A DNA stretch of 64,000 nt from positions 56,986 to 120,985 of the forward strand of contig MKSR01000027.1 of assembly GCA_001898145.1 (NCBI GenBank), in the 5' to 3' direction. Numbering within the stretch: position 1 is the first letter of the stretch; the number at the start of each line of letters is the position of its first letter. The translations under genes were made by a program, and so were the position numbers. Under the pieces are notes generated by a model that did no database searches, was not told the DNA's origin, and was given only the letters and a program-made list of their open reading frames with translations. This stretch comes from Dyadobacter sp. 50-39. GTDB lineage: Bacteria > Bacteroidota > Bacteroidia > Cytophagales > Spirosomataceae. This document shows, piece by piece, positions 1 through 64,000 of this stretch.

Positions 1-2496
1 ATGGATCGCCTTGTAAGGTTCTGCGCGCCCGGCGATCAAAGCCAACGCGTCCTTTTCCGCGAGCCCCTTCACCTGGCGGAAACCAAGCCTGATAGCCCTA
101 TATTTCCCTTCTGGCTCCTCCAATGTGTTATCCCAGCTGGAAATGTTCACATCCACCGGCCGGACCTTCACCTCATGCTTTTGGGCATCGATCACAAGCT
201 GGGATGGCTGGTAAAAACCCATGGGCTGGCTATTTAATAGCGCAGTGGTGAAAACATCCGGATAGTAGCACTTCATCCAGCAGGAGACATAGACCAAGAG
301 CGCGAAGCTGGCCGCGTGGCTTTCGGGAAACCCGTAGCTACCGAACCCTTCCAGTTGCTTGAAAATCCGGCGCGCATACTCTTCCGTATAGCCGCGACCG
401 GTCATCCCGTCAATCAGCTTTTTTTCAAACTGGGTGACAAGACCGTTCAGCTTAAAGGTCGCCATGCTGCGACGGAGCTTGTCGGCTTCGGCAGGGGTGA
501 AGCCGGCCGCAACGATCGCGATCTTCATCGCCTGCTCCTGGAACAGGGGTACGCCCAGCGTACGGCCTAAAATATCTTCCAGCTCCTTGGAAGGATATTC
601 CACCGGCTCTTCGCCATTGCGGCGGCGCAAGTACGGGTGCACCATATCCCCCTGGATCGGGCCCGGCCGGACGATGGCGACCTCGATTACCAGGTCATAG
701 AAGTTTTCCGGCCTGAGCCTGGGCAGCATCGACTGCTGCGCCCGGCTTTCGATTTGGAATACCCCGATCGTATCGGCATGCGAGATCATCTCATACACTT
801 TCGGATCATCCTGCGGCACAGTGGCCAGCGTGTAGGTCTTACCATAATGGTTTTTTAAAAGGTCAAAGCCTTTCCGGATACAGGTAAGCATACCCAGGGC
901 GAGTACATCGATTTTCAGAAAGCCCAGCGTATCGATATCGTCTTTGTTCCATTCGATATTGGTGCGGTCTTCCATCCTGGCGTTAATGATCGGGCATAGG
1001 TCAGTGATCTTGCCTTGGGTGATCACAAACCCGCCCGTATGCTGGCCGAGCTGGCGCGGAAAGCCCATAAACTGCTTGGTCAGATCGAGCACTTTCAACA
1101 GGTGCGGGTCACTAGCGTTAAATCCTTCGGCCGAAATTCGTTTTCCTTCAAACCACTCATCGGTAAACTCCCAGATCGAGCTGGATAGTTTGCCTATCGC
1201 ATCGACTGACATTCCCATCGCTTTGGCCACATCCCGCACCGCGCCTTTCTGGTGCAGCTGGGTGACGGTGGCCACGATCGCTGACCGGTCACGGCCGTAC
1301 TTCTGGTAGATGTACTGGATCACTTCTTCCCGGCGCTCATGTTCAAAGTCCACGTCGATATCCGGCGGCTCGTTACGCGCTGATGAGATAAACCGTTCAA
1401 ATAGCAAGTCAAACTTGGTCGGATCAACGCTGGTGATCCCAAGGCAGAAGCAGACGGTCGAGTTCGCCGCTGAGCCGCGCCCCTGGCACAAGATGCCGCG
1501 CTCACGGGCGAACTTAACGATGTCATAAACCGTCAGAAAGTACGCGGCATAGTCCATTTCAGCCACGAATTTAAGCTCGTGCTCGATGGCGCTTGCTACT
1601 TTCTCAGGCACCGGCTCCCCGTAAAAATCCCTGGCACCCTTCCAGGCCAGGTAAGTCAGCTCTTCTTGCGGGCTGCGGTCTCCACCGGTGATCTCTTCGG
1701 GGTACACGTATTGCAAGGTGTCAAGCGAGAAGGTGCAGGCATCGGCAATCTCTTGCGTACGCCTGATCGCGTCCGGATAACCGCGAAAGATCCGAAGCAT
1801 TTCTGCCTGGTCTTTCAGGTAGCGCTCCGCATTCTGGTGAAGCCGGAAGCCGGCATTGTAGATCGTGCATTTCTCGCGCACGCAGGTGACGATGTCTTGT
1901 AGCTGACGCCTGTCTGGGTGATGGTAATGCACATCATTGGTGGCCACCAGCGGCACTTCCAGGCGTTTGGAGATTTCAGAGAGCCGGAAGAACTTTTTGA
2001 CATCGCTTTCCACGTAGGAGCGGGTAGCAGCAAGGTAAAGCTCACTGCCCAGCTCGCTTCTGTATTCACGCAGCGCCCTTTCAAAGCCCGGCTCAAATTC
2101 AAAGGATGCATTCAGCGTCATGGGCGCTACGGCAATGAACTTCATTCCTTCGGCATGCTCATACACGTCCCTTCGGTACAGGTCGCATTTCCCTTTCTCA
2201 GTCCTTCGGTTGCCCAGGGAGAGCAGCGCCGACAGCCGCGCGTAAGCGGGCTTATCAGTAGGGTAGGCCAGAATGCTTGGCCCATCGATCAGATCCAGCC
2301 GCGCGGCTGGGATAATCTCAAAGCCTTTGCCACGTGCGGCCGAATGCGCGCGCACGATCCCTGCCAGCGTGTTACGATCGGTGATGGCTATTTTCTTGTA
2401 ACCGTAGTGGATCGCCTGGTCAACAAGCTCTTCGGGGTGCGAAGCGCCTCGAAGAAAGCTAAAATTGCTGGTTACCTGTAATTCGGTGTATTGCAT
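1..2496 (-). CDS. dnaE2: Error-prone DNA polymerase III alpha subunit DnaE2 (partial)
   Basis: Translesion replicative-type polymerase of the ImuA-ImuB-DnaE2 mutasome, which copies damaged DNA during the SOS response. The reverse-strand frame is open from the ATG at 2496 to the window edge (832 codons), so the C-terminal part (about a fifth, judged from the family's usual length of just over 1000 residues) lies outside. The N-terminus (SFLRGASHPEELV) is typical of the DnaE2 PHP domain; PDIDVDFEHERR near residue 380 carries the palm-domain catalytic aspartates; QLGQHTGGFVI and the later fingers-region blocks are intact. It starts 15 bp after imuB, so it is the third gene of an imuA-imuB-dnaE2 operon. 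GC is high compared with the island at 5.7-9 kb. Identification is firm; only completeness is unknown. Confidence 0.95.
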   Translation of the reverse strand, partial: MQYTELQVTSNFSFLRGASHPEELVDQAIHYGYKKIAITDRNTLAGIVRAHSAARGKGFEIIPAARLDLIDGPSILAYPTDKPAYARLSALLSLGNRRTEKGKCDLYRRDVYEHAEGMKFIAVAPMTLNASFEFEPGFERALREYRSELGSELYLAATRSYVESDVKKFFRLSEISKRLEVPLVATNDVHYHHPDRRQLQDIVTCVREKCTIYNAGFRLHQNAERYLKDQAEMLRIFRGYPDAIRRTQEIADACTFSLDTLQYVYPEEITGGDRSPQEELTYLAWKGARDFYGEPVPEKVASAIEHELKFVAEMDYAAYFLTVYDIVKFARERGILCQGRGSAANSTVCFCLGITSVDPTKFDLLFERFISSARNEPPDIDVDFEHERREEVIQYIYQKYGRDRSAIVATVTQLHQKGAVRDVAKAMGMSVDAIGKLSSSIWEFTDEWFEGKRISAEGFNASDPHLLKVLDLTKQFMGFPRQLGQHTGGFVITQGKITDLCPIINARMEDRTNIEWNKDDIDTLGFLKIDVLALGMLTCIRKGFDLLKNHYGKTYTLATVPQDDPKVYEMISHADTIGVFQIESRAQQSMLPRLRPENFYDLVIEVAIVRPGPIQGDMVHPYLRRRNGEEPVEYPSKELEDILGRTLGVPLFQEQAMKIAIVAAGFTPAEADKLRRSMATFKLNGLVTQFEKKLIDGMTGRGYTEEYARRIFKQLEGFGSYGFPESHAASFALLVYVSCWMKCYYPDVFTTALLNSQPMGFYQPSQLVIDAQKHEVKVRPVDVNISSWDNTLEEPEGKYRAIRLGFRQVKGLAEKDALALIAGRAEPYKAIH

Positions 2497-2511
2497 GGCG
2501 ATAGGGAGGTT

Positions 2512-4011
2512 TTATGCGAAGAAGCCGTGGATGAACCACTCGGCGGTTAGCTCTTCATTGTAGTGCCCAAGCCGGAAGATCCAGTACCGGCCTCCCTGCT
2601 CGTCTTCGACAGCGTAATAGTCGCGGTGCATGCCATCTGATATCCACCATTCCTGCTCGATCCGGTTAGGCCCATCTGCTTTCTTGACGCGGTGGATATC
2701 CCCTTTATAGCGGAAGAGCATAGGTGGGTAATCCGGTACCGGGGCAGAGACGATGATGCGCTCCGGCTCTGCCAGCAGCTGCACCGGCCGGTGCTGGTCG
2801 GTCCGCCATTCTATTTCCGGCTGATCGGTCAGGGTGACCGCCTCAGTAATTGCCCGCTCTGGCCAGTGGTGCTGGGCAGGAAGATAGCGGTGGATGACAC
2901 CCGTGCCCGCGCGGGCGCTGAGCCGGTCGATCAGCTCTGCGATTCGCGTGATCTTATTGCCGCTGCTTAAATCCCAGAGCGCTTCCTGCGCGTTTGCCAG
3001 CGGCTCTGTGACCGGAGCTTCCATGACAAAAAGCTCAATGCCCAGGGCAGGCTCGATGCTGGATATTTTCAGCTCGAAAAGCTTAAACATATGCGAGGCG
3101 CTGCATGAGGGGCCGCTGGTGCCGATCTGGACCTGCTGGATCTCGCCGTCGATCCGGTAGCAGCGCAGCACGGCCAGCCTTGCCCCGTTGCCGTCTTTAA
3201 CTAGCCTTTCGCAGAGTTTTTCCAGTAGCTTCTGGATCGCGATCTCGATGCCGGCAGCTGTCTGGATCGGTTCCAGGCTTGAAAGCCGCTCTTGATAAGG
3301 CTCACAAGGCTGTACAGGCTCAAAGGCCTCATGGGCAGTACCGAGTGCTTTTCCGATCTGGTCGAGCGTCGCCTGACCAAACCTGCGGCGAAGCACCGAT
3401 GGCGGCATGTAGATAAAGCTTTTGATCTGGTAAAGCCCCAGCTTCTGCATTTTCTCAATAACCGCAGCTTCCAGCCGCAATGCATGTGGCGGCAGCTGCA
3501 AGAGCGCTGACAGCTGCTCTCCCGGCTGGATGATCGGGAAAGCACGCGAGTAGCGCGAAACCGCCCAGGCCGCCCCGATCGTGTCGGCCATCGCGGTCCG
3601 GACATCATAGCCTGAGGCTTTGAGCCGGGTTGCAATATCTTTCAAATATGCAGCTTCTGATCCCCAAAGGTGCGCACAGCCAGTTGCGTCCAGGATCAAT
3701 CCGTCGGGCAGGTCAATGGCTACCAGCGGTGAGTAGCGGATCGCCCATTCGGCCAGAGCGTGCAGCAGCTTTTCGGGTAAGCTAGGATCGTAATCCAGCA
3801 CTTCCAGCTCAGGCTGTACTGCGCGCGCGTCGGCGAGCACCATGCCCACTTCAATTCCCAATTTCAAAGCATTTCGGCTGGATGCTTTCACCACCATCCG
3901 GTTACGCTCTTTTGTGGCAAGCACAAAGGGGTTGCCATCCAGTTCGGGCCGGATGAGCAGCACGCGGTCAACCAGAAGGTGCCTAAGCCATATCGCCACA
4001 TATCTTTTCAT
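2512..4011 (-). CDS. imuB: ImuB, catalytically inactive Y-family polymerase homologue
   Basis: A 499-residue Y-family (DinB-like) protein. ImuB proteins lack the polymerase catalytic acidic residues and act as a hub linking the beta clamp, ImuA and DnaE2; this is family knowledge. The N-terminus (YVAIWLRHLLVDR) has no DxD-type metal site where an active Y-polymerase would have one, and the segment LDATGCAHLWGSE near residues 108-120 is characteristic of ImuB. A helix-hairpin-helix-like region (LPPHALRLEA, then LRRRFG) follows around residues 173-220. It lies 14 bp after imuA and 15 bp before dnaE2, indicating a single transcript. It is damage-inducible in other bacteria, and the operator upstream of imuA probably serves it here. 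Confidence 0.92.
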   Translation of the reverse strand: MKRYVAIWLRHLLVDRVLLIRPELDGNPFVLATKERNRMVVKASSRNALKLGIEVGMVLADARAVQPELEVLDYDPSLPEKLLHALAEWAIRYSPLVAIDLPDGLILDATGCAHLWGSEAAYLKDIATRLKASGYDVRTAMADTIGAAWAVSRYSRAFPIIQPGEQLSALLQLPPHALRLEAAVIEKMQKLGLYQIKSFIYMPPSVLRRRFGQATLDQIGKALGTAHEAFEPVQPCEPYQERLSSLEPIQTAAGIEIAIQKLLEKLCERLVKDGNGARLAVLRCYRIDGEIQQVQIGTSGPSCSASHMFKLFELKISSIEPALGIELFVMEAPVTEPLANAQEALWDLSSGNKITRIAELIDRLSARAGTGVIHRYLPAQHHWPERAITEAVTLTDQPEIEWRTDQHRPVQLLAEPERIIVSAPVPDYPPMLFRYKGDIHRVKKADGPNRIEQEWWISDGMHRDYYAVEDEQGGRYWIFRLGHYNEELTAEWFIHGFFA

Positions 4012-4025
4012 CTTCCCAAGCAGCT

Positions 4026-4763
4026 TTATCCGGCCTTTGATATGTACTGGTGAAAAGAAACAGATTCGTCTATCAGCTCAAATCTGCCATCACGGAATTC
4101 GAGCGGCCAGGTGCCTGGCTCTCCGTTACGTACTTTCTCGACCTGTACTTGCCAGCGTGGAAACCCGATGCCGGGAAGCACATCGTCGGTTACGCCTGGA
4201 AGCGGGCTGATCCGCCAGCGGCAGACCGCGGCAACCGGATTGGAAAGGCGAGGGGAGACGCGGTGTAAAAGGCCGGTCACCTTACTTTCTTCGACAGTCA
4301 GCTGTAACCTTCGCGACTCCGTCAGGTTGAGCTCTTTGATCTCGCCTACGACCGCTGATAGCGCGTCGCATTTAAGCGCTTCCTCGATCGCCCATAAGAG
4401 ATCTTTGTCTTTTTTCAGATCGACAAAGATCACCCGGTCCGGTGAGACACCGAACTGGCTCAACCCAAATGGGTAGACGGTGCGGCGCGTGCCCACCCAG
4501 ACGCAGAGCCCGTCCTGTTTCATCATCTTACCGGCCAAGGCGGCCATAAAGCCGGATGTGGCTGCGGTCTGCTCGGCGGACTGGCTTATAAACTCGTGCA
4601 TCCCCACGCGGGGGAAAACGCCCTGCGGGAAGGCTTTCATCACTGGTCCGAGGCCAAAGTCGTCGTGTTTTACGCCCAACGCTGGCGCACGGAAGCCCTG
4701 CAAAGCGGCGATATCGCTTCTGAGCCTGGCAACTAGCTCACTTTTTTTCAATGCAGTTTCCAT
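4026..4763 (-). CDS. imuA: ImuA, RecA-like mutasome accessory protein
   Basis: A 245-residue RecA/SulA-superfamily protein that with ImuB supports DnaE2-dependent mutagenesis. Recognisable blocks are the N-terminal GVFPRVGMHEFIS, a RecA-like core with CVWVGTRRTVYPFG, and DRVIFVDLKKDKDLLWAIEEAL, where the usual Walker residues are degenerate as in other Bacteroidota ImuA proteins. First gene of the imuA-imuB-dnaE2 operon, divergent from the S24 repressor gene at 4833. The 69-bp spacer contains a dyad (4787-4801) that could repress both directions. Start chosen at the ATG preceding METALKKSELVA; no better upstream start exists before the spacer. Confidence 0.9.
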   Translation of the reverse strand: METALKKSELVARLRSDIAALQGFRAPALGVKHDDFGLGPVMKAFPQGVFPRVGMHEFISQSAEQTAATSGFMAALAGKMMKQDGLCVWVGTRRTVYPFGLSQFGVSPDRVIFVDLKKDKDLLWAIEEALKCDALSAVVGEIKELNLTESRRLQLTVEESKVTGLLHRVSPRLSNPVAAVCRWRISPLPGVTDDVLPGIGFPRWQVQVEKVRNGEPGTWPLEFRDGRFELIDESVSFHQYISKAG

Positions 4764-4779
4764 AGTATGAATGTTTTAT

Positions 4780-4801
4780 TATCTTTGGTATTATTAGTAC
4801 C
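4780..4801 (+). promoter_or_regulatory. Divergent promoter with palindromic SOS-like operator
   Basis: The spacer between imuA and the S24 repressor holds GGTATTATTAGTACC (4787-4801), which fits the dyad GGTAnTAnTAnTACC with flanking T and A extending the arms to TGGTA/TACCA. Directly before it is TATCTTTG (4780-4787), a match to the Bacteroidota -7 element TAnnTTTG reading toward the repressor gene. The operator begins on the last base of this element, so a bound repressor would block its own promoter and probably imuA. That the S24 protein binds here is inferred. Confidence 0.6.
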
Positions 4802-4832
4802 ATTGATGTGATTTCAATAATAACATTATGCC

Positions 4833-5672
4833 ATGACAAGCACAAGACTTTTTTTTGGTAGCAACATCCGGTTTCTCAGAGAGCGCAGAAAGCTTACCCA
4901 GGAAGATTTCGCCGAGCAGCTGGGCGTCACTCGTGTCAAACTCGCTGCCATAGAGGCCGGAAGGACGGAAAACCCATCGGCGGTAGACCTGATCAAATTC
5001 TCGGATTTTTTCGGGCTTTCGATTGACAATCTTTTTCGAATTGATCTGCGCGGGGTAGGGGAGCTGCCACTGCGCGAGCTGGAAGCGGGGAATGAGCTCT
5101 ACATGAAAGGGACCAACCTTCGGGTGCTGGCCATCTCGACAGACAAGGCCAATAAAGAGAATGTCGAGTATGTGCCGATCAAGGCCAAGGCAGGTTACCG
5201 GAGCGGGTATGCCAACCCGGAATTCATCGCATCGCTGCCCAAGTTTTCAGTGCCGGGCCTTCCGCAGACAGGAACGTTCCGGATGTTTCCGACGACAGGC
5301 GACTCGATGCTACCGGTGCCCGAGGGCGCGGACGTGATCTGCCGGTATGTCGAGGATTGGACGGCCTTGAAGCCTGGAACGCTGTGCATCGTAATCCTGG
5401 ATGGCGAGCAGGACTTTGTCTTTAAGAAATTGACGGTTTTACCAGAAGGGAACAAGATACTGCTGGAATCGCTGAACCGGGCGTATGAGCCATATGAGAT
5501 CAGCGCAGGCGACGTGATAGAAATCTGGAAGTTTCACAGCTACTTTTCCAAGGATGTGCCGGAAAGGGTGTCGGAGGTGCAGCATATTTCGCAGACGATG
5601 GAAACGGTGTTAAAGCAATTAAAAGAGATTCAAGAGAAAATTGGTATAAGGACCGACAATGCGACTGCCTAA
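4833..5672 (+). CDS. LexA-like repressor, XRE HTH plus S24 peptidase domain
   Basis: A 279-residue transcription factor. Residues about 8-68 form an XRE-type helix-turn-helix (RKLTQEDFAEQLGVTRVKLAAIE). The C-terminal S24/LexA fold has a candidate Ala120-Gly121 self-cleavage site (IKAKAGY), the nucleophile Ser158 in TGDSM, and the general-base lysine at 198 or 199 (FVFKKL). The spacing resembles LexA (Ala-Gly to Ser about 38, Ser to Lys about 40). It probably represses the divergent imuA-imuB-dnaE2 operon and itself and is inactivated by RecA-filament-stimulated autocleavage; the role is inferred from divergent placement and the shared operator. A C-terminal helix (residues 245-270) with regular leucine/isoleucine spacing could extend dimerisation. 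Confidence 0.85.
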   Translation: MTSTRLFFGSNIRFLRERRKLTQEDFAEQLGVTRVKLAAIEAGRTENPSAVDLIKFSDFFGLSIDNLFRIDLRGVGELPLRELEAGNELYMKGTNLRVLAISTDKANKENVEYVPIKAKAGYRSGYANPEFIASLPKFSVPGLPQTGTFRMFPTTGDSMLPVPEGADVICRYVEDWTALKPGTLCIVILDGEQDFVFKKLTVLPEGNKILLESLNRAYEPYEISAGDVIEIWKFHSYFSKDVPERVSEVQHISQTMETVLKQLKEIQEKIGIRTDNATA

Positions 5673-5748
5673 GCATTTATGTGAGGATTTCAAACGGTGT
5701 GGGATTGTGGTAGATAGCTTTCCGTTTGAATTGGATTAAATATTTTTC

Positions 5749-6672
5749 TTGAAAAAGAATATTCTTAATTTGTCCAAAACCTTATCCTCAAAATTCATGA
5801 ACAACTTTGGCGGTGACTGGACCGAGTCAAAAATCGAAATACTAGTTGAGTATGCAAAGGCATATCTTACAATAATGAATATTTATGCCCACCGATATGA
5901 TTGGAAATTGCTCTATTTTGATGGGTTTGCGGGATCTGGATCGATCAAAAAGGGAAATGAGCAAGATGAGAAGATTATCATCGGAGCGGCGGCAAGAATA
6001 CTAGAAATAGACGATCCAAGGAGTTTTGATATGTATTATTTCGTTGAAAAGGAGCCTAATGCTAAAAGGCTACTTGAAACTAGTACGAAGCTGAAATTTC
6101 CTCAAAAGAACGTTTACATCGCCAATGAGGACTGTAATGACAAAATCCATGCAATGAAGGATTTTTTAATCAGCAAGAACGGAAGGAAGTACAAAGCCTT
6201 GGCATATATAGACCCATGCGGAATGCAGCTCAATTGGAGTACGCTTGTGGCTTTGCAAAAATTGTCAGTTGATGCCTGGATTCTTGTTCCTACGGGCATG
6301 GGCGTGAATAGGTTACTGAAATCTGACGGGCGGATATCAGACGCGTGGCTACAAAAGCTTGAAAACTTTCTAGGTATGGAGAAACGGGACATTCTAAGTC
6401 AATTTTACGTGGAAAAGGAAGTTTATACTTTGTTTGGAACCGAAACCGTAACTACCAAAAAGGAAAGTGCTATTGAGCAATCGGCAAACCTATATATGCA
6501 AAGGCTCGGAGAAATATTTAAATATGTATCAAAGCCTTACGTGTTAAGAAATAGAATGAATTCCACTATGTTCCACTTCTTTATGGTGTCGAACAATAGA
6601 GAAGCAGTCAAAATTGCGAACGAAATCGTCGCTAAATATAATAATCGGACAAATGGCACAGTCAAGTATTGA
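5749..6672 (+). CDS. tcmP: Three-Cys-motif partner protein TcmP
   Basis: A 307-residue member of the TcmP family, named for occurring next to a three-cysteine protein, as here. Recognisable blocks are LVEYAKAYLTIMNIYA, LLYFDGFAGSGSI near residue 60 and LAYIDPCGMQLNWSTL near 150, suggesting a methyltransferase-like Rossmann fold with a nucleotide-binding glycine loop. The start is TTG at 5749; an ATG at 5797 would begin the protein just before NNFGGDWTESK and is a plausible alternative. It overlaps the DUF5131 gene by 20 bp, so the two are translated together. Base composition is distinctly more AT-rich than the SOS cassette on the left, indicating acquired DNA. The biochemical role of the family is not established to my knowledge. 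Confidence 0.8.
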   Translation: MKKNILNLSKTLSSKFMNNFGGDWTESKIEILVEYAKAYLTIMNIYAHRYDWKLLYFDGFAGSGSIKKGNEQDEKIIIGAAARILEIDDPRSFDMYYFVEKEPNAKRLLETSTKLKFPQKNVYIANEDCNDKIHAMKDFLISKNGRKYKALAYIDPCGMQLNWSTLVALQKLSVDAWILVPTGMGVNRLLKSDGRISDAWLQKLENFLGMEKRDILSQFYVEKEVYTLFGTETVTTKKESAIEQSANLYMQRLGEIFKYVSKPYVLRNRMNSTMFHFFMVSNNREAVKIANEIVAKYNNRTNGTVKY

Positions 6673-7366
6673 ATGGACAGAAATGACCTGGAATCCCACA
6701 ACAGGATGCACCAAGGTATCGTCAGGGTGTAAGTTCTGTTACGCGGAGATTATGTCAAGAAGGCTTCATGCGATGGGGGTGGAGAAATACAGGGACAATT
6801 TCGCGCTGCGAACACATAATGATGCTCTGGAAGCCCCATATAGCTGGAAAAAGTCTAAAATCGTCTTTGTCAATTCAATGAGCGACCTTTTTCACCCAGA
6901 AGTGCCACTTGCATTCATAAAAGAAGTTTTCAGGGTTATGAATGATAATCCGCATCATATTTTTCAGGTACTTACCAAGCGCTCAGAGCGACTTTTGGAG
7001 CTTAGTTCCGAATTTCGTTGGACAGACAACATATGGATGGGTGTTTCGGTTGAAAATGAAAGAGTTGTAAACCGAATTAGTTCTTTGAGAAAAGTTGAAG
7101 CAAGGATTAAATTTCTTTCCATCGAACCATTGCTCGGTCCGCTACCACATTTAAATCTTGAAGGTATCGATTGGGTCATAGTGGGTGGTGAAAGCGGACC
7201 TCGATGTAGGCCTATTAAGCCAATTTGGGTGACAGACATCCAGCAGCAATGCATGAATCAGAATGTATCTTTCTTCTTTAAGCAATGGGGAGGGCGTGAT
7301 AAAAAGAAGTCTGGTAGAATATTAAATGGTCGGACTTATGACGAGATGCCCAGGTTAAAAATATAA
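6653..7366 (+). CDS. DUF5131 (phage Gp37/Gp68-like) three-cysteine protein
   Basis: A 237-residue protein starting at the ATG inside the end of the TcmP gene (MAQSSIEWTEMTWNP). Cys19, Cys26 and Cys29 form CX6CX2C in TGCTKVSSGCKFCYAE, a cluster reminiscent of radical-SAM iron-sulfur sites. Downstream blocks IVFVNSMSDLFHP, FQVLTKRSERL, WMGVSVEN and WVIVGGESGPRCRP are family hallmarks and resemble a TIM-barrel, consistent with a radical-SAM-like fold. A longer frame reaches up to 6614, but the ATG at 6653 gives the canonical N-terminus. It pairs with TcmP by overlap. Whether it performs radical chemistry is not shown by sequence alone. Confidence 0.82.
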   Translation: MAQSSIEWTEMTWNPTTGCTKVSSGCKFCYAEIMSRRLHAMGVEKYRDNFALRTHNDALEAPYSWKKSKIVFVNSMSDLFHPEVPLAFIKEVFRVMNDNPHHIFQVLTKRSERLLELSSEFRWTDNIWMGVSVENERVVNRISSLRKVEARIKFLSIEPLLGPLPHLNLEGIDWVIVGGESGPRCRPIKPIWVTDIQQQCMNQNVSFFFKQWGGRDKKKSGRILNGRTYDEMPRLKI

Positions 7367-7452
7367 TCAACTGAAGTTTATGTGCTCTATAATTCAAAAA
7401 TATTTTTACGGTATTTTCCGCTTTCTCTATCAGGCTTAAATTGACACTACAG

Positions 7453-8319
7453 ATGGATACCGAAAAAATTTGGCATCGGCATAACTTATTCTGGAAGTAT
7501 GTTTGGTATAGGCGTTTCATTACGCTACGACCGAATATAAAGGTCTTTTTCTTGGTAGGACTCATTCTGGTTTTGACTTATGAGTTTATGGGTGGGGTGG
7601 TCAAATCCCATTTTCCTAGCTCCGAGCCAGTTATTAATCTTATTTCGAAGTTGAGCTATTCTTTGATTGCAGCAATATTTTTATACTATTTTAACATCCA
7701 TTGGCCAAACGAAGAGAAGAAGATTAAAACTATTCTTTACGTATGGAATAGAGTCTACCAAATTCAATCAGAGGCACATAGCATGCTGCGAATGTTGAAC
7801 ATTGAAGATAGGCCGCTACAAAGGAAAACCTATGATGATCTTAAAGTAGAGATTCAGAGCGTGTGTGATCATTTACAAGACAATACTGAGATTCAGGATT
7901 CGGATTTTGTTAGGTATCCGAATTGGAATGTTTTCTTCAAAAAGAAGGGACAATATATTAGTCAGCTAGTAAATGAACTCCTAGTGTTTGAAAGTCTCAT
8001 AAACTCCTCTGTACTGGAGTCTATTGTATACATAGAGAATGATATTAATACCTATAAATTGGGGTTAAGGGATGAAATTATACCACGCGGAGAAATTAAA
8101 CAGTATGCACGATTTATTGCGGATTTATACAGGAATGCGGAACACGCTGCAACTATCACACGTCAAAAACTCAAGTTGTATGAGTTGGAGCATCATGAGA
8201 TCTACAGAAAGAGAAATGAACGACTAGAAAAAGAGCGAGAAAATTTTAGAGCATCGATAAGGATTGAGCACCAAAAACGTATCGATAATGGTACGATTGA
8301 TGCCGCAAGCGTAACCTGA
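7453..8319 (+). CDS. Two-TM membrane protein with long cytoplasmic helical domain, unknown function
   Basis: About 288 residues from the ATG at 7453 (MDTEKIWHRHNLFW); a TTG at 7441 would add four residues. Two hydrophobic segments lie near the N-terminus (FFLVGLILVLTYEFMGGVV and LSYSLIAAIFLYYF), followed by about 210 residues that are mainly charged helix, ending in an arginine/glutamate-rich coiled-coil stretch (YRKRNERLEKERENFRAS). I do not recognise a family. It shares strand and AT-rich composition with the TcmP/DUF5131 pair 87 bp upstream and could be part of the same acquired unit. A membrane effector or anchor would fit, but this is speculation. Confidence 0.6.
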   Translation: MDTEKIWHRHNLFWKYVWYRRFITLRPNIKVFFLVGLILVLTYEFMGGVVKSHFPSSEPVINLISKLSYSLIAAIFLYYFNIHWPNEEKKIKTILYVWNRVYQIQSEAHSMLRMLNIEDRPLQRKTYDDLKVEIQSVCDHLQDNTEIQDSDFVRYPNWNVFFKKKGQYISQLVNELLVFESLINSSVLESIVYIENDINTYKLGLRDEIIPRGEIKQYARFIADLYRNAEHAATITRQKLKLYELEHHEIYRKRNERLEKERENFRASIRIEHQKRIDNGTIDAASVT

Positions 8320-8431
8320 CTTTGTGTCACTACGTTGCTGTGAAGCAGGTATGCCGGCGTCTACATCTTGAAATAGTCGGGCAATAGTAATGGTTTTTAC
8401 GCGCCTTTGTACAATTTATCTTGAGGCAAAC

Positions 8432-8956
8432 TTAATTCGAAATTTTCTGTGTTTTGTTGATACTTAGAGAGTATGATATAATATTTTTTTCCCTGTCGCG
8501 TGACTGCACGGTACTTACCGTCCACCCCCAAAAAGTATCGCTACGGTAGTTGTTGATAATCATATAGCCGTCCGCAAGCTTATCTGTACTTGATATTTTG
8601 AAGCTGTTTTTGGTTAGCTGTGATTTTAGGGCAATGAAATAGTTAAGATCGTAGGTTGAATAGGTCACTTCAATTTTTTGTTGGTCAGCTCGCCAATTTT
8701 CTATTCTTTGTATATAATCTATTGATTCTATTTTCCCGTTTGCAAGTTTTTGAAAGTGAAACCATGATGTCTTCGTCCTGGGTTCAAGGGTGGGCGTTTC
8801 CATTTTATAAAATTCAAACCCCTTGCGCGATACAATGGCTTCAAAATTTTCGTAATTTCCTTCGCTTAGTTCGGCTAGTTCTTTGAATGTGAACTCCTGT
8901 GCAATTGCAGTGTGGCAAAGGAAGATCAATGACACTATTCCTATTTGTCGCAACAT
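8432..8956 (-). CDS. Secreted hypothetical protein
   Basis: A 174-residue protein with a clear signal peptide (MLRQIGIVSLIFLCHTAIAQ, cleavage likely after the AIA or AIAQ). The mature part is a mix of polar and aromatic residues (TSWFHFQKLANGK, SDTFWGWTVSTVQ) without a motif I recognise. It sits alone on the reverse strand, convergent with the membrane protein to its left. Probably exported to the periplasm; no function can be assigned. Confidence 0.6.
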   Translation of the reverse strand: MLRQIGIVSLIFLCHTAIAQEFTFKELAELSEGNYENFEAIVSRKGFEFYKMETPTLEPRTKTSWFHFQKLANGKIESIDYIQRIENWRADQQKIEVTYSTYDLNYFIALKSQLTKNSFKISSTDKLADGYMIINNYRSDTFWGWTVSTVQSRDREKNIISYSLSINKTQKISN

Positions 8957-9286
8957 GATTTCTAGAAGAGAATCTTTCGATGCAAATGTAGCGATTTTAG
9001 TTGTTCACTGCACCCGAGGGTGTTAAGTCCTGAATTTTCAAAGATTAAACTTATGTTCCGCATAGCTCATTGACGAATTTTTGATGAAGGGTATTCATGG
9101 ACGTTTCATTTTCTAGATTAGCCTGCCGCCTGAGAGAAACAACGCAAGGTGCACAAAGCAGCCTGGACGTCAATCACGCTGCCCGCTCCATTCGCTTCGC
9201 TCCCGTGTTGGTGTTGTCTTTCCAGCCTCTTGCTTCGTGCTGATCAGCATTGTTCTCCAACGGTGGAGGCATTCAAACAGCAGAAA
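8957..9286. other. Intergenic region, 330 bp
   Basis: Separates the reverse-strand secreted protein from the DUF6876 gene. The frame of the DUF6876 gene stays open upstream to 9149, but that stretch translates to cysteine- and leucine-rich sequence unlike the family, so I read it as leader DNA. No hairpin, tRNA or known motif seen. Confidence 0.4.
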
Positions 9287-9652
9287 ATGGAAACTCACCA
9301 ATTGACATTGACAGAGCTCTCACAATTCACAGGCACCGAAAACTGGTACCGCCATCCGATCGTCCGCAAGATGCTATACACCGATGGGATCAGGTATATG
9401 ATGAATAAGGCCGGCGCATACTGGCTCATCGACGAAATTGCATTCCAGGAGTACCACCCGCGAGTGAAAACGGAAGAATTCCAGGTCTGGATACTAGCAG
9501 TTAACCTGGAAGCGTCAACGGCAGCACTTCGTTGCGAAGACGGCAACGGCCGGATCCTGTGTTCAAAGCAAATCCCGTACACAGACTTTCCGCTGGCCGA
9601 AATCAAAATTTACGTTTCGGACAATGTGATTCTACTTCCGAGTGAGTACTGA
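9287..9652 (+). CDS. DUF6876 family protein
   Basis: A 121-residue small globular protein starting at the ATG at 9287 (METHQLTLTELSQFTGT). The block NWYRHPIVRKMLYTDGIRYM followed by AGAYWLIDEI and EFQVWILAV is typical of DUF6876, a family I associate with plasmids and integrative elements of Bacteroidota; its function is unknown. The protein ends in IYVSDNVILLPSEY. It stands alone, and its GC content is higher than the AT-rich DNA on either side. Confidence 0.75.
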   Translation: METHQLTLTELSQFTGTENWYRHPIVRKMLYTDGIRYMMNKAGAYWLIDEIAFQEYHPRVKTEEFQVWILAVNLEASTAALRCEDGNGRILCSKQIPYTDFPLAEIKIYVSDNVILLPSEY

Positions 9653-10178
9653 TCAATAACGTGGCCACTGCCGAAAGGTAGCGGCCACCTTCATAAAACA
9701 CGCTGAAGTAGGCGAGGTAGAGAATGCATGTTGATATGCAAATCTAGGAATTCAATTCCCAATGTTACATATTCTATTTAACATAAGAAAAGTTATGTAA
9801 CAATTTATAAATATGAATATATATAGTAAAATGGCTATTAACTATGGGTAATATTGTATTATTACTGGTTTGTATTAATACGATAACTATCGTATCTATG
9901 GGTGCTTAACTGATGCTATTCCGCGAAAGACGCAATTCTTGTTATCGACCGAACAATGTCAAATGCGAGCAGCATTGCCAACTGAATTTTCGGATGCATA
10001 ACTACGATTTAGCCCGTAAACACCGAAATGGAATTCGATCGCAAGACCATGGACTTCACAAACCGGAATATTCAGGCGACTAGAATGTTGTGAGAGATAG
10101 TTCGAAGGTGTTTCACTCCCGGAGTAACGAAGTTGCGATTTAGAATTTAGTATCTTTAGACCAAAGTAGATATAAAGT
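9653..10178. other. Intergenic region, about 525 bp, with one inverted repeat
   Basis: AT-rich and gene-free. It contains the perfect inverted repeat ATACGATAACTATCGTAT at 9878-9895 (8-bp arms, 2-bp centre), which resembles a regulator binding site, although no gene lies close by. Nothing else recognisable. Confidence 0.4.
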
Positions 10179-10409
10179 ATGCGATATCAGGATTTTATAA
10201 CGTCCGATCACAACGTATTGCTGGGTAAGCCGATCATCAAAGGCACCAGGTTGACGGTTGAGCTAATACTCAGGAAACTTGGAGAAGGTGCGACGTATTC
10301 TGATCTGGCTGACATGTATCCTGGTCTGAGCACTGAGGCCATACTTGCCGTCTTACAGTATGCGGCAGATTTGGTTGCCAACGAAAAGGATTTAAGAGTA
10401 GCTCGATGA
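10179..10409 (+). CDS. DUF433 domain protein, VapB-like antitoxin family
   Basis: A 76-residue DUF433 protein: FITSDHNVLLGKPIIKGTRLTVELIL is the family signature and YSDLADMYPGLSTEAILAVLQYA is the winged/helix-turn-helix part. DUF433 proteins are usually antitoxins encoded just before a DUF5615 PIN-like toxin. The only frame after it is a 30-codon stretch from 10406 that does not resemble DUF5615, so this copy appears orphaned. It could persist as a solitary regulator or anti-addiction gene. Confidence 0.82.
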   Translation: MRYQDFITSDHNVLLGKPIIKGTRLTVELILRKLGEGATYSDLADMYPGLSTEAILAVLQYAADLVANEKDLRVAR

Positions 10410-10553
10410 TTTCGGCACCTAGTGGCTCGATTCAATTTATACCACTTACCGAGATAATCTTATTGAATGTAGTGTTCGGTCTAGCAACGGCAGAATAAAC
10501 GTTGCTCATCTCACACTCTTCACCTCAGAAATCTTAACTTGTGCAAATCGAAT

Positions 10554-10949
10554 TTAGCTCTTCGGAGCAGCCATAAGCTTTTTAAGGATCGAAATGAACT
10601 GTTCGCACACCTTTTTATCATCCAAGTCGATTGCCCAATAAGCCCTTCGAAAAGTCGAATCACCTGTCTTGGTTACGGCAGTTCCGTTTTGGAGGAAAAA
10701 TTTCACCTGATATTTTCCCTGTTCTTTCTCACACCTTACAAGTGTGGTCTTCGCCAACGGGATTTGATAACCATTGATTTCGATCGCTTGGTTTTCCGCT
10801 GTCAGCCGAACAGATACCTGCTTATTGGTGCCGGCATACTCTAAAATGGTTTTAAGATCTTTGATTTCATCAGAATTCGTATGTTGCTGGGCGCATACGG
10901 TTTTGCATAATAAGGTGAAAATGAAGATGGCAAGCGTAATTGGCCTCAT
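10554..10949 (-). CDS. Small secreted hypothetical protein
   Basis: A 131-residue protein with a signal peptide (MRPITLAIFIFTLLCKTVCAQQ). The mature chain is basic and compact, with KTTLVRCEKEQGKYQVKFFL and a C-terminal helix VCEQFISILKKLMAA. Two cysteines in the mature part could form a disulfide. No family recognised; it stands alone in accessory DNA. Confidence 0.6.
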   Translation of the reverse strand: MRPITLAIFIFTLLCKTVCAQQHTNSDEIKDLKTILEYAGTNKQVSVRLTAENQAIEINGYQIPLAKTTLVRCEKEQGKYQVKFFLQNGTAVTKTGDSTFRRAYWAIDLDDKKVCEQFISILKKLMAAPKS

Positions 10950-11350
10950 AAGATTCGATTAACTAAGTTTCAGATAAGATGTCAAATGTTGAAGTCAGGT
11001 TGCATCCAGTTCAGTTTAAGCATAATTAATTAGCGTATTGCAACGTGATGAACCGACCGTCATGCTTGTAAGGTTCGGTCAGGCCCACATTGCTAAGGCT
11101 AGGTACTTTAAATTTTAGCCGATGGTTTTTATTTAATATAATGTCATATCATCCTGGATGATTAATTCGGTTGGATGCTAAGCCTTTGTTGCGAATCGCT
11201 GGTCGGTGAACAGCTCGTTGCTGTGGCAACTGTCGCTTTTTTGCTTATGAAGTGCCATGCCCCCTATCTACTGGAAAACCTTGCCTGATTGATTTATTAC
11301 GGACAGCCTTTCTTCTGGCCGGCTACAATGTTCATAACTTCGCATTATTT
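10950..11350. other. Intergenic region, 400 bp
   Basis: No supported gene. A forward open frame at 11252-11551 overlaps the 3' end of the collagen-like gene and translates to low-complexity shadow sequence. No terminator-like hairpin found. Confidence 0.4.
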
Positions 11351-12268
11351 TTAAAAAGGTTTCGTTACTCTAACGAGTTTTACAATTCCGTCGGCTTGTT
11401 GTCCACCGGCAGCGCCGGGGTCGCCAGGAAATCCGTGTGGGTTACTATCATCGCCTCGATGACCGCCATCACCGCCAACCCCACCATTCCCACTTTTGCC
11501 TCTCTTAGCGTCGGCTGCGATGGCCTGCATTTTATTCAAGTCGACGGATGAGTTTACCGGCCAGTATTTGATGTCTAAATATCCGCCTGCACCACCAGTA
11601 CCACCAGTGCCACCAGTGCCACCTTTGCCACCTCCAGCATGATGGCCGCCAATTTGGCCGTTTCCGCCACGGCCCCCATCTCCGCCGTTTCCGCCTTTTG
11701 AAGTTATAGATAAGGTACCAAACGAGAGAATACCTAGTTGAATTTTAACATTGGTTCCGTTAGTACCGTTATGTCCAGGCAGGCCCGTTATTCCTTGTGC
11801 TCCCGTTACTCGTGAGGGTGCCTGCCACCAGCCACCACTTTTTATCCAATTATCCTCCATATTTTGACCACCATTAGCACCATCTTTTCCCCCAGCAATT
11901 ATTTCGCAATTTTTTCCGAATTTAAAATTATCAATAATCACTGTGCACGAATCCTGCCCATTATCGATTATGATTTTAGAATAATTGCCAATTTCGAGAT
12001 GATTGAAGCCAATAGATCTGCTGGTAATATAAATTATAGAGCTGTCCGGGTATGTTGACGCATTTACCACATCAATATTGTTTTCTTTCAAATATGTTTC
12101 CAGCTTCGTTAGATTATTGGTAGAGTCGGGCGCTTCTTCTGATCCATCAATGCTTGTTACTACATCGTCATTATCTTGGTCCGGTTGATCAGCTGGTTTC
12201 TTTGAGCATCCGCAAAGCAAGGCCCCAAATAGAATTAGCGATAAAGAGAGGTTTTTTTTCCTTTTCAT
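11351..12268 (-). CDS. Lipoprotein with collagen-like glycine-rich region
   Basis: A 305-residue lipoprotein: signal peptide with lipobox LLCGC placing the lipidated cysteine near residue 21. Residues about 25-110 form a non-repetitive N-domain. Two glycine-rich tracts follow: about 150-230 (GAQGITGLPGHNG, then GGNGGDGGRGGNGQIGGHH and GGTGGTGGTGG) and about 255-292 (GKSGNGGVGGDGGHRG), separated by a short globular insert. The tracts are only partly strict Gly-X-Y, so a polyglycine-type helix bundle is an alternative to a collagen triple helix. Likely an outer-surface structural or adhesive protein. The repeats could promote length variation by slippage. Confidence 0.7.
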   Translation of the reverse strand: MKRKKNLSLSLILFGALLCGCSKKPADQPDQDNDDVVTSIDGSEEAPDSTNNLTKLETYLKENNIDVVNASTYPDSSIIYITSRSIGFNHLEIGNYSKIIIDNGQDSCTVIIDNFKFGKNCEIIAGGKDGANGGQNMEDNWIKSGGWWQAPSRVTGAQGITGLPGHNGTNGTNVKIQLGILSFGTLSITSKGGNGGDGGRGGNGQIGGHHAGGGKGGTGGTGGTGGAGGYLDIKYWPVNSSVDLNKMQAIAADAKRGKSGNGGVGGDGGHRGDDSNPHGFPGDPGAAGGQQADGIVKLVRVTKPF

Positions 12269-12790
12269 CTTGTTGCAAGATTATCGTTCAAATCAAAGTG
12301 ATCAATGTAAACAATTGAATGGTAATGCCTTATGTCACACTTGATAAATTTAGTTTACGGTGTAATTCGGCTTGGCTCGCCGTTTTATCTACTATTAAAA
12401 TGACTATGAAGGTCGCTGTGAGGCCTATGATGGGTTAAGACAAGTCGAATAAGATGCCATGAGGTATTTATGAAGGAATTCTTACTTTGGATGCACAGAT
12501 ATTATCTTTTAATAGATATGTAGAAATGACGGATTTTGATAGACCATGTGCAGCCAACTTCGTAAAGCAACGCATCCATGGTGGATTTTTATTGAACACG
12601 CTTCCATCAAATTCGGTATACCGTGGTTGATTTAAAGCATGTTGATCGGAAAGAATTGGGTGTTTGTAGCCGGAGTAGTTTCAAAAATTGGGTTCAATAT
12701 GGATATGAGTATTGCCCAGATTTGGCAAGTTTCGGAGTAGTCGGTCTTGTAGTCGGTGCACCAAATTGCGGCCATAACGTACTGGAATAT
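12269..12790. other. Intergenic region with no intact gene
   Basis: About 520 bp without a convincing gene. Overlapping frames on both strands at 12623-12829 do not resemble known proteins. It adjoins the cation-efflux fragment at 12791-12970, so it may be decayed coding DNA. Confidence 0.35.
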
Positions 12791-12970
12791 ATCATTCACG
12801 ATAGCATGAAGGTCAACATGATAAGTTAGACCGATCCTTCGAATCGAGCATTTTTCTGTGCCCACAATCCCCGGCTCTTGCAAAGACACGGCGCGGATCT
12901 CAAATTCTAATCCTGGTACAGATTCTGATTCAATATTTCTACCAACGCCAGCCAGAATATTCCATAGCAT
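12791..12970 (-). pseudogene. Fragment of a cation diffusion facilitator C-terminal domain
   Basis: Reverse-strand reading gives EPGIVGTEKCSIRRIGLTY followed by HVDLHAIVN, matching the cytoplasmic C-terminal domain of CDF metal-efflux proteins (family pattern: VxGVxGxEKCxxRKxGxxYxVDxHVxV). The expected continuation (GHxIxHxVK) and all six transmembrane helices are missing, and the frame runs on into unrelated sequence. This is a remnant, not a functional gene. It suggests that the metal-resistance locus at 15.8-31 kb was once larger or that an old copy decayed. Confidence 0.6.
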
Positions 12971-13124
12971 TTATAGAGAATAAGACCGGCTGCAAATATG
13001 AAACGCAATCATCAGCAGATTCATACTCTTACCTAAAATACACGCAATGCTTATACCAATGAATGCTGCGATTTAACTGATAGCCTACTTCCGATCGTGT
13101 ATCGTATAGTGATTAGATGTTACA

Positions 13125-13853
13125 TTATAGCATGCTATCGGTCATTTTACGAGATTTTTTCAGATAACGGACGTAGCCGTAGACACACCCAAGCGCTATG
13201 ACTGTGATCCCGAATATGTAGATTTTAATGTAGCGATTTGACTCGAATACAGGATATTTAAACAGCAGTACGGTAGTAATGCCCACCAGCCATATGAACA
13301 GCGTGTTATACTCCTTCAAAATCCATCGCTTGTAGTTGAATTGCATCCCCCTTATTGTGTCTGATATTCCCGTGAAATCAATCATCCAGCGGTTAACCTG
13401 GCTGCAATACTCATCAAAATCAGCCCCAAATTTGTTCCGAAGAAAATTTTCTTCGGCCAGAACGATTGCTTGATAAATAAATAAGAAGAACGGGATTACT
13501 ATGCCAACATAAATGGCCGAATTAGCCAATATGCCAACTCCAAGCAGCATGAGAATGTTGCCCACGTAAAGGGGGTTTCGGCAATGCCGGAAAATCCCTT
13601 CGGTTACCAGCTTTTCCGCATAAACTTTTTTGTCCTTGCCACCGCGGATAATGTAGGCAAGCCCGATGGTGATACCGCGTATAATTTCACCAGAAAACGT
13701 CACTAGCATGCCTGTGAGTATCGGATACAAGTAGTAGTTTGATCCAAATTGACCTTGCGAAAATATCGGCGGTGAAGGGAGCAGTATCAACAGGTATAAC
13801 ACGATAAAGAGGGTGTTCCTGTGTTTGAAGAAGAAGTTACCGAAATCTATCAT
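13125..13853 (-). CDS. Isoprenylcysteine carboxyl methyltransferase (ICMT)-like membrane methyltransferase
   Basis: A 242-residue integral membrane protein with four to six hydrophobic helices. The segment GIFRHCRNPLYVGNILMLLGVG followed by AEENFLRNKFGADFDEYCSQVNRW is the SAM-binding core of the ICMT/phospholipid N-methyltransferase family (RxPxYxG, then ExxLxxxFGxxYxxY). Bacterial members methylate membrane-embedded substrates that are mostly unknown. Its ATG overlaps the CmoA stop by 4 bp (13850-13853), so the two are translationally coupled. A C-terminal pair of helices (IWLVGITTVLLF and IYIFGITVIALG) extends it beyond the minimal family. Confidence 0.8.
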   Translation of the reverse strand: MIDFGNFFFKHRNTLFIVLYLLILLPSPPIFSQGQFGSNYYLYPILTGMLVTFSGEIIRGITIGLAYIIRGGKDKKVYAEKLVTEGIFRHCRNPLYVGNILMLLGVGILANSAIYVGIVIPFFLFIYQAIVLAEENFLRNKFGADFDEYCSQVNRWMIDFTGISDTIRGMQFNYKRWILKEYNTLFIWLVGITTVLLFKYPVFESNRYIKIYIFGITVIALGCVYGYVRYLKKSRKMTDSML

Positions 13854-14599
13854 GCTCTTTTATAGGCGATCAAGCCTGCAAAATTGTACCACTTGAAGAA
13901 GACCTCACAGTCTGCAAAGCCAGCTTCTTTGAGTAGGAGTATGTTTTCTGACAGTTTATACGGAATCAAGACATTTTCGAGCGCTTCCCGTTTTTGAGAA
14001 ATTTCAAGTTCACTGTACTGGTTGCGACGTTTGTAATTGTAATAGTATTTTATGAAGTCACGGTTGAAAATGCTGCTTTCGGCCAACACCTTTTCTACCA
14101 ACAGCAGCACTCCACCAGGGTTAAGTCCCTGATAAATATTCCGAAGTAGTCGCTCGCGATATAGTGGTCGCACGAACTGTAGAGTGAGGCAAAGAATTAC
14201 AACAGAACCGTTAGAGATTGGAACTTGCTGATGCAAATCGCACGAGATGAGCTCATATGGTCTTTTAAAACCAACTTCTTTTAACTTTTTATCACATTTT
14301 TCTAGCATTTCGTTCGATTCATCGATACCAATGAATCGAACATCGGAATCGAGAAGTTTATCCACTTCAATCAGGGTCGTTCCCGTAGAACACCCCAGAT
14401 CGTATATCAGCTGATCTTTTGTAGCATGATCGGCCGTAATTTCGGCCAGCATGCGTTGCATTTCCAAATAATATGGTACTGATCTTTCTACCATGTCATC
14501 GAAGACATTGACTACGGTGGGGCCAAATTTAAAGTCCGAGGCTTTGGTAAGCTGTCCCTTGAATACTTGGTCGGCATTGGTTTTTTCAGATATCTCCAC
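13850..14599 (-). CDS. cmoA: CmoA-like carboxy-S-adenosyl-L-methionine synthase
   Basis: A 249-residue class I methyltransferase fold. IYDLGCSTGTTL (residues about 64-76) is the SAM-binding motif I, FIGIDESNEML is motif II, and the C-terminal block YSELEISQKREALENVL is diagnostic for CmoA, where this region helps bind the carboxylate of Cx-SAM. CmoA converts SAM and prephenate into Cx-SAM, used by CmoB to make cmo5U in tRNA wobble positions. No CmoB is present nearby; instead the gene overlaps an ICMT-like methyltransferase by 4 bp, an unusual pairing. It may therefore supply Cx-SAM to a different acceptor, or be a standard SAM methyltransferase of CmoA ancestry. Confidence 0.82.
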   Translation of the reverse strand: MEISEKTNADQVFKGQLTKASDFKFGPTVVNVFDDMVERSVPYYLEMQRMLAEITADHATKDQLIYDLGCSTGTTLIEVDKLLDSDVRFIGIDESNEMLEKCDKKLKEVGFKRPYELISCDLHQQVPISNGSVVILCLTLQFVRPLYRERLLRNIYQGLNPGGVLLLVEKVLAESSIFNRDFIKYYYNYKRRNQYSELEISQKREALENVLIPYKLSENILLLKEAGFADCEVFFKWYNFAGLIAYKRA

Positions 14600-14631
14600 T
14601 ATTCTTTTTATGGGTTAAATTGATGTCAGAA

Positions 14632-15300
14632 TCACATTGTTGATTCTCGGAGCGAAGTCGACAAATTGTTATACCTCAAAAGGCCTTTCCACTTCCCAGC
14701 CAGCGTGTACTGCTGCCGAGTATCTAAATTTTCTATGATGGCCTTGAATGAACAGATCACCTCATAGCCTTCAATCTGATGGCTAATCAAGATGAGGGAT
14801 TTTGGAGGGATTTTTACCGAAATTGATTGGTTTTCGTAAGAACCGTAAGGTTTTACTTGGAGAGAGGGAGTAAGTGGAAATGTTTGAGGAAAGTAGTCAA
14901 ATAACTTCCCTTTGATGAATCCCTGAGGTACCCGAACCTCGAGCTTAGCAAGATCTGGTTTGCCGGGTAAAAATGGGGTTGAATCGAAAGTAAATTGCGA
15001 GGTTTTTGTTAACTGATCCAAGACGATATCAACCTGTTGAGTTTTGAGCATACTAGTTGAATTTTGCAGACTAGCGCCGGTTAGTTGCAGAACAGCGGTG
15101 TCTACTCTATCATTTGGCCCTAAAAAGTACGATATATCGTTCACTCGATACTGAACTGGACTTTCAGGTTCAGGTGCGGTGGTTGAGCTATTCGAACAGG
15201 ATGTTAACAGTGCTAAGAAAACTACACAAAAAGCGACTGCGCAATTATGCATGGATTTAAATGCTGTGGTTTGCATTGGTTCGATTAAATTGAATAGCAT
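14632..15300 (-). CDS. Hypothetical lipoprotein
   Basis: Up to 222 residues; the real start may be the second or third methionine (MQTTAFKS or MHNCAVAF), which would shorten the n-region before the lipobox LLTSC. The mature chain is rich in beta-prone segments (FTFDSTPFLPGKPDLAKLEV, ISVKIPPKSLILIS) and has no recognised domain. It ends 32 bp before the CmoA start and may be co-transcribed with cmoA and the ICMT gene. Surface or periplasmic location is inferred from the lipobox. Confidence 0.65.
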   Translation of the reverse strand: MLFNLIEPMQTTAFKSMHNCAVAFCVVFLALLTSCSNSSTTAPEPESPVQYRVNDISYFLGPNDRVDTAVLQLTGASLQNSTSMLKTQQVDIVLDQLTKTSQFTFDSTPFLPGKPDLAKLEVRVPQGFIKGKLFDYFPQTFPLTPSLQVKPYGSYENQSISVKIPPKSLILISHQIEGYEVICSFKAIIENLDTRQQYTLAGKWKGLLRYNNLSTSLRESTM

Positions 15301-15787
15301 TGGATTAACGTACGGAAGTTAAGTACTTACCTCGAAAGTTGCTGCTCGACGTAGCGAAACGATACTTTGAGTATGTGATGATTCGTTTGTCCCCTGCGAT
15401 ATTGTTAAAGTAAGAATGCCATCTTATTTACAGGTTTCAATCACCGGTTATAAGCAAATTATGGCGATGACGTTCCACTTCCCAAACCAGCTACGAACAA
15501 AGTCCGTTTTGGGTGGGGTGGGTTCGTAAAAATAATTGATAACATTTCTGAGTTGAAGGGTCGAGTAGTGTAGAATGACATTTAGGGGCTGGAATGATTG
15601 CTCAATAAAGCTAAATCCGGTTTGAGATGGAGTTTGTTGCCCGTGCAGCCCATAGCACAAGAATGAATGATCTGATTCTCTTTCGCAAGTCGAAATACTT
15701 TTAAAAGGTAACTCATTCTGAGGTCGATAATATTAACTATCATACTTGAAGCGGATCACGTCCAGCCGTTTTACGAAGGTATTTTGC
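15301..15787. other. Intergenic region upstream of the metal operon
   Basis: About 490 bp without a supported gene. A 70-codon reverse frame at 15448-15660 (starts MCYGLHGQQTPSQ) has no signal or family match and no good ribosome site; I treat it as spurious or as a decayed fragment. Confidence 0.35.
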
Positions 15788-15827
15788 TTTTGCCTACCTG
15801 TTGCATCTTCCTATGTTGTAAATTTGC
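15788..15827 (+). promoter_or_regulatory. Conserved two-block promoter of the czc operon
   Basis: TTTTGCCTACCTGTTGCAT (15788-15806), 10 bp, then TGTAAATTTGC (15817-15827), 3 bp before the ATG of the DUF6660 gene. TAAATTTG is an exact TAnnTTTG -7 element. The same two blocks with the same 10-bp gap and the same 3-bp distance to the ATG precede the second DUF6660 gene (31088-31126). The first block is a likely regulator site or -33 region. The -7 element is so close to the ATG that the mRNA may be leaderless. Confidence 0.7.
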
Positions 15828-15830
15828 AGT

Positions 15831-16157
15831 ATGAAGTTATCGCTGATCATATTTGCATTATATGTTACCGCACTGTCCTGCTTTCCCTGCCAGGACGTTC
15901 CGGTTCGTTTGGCATCTGAGATCAGTTCTTTGGCCGCTGTTTCGCACGAAGAGTCAAATCATAAGGACGTTCCTGGTGATTTTTGCTCGCCTTTTTGCAT
16001 CTGTACTTGTTGTGCAACGGTAAATATGCCTCCGATCGTATTGGGGTTTGCTCTATCGACACCGCTACCAGTATCTGCGGAGAAAACCTTTGAATACAAA
16101 TTTTCATTTAGCCAAATCAACGCAAATCTTATTTGGCAGCCGCCACGTTTGGTATAA
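15831..16157 (+). CDS. DUF6660 family small secreted cysteine-rich protein
   Basis: A 108-residue protein with an N-terminal signal segment (MKLSLIIFALYVTALSCFPC), a short acidic/His linker (HEESNHKD), a cysteine cluster FCSPFCICTCC near residues 51-61, and the C-terminal motif IWQPPRL. This arrangement defines DUF6660, found next to heavy-metal efflux genes in Bacteroidota. The cysteines and histidines suggest metal binding at the cell surface or in the periplasm, perhaps as a sensor or chaperone for the CzcA pump encoded 85 bp downstream. A second member at 30764-31084 has the same cluster, the same C-terminus and the same promoter. Confidence 0.75.
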   Translation: MKLSLIIFALYVTALSCFPCQDVPVRLASEISSLAAVSHEESNHKDVPGDFCSPFCICTCCATVNMPPIVLGFALSTPLPVSAEKTFEYKFSFSQINANLIWQPPRLV

Positions 16158-16241
16158 CCTGTCACGTTTTCAGTTTGGTCTTGACTCGTCCCTAAACGGG
16201 GAGTGTAGACTATTTCTGCACACTTTTCATGTTATTTTCAA

Positions 16242-19200
16242 ATGCTGGATAGAATCATTCATTTTTCGATCCGCAATAAGCTTATCGTAGGTATTTTTAC
16301 CCTCGGACTTATTGCGTGGGGCCTATGGAGCGCGTCACAGATCCCTGTGGACGCGGTGCCCGACATTACCAATAATCAAGTTCAAGTTATTACCCTCACC
16401 CCTACCCTAGCTGCACAGGAAACTGAGCAGTTGGTTACTTACCCCATTGAGCAAAGCCTGGCAAATCTGCCTGATCTTGTAGAAATGCGGTCAATATCTA
16501 GGTTTGGGTTATCGGTAATTACAGTCGTTTTTGAAGACGACATCGATATATATTTTGCCCGTCAGCTTATCACCGAAAAGCTGAAAGAGGCAGAGCAGAA
16601 AATCCCTAAAGGCCTCGGAACACCGGAACTTGCCCCGGTTAGTACAGGCCTTGGGGAGATTTATCAATATGTTATCCACCCCAAGAAAGGTTCCGAAAAT
16701 AAATACACGGCCATGGACTTGCGAACGATGCAAGATTGGATCGTTGCACGTCAACTTTATGGAACCAAAGGGGTGGCAGAAGTAAACAGTTTCGGTGGTT
16801 TGCTTAAACAATATGAGGTCGCGGTCAACCCCCAGAAGCTAAAAGGGATGAACGTAACGATTGCGGATATCTTTAATGCGCTCGCTAAAAATAATGAAAA
16901 TACAGGAGGAGCGTATATTGACAAGAAGCCAAATGCTTACTTTATCAGAGGTATTGGACTTGTTTCATCACTGGATGATATAAGCAAAATAGTCATCAAA
17001 AACGTTAACGGTGTTCCTGTACTAGTGCGCGACGTTGCCTTAGTACGTTTAGGCAATGCCGTTCGCTACGGATCAGTGACTTTTAATGGAGAGAAAGAGG
17101 TGGTAGGTGGCATTGTTATGATGCTCAAGGGCTCCAATAGCGCCGCGGTCGTCGAGCGGGTAAAAGCTAAAATGCAGACCATTAAAAAGTCATTGCCCGC
17201 AGATGTAGAGGTAGAGGCATATTTGGATAGGACGAATCTTGTTGACCGCGCGATCAACACTGTTAAAACGAACTTGATAGAAGGCGCACTGATCGTTGTG
17301 TTTGTTCTGGTGCTTTTCCTGGGCAACCTGCGCGCGGGATTAATCGTTGCTTCGGCCATACCGCTAGCCATGCTTTTTGCCTTGGGTATGATGAACACAT
17401 TTGGTGTATCGGCTAATCTAATGAGTTTGGGAGCGATTGATTTCGGGTTAATTGTAGATGGGGCGGTAATTATCGTAGAGGCCGTGCTACATCATTTGGC
17501 GCTCCGAAAGACAACCGAAAAGCTTACCCAGGACGAAATGGACCAGGAAGTATTCGAATCTGCTTCAAAGATCCGTAGTAGTGCGGCCTTTGGCGAGATC
17601 ATCATCATGATCGTATACATCCCAATTCTATCCCTTGTTGGTATTGAGGGCAAAATGTTCAGGCCCATGGCAGAGACAGTATCATTTGCCATCCTTGGTG
17701 CATTAATTCTGTCACTGACCTATATTCCAATGATGGCGGCGTTGGTATTGCCGAAATCTATTTCGCACAAAAAGACGCTTTCCGATAAAATGATGGACCG
17801 CATTCAGGCAGCTTATTTGCCTATACTTGCCTGGGCGATCCGCTTCCGCATTGCAATTGTAGCAGCAACTGTAAGCGTCTTCGCCATTGCTATTTTCTTT
17901 TTTTCAAGAATGGGCGGTGAATTCATCCCCCAACTCGAGGAAGGGGATTACGCATTCCACTGTATACTACCCCAGGGCACGTCGCTTTCTCAAAGCGTTG
18001 AGACATCGATGCAAGCCAGCAGGATCATTAAATCCTTTCCTGAGGTAAAAATGGTTGTAGGAAAAACTGGTAGCGCAGAAGTTCCGACCGACCCCATGCC
18101 TCCTGAAGCGACCGACATTATGGTTGTGCTTAAACCGAAGGATCAATGGACAACTACGGAAAGCTATACTGAGCTGGCAAGGATGATGCAAGAAAAGCTG
18201 GAAGCAATCCCAGGGGTATTCTTTGAATCCAACCAGCCTATCCAGATGCGTTTTAATGAGTTAATGACAGGTGTCAGACAAGATGTCGCCATCAAAATAT
18301 TTGGTGAAAATATCGATACACTGGCTTCACTTGCTCCAAAAGTTGCCCAAGTAGTGCAATCTGTCCAAGGATCGACCAATCCCCAGATTGAGCGGACAAC
18401 TGGGCTCCCCCAGATTACCATTCAATACGATCGAGCCAAAATCGCGGCATATGGTATGAATATTGAAGATATCAATCGGACGGTTAGAACTGCATTTGCC
18501 GGGGAGGCTGCGGGTGTAGTTTTTGAAAATGAACGTAAGTTTGATCTAGTGGTACGCCTCGATAGTGCTAACCGGGCTTCCATAGAGGATGTGAGTGATC
18601 TTTTCGTGGCGATGGACAATGGGACACAGATTCCGCTTTCCCAGGTAGCTTCAATATCCTTTAAGGAGGGTCCTGCTCAAATCAGCCGCGAAGACGGCAA
18701 GCGGCGAATAGTTGTCGGTTTCAATGTGCGTGGTCGTGATGTACAAAGCGTAGTGCAAGACATTCAAGGAAAGCTTTCAGCCGCTAATTTGCTGCCCACA
18801 GGGTACTATTATACTTATGGCGGTACATTTGAGAACTTGCAAAAAGCCAGTGCTAGATTACAAATTGCAGTTCCAATTGCTTTGGCTTTGATCTTCCTAC
18901 TGCTCTACTTCACCTTTGGCTCTTTCAAAGAATCGCTATTGATCTATACGGCGATCCCGATGAGCGCGATCGGCGGGGTGTTTGCGCTGATGCTTAGAGG
19001 TATGCCATTTAGTATTTCGGCAGGTGTAGGTTTTATTGCACTCTTTGGAGTTGCTGTATTAAACGGAATAGTATTGATCAGTACTTTCAACCAGCTCGAA
19101 AAAAGTGGTTTTGATAAGCTCATACCTCGCGTTGTAGAGGGGACAAAAATGCGGCTCAGGCCTGTGCTTATGACTGCGACAGTGGCCTCACTTGGTTTTC

Positions 19201-20561
19201 TTCCGATGGCATTTTCGACAGGTGCCGGTGGTGAAGTTCAAAAGCCGCTGGCAACCGTGGTAATCGGTGGGCTAGTTACGGCTACGTTTCTGACGCTAGT
19301 TGTGCTGCCTTTGCTTTATATCCTATTTGAAAAGCCGAAGGGAAAGATATCGGGGGCGGCCGCAGCCATGCTTGCACTGTTCTTAATAACATCTGGAAAC
19401 GCCAGTGCACAGGATAGTAGATCACCTGATCAACGCGTTCGGATCGAACAACTTTTGGATGCCAGTAAATCCAACCTCGAGCTGGAGGTGAACAGGAAGG
19501 CGGTTCGGCAAGGCGAATTTCAGGTCAAATCTGCCAGGCTAATTCCTAAAACTGGGATGTTTGCAGAAAACGAGGATCTCCGACCCTCAGATAGCCGTGG
19601 CATCTTAAAAATTGGCCTTTCTCAGACGCTTCCGTGGCCAGGGCTTTATAAAGCCCAGCGAAACCTTTACCAACAACAGCTTGAAGCCACCAAGGTTAAC
19701 GGCGCGCTAATCGGGACTAACCTTAAAAGGGATATTCGCTCCGTTTATTACCAGCTATGGTATCTGCAAGACAGGGGTAAGCTCTTTCAAAGCTTAGATA
19801 GCATTTATACCGCGTTGAACCAGACAACTACGCTCAGGGTACGCACAGGCGATACGCCCGGGCTGGATAGCGTTGCCTCAAGTGCGCGTTCCCGTGAGTT
19901 GAAGGCCTTTATTGCCCAGACAACGAAAGATGTTCTAATTCAACAGAAGCTGTTGATGCAGTTATTAAATGTGCAGCAGCAGTATCTACCTGCTGACAGT
20001 GCGCTGCAGAAATTGCCGCTGCCTGAACCGATACAGCAATCCTCCCACCCGCTGATCGAGTTGCAAAAACAAAACGTCGCCATAGCTGATGCCAGCGTTT
20101 CTGTTGCCAGAAGTGAAAATAAGCCCGACTTTTCCGGCAGATTCTTTTCGCAGCGTTTATATGGTCTGAATAACCCGTTCAACGGATTTTCTGTGAGCGC
20201 AGCTTTCCCTATCCTGGGAGCGGGTGCGTACCGTAGCCGTGTGAAAGCGGCATCGGCCCAAGTTGACGTGCAGCAAAGCCAGCTTACATATACGCAGCAG
20301 GTTTTGCAGACGCAACTGGCCCAGACCCAACAAGAGGTCGAAAAAAACCTTTCTCTGTTGGCCTATTACGAAACTACTGGGCTTGCTCAAGCAGCTGAAA
20401 TTATTAAATCGTCTACCCTTGCCTACCGGCAAGGGGAGATTAGTTTCGCCGAGTTGTCACAGTTTCTGACCCAGGCGATTGACATTCGTCGTAACTACCT
20501 GGATAGTCTGAACGCTTACAACCAGTCGGTTATTCAATTCAACTATTTTCTGAATCGATAA
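16242..20561 (+). CDS. czcA: CzcA-type heavy-metal RND efflux pump fused to a TolC/CzcC-like domain
   Basis: A 1439-residue fusion. Residues 1 to about 1040 are a complete HME-RND pump: N-terminal helix (LIVGIFTLGLIAWGLW), porter domain, and the proton-relay helix AIDFGLIVDGAVIIVEA near residues 398-414 with the Asp/Asp/Glu residues of CzcA. From about 1046 the chain has a second signal-like segment (AMLALFLITSGNASAQ) followed by an outer-membrane-factor domain of about 380 residues with paired coiled-coil helices. Efflux of divalent cations (Co/Zn/Cd, or Cu/Ag) from periplasm or cytoplasm is the family role. The internal signal segment implies either co-translational insertion with the OMF part facing the periplasm or proteolytic separation. 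It precedes czcB by 3 bp. Confidence 0.92.
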   Translation: MLDRIIHFSIRNKLIVGIFTLGLIAWGLWSASQIPVDAVPDITNNQVQVITLTPTLAAQETEQLVTYPIEQSLANLPDLVEMRSISRFGLSVITVVFEDDIDIYFARQLITEKLKEAEQKIPKGLGTPELAPVSTGLGEIYQYVIHPKKGSENKYTAMDLRTMQDWIVARQLYGTKGVAEVNSFGGLLKQYEVAVNPQKLKGMNVTIADIFNALAKNNENTGGAYIDKKPNAYFIRGIGLVSSLDDISKIVIKNVNGVPVLVRDVALVRLGNAVRYGSVTFNGEKEVVGGIVMMLKGSNSAAVVERVKAKMQTIKKSLPADVEVEAYLDRTNLVDRAINTVKTNLIEGALIVVFVLVLFLGNLRAGLIVASAIPLAMLFALGMMNTFGVSANLMSLGAIDFGLIVDGAVIIVEAVLHHLALRKTTEKLTQDEMDQEVFESASKIRSSAAFGEIIIMIVYIPILSLVGIEGKMFRPMAETVSFAILGALILSLTYIPMMAALVLPKSISHKKTLSDKMMDRIQAAYLPILAWAIRFRIAIVAATVSVFAIAIFFFSRMGGEFIPQLEEGDYAFHCILPQGTSLSQSVETSMQASRIIKSFPEVKMVVGKTGSAEVPTDPMPPEATDIMVVLKPKDQWTTTESYTELARMMQEKLEAIPGVFFESNQPIQMRFNELMTGVRQDVAIKIFGENIDTLASLAPKVAQVVQSVQGSTNPQIERTTGLPQITIQYDRAKIAAYGMNIEDINRTVRTAFAGEAAGVVFENERKFDLVVRLDSANRASIEDVSDLFVAMDNGTQIPLSQVASISFKEGPAQISREDGKRRIVVGFNVRGRDVQSVVQDIQGKLSAANLLPTGYYYTYGGTFENLQKASARLQIAVPIALALIFLLLYFTFGSFKESLLIYTAIPMSAIGGVFALMLRGMPFSISAGVGFIALFGVAVLNGIVLISTFNQLEKSGFDKLIPRVVEGTKMRLRPVLMTATVASLGFLPMAFSTGAGGEVQKPLATVVIGGLVTATFLTLVVLPLLYILFEKPKGKISGAAAAMLALFLITSGNASAQDSRSPDQRVRIEQLLDASKSNLELEVNRKAVRQGEFQVKSARLIPKTGMFAENEDLRPSDSRGILKIGLSQTLPWPGLYKAQRNLYQQQLEATKVNGALIGTNLKRDIRSVYYQLWYLQDRGKLFQSLDSIYTALNQTTTLRVRTGDTPGLDSVASSARSRELKAFIAQTTKDVLIQQKLLMQLLNVQQQYLPADSALQKLPLPEPIQQSSHPLIELQKQNVAIADASVSVARSENKPDFSGRFFSQRLYGLNNPFNGFSVSAAFPILGAGAYRSRVKAASAQVDVQQSQLTYTQQVLQTQLAQTQQEVEKNLSLLAYYETTGLAQAAEIIKSSTLAYRQGEISFAELSQFLTQAIDIRRNYLDSLNAYNQSVIQFNYFLNR

Positions 20562-20564
20562 ACA

Positions 20565-21869
20565 ATGAAAAAGATATTAATTATAACCAGTCTGCTTATT
20601 TCCCTGTACTTTCTGGCGTCCTGTAAAAATGAAAAAACCGGGGAACAGAAGCAGGAGGGACAAACCGAGCAGGCTGCGGAAGAAGGTGAGCATGAAGAGC
20701 ACGAGAACCCGAGTACAGCGAATTTGACTGCTGAACAAATTAAAAGCATTGGCGTGGAAATGGGCTCGATCGAAGAAAAGGAGCTAACTGCTGCACTCAA
20801 AGCAAACGGTACCCTGAAGGTCCCTAATCAAAACCGAGCTACCGTGAATACTTTGTACAGCGGGGTCATTCAAACTTTGAAAATTCAGCCAGGCGATAAG
20901 GTTAGAAAGGGCCAGGTTATTGCCACCCTTGCTAATCCAGATTTCATGCGTTTCCAGGAGGAATATGTGGCAGTAAGCGACCGCATTGCGCTGGCGGAGC
21001 TGGAATTTAACCGGCAGAAGGAGCTCTCGGCGGGGAATGCAGGCGCTTTGAAAAACTTTCAAACCGCTAATACGGATCTGAAAACGCTTCAAACCCGCCG
21101 AAATACGTTAGCTCAGCAAATCCGTCTAATGGGAATTGAGCCTTCACAGCTTAGCAGTGGAAAACTGGTTTCTGTTCTTTCAGTGAAAAGCCCCATTTCC
21201 GGCGTGGTGAGCAGCGTCAGTGCCCAAATTGGCAGTTATGTAGATTTGACTTCGCCCATCGCCGAAATCGTCGATAATAGTCAGCTTCATCTGGATCTGT
21301 TCGTATATGAAAAAGATCTCTCTAAGCTGCGTGAAAATCAAACCATCCACTTTACGCTTACTAATGCCCCAGGCCAGGAGTACGATGCCCAGATATTTTC
21401 ATTGGGTTCCTCCTTTGAAGGAGAAAGTAAGGCTGTCTCGGTTCATGCGAAAGTCATGGGTAATAAATCTGGATTAATTGACGGCATGAACATTACGGCG
21501 GCAATTAGTCTTGAGAAAGCAAAAGTTCCTGCAGTTCCTACTGACGCAGTAGTTAACTATCAAGGTCAGGACTACATTTTTATCGTCACAGATCCGCACA
21601 CAGAGGACGAGCATCACAAGGAATCTAGCAAGGATGCAGCATCAAGTCACCAAGAGGCAGAGCCACATGATCATAAGGCTGGTGAGTCGGGCGAGAAAGA
21701 GCCCGGAGTTACCTTTGAGAAGGTACCGGTTGCAAAAGGTACTTCCGATGTGGGCTATACAGAGATTACTTTGTTGAAGCCAATACCCCAAAATGCCAAA
21801 ATAGTCGTCAAAGGAGCGTTTTTTGTTCTCGCTAAAATGACCAATGCTGGCGGCGAGCACGAGCATTAG
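20565..21869 (+). CDS. czcB: CzcB-type periplasmic adaptor of the metal RND pump
   Basis: A 434-residue membrane-fusion protein. The lipobox FLASC puts the lipid anchor at Cys20. After an acidic/His stretch (EEGEHEEHENP), the chain shows the barrel-sandwich hybrid (LKIQPGDKVRKGQVIATL), a helical hairpin (residues about 135-185), and the second half-lipoyl (VKSPISGVVSSVSAQIGSYV). A His/Glu-rich loop at residues about 345-380 (TEDEHHKESS, AEPHDHKAGE) resembles the metal-binding segments of CzcB/ZneB adaptors. Links CzcA to the outer-membrane channel, here probably the OMF domain fused to CzcA. Third gene of the DUF6660-czcA-czcB-ATPase operon. Confidence 0.9.
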   Translation: MKKILIITSLLISLYFLASCKNEKTGEQKQEGQTEQAAEEGEHEEHENPSTANLTAEQIKSIGVEMGSIEEKELTAALKANGTLKVPNQNRATVNTLYSGVIQTLKIQPGDKVRKGQVIATLANPDFMRFQEEYVAVSDRIALAELEFNRQKELSAGNAGALKNFQTANTDLKTLQTRRNTLAQQIRLMGIEPSQLSSGKLVSVLSVKSPISGVVSSVSAQIGSYVDLTSPIAEIVDNSQLHLDLFVYEKDLSKLRENQTIHFTLTNAPGQEYDAQIFSLGSSFEGESKAVSVHAKVMGNKSGLIDGMNITAAISLEKAKVPAVPTDAVVNYQGQDYIFIVTDPHTEDEHHKESSKDAASSHQEAEPHDHKAGESGEKEPGVTFEKVPVAKGTSDVGYTEITLLKPIPQNAKIVVKGAFFVLAKMTNAGGEHEH

Positions 21870-21879
21870 TTGTAATTGG

Positions 21880-21902
21880 GCTGGCGGCCCTGTGTCGCCA
21901 GC
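21880..21902 (+). terminator. Hairpin between czcB and the P-type ATPase gene
   Basis: GCTGGCG (21880-21886) and CGCCAGC (21896-21902) form a perfect 7-bp GC-rich stem with a 9-nt loop 11 bp after the czcB stop. No T-run follows, so it is more likely a partial attenuator or mRNA-stabilising stem than a full terminator; the ATPase gene begins 47 bp later. Confidence 0.4.
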
Positions 21903-21948
21903 TTTCAGCATATCACTATCACATTCTTAATTTAAAAAGCGGTTTCAT

Positions 21949-23967
21949 ATGGCAACTTCAAAAGAAACTTCCGAGGCAAGAAATCAGCATTCGAAAAAGG
22001 ACCAGCATGACGAATCTGAGCATGGAGGAATATTCGGAAAAAATACAGAGCTAATTTTTAGTATAATTTGTGGTGTGTTACTCGCTACTGGTTACGGGCT
22101 CTCCTATACGGGTATGCAAGAAAATGTTTCCCTTGGCTTCTACATCGCAGCATATGTTTTTGGAGGTTTTTATACTTTGAAGGATGCCATTGAGGCCATT
22201 AGAGAACGAAAATTTGAAATTGACTCACTGATGCTGCTTGCAGCCATTGGGGCGGCAATTTTGGGGGAGTGGGCCGAAGGGGCTCTACTTCTGTTTTTGT
22301 TCAGCATGGGCCATGCATTGGAGCATTTCGCAATGGCAAAAGCGCGAAAGTCCATTGAGGACTTGACCAATCTAGCCCCTCCGGTTGCAACAGTTATCAG
22401 GGATGGAAAAGAAAGCGAAATAGGAATTGAGCAACTGGTCATTGGCGATCTGATCATTGTTAAACCCAACAGCAAGATACCTGCCGATGGTGTGGTTGTT
22501 AAAGGTCATGCTAGTGTGAACCAAGCCCCTATCACAGGAGAAAGTGTGCCGGTTGATAAGTCGCCGGTCGACGATCCTGAGAAAGACTATTCTAAGGATG
22601 CGTCTATTAAATCAGAGCACCGTGTTTTCGCGGGAACGATTAATGGAGCGGCGGCGCTGGAAATTAAGGTAATCAAAAAATCCAGTGATTCGACGATTTC
22701 ACGACTTATCGAAATGGTCAATCAGGCAGAACAACAAAAGTCCCCGACCCAGCTTTTTACAGACCGCTTCGAGAAGTATTTTGTGCCATCGGTGGTCGTT
22801 CTAGTTGCAATATTGTGCTTCGCTTACGTTGTTATCGACGAACCTTTCAGCAAGAGCTTTTACAGGGCAATGTCAGTTTTGGTAGCAGCGAGCCCTTGCG
22901 CGCTGGCAATCTCCACACCCAGCGCAGTACTTAGCGGGGTAGCCAGGGCAGCTCGGGGCGGTGTGCTTATCAAGGGAGGAAGGCCATTGGAAGATTTGGG
23001 TAGGATTAGCTCAATTGCATTCGACAAGACAGGCACACTCACCGAAGGAAAGCCTGTCTTGACTAATGCTTTGCCATTAGGTGATGTCAGCGAAGAAGAG
23101 CTTTTAACTACTGCTATTGCTGTCGAAAAGCTAAGTGACCATCCATTGGCAGCGGCGATCGTGAAAGGTGCCAGTAAGAAGCTCGGCAATAATGACGTAA
23201 ATGCTGCTGACAAAGTGCAAGCGGTTACCGGTAAGGGTGTAACAGCTGAGCTAAATGGTAGGAAAATCTCTATTGGCAATAAGGCTCTTTTTGAGCAGGA
23301 TGGACATAACATCCCGGATCAAGCGCAAGAAATAGTAAAACGACTGGAAAAAGAGGGGCACACGTCAATGCTAGTCAAACGGGACGATGAATTTATTGGA
23401 ATCATCTCGCTGATGGATGTACCCAGAAAGGAAGCCAAGGCAGTTCTTGATGCACTTTCAAGTATCGGTGTTAAAAAGATGATCATGCTCACCGGCGATA
23501 ACCAGCAGGTAGCGGAAGCAGTAGCGAAACAGATCGGGATTACTGATGCTATGGGCAATTTGATGCCAGAAGATAAGGTGAAAGCTGTCAGTGAACTGGA
23601 TAAGTCGGAAAATAGGGTCGCCATGGTTGGTGACGGGGTTAACGATGCGCCAGCTATGGCGAAAAGCACAGTTGGTATTGCTATGGGTGCGGCAGGGTCA
23701 GACGTTGCCTTGGAAACCGCTGACATTGCACTAATGGGTGATAAGCTGGAAAGTTTGCCCTTTGCGATCGGACTTAGCCGGAAATCACGGAAGATCATCC
23801 AGCAAAATCTTTGGTTTAGTCTCGGTGTGGTAGCGATCCTGATACCGTTGACCATTTCCGGTATTGCCAGTATTGGTCCAGCTGTCATGGCACACGAAGG
23901 CTCTACCCTCCTGGTCGTGTTTAATGCGTTGAGACTGTTGGCATATAAAAAGAAACCGTTCTCATGA
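21949..23967 (+). CDS. P1B-4-type heavy-metal translocating ATPase
   Basis: A 672-residue P-type ATPase without an N-terminal HMA domain; instead it begins with a His/Glu-containing soluble stretch (QHSKKDQHDESEHGG). Visible motifs: actuator TGES (ITGESVPVDKS), phosphorylation DKTGTLT near residue 358, hinge VGDGVNDAPA, and the membrane metal site SPC (AASPCALAIS, about residue 315) together with HEGST near 648. SPC plus HEG[GS]T is the P1B-4 (CoaT/CzcP-like) signature, with Co, Zn, Cd or Fe as known substrates. It exports cytoplasmic metal to the periplasm, where CzcCBA can pass it outward. Its stop overlaps the next gene by 4 bp. Confidence 0.9.
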   Translation: MATSKETSEARNQHSKKDQHDESEHGGIFGKNTELIFSIICGVLLATGYGLSYTGMQENVSLGFYIAAYVFGGFYTLKDAIEAIRERKFEIDSLMLLAAIGAAILGEWAEGALLLFLFSMGHALEHFAMAKARKSIEDLTNLAPPVATVIRDGKESEIGIEQLVIGDLIIVKPNSKIPADGVVVKGHASVNQAPITGESVPVDKSPVDDPEKDYSKDASIKSEHRVFAGTINGAAALEIKVIKKSSDSTISRLIEMVNQAEQQKSPTQLFTDRFEKYFVPSVVVLVAILCFAYVVIDEPFSKSFYRAMSVLVAASPCALAISTPSAVLSGVARAARGGVLIKGGRPLEDLGRISSIAFDKTGTLTEGKPVLTNALPLGDVSEEELLTTAIAVEKLSDHPLAAAIVKGASKKLGNNDVNAADKVQAVTGKGVTAELNGRKISIGNKALFEQDGHNIPDQAQEIVKRLEKEGHTSMLVKRDDEFIGIISLMDVPRKEAKAVLDALSSIGVKKMIMLTGDNQQVAEAVAKQIGITDAMGNLMPEDKVKAVSELDKSENRVAMVGDGVNDAPAMAKSTVGIAMGAAGSDVALETADIALMGDKLESLPFAIGLSRKSRKIIQQNLWFSLGVVAILIPLTISGIASIGPAVMAHEGSTLLVVFNALRLLAYKKKPFS

Positions 23968-26201
23968 AAATGGGACGTCACTGCTGGCTCCTACTATGTG
24001 TGCTATCATTAGTGGTCCATATTCCTGGTTTTGGTCAAATCTCTTGGTTTGTGCGAGATACATCAACGGTATTACTAAATGGCTCAAAATCGGCTAGTCT
24101 AGCATGGACAGGTGGGCTGAATGCTGCTCAATACCACAAAATGGATCTTGACGGCGACCAAACAGAGGATCTTGTAGTCTTTGACCGCACCAATGGCAAA
24201 ATCAGTACTTTCGTAGCGGCCACTGACAACAAGGGTTTACAATTCTGGAAGTATGCACCGCAATTCGAGAGTCGATTTCCGGTCTTATATAACTGGATTT
24301 TTCTAGCAGATTATGATGGAGATGGCAGAAAGGATCTGTTTGCAAGCACCTCGTTAGGAGTTCAGCTTTACCGTAATGATCTTAGTCAAGGCAAATGGAA
24401 CTGGAAACTAGTTAGAGATGCTCTGTATACCAAGGGCTATTCTGGCTTCCTGAATCTATTGATTTCTGGCTCTGATATTCCTGCTATCGTCGATCTGGAC
24501 AATGACGGGGATCTGGACATCCTTGGATTTGATTATTCAGGAACTTTTATCGAGTTGCATCAGAATATGAGTATGGAGCGGTTTGGAGTGCCTGATTCGC
24601 TTGGTTCGGTGGCAAACCCGGTATTTGTGCGGAATGGGGATTGTTGGGGAGACTTCGCCAAGAATAGCGCACAGGATTATGTGTTGGGAATGGATTGCGG
24701 CGTCTCTCAAAACCCAGATAGCAGCGGCAGGGTCATGCATTCTGGAAACAGTATCCTGGTGGACGACCTGAATGGGGACGGCAAAAAAGACTTAATCGTC
24801 GGTCATATCAGTAGCACAGAATTGGGCATATTTTATAATGGAAGGCATGGTATTAATGCTGGGTTTACTTCATATCAAAAGACATTCCCCGATAAGAATC
24901 CGGTATCGATGCAGATTTTTCCAGCTGCATTTGTGGCAGACTTGGATTTTGATGGCATCAAAGACTTGGTAGTAAGTCCCAATCTCCCGTCTGGTGATGC
25001 TGGTCTGACAGATTTTGCTATTTCGAACTGGTTTTACCATAACGCAGCAAGCAACGATAGTGTAGATTTTAGGCTGGTGAGCAAGGCATTCCTGCAAGAG
25101 CAAATGCTGGATATTGGAGAAAATGCGGCACCCTCATTCTTTGATATTGACGGCGACTCCGATTTGGACCTAATCATTGGCACTGGGCCAATTGCGGGTG
25201 CGATTGGAATGCAAGGAAGTTTGTGGCTTTTTGAAAATATTGGAACCTCCAAAGCACCAATTTATCGAGCCATCCTGGATAACTATTTAGGAATCAACAA
25301 TCTGATTAAGGGATACAACATTAGGCCTCAATGGGCGGATTTTGATGGCGATGGAACAGTTGATCTCGGTTTGGGTTTTTCAACTCCGCGAGGCTTGGGC
25401 TATGTATTTTTTCCCAACCGCTCCACACTTGGCGCAGCAGCGGACTTGCAGATGAGCAGAATGGTCACCTTATCGCTACCAGCTGATGCCAATAGCGGCG
25501 ATTCTCCTTTTTTTGTTGATGCTGACCATGATGGGGATCTCGACCTTTTGTTGGGAAGTGTGCAGGGCAATCTTCGCTATTATAAGAACGACGGTACACC
25601 AATAAAGCCAGTATTTCGACTGCAAACTGAGAATTTGGCCGGAATTGCCCTGAGCTTCGAAAAAAGATATGTACACGCCCTGGCGGCAGATGTAGATTTG
25701 GATGGGGAGCTCGACTTGATCACCGTTGATTATTCGGGAAAGGTAAGAATCTACCACCAGGGCCCGTGGGGAGAATGGAAAAGAATAGATGAGCTAGTGT
25801 TAGATACGGGTAGCGGCGCGGTTGCTCCGGTGTTGGGGCGTATGCTTCAAGCAGCAGCTGCTGACTACAATGGTGATGGAAAGATTGACCTTGCTGTTGG
25901 AAGTAGTGCTGGTGGCCTGCAGCTCTTTGCCAACATCCTAGCAGTTCAACCACGGACTTCTGATCGGGACGCTTTGGTCGTATACCCCAATCCAGCCCGA
26001 GGCTATATCAGGGTCAATGTAAACATGAGTGGTAAATTAAAAATCCATAATGTTAAGGGACAGCAAGTCATACCCACGCAGGATGTTAGACAAAATGAAC
26101 TTCGCCATATCAATGTGCCTAATTGGCCATCGGGTTTGTATGTAGTCAGTTTGGAAACCGAGCATGAGGTATTCTCCAAAAAAATAGCGCTTACGAATTA
26201 G
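23964..26201 (+). CDS. FG-GAP/VCBS-repeat protein with T9SS sorting domain
   Basis: A 745-residue secreted protein: signal peptide (about 25 residues), then multiple FG-GAP/VCBS repeats marked by calcium-binding DxDxDGxxD motifs (DLDGDQTEDLVV, DYDGDGRKDLF, DLDNDGDLDI, DLNGDGKKDLIV, DIDGDSDLDLIIG, DADHDGDLDLLLG and others), forming a beta-propeller. The last 80 or so residues (VYPNPARGYIRV, LYVVSLETE, FSKKIAL) are a T9SS type A C-terminal sorting domain, so it is exported and anchored on the surface. The start overlaps the ATPase stop by 4 bp, an unexpected link of a surface propeller to a metal-export operon. Confidence 0.88.
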   Translation: MKMGRHCWLLLCVLSLVVHIPGFGQISWFVRDTSTVLLNGSKSASLAWTGGLNAAQYHKMDLDGDQTEDLVVFDRTNGKISTFVAATDNKGLQFWKYAPQFESRFPVLYNWIFLADYDGDGRKDLFASTSLGVQLYRNDLSQGKWNWKLVRDALYTKGYSGFLNLLISGSDIPAIVDLDNDGDLDILGFDYSGTFIELHQNMSMERFGVPDSLGSVANPVFVRNGDCWGDFAKNSAQDYVLGMDCGVSQNPDSSGRVMHSGNSILVDDLNGDGKKDLIVGHISSTELGIFYNGRHGINAGFTSYQKTFPDKNPVSMQIFPAAFVADLDFDGIKDLVVSPNLPSGDAGLTDFAISNWFYHNAASNDSVDFRLVSKAFLQEQMLDIGENAAPSFFDIDGDSDLDLIIGTGPIAGAIGMQGSLWLFENIGTSKAPIYRAILDNYLGINNLIKGYNIRPQWADFDGDGTVDLGLGFSTPRGLGYVFFPNRSTLGAAADLQMSRMVTLSLPADANSGDSPFFVDADHDGDLDLLLGSVQGNLRYYKNDGTPIKPVFRLQTENLAGIALSFEKRYVHALAADVDLDGELDLITVDYSGKVRIYHQGPWGEWKRIDELVLDTGSGAVAPVLGRMLQAAAADYNGDGKIDLAVGSSAGGLQLFANILAVQPRTSDRDALVVYPNPARGYIRVNVNMSGKLKIHNVKGQQVIPTQDVRQNELRHINVPNWPSGLYVVSLETEHEVFSKKIALTN

Positions 26202-26323
26202 GCTTGCATACAGTGTGACCAGCTCAGTTAGGGCAGGAAGAAATCACAATTTTTTTCAAACATCAATACGGCAACCGCATGCTGACAGGGAAGCTATATT
26301 CATGCGGTCGTAAAATCCAAAAG

Positions 26324-27253
26324 ATGGTTATCACCCATTTTCAAATTCATAAACTGCCATTGCTCATGTCAATTTTCTTTCTGATCAGTTGGCAAAAGCG
26401 ATTAAAAGCTCAACCCAACAAACGCCAAGAAGACAGCATAACTGTTGACAAAGCGAGCATTCAGAGACTGCGTTGGGTTCTGGCAGGTCAGGGGCTAGTC
26501 TACGGTGCGAGCACATACGGTCTCAGTAAATCTTGGTACAAGAACCCGCTAACAAATTTTCGTTTTCGGGACGATACAAGCGAGTGGCTTCAAATTGATA
26601 AGGTTGGCCATTTATACTCCTCATATCAGATTGCAAGACACAGCGAGGCGATTTATATCTCGACAGGAATTCCAAGAAAGAGAGCCATTTTGTATTCGGC
26701 ACTCTCAGGAATCATGTTTCTGACTCCGATCGAGATTTTGGATGGATTCTCGCCTGAGTATGGATTTTCGCCCGGCGACATGATAGCTAACGTATTGGGT
26801 TCTTCTATATATGCTATTCAGATGTCCCTTTGGAACGAGCTCCGCGTAAACCCTAAATTTTCCTTTCATTACACTAGTCTCGCGGGGCTTAGGCCCGAGC
26901 TGTTAGGAAGCAGTTTATCGGATCGTTGGTTGAAAGATTACAATGGTCAGACGTACTGGCTATCTGCAAGTCCAGCCTCTTTTTTTGCCGGTAGCAAGTG
27001 GCCGGCTTGGCTGTGTGTTTCGCTTGGGTACGGGATCGGAAACACCATATCTGCAAATATTATCCAAAGTACTCAGATGGGGTACCTTCCGCATAGAGAA
27101 TATTATCTGTCCCTCGATATCGACTTCGGGAAAATCAAATCTAAAAAAAAGTGGGTCAGGGTGGCATCTTTCCTTGCCAATTCAGTAAAAATCCCAGCTC
27201 CTACCCTATTTCTGTGCAAAAAATCATTTGGTGCACGTGCGCTGTATTTCTAA
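26324..27253 (+). CDS. DUF2279 family lipid-envelope-associated protein
   Basis: About 309 residues from the ATG at 26324 (MVITHFQIHKLPLL); an ATG at 26279 or 26366 is also possible. The signal segment ends near LKAQP. The core WLQIDKVGHLYSSYQIARHSE, FLTPIEILDGFSPEYGFSPGDMIANVLG, and YWLSASPASFF is DUF2279, an outer-membrane-associated family of unknown function in Bacteroidota, with the DK-x-GH block always conserved. It follows the metal operon on the same strand and precedes a PAP2 phosphatase gene by 60 bp, suggesting an envelope-lipid theme. Confidence 0.78.
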   Translation: MVITHFQIHKLPLLMSIFFLISWQKRLKAQPNKRQEDSITVDKASIQRLRWVLAGQGLVYGASTYGLSKSWYKNPLTNFRFRDDTSEWLQIDKVGHLYSSYQIARHSEAIYISTGIPRKRAILYSALSGIMFLTPIEILDGFSPEYGFSPGDMIANVLGSSIYAIQMSLWNELRVNPKFSFHYTSLAGLRPELLGSSLSDRWLKDYNGQTYWLSASPASFFAGSKWPAWLCVSLGYGIGNTISANIIQSTQMGYLPHREYYLSLDIDFGKIKSKKKWVRVASFLANSVKIPAPTLFLCKKSFGARALYF

Positions 27254-27313
27254 TACGCTTGCTATCCTGCCAAGGCCCCGTCTGGGCATTACTCATTCGA
27301 AATAGTAATTGAA

Positions 27314-28129
27314 ATGACAACATTTTTGACTTTAATGAAACGTACAAAGACAGAGGTAATATTGAGGCTCTTAATGACCACACTAATCGTGTTTAGCATC
27401 AGCTATGTTGGCTTTTGCCAGGATTCGACACGAATCGACAATCAGTACGCTATTGACTCAACGATTTTGAAGTCAGTCTATAAAAGGCGCTTGCAGCCAT
27501 ACATTCTTTCTGGATCACTCATTGCAGCGGGATCGATTACGTATGCGATTAAGCCGTTCAGAGAATTAGATTATGGGATACGGCACACAATTAATGATCT
27601 TCCCAAGTCCAGGCTGGAAATTGATGACTATACCCAATTTGTCCCGGCTGCGATGGTGTACGGCCTTAATCTCGTTGGATTGAAAGGTAAGCATGGTTTC
27701 TGGGACAGAACAGGGCTGTTGGCTTCTTCACAAATGATAACCGCAGCCTTTGTTTTACCTTCCAAGCGAATAATTGGGCGCACCAGACCAGATTACTCGG
27801 ATAATTATTCGTTCCCGTCGGGACATGCCGCAGTGGCATTTACGTCGGCGCATTTTCTGTTCAAAGAGTATCGCGATACTAATTTTTGGCTAAGTGTGTC
27901 CGGATACCCCATTGCAATATTTACGAGCGTTTTCAGGGTGGTCGAAAGCAGACACTGGGTGAGTGATATTGTGACCGGTGCCGGTATAGGCATATTGTCA
28001 ACCGAACTTGCTTATTTGCTTTATCCCAAGGCTATCAAATTGATAGGAAAGAAACAGAAGCATCGAGCTTTTTTCTCTCCCAGCATTGGTTCAAAAACTG
28101 TTGGATTTACCTTCTCAAAACAATTTTAA
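27314..28129 (+). CDS. PAP2-family membrane phosphatase
   Basis: A 271-residue protein (or 264 from the ATG at 27335, which gives the better signal peptide ending VGFCQ). The three PAP2 phosphatase motifs are complete: KRIIGRTRP (KX6RP), FPSGHAA (PSGH) and ESRHWVSDIVTG (SRX5HXXXD). Family members dephosphorylate lipid phosphates such as undecaprenyl pyrophosphate or phosphatidylglycerophosphate at the periplasmic face. Lies between DUF2279 and bestrophin on the same strand. Confidence 0.88.
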   Translation: MTTFLTLMKRTKTEVILRLLMTTLIVFSISYVGFCQDSTRIDNQYAIDSTILKSVYKRRLQPYILSGSLIAAGSITYAIKPFRELDYGIRHTINDLPKSRLEIDDYTQFVPAAMVYGLNLVGLKGKHGFWDRTGLLASSQMITAAFVLPSKRIIGRTRPDYSDNYSFPSGHAAVAFTSAHFLFKEYRDTNFWLSVSGYPIAIFTSVFRVVESRHWVSDIVTGAGIGILSTELAYLLYPKAIKLIGKKQKHRAFFSPSIGSKTVGFTFSKQF

Positions 28130-28188
28130 CTTATCCACACATTTGAAGTGTAGATTGCTCCCCGTTCAAACAATAAACAATTGATGCT

Positions 28189-29076
28189 ATGTTGATTAAC
28201 AAAAAAATATCTATCAGCTACTTTCTGAACCTGATCAAATGGGATGTCCTGGCGATCACCTTCTATGCAAGTGTGATTGGGACACTTGATCATTTTTCTC
28301 TATTTAAAGAGTTTTCGATTCCATTGAATATTTCAGCATTAATTGGGACACTGGTCTCGTTGTTGCTTGCCTTTAGGACTGCCCAATCCTATGAGCGTTG
28401 GTGGGAAGCGCGTACAGTCTGGGGGGCGATCGTCAATGACAGTCGTACGTTAATCAGGCAGTTGATCCAGTTCTTGCCGCCAGACGAAAAAAAGCAAACT
28501 ATACTTTCTGAATTCGCAGTCAGACAATCGATTTGGTGTTTTGCGTTGGCGGATAATTTGAGAAAAGTGTCACCTTCGCCGTTTGTGGCCGAATATCTGG
28601 ATGCTAATAATCTACACGACAACCATCTCACTAATCAGCTACTGACCCGACACGCCGAAAGGCTGGGTGTGTTGGCAAACAAGTATAATTTGAATGCCAT
28701 TAAGCAGGCTCAAATCGATAACACACTGGCCCGATTAACAGACTCGATGGGAAAATGCGAGCGTATCAAAAATACGGTGTTCCCGCGCGCCTATAGTCTA
28801 TTAATTCATTTTTTGATTTACGTGCTGATGACAATCCTTCCTTTCGGGTTGGATGACAATCACGCTATCCTGGAAATTCTGATGGTGATTCTGGTTCCAG
28901 TGCTACTGATCGCGATTGAGAAAACTGCAATTGTCATGCAAGATCCGTTCGAAAATAGACCAACAGATACCCCTATGACAACTTTGTCAATAAATATTGA
29001 AAGAAATCTTTTGGAGATGGTATCGATGCCTGTTCCGCAAAGGGATAGTAAATCGGGGACTTATTACCTGCTTTGA
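28189..29076 (+). CDS. Bestrophin-family anion channel
   Basis: A 295-residue integral membrane protein of the bestrophin/RFP-TM family. The signature LLLAFRTAQSYERWWEARTVWGAIVNDSR (cut into LAFRTAQSYERWWEAR and the following stretch) lies at residues about 62-90, and the C-terminal DPFENRPTDTPM with TLSINIERNLLEM is typical. Bacterial homologues form pentameric channels. It follows the PAP2 gene by 59 bp in the same direction. Confidence 0.88.
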   Translation: MLINKKISISYFLNLIKWDVLAITFYASVIGTLDHFSLFKEFSIPLNISALIGTLVSLLLAFRTAQSYERWWEARTVWGAIVNDSRTLIRQLIQFLPPDEKKQTILSEFAVRQSIWCFALADNLRKVSPSPFVAEYLDANNLHDNHLTNQLLTRHAERLGVLANKYNLNAIKQAQIDNTLARLTDSMGKCERIKNTVFPRAYSLLIHFLIYVLMTILPFGLDDNHAILEILMVILVPVLLIAIEKTAIVMQDPFENRPTDTPMTTLSINIERNLLEMVSMPVPQRDSKSGTYYLL

Positions 29077-29179
29077 GCCAATCCGTGGTTGTAGCTATAA
29101 GAGTGATGCATCGGCTTTGCTTTCTCTTGCCATTGCCGGGCACTAGTTTGCATATTATCTCTACTATCGGCGTATCGGT

Positions 29180-29398
29180 ATGAGTTCAAAAAGCAGAAGG
29201 GTTATTCCCAATGAAAATAATCGGCACAAGCCAAGAAAATCACCGTATAGGGAATTTACAAAGATGCCAAAGCGACCAGCTGAGTCACTCTTGACCCGGC
29301 TGATGTATTTCATTTTAGCCATTGTGCTAGTCGGAGGAATACTGATCCTATTTAGGCACTTGATATTGCACTTCCTACTCTTCGAATGGCCAAAATAG
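29180..29398 (+). CDS. Small single-TM hypothetical protein
   Basis: 72 residues: a basic N-terminal half (SSKSRRVIPNENNRHKPRK) followed by one hydrophobic helix (LMYFILAIVLVGGILILF) and a short tail. No family recognised. It converges with the ZIP gene (stops 15 bp apart). Basic juxtamembrane sequence suggests N-in topology. Confidence 0.5.
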   Translation: MSSKSRRVIPNENNRHKPRKSPYREFTKMPKRPAESLLTRLMYFILAIVLVGGILILFRHLILHFLLFEWPK

Positions 29399-29413
29399 TA
29401 TCAAAAAACTACA

Positions 29414-30136
29414 TTAGAGCATCATTCCCAAGATCATGAAGATTAGAAAGCCGGTAAAAAAGGATGTAGTAAACAGCGCGGTCTCCTTCTGCTGATGTGC
29501 TTCAACCAACAGTTCCTCGGTAACAAGGAACAGTAATGCCGCAGATCCAAAAGAAAGAATTAATTCAAGTACGTTCTCTGATGTATTGTGAAGTATTAGT
29601 AGTCCAGATATAGAGCCCAAAATAAAGATCGACGCTAGTCCAGAGAGTGTGAGATAGATTACTTTTCTCGAAGACGTCGATTCAAGGATCGATGTTACCG
29701 TAGCGATACCGAGCGATAGACACTCCAGGGCCAATGCCACCGCTAACAGTACTCCTTCTTTTTGTCCCGCTGCGAATCCGATACCCAATAGCATTCCGTC
29801 AATTAGCAAATCAATGCCGATCCCAATTATCACACCAATGGGGAATACTCGTCTGCTATCATTGTTTTTTCCAGACTCAATTTTTCCCGTCAAATTTTTG
29901 ATTACTAGCATCGCAGCGACGCCACTCGAAAACCCAATAATGATCGATTTCGCATCGTGTATCTTGATCATATCAGGCAGCAGCTCAACGGCTACGACGG
30001 AAAACACTACGCCGGCCGCGAAGTGGAGGATAACGCTTTTTAAGGCGGTACTCGGTGGCTTAAGAAAGGCAATGACTCCGCCGATAAACCACAATAGTAC
30101 GGGAATGAAAATAAAAATGATCTCCTTGTATGACAT
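29414..30136 (-). CDS. ZIP-family metal transporter
   Basis: A 240-residue eight-helix protein. ZIP hallmarks are HFAAGVVFSVVAVELLPD (TM2-like) and GIDLLIDGMLLGIGFAAGQ with LALECLSLGIATV (TM4-TM5 equivalents); the usual His residues of TM4/5 are replaced by Asp and Glu (IDLLIDG, ALECLS), so metal preference may differ from zinc ZIPs. Expected to move divalent metals into the cytoplasm. Last gene of a reverse-strand operon with the membrane protein at 30140 (3-bp gap) and the DUF6660 gene. Confidence 0.82.
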   Translation of the reverse strand: MSYKEIIFIFIPVLLWFIGGVIAFLKPPSTALKSVILHFAAGVVFSVVAVELLPDMIKIHDAKSIIIGFSSGVAAMLVIKNLTGKIESGKNNDSRRVFPIGVIIGIGIDLLIDGMLLGIGFAAGQKEGVLLAVALALECLSLGIATVTSILESTSSRKVIYLTLSGLASIFILGSISGLLILHNTSENVLELILSFGSAALLFLVTEELLVEAHQQKETALFTTSFFTGFLIFMILGMML

Positions 30137-30139
30137 TTC

Positions 30140-30601
30140 TTACCGCTCAAATTTCAAGTACCTGTTACATACCAAGGCGAGCACGGCACTTAGCAAAATG
30201 CTAGAAATCATCGTTTGCGCCGATATGAATCCACCTTTCAGATGGTTGTCAATTATCATGCCGCTCCATATAAATAGGCATAATTTTAATGATATCAGGC
30301 GTTTTCCTAGATAGATACTGCAAAAGAAGGCTCCACTGAGGGCAAGCGTAATATGTCCAGAAAGGAAATGTTGTGAAATCTGGTTAATGATTACAACGAC
30401 TAGTCCAGACATTGTCTCTACCATGAATAGGGAAGCGAAGATCCTGGTTAGTTCCAACCGATTGTATTTAATAATCAACAGGACGATGAAACAATATAAT
30501 GGAATCCAAACATAAAAATTGCTTAAATAAGTCGGGATAAAGCCGATGTTCAGATGTTTGGGTGTGACAATGAACTGATGCAAATTTTGATCTATTACCA
30601 T
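30140..30601 (-). CDS. Small membrane protein, possibly degenerate PAP2-like
   Basis: A 153-residue protein with four to five hydrophobic helices. The segment QHFLSGHITLALSGAFF resembles the PAP2 motif PSGH with its proline replaced, and DNHLKGGFISA lies about 45 residues later where PAP2 motif 3 would be, but the N-terminal KX6RP motif is missing. I regard it as PAP2-like fold at best. It sits 3 bp before the ZIP gene and is probably co-transcribed with it. Confidence 0.55.
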   Translation of the reverse strand: MVIDQNLHQFIVTPKHLNIGFIPTYLSNFYVWIPLYCFIVLLIIKYNRLELTRIFASLFMVETMSGLVVVIINQISQHFLSGHITLALSGAFFCSIYLGKRLISLKLCLFIWSGMIIDNHLKGGFISAQTMISSILLSAVLALVCNRYLKFER

Positions 30602-30763
30602 ATGCCATATATGTAAATGGGCAGCAACACCTGGGCGGACTATGCCATTTCAGCCATTCCGGGCCGTGGGCGCATAGTCGAGCTAAGGTCTTAATGTTAT
30701 GATTGACGTATTTAAAGCGGTAAGCAGTGCCAGTAGCAATCGGGCAACTCAGTTAAGGAAGAT

Positions 30764-31084
30764 TTAGAGTCTTGGCGGTTGCCAGATGGAGGCTAATTCG
30801 GAGCTAGCCTCAAAGCGCAGGTAGTAGAAGGCGGAAACATGATCGAGTGTAAGTGCTCGATTCTGTTGCGTTGGCTCAACTCTCTGATGTAACAAAGTGC
30901 TTGCACAGCATACACAGTTACAGAATGGTGTACACAGATCGGGCAGATGATGATCCGATTTCCCTTCAGTTTCTATTTTTTTATTAAATGATGCTTGTGA
31001 AGGACCTGACACTTTATCTGTACATGGCGCGCAAGCAAGTACCACAGTATAGATTATCATTAATATGAGAGCAATCCGCATCAT
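30764..31084 (-). CDS. DUF6660 family small secreted cysteine-rich protein (second copy)
   Basis: A 106-residue paralogue of the protein at 15831. Signal segment MRIALILMIIYTVVLACAPC, linker with His residues (SDHHLPD), the cluster LCTPFCNCVCC, and the same C-terminal IWQPPRL. The start has two adjacent ATG codons. It heads the reverse-strand unit with the membrane protein and ZIP transporter (163-bp gap to the next gene). Metal binding is inferred from the cysteine cluster and from placement with metal transporters. Confidence 0.75.
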   Translation of the reverse strand: MMRIALILMIIYTVVLACAPCTDKVSGPSQASFNKKIETEGKSDHHLPDLCTPFCNCVCCASTLLHQRVEPTQQNRALTLDHVSAFYYLRFEASSELASIWQPPRL

Positions 31085-31087
31085 CTC

Positions 31088-31126
31088 GCAAATTTACACT
31101 AAGAACTCATGCAACAGGTAGGCAAA
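31088..31126 (-). promoter_or_regulatory. Second copy of the DUF6660 two-block promoter
   Basis: On the reverse strand: TTTGCCTACCTGTTGCAT (31126-31109), a 10-bp gap, TGTAAATTTGC (31098-31088) and 3 bp to the ATG. It matches the block at 15788-15827 base for base in both conserved parts while the 10-bp gap differs, which points to selection and common regulation of the Czc and ZIP operons. Confidence 0.7.
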
Positions 31127-31187
31127 TGAAAACAGTTGATTAACCTAAGATGCAGTTGTGAGTACGGTTGAAAAAACAATTGATGAC

Positions 31188-32021
31188 TTAAAAGGTTAAA
31201 TCATTGATGCGGGTTTGATTGCTAAAATTATACTGATATGTTGAAAAGCTAGAATCGGAAACCTGTTGAACTATACGATAGCCGCGATAAGGCGTACCCC
31301 AGCTACTGCCGAAATGTCCGTCAAACAAAATTGCCTGTTGACCTACCATTATACCTGTATCTTTTGAGTGGTCATGGCCATGAAAAATGGCACGTATATT
31401 CGAGTAACGGGAAATAACTTTTGGTATTTCAGGGCATTCCTGGGTGGTGTTAACTCGAAAGTACGGTATATGCATAAATAGGAACGTGGGATCACTTTTG
31501 CCAACACTCTGCATCATCTTCTCGATCCAAATTGGATTTCCACATAGCGTATCGCCAGCCTGGTTTGAAGTATCTACCAGTAACAGAGTAAAGTTTTTTC
31601 TGGAAATAATTTGATTAGGGGGATATCCCCAGACCGATTCCCAAACCTGGTCCGAGACCCTATCATGGTTACCTCTTGTAACAAAATATGGGCAAGGGAG
31701 CTTATCGAGATATGCTTTGGCTTCATCAAGTAAATTTGTTGCTGTTCTATGAACTATGTCGCCATTGATTACTGTGAAGTGGAGTGGGGAAGCTTTGTGT
31801 TCTTTTGTAAGTGCAGTTATCAGGTCTTCAAAGTTTTGTCTCCAAGGGGTGCCAGTTTCCCCATAATGCCCGTCAGATGCGACTGCGAAGCGAATTAAGT
31901 TTTCTAGGGGCACCGTTTTTGTTTCAGACCGGCATGCCAAGGTCAAACTCGAAAATGCGCCGGCAGAGAGAAGTTTGATAGTCTGCCGACGGTTCATCAA
32001 GTTCAGAATGGGCTCACCCAT
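31188..32021 (-). CDS. Exported metallophosphoesterase
   Basis: A 277-residue calcineurin-like phosphoesterase. Metal-ligand motifs are SDGHYG (DxH), NGDIV (GD), RGNHD (GNHD), MHIPYFR (H) and HGHDHS (GHxH). The N-terminus MNRRQTIKLLSAG has a twin-arginine-like motif followed by a lipobox-like LTLAC, so it is probably a Tat-exported lipoprotein; the true start may be the ATG before NRRQT (nine residues in). Family substrates range from phosphodiesters to nucleotides. It lies 8 bp after the sigma-factor operon's last gene on the same strand. Confidence 0.82.
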   Translation of the reverse strand: MGEPILNLMNRRQTIKLLSAGAFSSLTLACRSETKTVPLENLIRFAVASDGHYGETGTPWRQNFEDLITALTKEHKASPLHFTVINGDIVHRTATNLLDEAKAYLDKLPCPYFVTRGNHDRVSDQVWESVWGYPPNQIISRKNFTLLLVDTSNQAGDTLCGNPIWIEKMMQSVGKSDPTFLFMHIPYFRVNTTQECPEIPKVISRYSNIRAIFHGHDHSKDTGIMVGQQAILFDGHFGSSWGTPYRGYRIVQQVSDSSFSTYQYNFSNQTRINDLTF

Positions 32022-32029
32022 AGTTTTTC

Positions 32030-33445
32030 TTAATTTATCGAATAAAGTAACTGAATTTTAGCTCCAAGGGAAAGATCCTTTTTCTCATAATCTGCCGTTC
32101 TTAATCCGCAACCGAGTGTTGGGGTCACCCGGACATGTATCCGGTTCCAGGTCCTCTCAACTCCAGCCATAGCAGAAACTGAGTTCAAAACGGGCCCATC
32201 GACCGTTGAGCGGTGCACTTTCTTGCCCAGCGAGGTATTGAGCTTCTGAAATTCGTAATGAGTCTTTCCGGAAGAGTAAACATTGAATTTTGTTCCCGCG
32301 CCAACTATAAATGCCCAGTTTGACGTGATGCGATGGCGATATGTCAGTATTATTGGGACTCGCAGGATTTGGTAGCTTTGTTTGATGTTGAGAAGTTCTA
32401 TCTCTTTATCCACGCTAGGCTCGTATAAGTTTCGGAAGTTTACACCTGTCTGCTGTGTGAATTGTTCTGCTGTATGGTATCGGGCGCCCTTAACGCGCGT
32501 CCAATTAAGGCCTGTTTGAACACTCCATTTTTTTCCTAAACTTATTTCAGCAATCAGTGAGGATCCAATTTGCTCTTTGATCGCATCCAAAGCAATTCCC
32601 ACATTGATGTTGGGACTTGATACACGTTTTGATGGTTCAACAATTTCACCGTATCTGTCTGCCGGGGGTATCTCGCCTACTGTATTGGGCTCTGATGCAG
32701 GTGTGAATAGATCTTTGTTCTCTTCTATGTTTATACTATCAGACATGAATGAATGATTTGTCTGATCTCGATGGTATTGTTCTGAATCATATCCGGCCGG
32801 CACAGCCACTAGGTTTGACGGCTGTTGCCGAGCCGGTATGAAAGCTAGCATTAAGGCATTATGCTTTTGTGTATCAATGTTCGAATCATAACCGACGGGC
32901 AAGAATTCCCGATTAAGGGCCCATTGCCACGTCGGCACAAAGTTTATATTGGCGAAAGCCTCCTGGTAAGTGTGTGTGGGTGGACCGGAAACGTTGAGTA
33001 AAGAAAGTGCGATTGACTGTGGATTTCTGTGGGTAGTGTTGTTGAAGTGAATTCGTTTAGCTTCGATTACGGGAATCGAGGTGTTAGTAGCAACTGGTCC
33101 GGTCTGCAACGGAGAAATTTTAGTGCTGAAACCACTATTCGCTGAGACCAATCGTTGTCCATTCCTTTTCAAACGATTACTGCTTTTGCTCCTCTTTTCT
33201 TGTAGGTTTATAGTAAGTTTATCCTTTATATCACCTCTGTGGTATTTTATATATCCGATCGACGTAATGAGCATTGTTGCTACTAGACCATACACGAAAA
33301 GAAATGTTGCAGAACTCCTATTTGCGTCCTTCTCTACGCCGACCACGAAGCGAAAGATAGTGTCAACTTCACTTTCCTTAGCTTTTTGGAGACTCACATC
33401 CAGCAACTTGCCTCGAATCTCATCGTCAAATTCCTCAGTTTCCAT
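32030..33445 (-). CDS. Single-TM protein with C-terminal outer-membrane beta-barrel-like domain, probable anti-sigma partner
   Basis: A 471-residue protein. An N-terminal soluble part (residues 1-45) is followed by one TM helix (FLFVYGLVATMLITSIGYI), a long disordered polar region, and from about residue 285 a beta-strand-rich domain with the porin/PorT-like alternation (VGIALDAIKEQIGSS, TGLNWTRVKGA, WAFIVGAGTKFNVY). Its start overlaps the ECF sigma gene by 11 bp. In Bacteroidota, proteins in this position are commonly anti-sigma factors; the N-terminal domain could bind sigma. The combination of an inner-membrane anchor and a barrel-like domain in one chain is odd. Confidence 0.65.
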   Translation of the reverse strand: METEEFDDEIRGKLLDVSLQKAKESEVDTIFRFVVGVEKDANRSSATFLFVYGLVATMLITSIGYIKYHRGDIKDKLTINLQEKRSKSSNRLKRNGQRLVSANSGFSTKISPLQTGPVATNTSIPVIEAKRIHFNNTTHRNPQSIALSLLNVSGPPTHTYQEAFANINFVPTWQWALNREFLPVGYDSNIDTQKHNALMLAFIPARQQPSNLVAVPAGYDSEQYHRDQTNHSFMSDSINIEENKDLFTPASEPNTVGEIPPADRYGEIVEPSKRVSSPNINVGIALDAIKEQIGSSLIAEISLGKKWSVQTGLNWTRVKGARYHTAEQFTQQTGVNFRNLYEPSVDKEIELLNIKQSYQILRVPIILTYRHRITSNWAFIVGAGTKFNVYSSGKTHYEFQKLNTSLGKKVHRSTVDGPVLNSVSAMAGVERTWNRIHVRVTPTLGCGLRTADYEKKDLSLGAKIQLLYSIN

Positions 33446-34088
33446 TGGACCTTTTATTTGGACAGTTGTATAGTTGATACAAGTCTGGATGACAGGCCTT
33501 GATCATAGTCTGCAGTTTTTTTCTCGCATCTCGAAGGTTGGACTTGGAGGTTCCTTCTTGAATGCCAAGCATCCCGGCGATTTCCTTATGAGAATATCCA
33601 TCGACAACAAATAGAGTAAAGACAACCCTGTAGGCCGGGGGGAGCCCTTGGATTAATTCAAGAATCTCTTCTGAAGTTATAGCACTAATGGTATCGATAT
33701 TCACATCAGCTACATCAATATCACCAAGTTCTTCGGTATTAAGTTGCCATTGCAAATTTTTCCGATGGTAACTAATAGCCGTATTGATGATGATTTTTCG
33801 AAACCATGACTTGAAAGGAAAGCTTACATCGTACTGCTTCAGATTCAAAAAAACTTTCAGAAATGAATCGTTGATAATCTCTTCGGCTTCCTCTCGATTA
33901 GCTGAATACCTTACTGCCACGCTTTTTGCATATCCTGCGAAATGGCGGATCAGGCAGCGTTGCGCTTGTGGATTCCTGAGTTTACAGGCTTCAAGGACAC
34001 TATTCAGGTCCTGTTCATCGAATTTAGACTTCCTTTTGAACAGCAAGGTCAATAAGTAACGGCAAGATCTGTTTGAATTAATTATCAA
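33435..34088 (-). CDS. ECF-type RNA polymerase sigma factor
   Basis: A 217-residue sigma-70 family protein. Region 2 is ALIRHFAGYAKSVAVRYS-like, with AEEIINDSFLKVFLNLKQYD (region 2.1-2.2) and FKSWFRKIIINTAISYHRK (2.3-2.4); region 4 is LPPAYRVVFTLFVVDGYSHKEIAGMLG followed by GTSKSNLRDARKKLQ, a clear helix-turn-helix. It overlaps its partner gene downstream. It probably controls a small regulon including this operon; the targets are not visible here. Confidence 0.88.
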   Translation of the reverse strand: MIINSNRSCRYLLTLLFKRKSKFDEQDLNSVLEACKLRNPQAQRCLIRHFAGYAKSVAVRYSANREEAEEIINDSFLKVFLNLKQYDVSFPFKSWFRKIIINTAISYHRKNLQWQLNTEELGDIDVADVNIDTISAITSEEILELIQGLPPAYRVVFTLFVVDGYSHKEIAGMLGIQEGTSKSNLRDARKKLQTMIKACHPDLYQLYNCPNKRSNGN

Positions 34089-34280
34089 AGCCTAGTACGC
34101 AGTTTTATCCTGAAAGGTGGGGTCTTGTATTAATTTTTTCGCGGCGGACCCAGCATCGATATTATGAGGTAACTAAAGTGAGTTTTTTTGGTCTATAACC
34201 CCACCTTTCTATCCCGTTGAACGTAATTGCGTATAGTTATAAGGGCTATTGTTAGACAAGGATGGGCAAATTAGAAGAGT

Positions 34281-34895
34281 TTGATTATGACTTATCAAGA
34301 ATTAGGAACATTTTGCAAGAACTATGTAGCCCAGCTGTACGCAGGCCGAACCGACAAGTTTCTCATATTTCATAATCTAGCTCACACTTGCCGGGTGGTA
34401 GAGCGGGCAGAGCAGATCCTTTCTTACTATCAACTCCCTGATCGTGAAAGATTTGTAGTCATCGCTGCTGCACTTTTCCATGATGTCGGTTATCTGTACA
34501 ACGATTTAGTTGCCCATGAGGAAACAGGTGCTGCTGTAGCTAACAAGTTATTGCAAAGCCAGAACGTGGACGAAGAGGACATTTTGGAGGTTTTGGGTTG
34601 TATTTTGGCAACGAGCCTACCCCAGCATCCAACAGGGCTTTTGCAGTCGATAGTTTGTGATGCGGATCTTTTTCATCTTGGGACGTCAGAATTCTTTCCA
34701 CGGGATGCATTAATGCTTGCGGAGACGGAAGTGAGGAAAGGAATCAAAATTGCGCCTCGAACATGGATTGAATCGACAATAGAATTGATGGAAAATCATC
34801 ACTTTCATACGCAGTACTGCAAAATGTTGCTAGATGGGCCGAAGGGAACAAATTTGGAGAAATTGAAAATTAAATTGGAACAGATACCCGAATAG
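34281..34895 (+). CDS. HD-domain phosphohydrolase
   Basis: A 204-residue HD-superfamily protein (an ATG two codons in is an alternative start). Metal ligands: NLAHTCRVVERA (first His), ALFHDVGYLYND (HD pair) and VCDADLFHLG (distal Asp). This order fits predicted phosphohydrolases of the HD/PDEase family acting on nucleotides. Divergent from the sigma factor with a 190-bp spacer. Substrate unknown. Confidence 0.8.
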   Translation: MIMTYQELGTFCKNYVAQLYAGRTDKFLIFHNLAHTCRVVERAEQILSYYQLPDRERFVVIAAALFHDVGYLYNDLVAHEETGAAVANKLLQSQNVDEEDILEVLGCILATSLPQHPTGLLQSIVCDADLFHLGTSEFFPRDALMLAETEVRKGIKIAPRTWIESTIELMENHHFHTQYCKMLLDGPKGTNLEKLKIKLEQIPE

Positions 34896-34943
34896 TCTTT
34901 TGTTCTGTGTTTATATTCATGGATATATGTTTTCCGACGATAT

Positions 34944-35636
34944 ATGCAGATTATTAGTTTTATCAACAAGTTAGACGCCCATTATAAACTTGCGATTTCG
35001 CTATTCGTAGCAATAATCGCAATTGTGATAACTTCCTTTTTTGTTGAAAGACCTTTAAACTGGATGTTCGCGTGGTTGGCTTACAGCGTCACTCATCTCG
35101 GACTTGCGTGGACAACTATACTAAGTTCTCATCCTTCGGATGTAAGGCATGAGGTGCACCAGCAGGATTCAAGCCGCGCAATAATTTTTTTATTTGTTGT
35201 AAGTGCATCATTTGTTAGCCTGTTAGCCGTATTGTTTTTGCTTCAAGATGCGAGAAAAAATGCATCGTGGTCGGAATTGACCGGCCATGTTCTTCTCACA
35301 TTTGCTTGCATAATTTTTTCTTGGGTCTTGATCCACACCATATTTACGCTCAGATATGCCCATCTTTTTTACTGCAACATTGAGGATGATCAAGATGGGA
35401 GGAATCAGCAACCATCAGGGGTTGACTTCCCAAACGAAACTGAACCTGACTATTTGGATTTTACTTATTTTGCCTTCGTGATAGGAATGACCTTCCAGGT
35501 ATCTGATGTCAGTATTACATCAAAGGAGATTAGACGGCTAGCTCTTATCCACGGTGTGTTGTCATTTGCTTTCAATACCTTGCTTGTTGCATTGACAATC
35601 AATATTATATCCGGACTGATACAGAGTAAAGGGTAG
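34944..35636 (+). CDS. DUF1345 membrane protein
   Basis: A 230-residue protein with about six hydrophobic segments. The family block DYLDFTYFAFVIGMTFQVSDVSITSKEIRRLALIHGVLSF (here abbreviated as DYLDFTYFAFVIGMTFQVSD and IRRLALIHGVLSF) near the C-terminus is diagnostic of DUF1345. Function unknown. It is 48 bp after the HD gene and may be co-transcribed. Confidence 0.82.
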   Translation: MQIISFINKLDAHYKLAISLFVAIIAIVITSFFVERPLNWMFAWLAYSVTHLGLAWTTILSSHPSDVRHEVHQQDSSRAIIFLFVVSASFVSLLAVLFLLQDARKNASWSELTGHVLLTFACIIFSWVLIHTIFTLRYAHLFYCNIEDDQDGRNQQPSGVDFPNETEPDYLDFTYFAFVIGMTFQVSDVSITSKEIRRLALIHGVLSFAFNTLLVALTINIISGLIQSKG

Positions 35637-35736
35637 TCCCTGGCACCCCACCAAATCGGCAATATTTTCGTACTGAGATATGATAGGCCACATCTTTATA
35701 ATCAGGCGATAGGCCCAAAATGATCAATTGTAAGAA

Positions 35737-36078
35737 ATGTGCACCGACTCATACTCAGCAATGGATTTGACCTTGGATAGCGTTCGAAATTTCTTATTGA
35801 TTAAATGCGGAATCTTGCCAGAGCGGATCTCGCTGCAAGCGAATTTCCACAAAGATTTGGGAATGACGTTTGATGAAATTGATTTGCTGCTCAATTTTGT
35901 CAGTGATGAGACATCCATATTCTTCTCCCGACAAGTCAAAGAAAATATGTCAGACTTTTTCGATCTATTGATGTATATAAAAATAAAGGAGATTGAAATT
36001 TCATACGAAAGCATATCTTATTCCGATCTCGAAATATCATTTGCCTCCCTTGAGGACGCGCTTGTTAAGTTCAACTGA
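35737..36078 (+). CDS. Acyl-carrier-protein-like small protein (DUF1493-like)
   Basis: A 113-residue acidic protein (start may be the ATG at 35761). The segment ISLQANFHKDLGMTFDEID resembles the helix-II entry of acyl carrier proteins (DLGxDS), but the phosphopantetheine serine is absent (Phe or Thr in its place). That would fit DUF1493-type ACP-like proteins, which keep the fold without the carrier function. Identification is tentative. Confidence 0.5.
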   Translation: MCTDSYSAMDLTLDSVRNFLLIKCGILPERISLQANFHKDLGMTFDEIDLLLNFVSDETSIFFSRQVKENMSDFFDLLMYIKIKEIEISYESISYSDLEISFASLEDALVKFN

Positions 36079-36214
36079 TTACCATCACTAATGAAAATTC
36101 ACCATATGTTTCAGAGTTGCCAGAATTCTGAGAGCTTTTCTTGAGTACAAGTGCTCAGGGATCGGACAGATGGTAATGCATCGTAAGGCCGTTGTGAATG
36201 CGGTGGCATAAATT

Positions 36215-36922
36215 TCAAAGATCCCCAAATTCCACAATTTGCCGGGACGTGCGAATACCGGATTCAATCTTGCCTGACCCTATGCAGTCGGTAGTTTGGC
36301 AAAGTTCCAATGCCGTGAGTTCATCGGCGACCAGCCCGATTCCTAGTGCATATTGTTTAGTAGAGATGTAGCGATTAATGATTGAGGTGTCGTTTCGCTC
36401 TATGACCATTAAAACCTGTTTAAAGACTTTAGTATTGATTGTCGCAGGTTGATTGATCTGGTCATATGAGAAGGGTGCGGGGCCATTGGTATTAAAGCTA
36501 TTGCCGTTCCAGGTAACTCCTTTGGAGATCGGATAAACCATTGAAATAACTGGACGATTGTCCACGTTTGTAACTATCATTTCGGGATACTTTTTTACGG
36601 TATATTCTTTGACCTTTTGCCAATAACCTTTCGATGTGGTACGGCTTGACCTGATAACCAAGTAAGTAGCAATTCCCGCTGAATCCGAAACTAAACGGCT
36701 AATTTCGTCTTTTTCTTCCCAATTAGATATGGACGGCGTCTGCTGAGCAGTAGCATATACTTCCTGGCTGACCTGGTAGATTATATAGCGGCCCACAGTT
36801 AACGGAAAGAAGTCACGACTATTGCTGATCGCTGAGACGTCTCCAACGCATGAAACTATGGCGGTAAACAGTCCTATAATAATCGCGACACGCTGCACGC
36901 GTGCTCTAGAATGCATGTCCAT
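36215..36922 (-). CDS. Hypothetical lipoprotein downstream of the PorU2-like gene
   Basis: A 235-residue protein with lipobox IVSC following a hydrophobic signal (VAIIIGLFTAIVSC). The mature part opens with FFPLTVGRYIIYQVSQ, a pattern I associate with small Bacteroidota lipoproteins that often sit beside gliding/T9SS genes, and has alternating beta segments. It begins 61 bp after the C25 peptidase stop on the same strand and may be co-transcribed with it. No enzymatic motif seen. Confidence 0.6.
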   Translation of the reverse strand: MDMHSRARVQRVAIIIGLFTAIVSCVGDVSAISNSRDFFPLTVGRYIIYQVSQEVYATAQQTPSISNWEEKDEISRLVSDSAGIATYLVIRSSRTTSKGYWQKVKEYTVKKYPEMIVTNVDNRPVISMVYPISKGVTWNGNSFNTNGPAPFSYDQINQPATINTKVFKQVLMVIERNDTSIINRYISTKQYALGIGLVADELTALELCQTTDCIGSGKIESGIRTSRQIVEFGDL

Positions 36923-36983
36923 CTAAACTGGTCAAATTGAATCGCGTTGTTTGCTTTCCATACAACACTTGTTGATAAATTGG

Positions 36984-39900
36984 TTAATTTGTAATATTCA
37001 GTCTGCCAGTAATCGTTTTTGCAGAACCATCACCTTTGCTGACAACTGCTTTGTAGATGTAGCTTCCTGAGCGGAGTTTGTCCGTCCAATACCAATCTTG
37101 GACGGATGCGAGCGGACGAAGGCTTTTTTTCGCCTGGACGATACCTTTCACGTCATAGATCGTGTAATCGACCTGTATGATTTTTTTCTGTTCAATGCCA
37201 GTCAAGCGGAATCGGACGTAATCGGTAGCAGGATTCGGCGAACAAACCAAATTGATGTCATCGGCTACCTGGGTGATTTGAAATTTTATTTGATAGGGGT
37301 TCTCCGGTGAGTTCCCGGAAACATCCTTCGTATTAACCAACACTTCGTAAACCCCCGGCAATGACAGATTAGCCCCATATTCTACTGAAATTGACCGGTC
37401 TGAACTCTGTCTGACTTTCAAATCCCTATACGCTATACGTTGGAAGTCGCAATTATTGTCAGCACATGGCTTGACGAAAATCTCCATCAGATTAGTGTCA
37501 ACGGACATCAATCTGTCATCAGATAGTTCAAATTGAATCTTTGGTAATGGTCCAATTGCCTCCATATCCTGGATCATCCTGTCGTTAAATGTGACATCCA
37601 ACACGGGGTGTACCAAATCCTTAACTCTTTCAATTGGATATAGGTATTGTGCGCTGGCCTGTTCCCAGTCAATTAGAAGTTCTGCGATATTATTTGATTC
37701 ACTGAGTTCTCTGATAGAATTTTCCTGGTCCAGCTTTACTTCAATTTGCTTTAATGCTCCTTTGATGGGGAACTCAATCTGAACTGTATCCTGATTAGGT
37801 ATGGCCGGGACAGTTTGATATTTAACTTCACTTGTCCCATTTTGATAAACGTACTTTAACGCAACCGACAATTTCTCTCCCGCGAAATATTTTCCACTGT
37901 TTTTGATTACAACTGAAGCTCTTAATTTGGTTGAATTACCCAAAGTCTTCTCTACGGACTCAGAGTATATGGTGATGCTTTCGTAATTATCAACCTTGTA
38001 ATCCGGTAAGGATATATAAGCCATTTTCAAAGCTGGGTCACCCTGCAAAAGTGCTTGATGAGCATTGGCCACATCGTATTCTTGATAGCCGTTGGCGAAT
38101 ATCCGCTTTGCGACCTCTATCTGTATCTTTCCGATTGACTGCCCCGAAGTGGTTGGATCTTCAAAAAGCACAGAATACAATTTTTCCAAATAATTCTTAG
38201 TCGGGCTCACATAGGTGCTAAAAGTGTTTGCCATAATCGCAACGGTACCATGCTTGGGCGCAAGTATCCAGTCCTGAGATAATGCAATTCTGTTCGACGA
38301 AGAAGGGTTCGTACCTGTACGTCCGCTGAATACGTTTCCCACGCCGCATCCATTGAAATACATCAGCGGATACTTACCTTGATTATTATATGCCCGTGTC
38401 ACATCGGTTATATAACCAAAGTCAAGGTCGGTAATCGTAGGGGAACCATGCCCAAAGTACGTCAAAAGTCCTACCCCTGAGTTGATTTCTGGCGTGATGT
38501 TAACCGTTTCTACCTCGCTGATTCCCTGCTGTTTTACAAATGGCTTCACCTTCCCACCGATGTAGCCTTTTTCAGCAATGGGTGCAAGACCGGCTAGAAT
38601 GTTTTTGAGCTGCGTTATCTCGGAAGAAGATTTTCCACCATTTAGGTGCAGAATATTCTTTTTCCAACTTTGGTCCGTTGCATTGCTCTGTTCGTATTCC
38701 TTTACCTTTTCTAAGTAGTCATATATGTTCTTATTGTTCAGCGCTGCAAGTCGTCCGATTGGGACCGCGGCGATCTCTCTACCAGCGCCAGCCAGCCCTT
38801 CAACGAGCAAAATATCAGAACCTGGGAAGCCGATAGTGGGTACTTCATTGGGTAGTTCACGTACCATCCGCTCGTTGAAGGTCGTCGAGCTGCCAATCAA
38901 AAAAAGATTCTTTTCACGGTTACCGTCCGAAAGCATGTAATCCACAAATCGTCGTATTGCTATTGGACTTGGCTCGCCGAAGTTGAATTGATTATAAACA
39001 TCTGTGATTTTTACAACCAAGGGAGCGAACGAGCCTCCTTGAGCTGACTTCCGATATTCTGCGTATGCAACAGCGCCAGCATCAAGGGGTTGACTAGTTA
39101 TGATGATGTAATCATATTTTTTAACTTCCGGGCTGACCATGTCCACATTTGAAATCTTGTCAGGTGCTATCTCGATAGGCTTGTTGGAAAGGTAAATTCT
39201 CAACGCGCTATTCTTAGTTCGCGAAATGCTCAGGTCTGTTCCTTTACCCTCCAGAATCCTTGGCGCAATTTGACTGGTAATATCATAGACCTTAGTTTCG
39301 GCAGTACCATCAGCTATTTTAAAGCGAGTATTTGCCTCTGAGGATTGGGGGAAATTTAACTCCTTACTACTTTGGCCGTTGAGAGCTATACGCTGATCAT
39401 AAGTTATCGAATAGTAAGCAACTGAAAATCTTTCCAGCTTATCGGATGCCACAGACTTAAATACAAAAAGGCCGCTACCATCCGCATTCAGATCAGACTC
39501 TTCAAGAACAAATGAATATTTCGAAGCCGTGAAGTAGGCATTTGCTATTGCACCGACCTTGCGCACCGAATTCTCGTTCTTACCGGCATAAACTTCGATA
39601 GAGCGTGCATTGTTGCTTCGTCCGTGAACCATCACACTCACGAGCGGGCGACTACCAATAATTTTTCCTGTGAGTTTAAAGTTGTAACTAATTGATTTTC
39701 CGGCGAGGACGGTAACTCCTGTCTTGCTAGCCCCTTTTTCGAAAAAACTGTTGAAAAAGTTAGCTCTTATCGGGCTAAGTGTACTTAACGAATACTCGTT
39801 AGAAAATGCCTGCACATCAGTTTGTTGATGGAATTCAGTAATAGCACCATTTACAGGGCTTGACCCTACGATTTTTGCCCTAAGTCCATTTTCTTTTCCA

Positions 39901-40292
39901 ACAGTTAGAAAATATGCACTTACATCCGAATACATGCTTACATAAGGATTCATACGGCTGTTCATAGGGCGATAAAGAAGGGAGTCTGTCGAACCATCGT
40001 TTGGTACTCCATAAAAGAGAATTTCATTATTAGCGACACTTAAAATAGCGACTTGGCTCCCACGATGCCATAACTGGAGCTTTTCAGGTCGATTAACTGA
40101 AAATTTTGCTGGTAGCGCCGAAAATGCCACTCTATGAATCCCCTTAGCTGAAACTTTCAGCTTCACATAGGGTTGGTCATCTGAAATCCATTGATTGGTA
40201 TAGGGAGGTCTCGCTTGCCCGTATAAAGTAAGGGGTGCATATAAACCAAGAAATACTAGCAGTCGCAGATTAAGAAGGGCTCGGAATGACAT
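36984..40292 (-). CDS. porU2: Gingipain-family C25 peptidase, PorU2-like
   Basis: A 1102-residue exported protein. After a signal peptide (LLVFLGLYAPLTLYGQA) come beta-rich domains to about residue 390, then the C25 caspase-like domain with the catalytic His in TYFGHGSPT (about residue 614) and Cys in YFNGCGVGN (about 648), an Ig-like region, and a C-terminal T9SS sorting domain (VCSPNPATDYVRF). PorU is the T9SS sortase that removes sorting domains and attaches A-LPS; the second Bacteroidota group, PorU2, itself carries a C-terminal sorting domain, as here. Assignment to PorU2 rests on this architecture. The true porU and other T9SS genes are not in the window. Confidence 0.78.
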   Translation of the reverse strand: MSFRALLNLRLLVFLGLYAPLTLYGQARPPYTNQWISDDQPYVKLKVSAKGIHRVAFSALPAKFSVNRPEKLQLWHRGSQVAILSVANNEILFYGVPNDGSTDSLLYRPMNSRMNPYVSMYSDVSAYFLTVGKENGLRAKIVGSSPVNGAITEFHQQTDVQAFSNEYSLSTLSPIRANFFNSFFEKGASKTGVTVLAGKSISYNFKLTGKIIGSRPLVSVMVHGRSNNARSIEVYAGKNENSVRKVGAIANAYFTASKYSFVLEESDLNADGSGLFVFKSVASDKLERFSVAYYSITYDQRIALNGQSSKELNFPQSSEANTRFKIADGTAETKVYDITSQIAPRILEGKGTDLSISRTKNSALRIYLSNKPIEIAPDKISNVDMVSPEVKKYDYIIITSQPLDAGAVAYAEYRKSAQGGSFAPLVVKITDVYNQFNFGEPSPIAIRRFVDYMLSDGNREKNLFLIGSSTTFNERMVRELPNEVPTIGFPGSDILLVEGLAGAGREIAAVPIGRLAALNNKNIYDYLEKVKEYEQSNATDQSWKKNILHLNGGKSSSEITQLKNILAGLAPIAEKGYIGGKVKPFVKQQGISEVETVNITPEINSGVGLLTYFGHGSPTITDLDFGYITDVTRAYNNQGKYPLMYFNGCGVGNVFSGRTGTNPSSSNRIALSQDWILAPKHGTVAIMANTFSTYVSPTKNYLEKLYSVLFEDPTTSGQSIGKIQIEVAKRIFANGYQEYDVANAHQALLQGDPALKMAYISLPDYKVDNYESITIYSESVEKTLGNSTKLRASVVIKNSGKYFAGEKLSVALKYVYQNGTSEVKYQTVPAIPNQDTVQIEFPIKGALKQIEVKLDQENSIRELSESNNIAELLIDWEQASAQYLYPIERVKDLVHPVLDVTFNDRMIQDMEAIGPLPKIQFELSDDRLMSVDTNLMEIFVKPCADNNCDFQRIAYRDLKVRQSSDRSISVEYGANLSLPGVYEVLVNTKDVSGNSPENPYQIKFQITQVADDINLVCSPNPATDYVRFRLTGIEQKKIIQVDYTIYDVKGIVQAKKSLRPLASVQDWYWTDKLRSGSYIYKAVVSKGDGSAKTITGRLNITN

Positions 40293-40573
40293 AGCTGACC
40301 TGAGTTACAAGTAACAATTTTCATTTCACGATCCATCGATCAAATGGCCGTCGTGCATCTATACGACCAACAGGAAGGTTTGGTGGGGTCGCTCAATCCA
40401 AAAAAGTGTGAATGAAAGAGGCGCGTCCGAATTTCTATCAGATTGTTCGAAAGGATAGCGCGGGAAATCAGCGAGTTGACGATGGCAAAAGTTTGGCATG
40501 CTGCCAGCGGGCAAGATTTTGGCGAAGGCCTTTATGGTTAAAAGAAATGGTTGAAAATTAACGTTAATAGAAG

Positions 40574-41140
40574 ATGATTAGAAAAAACCTATTCTCTGTC
40601 ATAGGTGCGATTATTTTTTCTTTGACGGCGTTGTATTTAGGCTATACAGCTCTGGGCTTTTGGGCTATGCTCGTATTTACATTTGGTTACCTTGGAGGCT
40701 TTCTATTCTGGCTCGTTTTTTATAAAAAATTAGAAATTAGAGCAATACTGGCGCCCTATTTTTTAACGCTCGTTCTATTTATCATTCACAAAATAGAGGA
40801 GCGGCAGCAAGCCTTCTTTCCGGCATTATCCCAATTGACTGGCAAGCCGGTACCAGAAGCGGACTCGATGCCTGCAATTGGATTGTATGCCGTTGCAGTC
40901 GTCTGGTTAATGATTCCATTACTTGTTTGGAAGAAACAGGCTTTTGGCACTTATCTTACCTGGACCTTCTTTGCATCCATGGGAATTAGCGAGCTGGCGC
41001 ATTTTATTTTCCCACTGTTTACAGATCATCCTTATGGTTATTTTCCAGGAATGTGGAGTGTGATCCCCCTGGCTCCGGCAGCCTGGTGGGGAATACTAAA
41101 AAGTATAAAAATTAATTCAGATTCAAGGTCTTCAGCTTAA
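40574..41140 (+). CDS. HXXEE-domain membrane protein
   Basis: A 188-residue protein with about six hydrophobic helices. IIHKIEER supplies the HXXEE motif, and SMGISELAHFIFPLF with YFPGMWSVI are the other conserved family blocks. Function unknown. It stands alone between the PorU2-like gene (divergent) and the porin operon (convergent). Confidence 0.78.
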   Translation: MIRKNLFSVIGAIIFSLTALYLGYTALGFWAMLVFTFGYLGGFLFWLVFYKKLEIRAILAPYFLTLVLFIIHKIEERQQAFFPALSQLTGKPVPEADSMPAIGLYAVAVVWLMIPLLVWKKQAFGTYLTWTFFASMGISELAHFIFPLFTDHPYGYFPGMWSVIPLAPAAWWGILKSIKINSDSRSSA

Positions 41141-41249
41141 AATAGTGAGGGCGGAGCAGACTGCGCTTTGCAATCCAGAATTTTTGCTTGCACACTTTCC
41201 TAACCTATATAAATCGGAATTATGAAAACGTAGTTACTCGGAATGTGTT

Positions 41250-42476
41250 TCAGAAATAGGTCGAAAATCCAAGTTGGATACCCCCGGTTCTAGTGGCTGG
41301 GTTTCCCAGAAAATCCGTTTGCCACTGATAGCGATAATTAGCCCGGATCACGGTTTGCGGCGCGGGGCGAAAGCTCAATGCAAGGGATGCACCATAAATA
41401 TGGTCCGCTATCCTAGCATTATTTTCTGCGAAGCTGCCAATATTATAGTCAGCGTATTCCCCACGGCCGGCTACGTTAATGACGCTTTCGGACCATCCAA
41501 GTATCCGCCCTTTGATGATTGGTTGAACGATATCGATAAAACCTCCCTGTTGCCTATTTCCGAACTGCTGCGAATATGTTGAAGGGATGTCAACCCAGGC
41601 CCAAACCCATTCGCCATTGATAATGGTCTTCGATCGCAAGGTTGTGTTCACATCCAGTGCAAGGAAATTAAGATATCTCTTGTGATCAAGCCGGATCCCA
41701 TCGTTTTGAAATTTATTGTAAACCCCGTTCATCCATGATACTCCCAACTCTGCTATCTTCCTGTGCCTGATCGCCATCTTGGCCGTTTTGAGTGGTGTAC
41801 CATTAAAGCTTTCTTCGAACCGATCGGTATTCAGTTTTACGGCAGGAAACCAAGTTCTGTTTTCGGTATTGTCGATAATCTGGTCATTAAAACCATTACT
41901 CAGATATGCCTCGTAAGCCCATACCCAATTTTTGCGGGCTATCTTTCCGAACAAACCAAAACCAACATTACTCCAAGTGCTTGGAATGATCGTCGTAGAT
42001 GAGATCGGCCTATCGACAAATTCCCATTTGGGGCCATCGTGATTTTGGTTGAAGGAGCCGATCGGATTCATAATAACGCCGCCGCGCAAATTTAATAGTG
42101 GGTGGAGCTCTATATCCAACGCCGCGAACTCTATATTGACCTCTTTTCCTCCTTCTTCAAATTCGATTTCTGTCATAAACTTAATGCGCTGCCGGATAGT
42201 GGCAGACATGAATACTGTCAAACGTGGAATTTGAAAAGACAGGCCGTCGCTAACACCGTCCGAGCTGAAATAGCTACTGTTTGCTTCGAGGTATCCGCCC
42301 AGGGCGACCGGCATTTTACCCATTTGCAGAAACGGCCGGTCATAAACCGCATCCATATTAAGTTTCAGCTTACTAGAATCCTGTTTGACACGCGAGAAGA
42401 AAAAACTTGTATCGCTTTGCGCATGCAGACAAACTGGGATATATAGCAGAAAAATTAAAAATAGAAAATGTCTCAT
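41250..42476 (-). CDS. Outer-membrane porin-like beta-barrel protein
   Basis: A 408-residue protein with a signal peptide (MRHFLFLIFLLYIPVCLHAQ) and a chain dominated by amphipathic beta-strands (GGYLEANSSYF, FMTEIEFEEGGKEVNIEFA, ANYRYQWQTDF) ending in an aromatic C-terminus (GIQLGFSTYF), as in outer-membrane barrels. Resembles phosphate-selective/phosphonate-type porins of Bacteroidota. Its start overlaps the Rieske gene by 4 bp, placing it last in a dihaem-Rieske-porin operon. The transported solute is unknown. Confidence 0.7.
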   Translation of the reverse strand: MRHFLFLIFLLYIPVCLHAQSDTSFFFSRVKQDSSKLKLNMDAVYDRPFLQMGKMPVALGGYLEANSSYFSSDGVSDGLSFQIPRLTVFMSATIRQRIKFMTEIEFEEGGKEVNIEFAALDIELHPLLNLRGGVIMNPIGSFNQNHDGPKWEFVDRPISSTTIIPSTWSNVGFGLFGKIARKNWVWAYEAYLSNGFNDQIIDNTENRTWFPAVKLNTDRFEESFNGTPLKTAKMAIRHRKIAELGVSWMNGVYNKFQNDGIRLDHKRYLNFLALDVNTTLRSKTIINGEWVWAWVDIPSTYSQQFGNRQQGGFIDIVQPIIKGRILGWSESVINVAGRGEYADYNIGSFAENNARIADHIYGASLALSFRPAPQTVIRANYRYQWQTDFLGNPATRTGGIQLGFSTYF

Positions 42477-42916
42477 GCCAGATCAATCAATATGTTAATG
42501 CCTTCCGCCCTGACAGTAAATTGTCGAAGAGCTTCTTTTGCGGGGCCCTTAATAACTTTTCCATATTTATCGTATTCACTTCCGTGGGCAGAGCATGAAA
42601 GCAAGTCGCCATGTACACTGACTTCGTTACCCTGATGGCTGCATTTTAGCCACAGTGCTGTGTAATGGTCATTGCCATTGTCGTACACGGCCACGGGGAA
42701 TTTTAGGCCTTCCACATTGACCACTACTACCAGCCGCTCTAGCTTTTCTCCTGATTTTTTAATCTCGGTGAAAGCCTGTTTTGGAAACGATATCACATTT
42801 TTCGTCACAGTGCCCTGCACAGAGTAAACGCTCGCGCAGGCTGTTAGCCCCAATGCCAATGCTGCGAATCCGACACACGAAATTCCACAAGTTTTTATAA
42901 AGTCTTTTCTTTCCAT
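42473..42916 (-). CDS. Rieske [2Fe-2S] lipoprotein
   Basis: A 147-residue exported protein with lipobox LTAC and the Rieske cluster motifs CSHQG (about residue 89) and CSAHG (about 106), separated by the usual 15 or so residues. Such small Rieske proteins transfer electrons in the periplasm. It sits 5 bp after the dihaem gene and overlaps the porin gene, so the three are one unit: a likely extracytoplasmic redox system with an outer-membrane channel. Confidence 0.85.
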   Translation of the reverse strand: MERKDFIKTCGISCVGFAALALGLTACASVYSVQGTVTKNVISFPKQAFTEIKKSGEKLERLVVVVNVEGLKFPVAVYDNGNDHYTALWLKCSHQGNEVSVHGDLLSCSAHGSEYDKYGKVIKGPAKEALRQFTVRAEGINILIDLA

Positions 42917-42921
42917 TGTAG

Positions 42922-44118
42922 TTAAAGTGATTCTAGGAATTGGATGAGTTTATTCTGATCCGAGCTCGTAAGATTCTCAAAACGGTCTCTGCTGCGCTGG
43001 CCCTCGCCGCCGTGCATCAGGATTGCTGCACGGACACTGGTAGCCCTGCCGTCGTGCATAAGGAAGTATTTGCCGCCCTGTGAGCGCGGCGACAAGCCGA
43101 GTCCCCAAAGTGGAGGGGTTCGCCATTCTGCACTCGTTGCGCTGCCTTCGGTGTAACCATCATCAAGTTCTGGTCCGACATCATGTAACAGCAGGTCGGT
43201 ATATGGGTGAAATGTCTGGTTAGATAGTGAGGCAATGGGGGAGTTACCGGTTTTCAAAGTTTGCCGGTGACACCCCTCACAACCTATATCTATAAACGTT
43301 TGTTTTCCCTGCTGCACTTGTGCATTCCCTGTGTTTCTCGGGGTTGGAGCTTTTAGGGTTTGCAAATAGAATACAACATCATAGATCGTTTGGCTTGAAA
43401 TTTCGGGATCAATATCCTGACCATGATAAATGTCCTTTGGCGAAAAAACCGAACTTATCCCGATATCTTGACTATATGCATTTACCGTTTGGTGTAATAA
43501 ATTATAGGCAGCAGCCTTTTTCCCAAACCGGTGAATGTATTTCCCATCCTTTTCAACCGCATTAGTGGCCGCTGTGATAAAGGCGGGCAACGTTCCATAC
43601 GAGGGAACGCCCGAGACTCCGTCACCATTGCTATCCAACGGATCTGCCATGGAGAGAATTTCTTGATCTGATACAAGCTCCAGGAATCCAAGACCCGTAT
43701 TTGCCGGTGGGGTAAACTTGGAAAAAGTAGCACCAGATGGGATTTTCTCAGGTAGATAGCCAGGTATCGCCCTGTTCTGCAGTTGAGGACCACCCAGGTG
43801 CAGATATTTATTGCCGGTTTGATCTTTTTGGCCAAAGCGAGTCAACGTAGAAAACGGTGTGCCCTTTCCATCACCTGCATGGCAGCTTCCGCAACTTGTC
43901 GAGACAAAAATGGGCCCTAGGCCTTTGCTTGCCGTAAACACGTCGTTGTTAAAAGCTGCGTCGCCCAATAAAAAGCGCTTTTGATTTTCCGGGGACAGAC
44001 CATTCACGGGACCGTCTAAAACCTGATCTTCTGGTCGGGCGCCAGGCAACATGCTGTCGCACGAATAGATGGAAAGACACCCTAACACTACCGTCCAAAA
44101 TAGTAACCACTGTTTCAT
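42922..44118 (-). CDS. Di-haem oxidoreductase-like protein (DUF1111)
   Basis: A 398-residue lipoprotein (signal ending YSCDS). Two c-type haem sites: SCGSCHAGDG near residue 77 and GCEGCHRQT near residue 279. GLGFLELVSDQEIL, RFGKKAAAYNLLHQT and WRTPPLWGLGLS are family blocks of the DUF1111 di-haem group. Several members are exported redox enzymes or, in iron-rich operons, iron-uptake accessories; the exact reaction is not known here. First gene of the operon with the Rieske and porin genes, behind a DtxR-like box overlapping its -7 element. Confidence 0.82.
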   Translation of the reverse strand: MKQWLLFWTVVLGCLSIYSCDSMLPGARPEDQVLDGPVNGLSPENQKRFLLGDAAFNNDVFTASKGLGPIFVSTSCGSCHAGDGKGTPFSTLTRFGQKDQTGNKYLHLGGPQLQNRAIPGYLPEKIPSGATFSKFTPPANTGLGFLELVSDQEILSMADPLDSNGDGVSGVPSYGTLPAFITAATNAVEKDGKYIHRFGKKAAAYNLLHQTVNAYSQDIGISSVFSPKDIYHGQDIDPEISSQTIYDVVFYLQTLKAPTPRNTGNAQVQQGKQTFIDIGCEGCHRQTLKTGNSPIASLSNQTFHPYTDLLLHDVGPELDDGYTEGSATSAEWRTPPLWGLGLSPRSQGGKYFLMHDGRATSVRAAILMHGGEGQRSRDRFENLTSSDQNKLIQFLESL

Positions 44119-44139
44119 TTAGCCCGTTATTTGAATAAT

Positions 44140-44157
44140 ATTTAGACAAACCTAAAT
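44140..44157 (-). promoter_or_regulatory. DtxR/MntR-like operator overlapping the dihaem operon promoter
   Basis: ATTTAG-N6-CTAAAT (44140-44157), reading ATTTAGGTTTGTCTAAAT on the reverse strand, is a perfect 6-bp-arm dyad that resembles DtxR/IdeR-family boxes (TTAGG...CCTAA). The reverse strand contains TAGGTTTG (44154-44147), a TAnnTTTG -7 element, inside it. Repression by a metal-loaded regulator is inferred; it would make the operon iron- or manganese-responsive. Confidence 0.5.
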
Positions 44158-44338
44158 AAATTAAATGAAATACCTAAAAAAAACTTTAGATGTAGTTTTT
44201 AAGAATGAGATTAGCCTCTATAAATTCAGCAATTGTGCGTCGACTGACTTATCGATTTTGTCTTTATGTTTGGGAATTTGCTCGCGCGAAGGCTTGTGCA
44301 TTTACGACAGCTATCGCTTGTTGGGGGAGATGTAACCG

Positions 44339-44635
44339 ATGGTAAATACCCTCTCGTTTACGATTATGGTATATATTCTTATCGATTTACTGCTGAAACA
44401 GCGGAGACGCATCATTTCAGAAAGTGATCGGGATAGCTATTCAAAAAAAGATGCTAAAGCCCAGAAACACTGGCGAAGGCTTGATCGGGATCCTTTACAA
44501 TGGGCGATGCGTATGGACATTGGCCTCGAACCAAAATATGGGTTCAAGATATGCAATACCGAACTGACTAACAGGCAGTGGAATATCGGAGCATACGTAG
44601 CGGCAATTACGCTGGATGCTCCACGGCAATGGTAA
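44339..44635 (+). CDS. Uncertain small hypothetical protein
   Basis: A 98-codon frame (MVNTLSFTIMVYILIDLLL, then a basic stretch KQRRRII) with no family I recognise. A reverse frame overlaps it. The hydrophobic N-terminus could be a membrane segment. Kept at low confidence because nothing else explains the stretch. Confidence 0.25.
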   Translation: MVNTLSFTIMVYILIDLLLKQRRRIISESDRDSYSKKDAKAQKHWRRLDRDPLQWAMRMDIGLEPKYGFKICNTELTNRQWNIGAYVAAITLDAPRQW

Positions 44636-44864
44636 CGGTGACCAGACTCCACTCTTTAAGTATATCGTCACAGTAGCTGATTTTCATCAAGTGATCCATT
44701 GTCAGTTGTTCGCTCAAAAGTTGCGGCATAAGAGCTTCTTCTGGATACACCAGGTTGTTTTTTACCTTCCCCATATCAGCACCCCTGACGATGCATCGAT
44801 TCTGGCTAGCGCATTAAAAGTCTTCTGGTATTCCATATCGTTGGCCCTTTGGTTGTATTTCAAG

Positions 44865-45146
44865 TCAAGCCGAATAACCCAATGATCTTATCTGATCAAC
44901 AAGGGTAAATATATTGCCAATTGGTTCAAGCTCATCACCGTAATAGTGCTCGATACTACCGTCATGGGTAATATGAATGTGCCTGGTAGTCCCGCTTCCA
45001 TATTTTTCCCACAGGGTTAAATAGCCGAGTTCAGAGTCTTCCACGTGCCCAAATTCAGTTGGTCCACAGCCTGTTGTTACCAGCTGGAAAATGGTTTTAC
45101 ATGCCTTCTGATCGTTAATCAGGTCTGCCAAAGATTTATACTCCAT
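44865..45146 (-). CDS. Small hypothetical protein
   Basis: A 93-residue acidic protein with a polar, globular-looking sequence (MEYKSLADLINDQKACKTIF, then YLTLWEKYGSGTTRHIHITHDGS shortened here). No signal peptide, no known motif. It lies 72 bp upstream of the DUF3800 gene, same strand, so may belong to the accessory island around the recombinase. Moderate codon-pattern plausibility only. Confidence 0.45.
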   Translation of the reverse strand: MEYKSLADLINDQKACKTIFQLVTTGCGPTEFGHVEDSELGYLTLWEKYGSGTTRHIHITHDGSIEHYYGDELEPIGNIFTLVDQIRSLGYSA

Positions 45147-45218
45147 AGATGTCAGGTTTAGAAATCAACTACAATTTTGCGTATCAGCGCATACTCCTGG
45201 TGAGCCAAGATATCAATT

Positions 45219-46316
45219 TCACCGGAAGTAGCTGTATGCGACCTGGTCGCGGAAACGCTTTACACGCGATAGCATTGGCGAGATGATCGTGTTACTATGG
45301 CTTACGAAATCATTAAGGTCAGCTTCGCTAGCCGGTAACTTGTACCCGCGGGAGCTGCTTGCGATCAGCACGCCGGCGTCCCGCAGTTGGGCTATCACCT
45401 TTGTTTGAAAATAATGTAAAGAAACTTTCTTGCCTGTCCTTGCCCTGATGTGCTCCATTAGTTCAAAGCTGGTGATGTAACGCGTCGGATTGATATGCCT
45501 GAAATGGAAAAGTAAATACCCTAAACAGCTTACCTGGTCTTTCAGCTGCGGAACCGGACTTAGTGACTTGCGGTGTAGAAAGTCATTGGCCAGATTGGTA
45601 CTCAAAGTGGCCAGTGTTTCATTGTAGTTTTCACAGGAATATGGCACTTGCACTATACTTGTACGGAAAGTGTCAGGGAAAAACTGGACCGAAAGTAGCT
45701 TGCGGCGAAGCAGTTCAATATATTCACCGCGCTGGTCAGTAATTACAGTCTCGTCATAACAACGTGCAAGTGTGCCAGCGATATAGCCCGCTGCCTGGAC
45801 TAGTCCATCATTTTCAATTCCGGCAAAGCCAAAGGTGGACTCATTAAATAGATTGGAAATATGATTCTGCTCAACATATTTGACAAACCCTTTCATAAAG
45901 GTGTTATCGCCGATCGGGCCACTTACCAAGTCAAGGTTTGGTAGCAAACGGAACAGCTCCCGATCTGCGAGGCTATGAAGAAATTTATGAAACGAGCCCT
46001 TGTAACGCAGTCCCTCTCCTATCAACTGCCGCTTGTCGACAATGACGGCAAAAACCTTAAACGGTGCTTCGTCGATGTCTTCCAGGATTTCTTTCTGCTT
46101 TTCATGATTGTTGGCCGTCAGTTCGGGATCTAGGTTGCCACCTGCAAAATGCCGAATTCGCACAGCTTCGATGACCCGTTTGGCAGAAGCAATGTCTTCT
46201 TTGTTAAGAATGATTGCGGTGATAATGAAATGAGTGGTTGGCACTTCTACCCCACGCTTGGACAAATCGAGGGTGTCATTACCCCATTCGGACAAAAAGG
46301 CAACAGTCTGCTGCAT
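45219..46316 (-). CDS. DUF3800-like protein with C-terminal winged-helix region
   Basis: A 365-residue protein. The N-terminal two thirds look like DUF3800, an RNase H-like fold often found in mobile elements: AFLSEWGNDTLDL, THFIITAIILNKED, PFKVFAVIVDKRQLIG and GLVQAAGYIAGTLARCYDE. The last 120 residues (SFELMEHIRARTGKKVSLHYFQTKVIAQLRDAG, shortened to the SLHYFQTKVIAQLRDAG part) look like a winged helix. It begins 5 bp after the serine recombinase stop, so the two are a unit. Function unknown; a defence or element-maintenance role is possible. Confidence 0.65.
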   Translation of the reverse strand: MQQTVAFLSEWGNDTLDLSKRGVEVPTTHFIITAIILNKEDIASAKRVIEAVRIRHFAGGNLDPELTANNHEKQKEILEDIDEAPFKVFAVIVDKRQLIGEGLRYKGSFHKFLHSLADRELFRLLPNLDLVSGPIGDNTFMKGFVKYVEQNHISNLFNESTFGFAGIENDGLVQAAGYIAGTLARCYDETVITDQRGEYIELLRRKLLSVQFFPDTFRTSIVQVPYSCENYNETLATLSTNLANDFLHRKSLSPVPQLKDQVSCLGYLLFHFRHINPTRYITSFELMEHIRARTGKKVSLHYFQTKVIAQLRDAGVLIASSSRGYKLPASEADLNDFVSHSNTIISPMLSRVKRFRDQVAYSYFR

Positions 46317-46321
46317 GGTTC

Positions 46322-46927
46322 TTAGTATTGCGCTGATGATTGTTTTTCATTTTCTGAGCGGTGCTGCTGCTCGATCTCTTTGATGTACCGGTAGACCGTA
46401 GCCCTGCTAATGCCTAAGACTTTACCAATTTCTTCGCCGGTCTTGTCTTTCTTGTCGTAAAGTGCCTTCGCTGCATGTGCCTTTGACATGGCCGCCTTGC
46501 TTAGTCCTTTGGGCTTCCCTCCCATCCTTCCCCTGGCGCGCGCGGCCGAGAGCCCGGCCTTGGTCCGCTCCCGGATAAGGTCACGCTCAAATTCGGCCAA
46601 CGATGCGAATATGTTGAAGATCAACCGGCCTTGCGCAGTCGTCGTATCGATCGCGTCGTTCAGGCTCCGGAATCCGATCTGCCGCTCTTGAAATTCATTG
46701 ATCAGATGGATCAGGTCTTTCAGTGACCGGCCTAGGCGGTCGAGCTTCCAAACGATGATCGTGTCGCCCTCCCTTGCCGAGTCGAGCAGCTTGTTAAGCT
46801 CTGGGCGCTCTTTGACTGAAGAGACCTTCTCGCGAAAGATGCGTTCACACCCCGACCTTTTCAAGTCGTCAATTTGTAGGTTCAGGTTCTGATCTTGGGT
46901 AGAAACCCGGGCGTATCCAAAAATCAT
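46322..46927 (-). CDS. Serine recombinase (resolvase/invertase family)
   Basis: A 201-residue recombinase. Nucleophile Ser9 in YARVSTQDQN; conserved blocks IIVWKLDRLGRSLKDLI, AQGRLIFNIFASLAEFERDLI, RERTKAGLSAARARGRMGG (E-helix) and a C-terminal helix-turn-helix (GEEIGKVLGISRATVYRYI) that follows the typical Tn3-resolvase/Hin pattern. Length fits a small resolvase or invertase. Candidate binding repeats lie directly upstream (46934-46993). It is followed within 5 bp by the DUF3800 gene. Confidence 0.92.
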   Translation of the reverse strand: MIFGYARVSTQDQNLNLQIDDLKRSGCERIFREKVSSVKERPELNKLLDSAREGDTIIVWKLDRLGRSLKDLIHLINEFQERQIGFRSLNDAIDTTTAQGRLIFNIFASLAEFERDLIRERTKAGLSAARARGRMGGKPKGLSKAAMSKAHAAKALYDKKDKTGEEIGKVLGISRATVYRYIKEIEQQHRSENEKQSSAQY

Positions 46928-46933
46928 ATCATT

Positions 46934-46993
46934 TGTCTCACTTATTCAGCCAAATATAAAAAATAAGACATAGAAAAATGAGATAAAGATTTA
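46934..46993. other. Candidate resolvase-binding repeats upstream of the recombinase
   Basis: TGTCTCACTTATT (46934-46946) and AATAAGACA (46962-46970) are imperfect inverted copies, and ATGAGATAAAGA follows near 46979. They lie 7 bp above the recombinase start, where a res site for a small serine resolvase is often found. The inverted repeat CTCACTT-N6-AAGTGAG at 48479-48498 has the same half-site. No exact res consensus is known to me for this enzyme. Confidence 0.4.
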
Positions 46994-47523
46994 AGACGAA
47001 TTTATATAACTAAAAACATAGTAAGTTGATATGTCACCTGTTCTCATTAAACGCAGGTATTCTGAGATAGAGTTTAGCTGTCTATCTGTAACTCAAGAAT
47101 ATGTTTCTACTAGTGGAATTGGTAGCGCAAATCTGGCGGATAGAGGATCTATCAACTTAAATTCAAGGCGAACGCCATTAAATGTGTCACAAACAGGCGT
47201 TTTAGGCGACTACATTTAGTAGTGGCGAATGTAACTGATTTGTTGTTTTTTATTACAAATCATATATTTATAGAAGTAATTAGTAAACCCACGGTTTTGA
47301 CCAATGATATCTACTGTATATGCGAGTCTGGCCCTTGGCTGCCTGGCTCTCTGCCTGTACCAGGTCGCAGCGCAGATTTTAGCAGCTAAAAAGAGAAGCT
47401 GAATTGCCGAAAAGCACTGAAATAAACCGTTGTGAGTGCTTCGTGTACGCAACCGATAGAGAAAAGTTTATCCCGAGGACTTCCCACAATCACCTAACGC
47501 CCGATATGATTAGCCGCCAAACT
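46994..47523. other. Gene-free stretch with a coding-type repeat fragment
   Basis: About 530 bp without a supported gene. Two short frames (47031-47219 forward, 47216-47452 reverse) have no family or initiation signals. The block at 47041-47071 matches 48522-48552 in 24 of 31 positions; read in reverse both give YLR[IV][PQ]AF[NC]EN, so they look like remnants of one repeated coding sequence. Confidence 0.35.
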
Positions 47524-47751
47524 CTAACCTAGTTGTCTCGAATAAGTAAAGAACCCTTCAAAACTCAGATCTTCGTCCAGGCTTGGCCAATGGATCCCAA
47601 AGGGGGATAGCTCGAATCTCTGCCGCTCGGCCAGAGAAGCGTTCAGGAGTTTAGGGAACCATTTGAGCGGCTGACTCCGCTCCTCGCCGGATACCGTCTG
47701 TATAAAGATGCTATCTCCCTGAAGCCAAACAGCTTTTATCTCAATTTCCAC
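47524..47751 (-). CDS. DUF2442 domain protein
   Basis: A 75-residue protein with the DUF2442 pattern: GDSIFIQTVSGEERSQPLKWFPKLLNAS, then FELSPFGIHWPSLDEDLS (shortened here). These small proteins often pair with DUF4160 and may be DNA-binding or toxin-antitoxin-like regulators; no DUF4160 is seen. It lies 49 bp after the small gene at 47800 on the same strand, probably co-transcribed. Confidence 0.8.
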   Translation of the reverse strand: MEIEIKAVWLQGDSIFIQTVSGEERSQPLKWFPKLLNASLAERQRFELSPFGIHWPSLDEDLSFEGFFTYSRQLG

Positions 47752-47799
47752 GCCGATCTTATTTTAGGTTTCGGAGAATACTTCCGCAAAAATTAGGTT

Positions 47800-47970
47800 T
47801 TATACGTCGGGCCGCTGCTGCTCCGATCCCGATTCGATACTTTCCCATACATTCTCCGGATTGATTGTGATCAGTTCCCCTTTTGATTTGCTGTCTCTCG
47901 CCTCCTTGATTTTTTGGGCAAAAGCATCGCTATAAGCTGACTTGGAACGAGTGAAATTCTGAATATTCAT
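47800..47970 (-). CDS. Small antitoxin-like protein, 56 residues
   Basis: An intact reverse frame (start ATG at 47970, stop at 47800) encoding NIQNFTRSKSAYSDAFAQKI and a tail rich in charged residues, with the pattern YxxxFxxKIxEAxxxxxxGExxTIxxxxxWESI. This resembles DUF2683-type antitoxin C-termini in Bacteroidota. It starts 2 bp after the Kazal gene's stop and precedes the DUF2442 gene. The pairing suggests a small regulatory or toxin-antitoxin-like unit; evidence is by pattern only. Confidence 0.5.
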   Translation of the reverse strand: MNIQNFTRSKSAYSDAFAQKIKEARDSKSKGELITINPENVWESIESGSEQQRPDV

Positions 47971-47972
47971 AT

Positions 47973-48209
47973 TTAGCGGATTAATTCTGAATCATTCGCA
48001 CATTTGCCATCAATAAAAGATGTGATGCCGTGTGAGCGTGCTTCGCAGTCGTTGCTATACGTTTTCCCGTTGCAGCCACAAACTGGCTGATAATTAGTAT
48101 AACAACCCGAAGTATCTCTTACCTTTTCGACGCATTCCGGGTTAGGTTTCTCATTGCTACCACAACCTAATGCGGCAGCTGCTATGATTATAAATCGTGC
48201 CAGGCTCAT
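47973..48209 (-). CDS. Kazal-type protease-inhibitor lipoprotein
   Basis: A 78-residue protein: signal peptide with lipobox AALGC, then one Kazal domain with the conserved cysteine pattern (CVEKVRDTSGCYTNYQPVC, then CNGKTYSNDCEARSHGI). Six cysteines with the CGCNGKTYSNxC core. Kazal domains inhibit serine proteases in eukaryotes; bacterial lipoproteins of this type may protect against external proteases or have other roles. It ends 2 bp before the antitoxin-like gene. Confidence 0.85.
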   Translation of the reverse strand: MSLARFIIIAAAALGCGSNEKPNPECVEKVRDTSGCYTNYQPVCGCNGKTYSNDCEARSHGITSFIDGKCANDSELIR

Positions 48210-48734
48210 AATTGTAAGTCATTAACTATCGTTTTGTAGTTAGAGACCTTATTTCAATCCCGAAAGTTGTAAACCTAACATAAACCCACAACCTGCTTAA
48301 TGCCAGAATCCTGCTTTCTATTTTAAGCAAAAAGGTGAGGGAAAGAAATTTTTGAATAACCCACCTAGGTCAAACATCTGTGCTGCGCCCCTCTCCGAAG
48401 CAATATACAAAAGTCCCATCTCCTTGCACTATCCCAATAACTTCGCCAAATCCCTCGCGAGAGCTTGCTCTATGTTTTCTCACTTAATATAAAGTGAGTT
48501 ACTCGATTGTAAAGGAAGCCATTCTCACAAAACGCTTGTACCCTGAGATAGATCATCATATGCCTTGCTAGGTAGAATAAATGCCTACGGGTCGAAATCT
48601 GGAACGAACGGTTGACGCGACAACTCATACCTTTATGGGGGCTGGTGCCGGACTGTTAACCCGTCACAACTTTTCAACCTATTAGTGGCCGCTGTCAAAT
48701 ATTTCCTAAGTTATTCGAGACAGTATTGATGGTT
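48210..48734. other. Gene-free stretch, 525 bp
   Basis: No supported gene. Contains the inverted repeat CTCACTT-AATATA-AAGTGAG (48479-48498) and the YLR-type repeat fragment at 48522-48552. The rest shows no motif. Confidence 0.4.
48479..48498. repeat. Inverted repeat resembling a serine-recombinase crossover site
   Basis: CTCACTT (48479-48485), AATATA spacer, AAGTGAG (48492-48498): perfect 7-bp arms around an AT spacer, the layout of a resolvase site I core. The half-site CTCACTT recurs in TGTCTCACTTATT at 46934 next to the recombinase gene. The pair would bracket 46.9-48.5 kb. An operator for an unidentified regulator is an alternative. Confidence 0.4.
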
Positions 48735-49127
48735 CTAATTTTCAACTATAAGCATCCATAAGGTTCCAAATCTATCCCGCAATAAGGAAAAGCATTCTGC
48801 AAAATCAGTTTTTTCCAGGGGCCTATGAACTTCTCCATCGCTCGAAAGTAGATTGTAGATATATTCTGCCCTCTCTGATATATCGACAGGGAGAGTAAGG
48901 TAAGCACTACGCATGGGCTCGGTGTGAGGGGTATCAGCTCCCCAAACCCTCGTTCCTCCTATCTCAATCTTTGCGCGAAGAATTGGTTTGTTCCACTCCT
49001 TTGGAAAATTTGGAGGTGGTTCCAGGTACGAAATCATGCTGATTACTTTCGCTTCAAGATATTGCTCGTAGAACCGAAACGCCTTTTCGCAATTTCCCCG
49101 GTAGTTAATGTAGATGTCAAGTCCCAT
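48735..49127 (-). CDS. VOC-superfamily PhnB-like protein
   Basis: A 130-residue protein with the VOC/glyoxalase fold pattern: IYINYRGNCEKAFRFYEQYL at the N-terminus is the PhnB-type opening, and SLLRDRFGTLWMLIV is the C-terminal strand block. Metal ligands typical of true glyoxalases are not evident, as in most PhnB-like proteins. Function unspecified; it stands alone. Confidence 0.75.
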   Translation of the reverse strand: MGLDIYINYRGNCEKAFRFYEQYLEAKVISMISYLEPPPNFPKEWNKPILRAKIEIGGTRVWGADTPHTEPMRSAYLTLPVDISERAEYIYNLLSSDGEVHRPLEKTDFAECFSLLRDRFGTLWMLIVEN

Positions 49128-49489
49128 ATAAATTTGAAAGTCTGTGTCGTAAGCCGCATGTTCGATAAAACGACAGCACTCCTATTAATGAATAGGATTA
49201 GTGTGGAATTTAAAGTAAAAGGATCGAAATGAATGGCTTCTCTATGCCAATTTTCTCAAACAAAAACTGATGGGTGAGGACCGGGTAACGGTTGGGCGGG
49301 CAACCGTTTAATCAACTCCAGAAAGTCGATCTCGACGACGACTTCAGATAGTTAAGTAAGGATTTCGTCAGAAATATCGCAGGTTTTTACTGACGTTCAG
49401 AAAATCGTCACCCGCGTATGCTTAGAAAGCGTAAACAACTGCCTACAATGAATGATGATCAGTCATATATGCCGATCAATGCCCGGGGC
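49128..49489. other. Intergenic region, 360 bp
   Basis: No gene or clear motif; a small forward frame from 48924 runs antisense to the VOC gene and ends at 49232, with no support. Confidence 0.4.
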
Positions 49490-50383
49490 TTAACTACCTT
49501 CAATTTCGCGCCGAATGCCGGTGACATACTGTACAGGTACTTCCAGGGCAGTTGCTATCTGCTCGTCGGTTAGCAAAGATTGCTTGATGAGATTACGTAC
49601 AGCGTTTTCGGTCTTTTGCTTCCGACCCTTCTCAACAAAAACATCTAAGGTACTCATAACTGTTGCTCTAATTTGGGTTGGTAGCGATGTGGTCAGTTCA
49701 ATGATTTGCTGCTCGCTTAGTTCACTGTTCACGAATGTATAAACAATCAGGCTGGTTTGCAAGTTCTTATCGATTTCACCGGCCAGCTTTAATATTGTAG
49801 GAATTACCTCGGTAAGGCTGTCTTTCAGCACACTATGTTTCATTGCGAGCAATGAGGCGGCCAGAAATTTGTTGTGTAGCTCCTGAATTTGCTCGTCGGG
49901 GATCGCGCCAAGATTATTAAACACGTAGTGGTAATCTGGCACAAACCGCGAGAATTCTGGTTCCAGTCCGTCAAAGAGCGACGAAAGCGTTTTGTATTCC
50001 CACCGGGCTTTTCCGTGATAGAGAAGTATCGGAATAATTAGTGATGGCTTCTCACCGTCCGCAATCTGCTTTAATAGGCCGGAGAAAATGTAGCTGCCGA
50101 TCTGGATAGGCGTGTATTTGTCCACGTAGCTTTTGTGCTCGATCAAAAGAGAAATTTTAACCTCCCCTACCCCACCGGCTCGTTTGCAGGCATAGACGAT
50201 ATCCGAGATTGACTTTTGTAGCTCCTTCGATACATACGTATCGGGGAGCTGCCGCAGGGTGGAGAAATCTAACTTTTCGAGGACGTTTGCCGGCAGACAA
50301 GCTTGGAAGTAATCCAGCGCAATTTGCCGGTTACCCATAATTGCTCGAAGAAATGTGTCGTGTTTGGAAGGATACTCAGCCAT
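49490..50383 (-). CDS. Rpn-family recombination-promoting nuclease/putative transposase
   Basis: About 297 residues from the ATG at 50383 (AEYPSKHDTFLRAIMGNRQ); a longer frame reaches 50452. KHDTFLRAIM, SDIVYACKRAG, ISLLIEHKSYVD and IPILLYHGKARWEY form the PD-(D/E)XK-type Rpn/PDDEXK_5 (YhgA-like) core, with the E-x-K nuclease signature EHKS. The C-terminus (LTDEQIATALEVPVQYVTGIRREI) contains a helix-turn-helix-like segment. Rpn proteins act in RecA-independent recombination and resemble defence nucleases. The divergently facing stray iteron at 50437 lies 54 bp upstream of its start. Confidence 0.82.
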   Translation of the reverse strand: MAEYPSKHDTFLRAIMGNRQIALDYFQACLPANVLEKLDFSTLRQLPDTYVSKELQKSISDIVYACKRAGGVGEVKISLLIEHKSYVDKYTPIQIGSYIFSGLLKQIADGEKPSLIIPILLYHGKARWEYKTLSSLFDGLEPEFSRFVPDYHYVFNNLGAIPDEQIQELHNKFLAASLLAMKHSVLKDSLTEVIPTILKLAGEIDKNLQTSLIVYTFVNSELSEQQIIELTTSLPTQIRATVMSTLDVFVEKGRKQKTENAVRNLIKQSLLTDEQIATALEVPVQYVTGIRREIEGS

Positions 50384-50436
50384 ATGACAAAGATATACAT
50401 TTTGCGATGTGGGTGATTTTCTCTTGCATATCGTGC

Positions 50437-50453
50437 TGTCGGGTATTGGCACA
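50437..50453 (+). repeat. Solitary iteron copy upstream of the Rpn gene
   Basis: TGTCGGGTATTGGCACA differs by one base from the 17-bp iteron of the origin 3.2 kb to the right. Its position just above the Rpn start suggests Rep binding could influence this gene or that it is a leftover of rearrangement. Confidence 0.6.
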
Positions 50454-50862
50454 AAAACTATTCACGTCGTTTTGTTTTGATGGTCTGGACGCATTGATGC
50501 CATTTTTACATATCTCGGGTACACTGGCAGCACCGTAGTTGCTGGGTGTAATGATTCACCTCACTCCTGCCCTGCTATTACAAAATCATCTGGCGATACG
50601 CTATTGATCGTCATTCATCATTAAATGTAAGCAAAATTAGATAACTAAAAAATTAGTAGTTGATATATCAAGTTGTTTTGGGTGTAATTCAAAGGTGTTG
50701 GCAATTTTTATGATCCATGACGTATCTAGGGATAGACTCAAACGGTATTTCTCATTAATATACAAGACAGCACGGTTGGTGACAGAAAATTTCCTTATTG
50801 CCGTAATACATTGAAGTTGAGTCATTAGGATAAGGGTTGCACCTCTTTTTGATGTAAAAAAC
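50454..50862. other. Region between the Rpn gene and the first 12-bp array
   Basis: No supported gene. A 62-codon reverse frame at 50637-50825 has no family match. A degenerate copy of the 47007-47037 sequence (ATAACTAAAAA...GTTGATAT) lies at about 50640-50668. Confidence 0.35.
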
Positions 50863-50946
50863 AGTGCTTATTTTAGTACCTAAAAAAGTGTTTAAAATGG
50901 TGTTTTATATTATACTTAAAATGGTGTTGTTATTAGTGCTAATTAT
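50863..50946 (+). repeat. 12-bp phased direct-repeat array I (7 units)
   Basis: Seven units begin at 50863, 50875, 50887, 50899, 50911, 50923 and 50935, exactly 12 bp apart, consensus AGTGCTTAAAAT (examples AGTGCTTATTTT, AGTGTTTAAAAT, AGTGCTAATTAT). The unit at 50911 is the most diverged. Together with arrays at 51035, 51400 and 52434 this surrounds the parA/partner operon. Likely binding site for a ribbon-helix-helix centromere-binding protein. Confidence 0.75.
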
Positions 50947-51034
50947 CCACTAGGTATGGGGATGACTTGTTTCGAATCAAATATAATTCTGGCAGATCGT
51001 TGCCGCCGTCGAAGCCTTTTTGTCATTTTGAAGC

Positions 51035-51166
51035 AGTGCATTAATGAGTGCTGATTTCAGTGTTTAAATAAGTGTTATAAAATTAGCTGATTTACATGCT
51101 GAAAACAGTGTTGAGAATGATGCGACATAAAGTGCTAATTGCAGTGCTTAAATTAGTGCTTACTTT
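51035..51166 (+). repeat. 12-bp phased direct-repeat array II (11 units)
   Basis: Units begin every 12 bp from 51035 to 51155 (51035, 51047, 51059, 51071, 51083, 51095, 51107, 51119, 51131, 51143, 51155). Nine fit the AGTG[CT]T pattern or differ by one or two bases; those at 51083 and 51119 are degenerate but hold the phase. This is the longest array and the best candidate for the core centromere. Confidence 0.75.
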
Positions 51167-51399
51167 GCGCTCAGAACGTGGCGTCGCATACTGCACTTTT
51201 CATTTGATAATTCGCTCATTATCCTGGGCTCAGATAGCTTATCGAATTTGCATTTCTATGAAAGGAGGGATTGATCAGAGAATTCGAAATATGGTAAACC
51301 CGACGTTTAAGAGCTTCGGGTGATGTATAGATAGATTGTTTTGATCTGACAGATATATTTTATAACAAATTAATATACACATATTTATAAATATAAATT

Positions 51400-51471
51400 A
51401 GTGTAAATTTTAGCACTAAAAATTGCATTTGTTTTTGTGTAAAAATATGCATTAATTGCAGCACAACATCT
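51400..51471 (+). repeat. 12-bp phased array III at the parA promoter (6 units)
   Basis: Units at 51400, 51412, 51424, 51436, 51448 and 51460 keep the 12-bp phase, with both orientations of the core (AGTGTAAATTTT, AGCACTAAAAAT, TGTGTAAAAATA, AGCACAACATCT). It ends 4 bp before the parA start, so it probably doubles as the operator for autorepression. Confidence 0.6.
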
Positions 51472-51475
51472 AACA

Positions 51476-52147
51476 TTGAAATCTGTGGTTATATCTTTTA
51501 ATTCAATCAAAGGTGGGGTAGGGAAGAGTACTCTTGCTACCACGATGGCCGGATGGCTGGCTTCACATGGAAGGGACGTCCTTCTCGTCGACGGCGATGA
51601 TCAAGAAACATCATCTGACTTTACGGCCTGGCGCGAGCAAACTCTCGGAAACACTGGCTACACTTTAGTCAATATGACCGGCGCTAACCTTCGCAAGCAA
51701 GTGGAGGCCATGAAATCCAAATACGAGTTCATTATTATTGACACAGGCGGAAGGGATACTACAAGCCAGCGGGCCGCTCTTTCAGTTGCGGATGTATCCA
51801 TGATCCCGTTCGTTCCTCGTAGCTTTGATCTCTGGACAATTACAAAAGTCGTTGAACTGATCGATGAAATTCAAAGTATACGTGCTGAGCCGTTAATCGC
51901 CTACACATTTTTGAGTCGGGCTGATATCAGAAGTGCGGACAATCGAGATGTTGCTGAAGCACTGTCGCAAATCCCTCAGCTTACTTATTTGCCCTATCCT
52001 ATAAGTAATAGAAAGGCCATCAGTAATGCTGCCGGCCAAGGGTTAACTGCTTTTGAAGGAAGTAACTCAGATTTAAAAGCAATCAAGGAAATAGAGGACT
52101 TATTCAACTATGTATTAAATGTCAGCCACGCTACCACCACCGCGTAA
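51476..52147 (+). CDS. parA: Type Ib ParA partition ATPase
   Basis: A 223-residue deviant-Walker ATPase without an N-terminal DNA-binding domain, i.e. the small type Ib class. SIKGGVGKSTLATTMA is the deviant Walker A (two lysines), LLVDGDDQETSS the A-prime block, IIIDTGGRD the Walker B. The start is TTG at 51476, after an in-frame stop; GTG at 51485 is an alternative. It overlaps its partner gene by 29 bp. It is bracketed by the 12-bp repeat arrays, which are the likely parS. Drives segregation of the replicon. Confidence 0.9.
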   Translation: MKSVVISFNSIKGGVGKSTLATTMAGWLASHGRDVLLVDGDDQETSSDFTAWREQTLGNTGYTLVNMTGANLRKQVEAMKSKYEFIIIDTGGRDTTSQRAALSVADVSMIPFVPRSFDLWTITKVVELIDEIQSIRAEPLIAYTFLSRADIRSADNRDVAEALSQIPQLTYLPYPISNRKAISNAAGQGLTAFEGSNSDLKAIKEIEDLFNYVLNVSHATTTA

Positions 52148-52400
52148 GCCCAAAATTTCAGAAGCTGAAATTGACGCAGTTATAAATAAGGGAGGGAGAA
52201 CAACGAAAGAAGCGACTGTTGTTGCTGACCTTGAAACCCCTAAACATATCAACATCCGGTTAACCGGCCAAATACTTAGCGAGATAGACCAGCGTAGATC
52301 GAAACGACCGCGTAAGCCGGGATCGCCAAAGCCAGGAATAAGTATACATGACTGGATCGTTGAAGCGGTACTTGAGAAGCTTGAAAAGGAAAAAAAGTAA
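52119..52400 (+). CDS. Small centromere-binding protein, ribbon-helix-helix-like (ParG/ParB function)
   Basis: A 93-residue protein: a flexible N-terminal half (SATLPPPRKPKISEAEIDA) and a C-terminal domain with the pattern KHINIRLTGQILSEIDQRRSKR, then HDWIVEAVLEKLEKEKK. A beta-strand followed by two helices fits the ribbon-helix-helix fold of ParG/omega-type centromere-binding proteins, and the disordered N-terminus would contact ParA (as in TP228 ParG). Overlaps parA by 29 bp. Expected ligand: the 12-bp AGTGCTTA-type repeats; this link is inferred from arrangement. Confidence 0.75.
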   Translation: MSATLPPPRKPKISEAEIDAVINKGGRTTKEATVVADLETPKHINIRLTGQILSEIDQRRSKRPRKPGSPKPGISIHDWIVEAVLEKLEKEKK

Positions 52401-52433
52401 CGTTGTTTGCCGAAGTATCTTCCTCTGATAAAC

Positions 52434-52481
52434 AGTGCTATTAAAAGTGCTTATTATAGTGCTAAAAATAGCACTATATAT
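52434..52481 (+). repeat. 12-bp phased array IV between the partition operon and rep (4 units)
   Basis: AGTGCTATTAAA, AGTGCTTATTAT, AGTGCTAAAAAT and AGCACTATATAT at 52434, 52446, 52458 and 52470. It lies 33 bp after the partner gene stop and about 93 bp before the rep start, so binding here could regulate rep as well as serve partition. Confidence 0.7.
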
Positions 52482-52574
52482 TTTGCATAAAGATATTTAA
52501 GTGAGCTAGTTATGTAGTATTCGGCATTCCTATCCCTGTAAGATAGAATATGTTTGAATTTAACCGGACAGCAG

Positions 52575-53681
52575 ATGATAAATGAGAATGAGGGTTCAAA
52601 AGGCGAGTTTTTTGTTAGTAGGATAGATAGGAGTGTTGCTGACAATCTGAATGATATCAGAACGTCGTTCGGTGATGACGCGGGAGTCGTTAAAGACTTT
52701 ATCGTGTTTGTTAGTAAAAACATGAAGCGAGATTTGTTCGGATATACAAAGTTTACACTTCAGGATTTCTGCAAAGAAACCGGCCGCAATCGCCAGGACC
52801 TTGCCAAGAGGCACCCATATTTTGTTAGTAATCCGAAAGCAGTTGTTCCCGAATATCACGGGCATCAGTTTGTTTCTGTTTTCGACTATTCACTGTTCCT
52901 GATGCTTCAGCGGAACATCATATTTGCGAAAACTTACACTGTCAATACTAAGGATGAGGTGATTCAGCTGGAGAACTTTCCAATCTTAAAGGACATCAAG
53001 CTGAACATGGATCGTGCTTCCAATACCGTTAAAATTTACGAGATAAGAATCTCTGATCAATGGATGGATGGATTCATTAGTAGATACTATACGGTAGAAA
53101 CAAATGGTTATCGGATGATTGGCAAGGGTAGAGGAGGGGATGGAAGAAAGAGTTTATACCTAATCTTACAACGTACACGACATCAATGCCTTTCACAAAA
53201 TCAGACAATAGCCAGATTTTCTGTTGATTACCTAGCACATCTGGCTGAGGTTGATGTTGAGGAAAACAGATTTCGGAAACGGGCAGTTAAGAGAATGCTC
53301 GATCTGTTTTTGCAGAAAGATGCAATGCCTTTCAGTTATCGCTTTGTAAAAGCAGATCGAGCTAAGGTTAACCAGGAGGAATATTGGGTGGAAATAAATT
53401 TTGCTCCCAGTAGTCAAACACCTCCTGTGGCCGAGGAGCACGGTGATCACGTATTTTTTAATTCTTTGGTGAGGGACTTGAAGAAGAGGTTTAAGTTAAT
53501 GTACTCTGATGTAGTTATTGAAGACGAAAAGGATCATTTTCAGCGCTGGCTTACCAATCACAAGGTGGACCTTGATGTAAAAGTTGATGTTTTAATAGCA
53601 GCATATAACAAGGCATATAGTGCGCAAATGACCAAGATACAGGCAAAGCAATACATAAGACAAGGAGGCTTGATTTCCTGA
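52575..53681 (+). CDS. rep: Plasmid replication initiator (RepA/RepB-like)
   Basis: About 368 residues from the ATG at 52575 (MINENEGSKGEFF); a TTG at 52554 would add seven. Two winged-helix regions are suggested (KFTLQDFCKETGRNRQDLAKRH near residue 65, and ARFSVDYLAHLAEVDVEENRFRKRAVKRMLDLF, shortened to the FRKRAVKRMLDLF part, near 220), as in iteron-binding initiators. Immediately downstream is the 13-copy iteron array, its presumed binding site. Initiates replication at the adjacent origin. Confidence 0.8.
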   Translation: MINENEGSKGEFFVSRIDRSVADNLNDIRTSFGDDAGVVKDFIVFVSKNMKRDLFGYTKFTLQDFCKETGRNRQDLAKRHPYFVSNPKAVVPEYHGHQFVSVFDYSLFLMLQRNIIFAKTYTVNTKDEVIQLENFPILKDIKLNMDRASNTVKIYEIRISDQWMDGFISRYYTVETNGYRMIGKGRGGDGRKSLYLILQRTRHQCLSQNQTIARFSVDYLAHLAEVDVEENRFRKRAVKRMLDLFLQKDAMPFSYRFVKADRAKVNQEEYWVEINFAPSSQTPPVAEEHGDHVFFNSLVRDLKKRFKLMYSDVVIEDEKDHFQRWLTNHKVDLDVKVDVLIAAYNKAYSAQMTKIQAKQYIRQGGLIS

Positions 53682-53686
53682 CTTGG

Positions 53687-54306
53687 TGTCGAGTTTTGGC
53701 ACATGGATTGAAGGCCTTTGAAACGGATTATAATGTTGGTGTCGAATTTTGGCACAAATCGTGCTTAATGCATGTGCGAGTATGTGCGCATAAGTGGCTG
53801 ATTTTCATAAATATATTTACATATAAAATCGTAACCCAGAAAAGAACTATTGCTGTCAACTCATTTAACAGTGATAGCTGTCGAATATTGGCACATTTGC
53901 AAATAATCACTAGTGATAAAAACCTGGCTGTCGAGTTCTGGCACATCTCTGTACTTATTTGCAGCGAAAAGAGATCTCGATTGAAGAGCGGACAACCAGC
54001 TCGGCTAGCTAAATAATATGGCTGAATGTCGAGTATTGGCACGCTGCAGTCGAGTAGTGTCACGGTCGCGTGGATAAATTGCAATTTGTTGTCGAGTATC
54101 GGCACAAATCTTGTGGATAACGAGACGATACCTGTCGAGTATTGGCACGACCTGTCGAGTATTGGCACGTAGCTGTCGAGTAGTTGCCCGAGTCGTGTGG
54201 AAAGGGTTGTCTACGTTGTCGAATATAAACACACTTGTCGAGTATTGGCACAATAAATATTGCCGCTGGACCCGTCCAGGCTACTTTGCTGTCGAGTATT
54301 GGCACT
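53687..54306 (+). repeat. Iteron array, 13 copies of a 17-bp repeat (oriV)
   Basis: Consensus TGTCGAGTATTGGCACA. Copies start at 53687, 53740, 53879, 53929, 54027, 54048, 54090, 54133, 54153, 54174, 54217, 54236 and 54290. Five or six are identical in the core; 54048, 54174 and 54217 are the most diverged. In the dense part the spacing is about 21 bp or multiples (two helical turns). Two DnaA boxes and an AT-rich tract accompany it. This is a Rep-iteron origin with more than the usual number of iterons; the upstream copies may act in copy-number control by handcuffing. The reverse frames covering this region are repeat artefacts. Confidence 0.85.
54069..54120 (-). promoter_or_regulatory. Two DnaA boxes within the iteron array
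   Basis: TTATCCACA (reverse strand of 54112-54120) is a perfect DnaA box, and TTATCCACG (54069-54077) has one mismatch. They flank the iteron at 54090, as expected of an iteron origin that recruits host DnaA. Confidence 0.7.
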
Positions 54307-54338
54307 AATTATATAATAAAAAATAAAAAATAATATAT
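54307..54338. other. AT-rich tract after the last iteron (candidate duplex-unwinding element)
   Basis: About 32 bp made almost entirely of A and T directly after the last iteron, the typical position of the DNA-unwinding element at an iteron origin. Confidence 0.6.
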
Positions 54339-54429
54339 GGCACATCTTAACTTTTCAACCTTGACCAGTTCATCAAAAATTCACTGGTGAAAAGAAAATA
54401 ATGAGTTAATCTATCGATTTAGTATTCTT

Positions 54430-55374
54430 ATGAAACTTGCCGAAGCAAAGCGGTTATCTCTTCCGGCCATTCTGGCAGTTTTGGGGCATCACCCACTAAA
54501 AACATTGAAGAATGGCCATGAGCTCTGGTACCTATCGCCATTTCGAGACGAAACAAGCGCGTCGTTTCATACAACGTACAGAGGGAACCTTGGAATATGG
54601 ATATGGAATGATTTTGTGGAGGGGGGCGGGAATGTGATCGATTTTGCAATGCGTTATTTCGCTACTGACGTACGCGGAGCTATCGAACAATTATCTAGTC
54701 TGGCAATAAACTCAGATAAATCCGAAAATTCAGCATTCAACTCGCCAAAGAAGGGGTTAAATAAGGTCGTTGTTTCTGACAGACAACCAACGCTCGTTTT
54801 AACTCAAACTAAACGGCTTTCTATGGTGCTAGGGCAAACGACAGCCCTTTCAAATTACCTCACTGTTACTAGACGGCTGGATCCTCTGATTGCCAGCAAT
54901 TACTTAGTTGAAGTTCATTTCATTAACAGCCAATCCGGCAAACAATATTTTGCTGCTGGCATGAAAAACGAGCATCAAGGTTATGAGATTCGCAATCCTT
55001 GGTTTAAAAGCACGGTAGGCCGAAAAGGGATCAGTGTCGTTAAGGGCAAATTTGGGACAAACGTCGCCGTTTTTGAGGGTTTTATGGACTTTTTATCCGC
55101 GTTGACGTTTTATCAGAGAATTGATGTGCGCAAATTTGAGCAACTCATTGACGACGATGTTATAATCATGAATTCACTTGCATTTCAGCAACGGACTAAC
55201 GAAGTCCTTCTCAATTCCCATTATTCAAAAATTGAACTTTTTCTGGATAATGACTTGCCAGGCAAAAAAGCTACTTCTCAATTTTTAGCCGACTTCGGCG
55301 GGATTACAGAAGACTGTTCGCATGTCTATAATTCCGTCGTGGATTTCAATGAATTTCTTATTAATCGTTTGTGA
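54430..55374 (+). CDS. Toprim-domain primase of the plasmid
   Basis: A 314-residue protein. Residues 1-75 resemble the CHC2 zinc-finger region of DnaG-type primases (LPAILAVLGHHPLK, LSPFRDETSASF, WNDFVEGGGNVIDFAM) but without the usual metal cysteines. A toprim fold follows from about residue 215: AVFEGFMDFLSAL supplies the acidic residue and FLDNDLPGKKA the DxD. Such primases are common on Bacteroidota plasmids and mobilisable elements. Directly follows oriV, so probably primes its replication or transfer. Confidence 0.82.
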   Translation: MKLAEAKRLSLPAILAVLGHHPLKTLKNGHELWYLSPFRDETSASFHTTYRGNLGIWIWNDFVEGGGNVIDFAMRYFATDVRGAIEQLSSLAINSDKSENSAFNSPKKGLNKVVVSDRQPTLVLTQTKRLSMVLGQTTALSNYLTVTRRLDPLIASNYLVEVHFINSQSGKQYFAAGMKNEHQGYEIRNPWFKSTVGRKGISVVKGKFGTNVAVFEGFMDFLSALTFYQRIDVRKFEQLIDDDVIIMNSLAFQQRTNEVLLNSHYSKIELFLDNDLPGKKATSQFLADFGGITEDCSHVYNSVVDFNEFLINRL

Positions 55375-55432
55375 ATCAACACGGTAACGAATCATCCGAA
55401 GTAAAGATGAAAAGTACTGATGATAGTATCGT

Positions 55433-55672
55433 TTAAATGGATGTCACTCTGCTAAGAAAGACGCTTTCATCAACGATCTGTGATGTTGATTGTGATCGAA
55501 CGTCTATCGAATGTTCCCAATCGAAGCGAATACCGATTTTCAGCCTATTGGACATCCTGTGTACAACAGCCAACGCGTTCCATTCACTTTCGGTCAACTC
55601 GCGGTTAAACAGGTCCACAATTTCGCCTGTTGTACCGATCTGATTATCTTCCTGGGAATCCGATTTTTTCAT
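55433..55672 (-). CDS. Small hypothetical protein
   Basis: A 79-residue acidic protein (MKKSDSQEDNQIGTTGEIVD, then VVHRMSNRLKIGIRFDWEHS). No known family. It is convergent with the primase gene. Member of the plasmid accessory cluster on the reverse strand. Confidence 0.5.
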   Translation of the reverse strand: MKKSDSQEDNQIGTTGEIVDLFNRELTESEWNALAVVHRMSNRLKIGIRFDWEHSIDVRSQSTSQIVDESVFLSRVTSI

Positions 55673-55741
55673 CTTGCTTTTTGTTTACGTTGCACGAATG
55701 GAGTTAGGAGCTACCAGAAGACTTGCCACGTGTAATATTGT

Positions 55742-56035
55742 TCAAAAATAGGTTGCACGAACTGTTTTTAACTCTTTTGCATAGTGCTCGGATGCTTCGT
55801 CTCGTTCGGCGATTTGATGTAGTTTGTAATTCCGCCTTAAAGCCCGAATCTGCCGACTCCTTTTCAGGCACTCAGCCGCGAAATCTGAATTTCTTAATGG
55901 TACTGGTTTGTTTTGCTCAGCGAACCACAGCTGAAAATACAGCCCGGCCAACGACTGGATAATCTCTTCATAAACTTCGACGCTCACAAAGAGGTCAAAC
56001 CCGAATGGGTCTTGTAACGAATTAAGTTGCTGCAT
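55742..56035 (-). CDS. Small hypothetical protein
   Basis: A 97-residue helical protein (SVEVYEEIIQSLAGLYFQLW, then a basic helix RSRQIRALRRNYKLHQIAER). Possibly a nucleic-acid- or partner-binding protein; no family recognised. Start is the ATG before QQLNSLQDPFGFD. Confidence 0.5.
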   Translation of the reverse strand: MQQLNSLQDPFGFDLFVSVEVYEEIIQSLAGLYFQLWFAEQNKPVPLRNSDFAAECLKRSRQIRALRRNYKLHQIAERDEASEHYAKELKTVRATYF

Positions 56036-56101
56036 CTGAATATATGGTTTCTGCTTAAAGCGGTTCAGCTATGAACCAGCACTCTGCAAAGCTAGCCAAT
56101 C

Positions 56102-56147
56102 AATTTGCATGCGCTGAGCTACGTTTGCATTCCAGCGCATGCAAATT
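56102..56147. repeat. Perfect 15-bp inverted repeat with 16-nt loop
   Basis: AATTTGCATGCGCTG (56102-56116) and CAGCGCATGCAAATT (56133-56147) around a 16-nt loop, ending 5 bp beyond the stop of the 56152 gene on the reverse strand. A terminator-like stem without a T-run; possible alternatives are a bidirectional terminator or a regulatory/transfer site. Confidence 0.65.
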
Positions 56148-56151
56148 CACA

Positions 56152-56634
56152 TTATTCTTCCTTGCCAATAAGCTTGATACCCTTTTTATCCGAGGTAATC
56201 ACATAATTCTCTTTCGGAATGAAATAATTTCCCTTTTGATCAATGATAAAATATCTGTTAATGCGTTCCCAATGCTTTTCCGCCAGCTCGACCTTTTTCT
56301 GATCAACGATTATGTCTCGAATAACAAATATCGCAACACAGCAAAAAACGAACGATAAGGTGATCAGACTGACAGCTACAACATGCCGGGCAATGCCGGT
56401 TGAAATGTTACCGCACAAGGCAGTCCAGGCGGAAGCGTTATCGCCATAATTGTTATTATAGATCATCGGTTTAACGCTTTCATTGATTTTGCCAGCGGCT
56501 TGGTCTATCTTGTTGATAGATTGCTCAACAGTGAGCATGAGCGGGACAAGTTCCGGCTCGATATCAGATTCTGAAAGGCCGAAGCGGAGTGCCAGCCGGT
56601 GGCGCTCCTGGTTTAGTTTTGAACGGTCTTCCAT
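56152..56634 (-). CDS. Single-TM protein partnered with the second ParA-like ATPase
   Basis: A 160-residue protein: an acidic N-terminal part (LSESDIEPELVPLM), one TM helix (VVAVSLITLSFVFCCVAIFVIRD) and a soluble C-terminal region (YFIIDQKGNYFIPKENY). The ATG overlaps the upstream ParA-like gene by one base. Position next to a ParA-like ATPase and the mobilisation genes suggests a membrane anchor for transfer or positioning; no family recognised. Confidence 0.6.
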   Translation of the reverse strand: MEDRSKLNQERHRLALRFGLSESDIEPELVPLMLTVEQSINKIDQAAGKINESVKPMIYNNNYGDNASAWTALCGNISTGIARHVVAVSLITLSFVFCCVAIFVIRDIIVDQKKVELAEKHWERINRYFIIDQKGNYFIPKENYVITSDKKGIKLIGKEE

Positions 56635-57341
56635 CAGCCGATAATTTCCTGAATCTCTTCTTGCTTCTTACGATACATGATCTTTGACATCAACCCCAAG
56701 CTGGCCGGGTCCGGTTGCGGCTGGGAGATCAAATCGATGATATCTTTTACCGCCCCTCCTGAGCCCAGGTCGCCAAATTGTTTTAGCTCTATACCCAGCT
56801 CCTTTAATTTGCCGACTGCTTTTTCAGCTGTTTCTATCCCGCCAAAGGTTCCCATATTGACCAGCATTGTGAGCGGGAACTGTCCGGCAAGCGCTGTCAT
56901 CAATGCGTTGTAATAATTGACACAGGAGGCGAGTGCATCACGGCCGGCCACTATAACAAATACGCGGAGCGTGATCCCGAGTGCAGCAAGCTCCTGCTGC
57001 AAGATATCTGCCGGCACATCGTGCTGTAAAAGATGCAGAAATTCGGCTGATTCAGGAGCGCCAAAATCGATATAATATTTATCGGATTTTCCGCCAGCAA
57101 GACCTTCAAAAAGCTCGACGATCTTTTCGCGTTCCAGCTTCTTGTACTCGTTGAGTATCTTAAAACTCCGGACGCGCTGATCACCTACGACGGTCCCAAG
57201 ACGGGCAACCGAAGTCTGAGTAGACTCGTCCAGGTCGATAAAATTTGTTTTTTCTTCTTTTTGGTTCTGTGCAACAAACCAGATGAAAAGAGATTTTCCA
57301 ACCCCTCCCTTTGACTGTAAAACCAGGTTAACCTGCTTCAT
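56634..57341 (-). CDS. ParA-like ATPase of the mobilisation cluster
   Basis: A 235-residue deviant-Walker ATPase (LQSKGGVGKSLFIWF; the following DLDES and YYIDFGAPES are the A-prime and Walker B equivalents). It differs from the type Ib ParA at 51476 and is grouped with a membrane protein and mobilisation genes, resembling the ParA-like/VirC1-type proteins of conjugative elements. Likely role: positioning the transfer complex or aiding mobilisation. Overlaps the TM-protein gene by one base. Confidence 0.8.
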   Translation of the reverse strand: MKQVNLVLQSKGGVGKSLFIWFVAQNQKEEKTNFIDLDESTQTSVARLGTVVGDQRVRSFKILNEYKKLEREKIVELFEGLAGGKSDKYYIDFGAPESAEFLHLLQHDVPADILQQELAALGITLRVFVIVAGRDALASCVNYYNALMTALAGQFPLTMLVNMGTFGGIETAEKAVGKLKELGIELKQFGDLGSGGAVKDIIDLISQPQPDPASLGLMSKIMYRKKQEEIQEIIG

Positions 57342-57376
57342 GCTAATTGTTGATAGTTATTGATAAAATACAATTG

Positions 57377-57754
57377 TTAGAAATCAGTGAAATCAAGTCC
57401 TTTGTCTTTTTCCCGTTTTGGTTGTTTGGTAGCATTTTCAACGATTGAACCCCAATCCTGTTCGGGTGGGGCAGAGGGATGACTTTGTTTAGGGAGGGTG
57501 GGGGTAGGCGCGCCTGTATCGTGGGATGTGGCAGGTAGCGTCGATGCCGGTAGTGGCACGAGCCTGTTTTTTCTTCTTCTATTAAGGTTATATATCGCGT
57601 CTTCATTGATGTCGATGCCGAGCTCATCTTTGACCTGTTGTATGATGATCTTTGCGGGGATTTGAAAGAGGTAATCGCCATAGAACCTGGCTAGCAGATC
57701 GAAGCGGCCTTTGAGGTTCATTTCGAATGCCTGAATGACGTATTTTTTATTCAT
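57377..57754 (-). CDS. Hypothetical plasmid protein
   Basis: About 125 residues from the ATG at 57754 (MNKKYVIQAFEMNLKGRFD). The N-terminal half is helical (IIQQVKDELGIDINEDAIYN), followed by a proline- and serine-rich disordered stretch. It precedes the ParA-like gene by 35 bp on the same strand and is conserved in position in similar elements as far as I recall. Possibly a DNA-binding adaptor; unproven. Confidence 0.55.
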   Translation of the reverse strand: MNKKYVIQAFEMNLKGRFDLLARFYGDYLFQIPAKIIIQQVKDELGIDINEDAIYNLNRRRKNRLVPLPASTLPATSHDTGAPTPTLPKQSHPSAPPEQDWGSIVENATKQPKREKDKGLDFTDF

Positions 57755-57910
57755 AGAACAACAGAACGACATCTAATAGACGACAGATAAACGAAAATAG
57801 GACACAAAAGTCAGAATTCATAAAAATCATGATAAAAAAGTCATAAATAGGTTACATACGAAGTATATTTGTTTGAGCGTTGTATTTTGAGAGGTAAAGC
57901 AAGCCATGTG

Positions 57911-58019
57911 TTTGTATATACAAATTCATCGCTTCGCTCGAATCTGCACCTTCAAACACACCGGTCGTGCCTCCCTTGACTTGCCGGGGCCCTGCCCCAA
58001 ACCCCAAGTGACGCGTCAC
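57911..58019. other. Candidate origin of transfer (oriT)
   Basis: Divergent spacer upstream of MobC/relaxase. Contains the 14-bp palindrome TTTGTATATACAAA (57911-57924), the stem GGGGC/GCCCC (57986-57990 with 57994-57998) and the 12-bp palindrome GTGACGCGTCAC (58008-58019). Palindromes and a GC-rich stem next to relaxase genes are the usual make-up of an oriT. The nick site cannot be picked out from sequence alone. Confidence 0.5.
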
Positions 58020-58034
58020 CTTTTGAACCTTATC

Positions 58035-58373
58035 ATGGAAGAACAAAAGAAGAACCCACATTATGAAGCCCGCAAGGCCGGAGCAGCCGGCCGAGAAAAC
58101 AAAGGTAAAATGATTCCTGTCCGGGTAACCGAACAGGAGCATGCGCAGATCAAGGCGAACGCGGTCCTGGCAGGCTTGAGCGTGTCGGAATACCTGCGTC
58201 GGCTAGGGGCTGGCCACCAGGTAAAGGCACGTTTCGAAAAGGAAGAAAAGCGGAACCTTCAAGGTATCGGTACTAATCTGAACCAATTGGCTGCGTATGC
58301 CAACAAAGGATTCTTTAATGAAAGGCCGCTGCTTGATATATTAGAGCAACTTAAAAAAGTACTACAATCGTGA
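58035..58373 (+). CDS. mobC: MobC-like relaxosome accessory protein
   Basis: A 112-residue basic protein: start at the ATG 58035 (MEEQKKNPHYEARKAG). Residues about 26-60 (IPVRVTEQEHAQIKANAVLAGLSVSEYLRR) form a ribbon-helix-helix with the MobC/arc-like signature; a coil follows. The stop overlaps the relaxase GTG start by 4 bp. Binds oriT and helps the relaxase nick. Confidence 0.8.
   Translation: MEEQKKNPHYEARKAGAAGRENKGKMIPVRVTEQEHAQIKANAVLAGLSVSEYLRRLGAGHQVKARFEKEEKRNLQGIGTNLNQLAAYANKGFFNERPLLDILEQLKKVLQS
58348..58368 (+). repeat. 21-bp repeat (copy 1) ahead of the relaxase start
   Basis: Begins AACTTAAAAAAGTAC and matches 59437-59457 in 20 of 21 positions. This copy lies in the 3' end of mobC directly before the GTG of the relaxase; the other copy ends 1 base into the start of the small gene at 59456. 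The pair looks like a duplicated translation-initiation leader or a regulator site. Confidence 0.65.
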
Positions 58374-59182
58374 TCGCGAAAACATCGATAGGATCTGACT
58401 TTTCGGGGGCGATCCATTATGGTGCAGGGTACACCGCGGAAGGAAAGGAGGTCATGAACAAAGCCGATCTTTTGATCGCGCATAACGTGGTCTCCCGTGA
58501 CCCGAAAGGTATTGCGGCCGAGATGCAGCAGGAGGCTTCATGCAGCCGCTGCAAGACGCCGGTGTGGCATAGCTCGATCAGCTGGAAGCCAGAAGAGAAA
58601 CCTACGCGTGAGCAAATGATCGAGACGGCGAACCGGTACTGCCAAAAGATGGGAGCTGACCCCAGAGACCACCAGGTGGTTGTATACGAGCACCACGACA
58701 AGCCGCACCAGCATATCCACGTCTATATCAACCGCGTGCCGACGGATGGTGGCAAGGCGCTTGAAACTTCGCACAATTACGCGCGCAATGTGCGGATCTG
58801 CAAAGAGATTACCGAGGAGTTGGGCTTTGCCAAACTTGAAAAACTAGAAGAGGGCAAATTGCGGCATGTGGCAGTTAACCAGCAGGACGCGCAGAAGATG
58901 ATCAATCTGGCTATCAAGGCTGCATTAAAGGAGAAATCCGGCACTCCCGACGAAATAGAGCGGCGGTTAAAAGAAAAAGGAATCGAATGCAAATACAAAG
59001 TAGAAGAGGGGAAACTAAAATATTCCAGTTACAGCTATCAGGGCGTTCCGATCAAAGGACAGGATGTTGGGTTCACCGCTAAGCAATTGCAAGCGAGACT
59101 GGAGAAGAACCAACAGCTTATCGAACAACAGTTGAAGCAACCACAACATGAGCAGAAGCGCAGACCTCGGTTGGGCCATTAA
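58370..59182 (+). CDS. mobA: MobA-type relaxase
   Basis: A 270-residue relaxase with a GTG start overlapping mobC. Histidine triad HQHIHVYINRV (about residue 110), with the preceding VVYEHHDKPH, marks the metal-binding HUH nuclease centre; FSGAIHYGAGY at the N-terminus and AETSHNYARNVRI-like blocks fit the Bacteroidota mobilisation (MobP/MobV-like) families. No obvious helicase domain, so the element is probably mobilised by another conjugative system. Starts DNA transfer by nicking at oriT. Confidence 0.85.
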   Translation: MIAKTSIGSDFSGAIHYGAGYTAEGKEVMNKADLLIAHNVVSRDPKGIAAEMQQEASCSRCKTPVWHSSISWKPEEKPTREQMIETANRYCQKMGADPRDHQVVVYEHHDKPHQHIHVYINRVPTDGGKALETSHNYARNVRICKEITEELGFAKLEKLEEGKLRHVAVNQQDAQKMINLAIKAALKEKSGTPDEIERRLKEKGIECKYKVEEGKLKYSSYSYQGVPIKGQDVGFTAKQLQARLEKNQQLIEQQLKQPQHEQKRRPRLGH

Positions 59183-59436
59183 TGTAAGCTGATTATAAGC
59201 CTATTTGTGTAGCCGGAGATAAGCTTTTATTTATTGACGAAAAGGGTCATCAAACGAATTTTAGAAAGACGAGGACTGATTTTTTGGGTCGAAGGGAATA
59301 TGAAAAGTACAAATTTTTTTTCACCGGGAACTGATGAAAAATAGAACAAAACCGAGTAAATCAGGGTTCATTCGCATAATGGGTTTTATGTTAAAGAAGG
59401 AGACACGACGCAAGAGCGGAATCAAAATATTTATAG
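59183..59436. other. Short AT-rich spacer after the relaxase gene
   Basis: About 250 bp with no gene; ends in the 21-bp repeat copy 2. No terminator-like hairpin found. Confidence 0.4.
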
Positions 59437-59457
59437 AACTTAAAAAAGTACAACAAT
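59437..59457 (+). repeat. 21-bp repeat (copy 2) at the start of the small membrane gene
   Basis: Second copy of the 58348-58368 repeat (one mismatch), reaching into the ATG at 59456. Confidence 0.65.
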
Positions 59458-59650
59458 GGAAGGAGTAGAGTTGGCAGACTTGTTTTTTGTGGCCGGTGGG
59501 GTAATCGGTTTAGTGCTGATGCTGACCTTTTACCGGGCCTGGTCTGGCAGCCAACCATTCACCAAGACGAAGGTCACCCTGTTGAGCGTACTTTTTGGTT
59601 TTACCGCATTGATTTTAGTAATGGCTGGTTATCTTCAAAGCACACAATGA
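59456..59650 (+). CDS. Small two-TM protein
   Basis: 64 residues with two hydrophobic helices (FFVAGGVIGLVLMLTFY and VTLLSVLFGFTALILVMAGYL). No known family. The duplicated leader upstream links it to the mobilisation operon. Confidence 0.6.
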   Translation: MEGVELADLFFVAGGVIGLVLMLTFYRAWSGSQPFTKTKVTLLSVLFGFTALILVMAGYLQSTQ

Positions 59651-59678
59651 TTATGAAATTAAGTTGAAACCCAGCAAA

Positions 59679-59792
59679 ATGAACGAGGAACATAATAGAA
59701 AGCAACAGTTGCAAGATGCGCGCGACAAACTCGCCCGGCTAGAACAGCGCACACTCGATGAGATTGCCCGCCAGGTCGGGTCAAACGGATAG
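59679..59792 (+). CDS. 37-residue charged helical protein
   Basis: An intact small frame (MNEEHNRKQQLQDARDKLAR) with a coiled-coil pattern. Sits 28 bp after the two-TM gene and 8 bp before the next small gene, same strand. Gene status is inferred from close spacing and helical composition. Confidence 0.45.
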   Translation: MNEEHNRKQQLQDARDKLARLEQRTLDEIARQVGSNG

Positions 59793-59800
59793 TTTCCGAT

Positions 59801-59956
59801 ATGAACACGATGGGTACCCAGGATTGGGAAATAACCAGGACATGTCTTTATTGGCTTCTGAACAATACAGATTACCCTTACGATAAGACCGTGGTAGATC
59901 TATATGCTGATTTGGATGCGGCCTTGAAAGGGCATCGGAATATCCGTTTCATCTAA
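59801..59956 (+). CDS. 51-residue hypothetical protein
   Basis: Intact frame starting ATG at 59801 (MNTMGTQDWEITRTCLYWLL, then YDKTVVDLYADLDAALKGH). Reads like a compact globular protein; no family recognised. Fits the chain of small same-strand genes after the relaxase. Confidence 0.45.
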   Translation: MNTMGTQDWEITRTCLYWLLNNTDYPYDKTVVDLYADLDAALKGHRNIRFI

Positions 59957-60093
59957 TCGTCGGGCTATGCGGATGGAAATTGTAGACAGCCCTGGCACAG
60001 CGTATTACCGAATCAGTCGCCGGCAGCATTCTCCCACCCACTGCGATCGTTCCAATTTGTAGACAACCTTAATTCACTAATAAACCATTTCAA

Positions 60094-60576
60094 ATGAAGA
60101 TACCTCAAATCAAATTTTTCTCGCCCGAAGAGAATAGGGAGCCGGTTTCAAAGGCGGCAGTGAAGGCCAAGGCTAAGCCATCCGGTTATATTTCTGAGAC
60201 AGGAACGCTAGTTTTCCCTAAGACTACCCTTGAAGAAATTGACGTAGAGCCAGCAACCGCTCTTTTCAAAGTGGGCACAGCCGAAGGGAAAAGAAAAATA
60301 AAGTCGTTGTATCTGATCCCGACCGATGAGCAAGAGGGGGCATTTGCATTTTCGAAAGTGGGCCGCGGCTCAGGAATACCACTCGCAGTTATTTTGAAAC
60401 GAGGCGGTGTAGACTACGAGGCGGTAAAGCACATTTTTACAGTAACCATATTCAACTACTCAGAAGGAGTAATTGGTTTCGAGTTGGCAATAGGGGAGGA
60501 AGCACCCAAGGAACCGTACACCGGCAAGCCGCGCGGTAGAAAACCAAAGCCAGCCGACGCAGCGTCAGCGGTTTAG
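60094..60576 (+). CDS. Hypothetical plasmid protein with AT-hook-like C-terminus
   Basis: A 160-residue protein. A beta-rich middle part (SETGTLVFPKTTLEEIDVEP, then VKHIFTVTIFNYSEGVIGF) is followed by a basic C-terminus GKPRGRKPKPADAAS, an AT-hook-type DNA-minor-groove motif (RGRKP). Likely binds DNA. No family name recalled. Ends just before the hairpin at 60593. Confidence 0.6.
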   Translation: MKIPQIKFFSPEENREPVSKAAVKAKAKPSGYISETGTLVFPKTTLEEIDVEPATALFKVGTAEGKRKIKSLYLIPTDEQEGAFAFSKVGRGSGIPLAVILKRGGVDYEAVKHIFTVTIFNYSEGVIGFELAIGEEAPKEPYTGKPRGRKPKPADAASAV

Positions 60577-60592
60577 CCAAGCCACCAAAATA

Positions 60593-60642
60593 ACAATGTA
60601 GAAAGGGTCTGGTACATTTAATCCGGCCCCTTTCTACATTGT
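60593..60642 (+). terminator. Strong hairpin after the AT-hook gene
   Basis: ACAATGTAGAAAGGG (60593-60607) pairs with CCCTTTCTACATTGT (60628-60642): perfect 15-bp stem, 20-nt loop, beginning 16 bp after the stop. No T-run follows immediately, so it is either a bidirectional terminator or a structured element at the end of the mobile segment. Confidence 0.6.
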
Positions 60643-61191
60643 CATACACGGTTAAGAACTGTTCGTTTCTGGACATGTTCGATTATACGGTGGTGGCTGT
60701 TGCAGAACTAGTTATGTAAAATGTTCACAATCTCTAATTGCCTGATACTTTTTAGAATGAGTAGCAAAAGACAGGAAAAACAGTAGAAGTACGGATGTAC
60801 GTGCGGATAACAGGCTTTCTAGCTTCTAACACTTCGCTTTTTTGAGTTCTTCTTGTAAGTGATTTGAAGTATTTTTTCAGGTTGAAGCATGTAACTATGG
60901 TGGCTGTTTTTTTTATGCGCACGCTAGAACTGAACGAAAGTAGGTTCTCACACCTGCATTGCATCGCGTTGCCGATCAGGACTGCCTCCAAGTTCGGTTC
61001 GAACTCCTTTTGTCTGATGATTTCGTCGTCGTAAATACAATGGTAGCGTAGGTAGTCCTACTCATTTCTTCTAATCTCAATCATTTTTAAACCTCAGTTG
61101 ATTGAATAGAAACTATAAACAAGAAGCCAGAGACCGAACTCACTCTACTGTAAAATGTCATCACACACTACCTGCTTCGCGGTTTCGAGCC
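60643..61191. other. Boundary region with possible transposase remnant
   Basis: Between the plasmid cluster and the next gene. The reverse frame at 60752-60991 ends TATIVTCFNLKKYFKSLTRR, resembling the C-terminus of IS-type DDE transposases ([AS]xxYNLKKYLKF), while the upstream part is degraded. Nothing else recognisable. Confidence 0.35.
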
Positions 61192-61422
61192 ATGCCGGCA
61201 AATCTACCCAAAACGTCAAAGAAAATCTTAGTCTTGCTGTGGCGACCTGTGGAGGGACGCACGATTCTCATCAAAAGCGATCGTAAAAACTTCTTATGCT
61301 TCATCCATCCCGAAACCTATTACAGGGAGTCTGACGACAAATTTACCGGCACAGACTCCATAGCTTACACATTGCCCACTCCACAGCTTCTAAAAACACT
61401 GAGAAAAGCTTTCAAAAACTGA
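61192..61422 (+). CDS. Small hypothetical protein
   Basis: A 76-residue basic protein from the ATG at 61192 (MPANLPKTSKKILVLLWRP), reading IHPETYYRESDDKFTGTDS later. An upstream TTG at 61102 would lengthen it. No family recognised. Converges with the PIG-L deacetylase gene (stop 118 bp away). Confidence 0.4.
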   Translation: MPANLPKTSKKILVLLWRPVEGRTILIKSDRKNFLCFIHPETYYRESDDKFTGTDSIAYTLPTPQLLKTLRKAFKN

Positions 61423-61539
61423 TTCAATCATAGTCCGGTGTCCAGTACAATTTCTGCGTTTCTACGATGTCTTTACCTATCACCGAAAATGGCAGTTGAA
61501 ATATTTGATTTTCCAGACTCCCTCCCATACATATCGGCT

Positions 61540-62433
61540 TTACTTAGCCAGCATAGGGAACAGTCTTCTTATTTCTGCCTCATCAGGCTGACTTCCGTAC
61601 TCCGTTATTTCGAAGGTTTCTACCATTTGGATTGAAGAGCCTTTTTCCTGACCATACCACTTGACAAGGGATTGCCTTATCTCATTTGTCACGACGTAGC
61701 GGGGGGAAACCCAGTTTTTGAGCCAGTTTTTTCTTTCGTCAGTGTCTTTTGGAATCTGTTCGAGATATCCGTTCGTCCAGGGCAGCCATTCGTAAACCTG
61801 AGAGACATGGGCATCCAGAGCTGCCAATTTTTTTTGAAAGACGGAAGCAATCTCGACAGCGATATCCGGCCTATGCGGATTTGGCCTTAGAAACCTGTCG
61901 CGGATATACAGGAAAACAGGGTTTTTACGGAGAGGAGGTACGCTGGGCAGCATATTAGGGACAATTACAGTGTAGGCGGCATCCTGTACCAGAATTGATG
62001 TGTTCCGGTGGTCGGGATGATAGTCGTTGGGGCGATGGGAAATAACAATATCGGCTTCCCATTCCCGTATAATTTTTATGATTTTCAGGCGGTTCTCCAG
62101 AGTTGGGAGCAGTTCTCCCGATGGGCAATCAAGAACCTCGTAAATTACACCGAGGCGCCGCCCGGCTTCTGCCGCTTCCTGGATCCGACGCCGGGCCAGG
62201 GGGCCGCCGCTCATTTCTTGATGCCCCTTGTCGCCAGTCGTGAGCGAGACGAACTTTACGTTGTGTCCGAGTGTGGAATAGTGTGCTGCCAGACCGCCGA
62301 CACCAAGATCACAATCATCGGGATGTGCCCCAATTACCACTACGTTGATTTTTTGATCAGGTGCATTTTTGTTCTGCGAATACCCCGCGATGGATGTCAG
62401 GAGAAATGCAATTCCGCAATAAAAATTTTTCAT
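61540..62433 (-). CDS. PIG-L/LmbE family deacetylase, exported
   Basis: About 297 residues from the ATG at 62433, giving the signal peptide MKNFYCGIAFLLTSIAGYSQ; a longer frame reaches 62487. Metal ligands AHPDDCD (AHPDD) and YHPDHRNT (HPDH) mark the N-acetylglucosaminyl-deacetylase fold; TTGDKGHQEMSGG and RPNDYHPDH are typical. Family members deacetylate N-acetyl sugars in glycolipid or glycan metabolism. It follows the oxidoreductase by about 53 bp on the same strand; such pairs are common in Bacteroidota carbohydrate clusters. Confidence 0.85.
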   Translation of the reverse strand: MKNFYCGIAFLLTSIAGYSQNKNAPDQKINVVVIGAHPDDCDLGVGGLAAHYSTLGHNVKFVSLTTGDKGHQEMSGGPLARRRIQEAAEAGRRLGVIYEVLDCPSGELLPTLENRLKIIKIIREWEADIVISHRPNDYHPDHRNTSILVQDAAYTVIVPNMLPSVPPLRKNPVFLYIRDRFLRPNPHRPDIAVEIASVFQKKLAALDAHVSQVYEWLPWTNGYLEQIPKDTDERKNWLKNWVSPRYVVTNEIRQSLVKWYGQEKGSSIQMVETFEITEYGSQPDEAEIRRLFPMLAK

Positions 62434-62486
62434 CTGTTTGAATTTCAATAGGTTGTTTATTTTAACATAGCCGACACCAGATATCA

Positions 62487-63887
62487 TTATTCCTTCCGGT
62501 CGGCAGCAGCCTCACTATTTTCGGGGGCGACTTTAACTGCGTTCTTCATCGCCTGGGTTAGTATATAATACTTGGCAAGCATGTTTGGGATTTCCCAATC
62601 GGGTAGAGCGCGTTCTTTCAGAAACGATAGGTACTGACTGACCACCCTTGCGAAACTTTCTTCATGATCTTGAAAATACCTGGCGGGCACAGCAACCCGC
62701 CAACCCTTCACGGTTTTTTCCAGTTCAACTCCGGGAAATCGGTCCTTTACAGCTTTGAAATGTTTTTTTAGTGTTTTTTCATAGGCTGTATCTTTTTGGT
62801 GATTTTCGATATACAGAACAGGCTTAAAATGTTGTTCAAACCCTTGTCTGATAACCAGATCCGCTTTTGAACCGCGCATTACCGAGTAATGGGTATCTCC
62901 TTCTCCTTCGGGTGCCCGAAACCCCCACCTTACTTCAACTCTTGCATGAACGCCTTTAAGCCGATAGTCGATCACACCATTTGAGTAAACTTGGAGAACG
63001 GAGTCCGTGACTGCCTGACGGAGAAATTCAGGAAACTCCCCTGCCCCAGTTACGGATCTAAACTTAGCAAGGGTGATAGGAGTAGAACTTATTTTTGAAG
63101 AAATCATGTCTATATCCTTCTGATAATCAAGCATGACATTCGGAAATCCGCTCCATTGGATCTGATCGACCAAATGTGTGCCTACGTCGACAATCCCCAT
63201 CCCCTGCTGAAGTACGTCGAAAAACCATGTCGGTCTAAGCAAAGGCTTTCCGGATACCATTTTGAAAAAGTGGTGCTTGCTTTCGTTGATAATTGCAGGA
63301 TTGGACGGTGTCCCGTTTTCTAGCTTACCAAAAATACCAGGGATTTGCGCTAGCTCTCTTTGGAGGATATTGACAATGCCGTATCGGGCGGTCATTATAT
63401 CATATAGTAAGAGGTTTTTCTTTTGAGGGGCCGAGAATAAATCCTTCAGTATTTCAAATCCCTGTGGGTCAATCACCATAGGCTTATCGGCGAGAACATT
63501 CAGGCCTGCGTCCATGGCTTCTTTAATGTAGCTGATCTTTTTTTTGTTGTTACCGGCCAGTACAACTATATCCCCTTTTTTCCCGGTGCGCATACTATCC
63601 AAAAAGTTGGCCCCCGTATAGACTTCCTCCACCCAGTTTGTCGGGAAGTCGGCCCGGCTGTTGTAACTTCTTATTTTAGCAAGATAATCAGCCAGATCGC
63701 TCTCTTTCTCCGCATATACATGAACAACTGGATCAACACCCGGATAACGTGTTTTCTGAACAAGTGCTGCGTGAAAATGTCCCGGGTCAACGACAATCAA
63801 TTTGTGCTGTGCCATTCCGGGGGTGATCGATCGGTACAACAATGCATAAAGAATCAGCCAGGAGACGGTCGATAAAATTGGCTTCAT
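62487..63887 (-). CDS. Exported Gfo/Idh/MocA-family oxidoreductase
   Basis: A 466-residue protein with a signal peptide (LLYRSITPGMAQ). The Rossmann portion contains LIVVDPGHFHAALVQK and later DIVVLAGNNKKKISYI and GLNVLADKPMVIDPQGF (the Gfo/Idh/MocA EKP-like block, here DKP). The C-terminal half is the putative oxidoreductase C-terminal domain (VGTHLVDQIQW). Periplasmic members usually act on sugars or sugar acids with NAD(P). It is co-directional with the PIG-L gene, suggesting a shared carbohydrate pathway. A mobile-element end lies just upstream. Confidence 0.8.
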   Translation of the reverse strand: MKPILSTVSWLILYALLYRSITPGMAQHKLIVVDPGHFHAALVQKTRYPGVDPVVHVYAEKESDLADYLAKIRSYNSRADFPTNWVEEVYTGANFLDSMRTGKKGDIVVLAGNNKKKISYIKEAMDAGLNVLADKPMVIDPQGFEILKDLFSAPQKKNLLLYDIMTARYGIVNILQRELAQIPGIFGKLENGTPSNPAIINESKHHFFKMVSGKPLLRPTWFFDVLQQGMGIVDVGTHLVDQIQWSGFPNVMLDYQKDIDMISSKISSTPITLAKFRSVTGAGEFPEFLRQAVTDSVLQVYSNGVIDYRLKGVHARVEVRWGFRAPEGEGDTHYSVMRGSKADLVIRQGFEQHFKPVLYIENHQKDTAYEKTLKKHFKAVKDRFPGVELEKTVKGWRVAVPARYFQDHEESFARVVSQYLSFLKERALPDWEIPNMLAKYYILTQAMKNAVKVAPENSEAAADRKE

Positions 63888-63918
63888 TTCCGTAAGTATA
63901 GGGTGGGTATTTCGGAGA

Positions 63919-64000
63919 AGTTGACCACCTGATTCCGTGGCAAATTGACCACCTAATTGTCTGGCGGCCGGTAGCAGAAAAAAGCTGCAGAAGCAGTTTC
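63919..64000. mobile_element. Probable end of an IS21-family element (cut by the window edge)
   Basis: TTGACCACCTGATTCCGTGG (63921) and TTGACCACCTAATTGT (63945) are spaced 24 bp apart, the multiple-terminal-repeat layout of IS21-family ends in Bacteroidota. The istA/istB genes would lie beyond position 64000. It abuts the promoter region of the oxidoreductase gene. Confidence 0.55.

Follow-up and report, generated by a model that had tools for sequence, protein, structure and literature searches.

The closest described systems to the locus reported here are delta/omega of plasmid pSM19035 and parFGH of plasmid TP228. The available part of one source describes pSM19035 as carrying three distinct parS sites, with 9, 7 and 10 iterons, that are present twice and overlap the delta, omega and copS promoters (PMC5016525), and in the accessible sections of a second, full activity needs at least four contiguous repeats (PMC9499535). 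For TP228, the excerpt available names parH plus OF (PMC5016525), constructs of pB171 are written in the order parC1, parA, parB, parC2 in the part of the source at hand (PMC4270457) and repeats of 10, 11, 17 and 20 bp are given for ParR in the portion available of a further paper (PMC9426499). Among the best matches that a literature search listed, judged by title and abstract opening and with most subscription papers outside its scope, none described the family reported here or its 12-bp arrays.

The locus lies in a 64,000-nucleotide stretch of DNA from Dyadobacter sp. 50-39 (the window), which spans 56986-120985 of a contig 120,985 bases long; no exact overlap was found between the ends of this contig, C27. 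Four arrays of a 12-bp unit surround an operon for a small ParA and its 93-residue partner (Table 1), and these features of the class are present: a small Walker ParA in which no HTH domain was found, a partner gene directly downstream and repeats adjoining the operon. Judged on the comparison of related loci, the locus is very probably a ParA partition system of type Ib-like kind, with the arrays as its multi-site centromere and as its operator.

Table 1. Coordinates in the window of the arrays, the partition operon and the neighbouring features.
Feature	Position	Strand	Description
Array I	50863..50946	+	7 units of 12 bp; candidate distal upstream centromere array
Array II	51035..51166	+	11 units of 12 bp; candidate main upstream centromere array
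Array III	51400..51471	+	6 units of 12 bp; cores in both orientations
Promoter-like pair	51428..51458	+	TTTG (51428-51431) and TAATTG (51453-51458), 21-nt gap; inside array III
parA	51485..52147	+	small Walker-box ParA ATPase with KGGVGKST
parB-like partner, 93 aa	52119..52400	+	N-tail (about 1-41) and strand-helix-helix-like domain; overlaps the end of parA
Array IV	52434..52481	+	4 units of 12 bp; flanked by the partner gene and the rep-like ORF
rep-like ORF	52554..53681	+	neighbour, outside the partition operon
TGTCGARTATTGGCACA-type repeats	53687..54310	+	11 copies of 21 nt; distinct from the 12-bp arrays

As the original prediction had it, 28 units follow one another in exact 12-bp steps in four arrays (7 + 11 + 6 + 4). 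The unit consists of a near-palindromic hexamer (AGTGCT/AGCACT, consensus AGYRCT) and a 6-bp AT-rich linker, and because the core is near-palindromic reversed units share the phase, such that AGTGCT and AGCACT both occur in phase. The phase-locking that had been claimed holds within each array and is lost between arrays, with 100 bp separating 50935 from 51035. Autocorrelation at lag 12 was compared with 1000 dinucleotide shuffles of each array, and with 200 shuffles for a peak at any lag, array II being extended to 51178 and array IV to 52493 for these tests. The proposed signal was present in array I (match fraction 0.54 vs 0.33 expected; any-lag p = 0.015), array II (0.47 vs 0.27; any-lag p = 0.00) and array IV (0.56 vs 0.30; any-lag p = 0.045), none of the 1000 shuffles reaching the observed value in any of the three. 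Taken alone, array III is weak and near chance (0.40 vs 0.295 expected, p = 0.049; any-lag p = 0.89); it is conserved in an alignment of eight close relatives, and its six units have a posterior of 1.00 in a cyclic hidden Markov model (HMM) of 12 states.

This period-12 model, fitted to the par flanks of the window, scored 129, whereas none of 19 shuffles scored above 36. When run over the plus strand of the whole window it recovered the four arrays and, besides them, a single weak stretch at 59431-59453, 22-23 bp long, and on the minus strand of the window it found nothing beyond the same four arrays. The model also suggests weaker edge units at 50851 (array I), at 51388, 51472 and 51484 (array III) and at 52482 as a fifth unit of array IV. 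Its informative positions fall in the hexamer and not in the A-rich linker, and lag 7 was absent among the leading lags, the period being 12. The pattern AGYRCT-N6-AGYRCT has ten forward matches in the whole genome, five in the arrays and the others single, compared with nine for the reversed control.

ParA is 220-223 residues long with KGGVGKST near the N-terminus. The longer ORF opens at TTG 51476, and the GTG at 51485 agrees with the start annotated in a relative from Dyadobacter chenhuakuii. Array III had been described as touching the parA start; with the likely start at this GTG the repeats run into the start region. ParA matches the AAA_31/CbiA profiles and NF041546 (E 2.9e-45), the latter with 154 bits, below its 180-bit cut-off, and a domain search of the protein found no HTH domain. 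The best matches by sequence among solved structures are 5u1g, a pNOB8-type ParA which we take to be that of plasmid pNOB8, and then TP228 ParF (4dzz).

The window's partner reached no Pfam or NCBIfam family and matched no PDB sequence. In the alignment of its family RHH_1 was matched at E <= 0.1 by 6 of 41 members (best 4.7e-4), the window's own protein not being among them, and a repeat scan of eight members returned RHH_1 in one at E 0.16, below the cut-off. The AlphaFold model (mean pLDDT 67) places helices at residues 50-61 and 76-92 after the strand-like stretch KHINIRLT (residues 42-49), and the N-terminal part, modelled with low confidence, has a predicted helix at 15-23 and a conserved I-N-K/R-G motif. 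A Foldseek search of the PDB with the monomer gave four matches at E <= 10 and none at E <= 0.001. On the RHH_1 matches in the family and the predicted layout, the partner is likely to have a ribbon-helix-helix (RHH) fold. The earlier reading of the operon as a small type Ib parA with an RHH-like partner is supported, in that ParA is small with no HTH domain found and the small partner has an RHH-like layout.

Bacteroidota promoters follow the consensus TTTG / TAnnTTTG, which the pair of motifs inside array III resembles closely enough to be read as a putative promoter, and the stretch that holds the pair is conserved in the alignment of eight close relatives. Since array III overlies this conserved pair, self-repression of the operon is likely, and array III is probably an operator as well as a centromere. 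On the other side of the operon, the rep-like ORF had no Pfam match at E up to 1 and an AlphaFold mean pLDDT of 51; its relatives occur in 45 Bacteroidota plasmid records, and in 10 of these the match spans at least 80% of its length. We infer that it encodes the replication initiator, with the TGTCGARTATTGGCACA-type repeats as the probable replication iterons.

The partner was found in 44 of the 200 genomes of the family that were searched and in 48 of 390 genomes of the order, while a class-wide draw of 395 genomes gave two, the genome of the window and one of the same family. Named carriers include complete plasmids of D. chenhuakuii, Spirosoma oryzicola and Spirosoma linguale. Flanks were analysed for 43 first systems and 39 further loci; the 43 first systems and the 39 further loci all have ParA immediately before the partner, and at L098, L150 and L165 no ParA was present on the same strand within 700 bp. 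Pooling 42 systems gave a lag-12 excess of z 21.8 for the last 200 bp before parA and of z 13.0 for the first 120 bp after the partner gene, with lags 24, 36 and 48 following lag 12 in these flanks and lags 11 and 13 flat. The pooled parA coding control gave z 2.4 at lag 12 and had peaks of its own at 9, 15 and 18. Segments farther away showed a lag-12 excess of z 6.2 to 9.0 alongside further lags divisible by three, a pattern like that of coding DNA, the exception being the region 200-700 bp upstream in which 12 and its multiples lead. System by system, the period-12 model beat all 19 shuffles in 42 of 43 first systems (L060 fails); of the 39 further loci, 36 scored above each of nine shuffles, a count that becomes 34 of 37 once two loci repeating earlier places are left out. 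The search for the repeats in related systems that the original prediction had called for finds 12-bp arrays recurring at related parA-partner operons, and the arrays are a widespread feature of this family of plasmid segregation systems in the Cytophagales.

Unit counts and runs were taken from 72 systems. Left out of this set are L067, near-identical to L068, and L093 and L094, which duplicate the places of L053 and L055. L060 is excluded for not exceeding its shuffles, L160 and L164 for not exceeding nine, L166 for a tie once values were rounded, L153 and L161 for only just exceeding them with no clear 12, and L152, which does exceed its shuffles, for a GC-rich motif unlike the others. Leaving out these outgroup systems favours the reading in which the partner binds the arrays. 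With models fitted to the same sequences, the systems have a median of 17.6 units and up to 45, and runs of at least 24 bp occur upstream in 72 of 72 systems and downstream in 60, with two or more separate upstream arrays in 44. Where parA and the partner gene are at least 50 bp apart, the gap holds a run in 24 of 27 systems. Runs of at least 36 bp number 204 in the par flanks compared with 44 outside, the latter made up of 25 in parA-partner gaps, nine further upstream in close relatives and ten elsewhere; in L043, L044, L046, L048 and L049 some runs lie over 800 bp ahead of parA. Five of the most distant Cytophagales systems have no clear 12-bp array, and in four Deinococcus relatives the 200 bp before parA hold, by eye, only short rows in which two or three AACGTT-like hexamers follow at 12-bp spacing.

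The geometry is shared and the core varies among systems, from AGYRCT in the window to AACGTT, AGATCT, ACACCT and AATATT elsewhere. Hexamer models fitted without reference to the proteins place these cores with particular strands of the partner: KHIN(I/V/T)RLT goes with AGYRCT, KSIKLIMT and KSIKLIVK go with AACGTT (12 of 12), KFFNLRLT with AGATCT, ACATCT or AAATCT (3 of 3) and KNFNIK with ACACCT or its relatives, AATATT occurring with several other strands. Two systems are exceptions to their groups, L052 (HNR; HFNIR) with TGTCCT and L057 (FNR; FFNVR) with AATACT. At 45-60% distance outside the strand the mean motif distance was 0.047 for pairs with three identical strand residues (65 pairs) and 0.161 for pairs with at least two different (766 pairs), the pairs sharing ancestry. 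Given ParA and tail, the partial correlation of motif with domain was 0.21, which 0 of 999 permutations reached, compared with 0.07 for motif with ParA distance and 0.00 for motif with tail distance, and tail distance tracks ParA distance given the domain (r 0.50). Among 49 related queries, which are non-independent, the motif was nearer to that of the domain-nearer partner in 38 and the tail nearer to that of the ParA-nearer partner in 34. The simplest reading of these correlations would have the domain bind the arrays and the tail serve ParA, the partner thus probably binding the arrays as both centromere and operator.

Within the strand, 49 of 54 systems with R or K at the fifth position have G or C at hexamer positions 2/5, and 17 of 18 with other residues have A there, the changes on the tree being few (four for the strand residue and seven for the base pair). 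This R/K-to-G/C rule is put forward as a suggestion. Of only five tree-based independent pairs for strand residue and core, about two agree, none opposes and three show no difference; seven such pairs for strand residue 44 and hexamer position 3 gave means of 2.5 in agreement, 0.6 opposed and 3.9 with no difference. A column-by-column scan ranked the three strand residues predicted to face DNA 10, 30 and 18 of 84, with I44, which lies between them, first. A strict three-residue code was rejected, given the few changes on the tree, the top rank of I44, the exceptions L052 and L057 and the Deinococcus relatives, which violate the residue rule (strand KNVQLRL with AACGTT-like sites, by eye). Among systems resident in the same genome only 1 of 32 pairs is close in core compared with 5.7 expected, 82 of 5000 permutations being as low, and the strand triplet is likewise shared in 1 of 32; genome G069 gives 21 of these 32 pairs, and L068 was used in place of the near-identical L067. 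These counts are suggestive of co-resident systems avoiding the same core.

Two groups of systems have partners in which tail and domain appear to have different relatives. SKI-1 comprises six systems, five in genomes of the window's genus and one in a named Dyadobacter, and is closer to HNR in ParA (identity 0.72) and tail (0.49) than in domain (0.40), the corresponding values to SKI-2, a group from Larkinella, Spirosoma, Runella and one further genome, being 0.52, 0.37 and 0.79. Its AACGTT arrays go with the domain, at a motif distance of 0.026 to SKI-2 vs 0.109 to HNR. The window's own group of ten systems has identities of 0.76 (ParA), 0.62 (tail) and 0.52 (domain) to FNR and of 0.59, 0.43 and 0.69 to HNR-2, with a motif distance of 0.033 to HNR-2 vs 0.244 to FNR. 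Recombination within the partner gene would explain both cases. Unequal rates could mimic part of the case of the window's group. More tentatively, and with chances that we put just short of even, the system may consist of two exchangeable modules, ParA with the N-tail and the domain with the 12-bp arrays, swapped at least twice including in the window's group, so that a plasmid would acquire a new centromere address and keep its motor, with a short beta-strand of partly readable code (HNR AGYRCT, FNR AGATCT, NNK ACACCT, SKI AACGTT) separating co-resident plasmids.

The comparative evidence supports the original proposal that the arrays are the likely centromere, and a mechanism can be sketched. 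The 93-residue partner would form ribbon-helix-helix dimers whose paired beta-strands read one AGYRCT hexamer per 12-bp unit, each array seeding an in-phase line of dimers along the DNA. In the manner of TP228 and pSM19035, as described in the available parts of two sources (PMC5016525, PMC9499535), dimers on consecutive units would build the partition complex. On the same two models the flexible N-tail of the partner would contact ParA and stimulate ATP hydrolysis, and the plasmid would follow ParA over the nucleoid. Binding to array III over the promoter-like pair would make the operon self-repressing. The comparison shows arrays of the same 12-bp architecture beside the operon in most of the family, with the core going with the domain and the tail with ParA.

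The most probable alternative to this scheme is that the arrays are operators only, for autoregulation of parA-parB and perhaps of rep, with the centromere elsewhere or in one array. The position of array III over the promoter-like pair and the operator-like look (by eye) of the short Deinococcus rows before parA would suit it, and it is nevertheless unlikely since the unit numbers, at the median and still more at the maximum, the several separate upstream arrays in 44 of the 72 systems and the runs more than 800 bp from parA in five systems exceed the needs of a promoter switch. That ParA itself binds the arrays is suggested by their adjoining parA, and is highly improbable given that no HTH domain was found in ParA and that the core hardly follows ParA (partial r 0.07) once domain and tail are accounted for.

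A role of the 12-bp units as replication iterons, recognised by the adjacent initiator, is very improbable, if a little less so than binding by ParA. Iterons are frequent at plasmid origins generally and array IV adjoins the rep-like ORF; against this, of the 41 systems that lack a rep-like ORF immediately after the operon 34 have a downstream array, as do 26 of the 31 that possess one, the rep-like ORF has 11 repeats of its own of different sequence and the core tracks the domain of the partner. The same counts bear on the coupling of partition and replication that had been read from the place of array IV: systems lacking a rep-like ORF have a downstream array just as often, so where array IV lies is no argument for coupling and that claim is left weak, control of rep by array IV being possible. 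Least credible of all is that the periodicity arose by chance or reflects phased A-tracts in AT-rich DNA with no protein dedicated to reading it. The region and the linker are AT-rich and array III alone is near chance, yet the signal is reproduced neither by dinucleotide shuffles nor by the parA coding control, its period is 12 rather than the helical 10-11 and its information sits in the hexamer instead of the A-rich linker.

With the arrays read as centromere and operator, what appears new as far as seen is a 12-bp class in the Cytophagales, a constant geometry with a changing core and evidence of a reader domain and array that travel together. Dozens of natural reader-centromere pairs of fixed 12-bp geometry and changing cores are on offer together with two apparent natural domain shuffles, such that the evolution of centromere-binding specificity and the founding of compatibility groups become directly testable. 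For Cytophagales plasmids, a likely centromere is gained beside genes recorded as hypothetical protein.

Compared with known systems, the size and split layout of the arrays had been thought to exceed those of characterised systems, which was not borne out as pSM19035 has large split centromeres in the part of the source available (PMC5016525). In the available parts of two sources pSM19035 delta/omega is alike in its small ParA, RHH centromere-binding protein, separate arrays overlapping promoters and mixed unit orientation (PMC5016525, PMC9499535). It differs in having 7-bp heptads, compared with 12-bp units of a 6-bp core and a 6-bp linker here, and separate promoters for its genes, whereas parA and the partner gene here overlap; unlike pSM19035, the partner family here has no match by sequence to a solved chain. 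Each array here has at least four units, which may be set beside the number required in pSM19035. TP228 parFGH is alike in its small ParA (ParF being the second-best structure match) and RHH partner with a flexible tail, and unlike TP228 the arrays here are also found downstream, in parA-partner gaps and far upstream. The ParG boxes of TP228 differ from the 12-bp units in unit length and core, and the pB171 par2 repeat differs from the arrays here in sequence and length. In construct notation alone, in the part of the source at hand, pB171 par2 resembles the present locus in having cis sites named on both sides of the parAB operon (PMC4270457). The type II ParMRC and type III TubZRC systems share direct-repeat centromeres, and in ParR an RHH reader, with actin- or tubulin-like motors in contrast to the Walker ParA here. 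TubR sites are also about 12 bp. The closest named relative is the D. chenhuakuii CY22 plasmid NZ_CP099631.1, annotated, in a table restricted to protein genes, as an AAA family ATPase and hypothetical proteins, in which ParA is 88.7%, the partner 73.8% and the rep-like ORF 70% identical and which has the same gene order and AGYRCT arrays (read on G135:C2, of equal length and coordinates).

A second ParA-partner system is found in the same genome (L042, on the 27.8-kb contig G000:C4) with 12-bp arrays of its own whose core hexamer, AATGTA, is unlike that of the window, and its contig is perhaps a second plasmid. Several systems can also be seen in another genome, G069, with seven members of the window's partition family (L053, L055, L057, L061, L062, L148 and L159), each on a separate contig and with mostly different cores; five contigs of G069 match Fibrella forsythiae.

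In L059 (Spirosoma endophyticum by L096), the region ahead of parA holds, at a distance of roughly 340 to 245 bp from the gene, a near-perfect tandem ATCTAATTATAC that looks as if units had recently been duplicated. A partner gene of the family, starting 92 bases into its contig, was also detected in a metagenome bin labelled Moraxellaceae (L098), with no ParA on the stretch examined, reflecting either transfer or misbinning.

Among more distant relatives, four Deinococcus plasmid systems (L167-L170) encode a ParA 52-54% identical to that of the window, with short rows of AACGTT-like hexamers at 12-bp spacing seen by eye ahead of parA, possibly a minimal form of the 12-bp array. Two of the most distant Cytophagales systems hint at a period of 11/22 bp rather than 12, with z scores at lag 22 of 3.9 (L160) and 4.8 (L166), the latter also reaching 3.2 at lag 11.

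Features neighbouring the partition operon and its arrays in the window
Feature	Position	Strand
Transposase_31 (YhgA-like) ORF, adjoining the distal upstream array (array I)	49490-50452	minus
rep-like ORF	52554-53681	
21-nt TGTCGARTATTGGCACA-type repeat, 11 copies, 3′ of the rep-like ORF	53687-54310	

Downstream of the operon, the 21-nt repeats are the probable site of a replication origin. The adjacent rep-like ORF is without a Pfam match, and its relatives occur in 45 Bacteroidota plasmid records, with Bacteroides and Parabacteroides among them. A low-confidence structural model predicts helix-strand-strand patterns in its product like those of winged-helix initiators.
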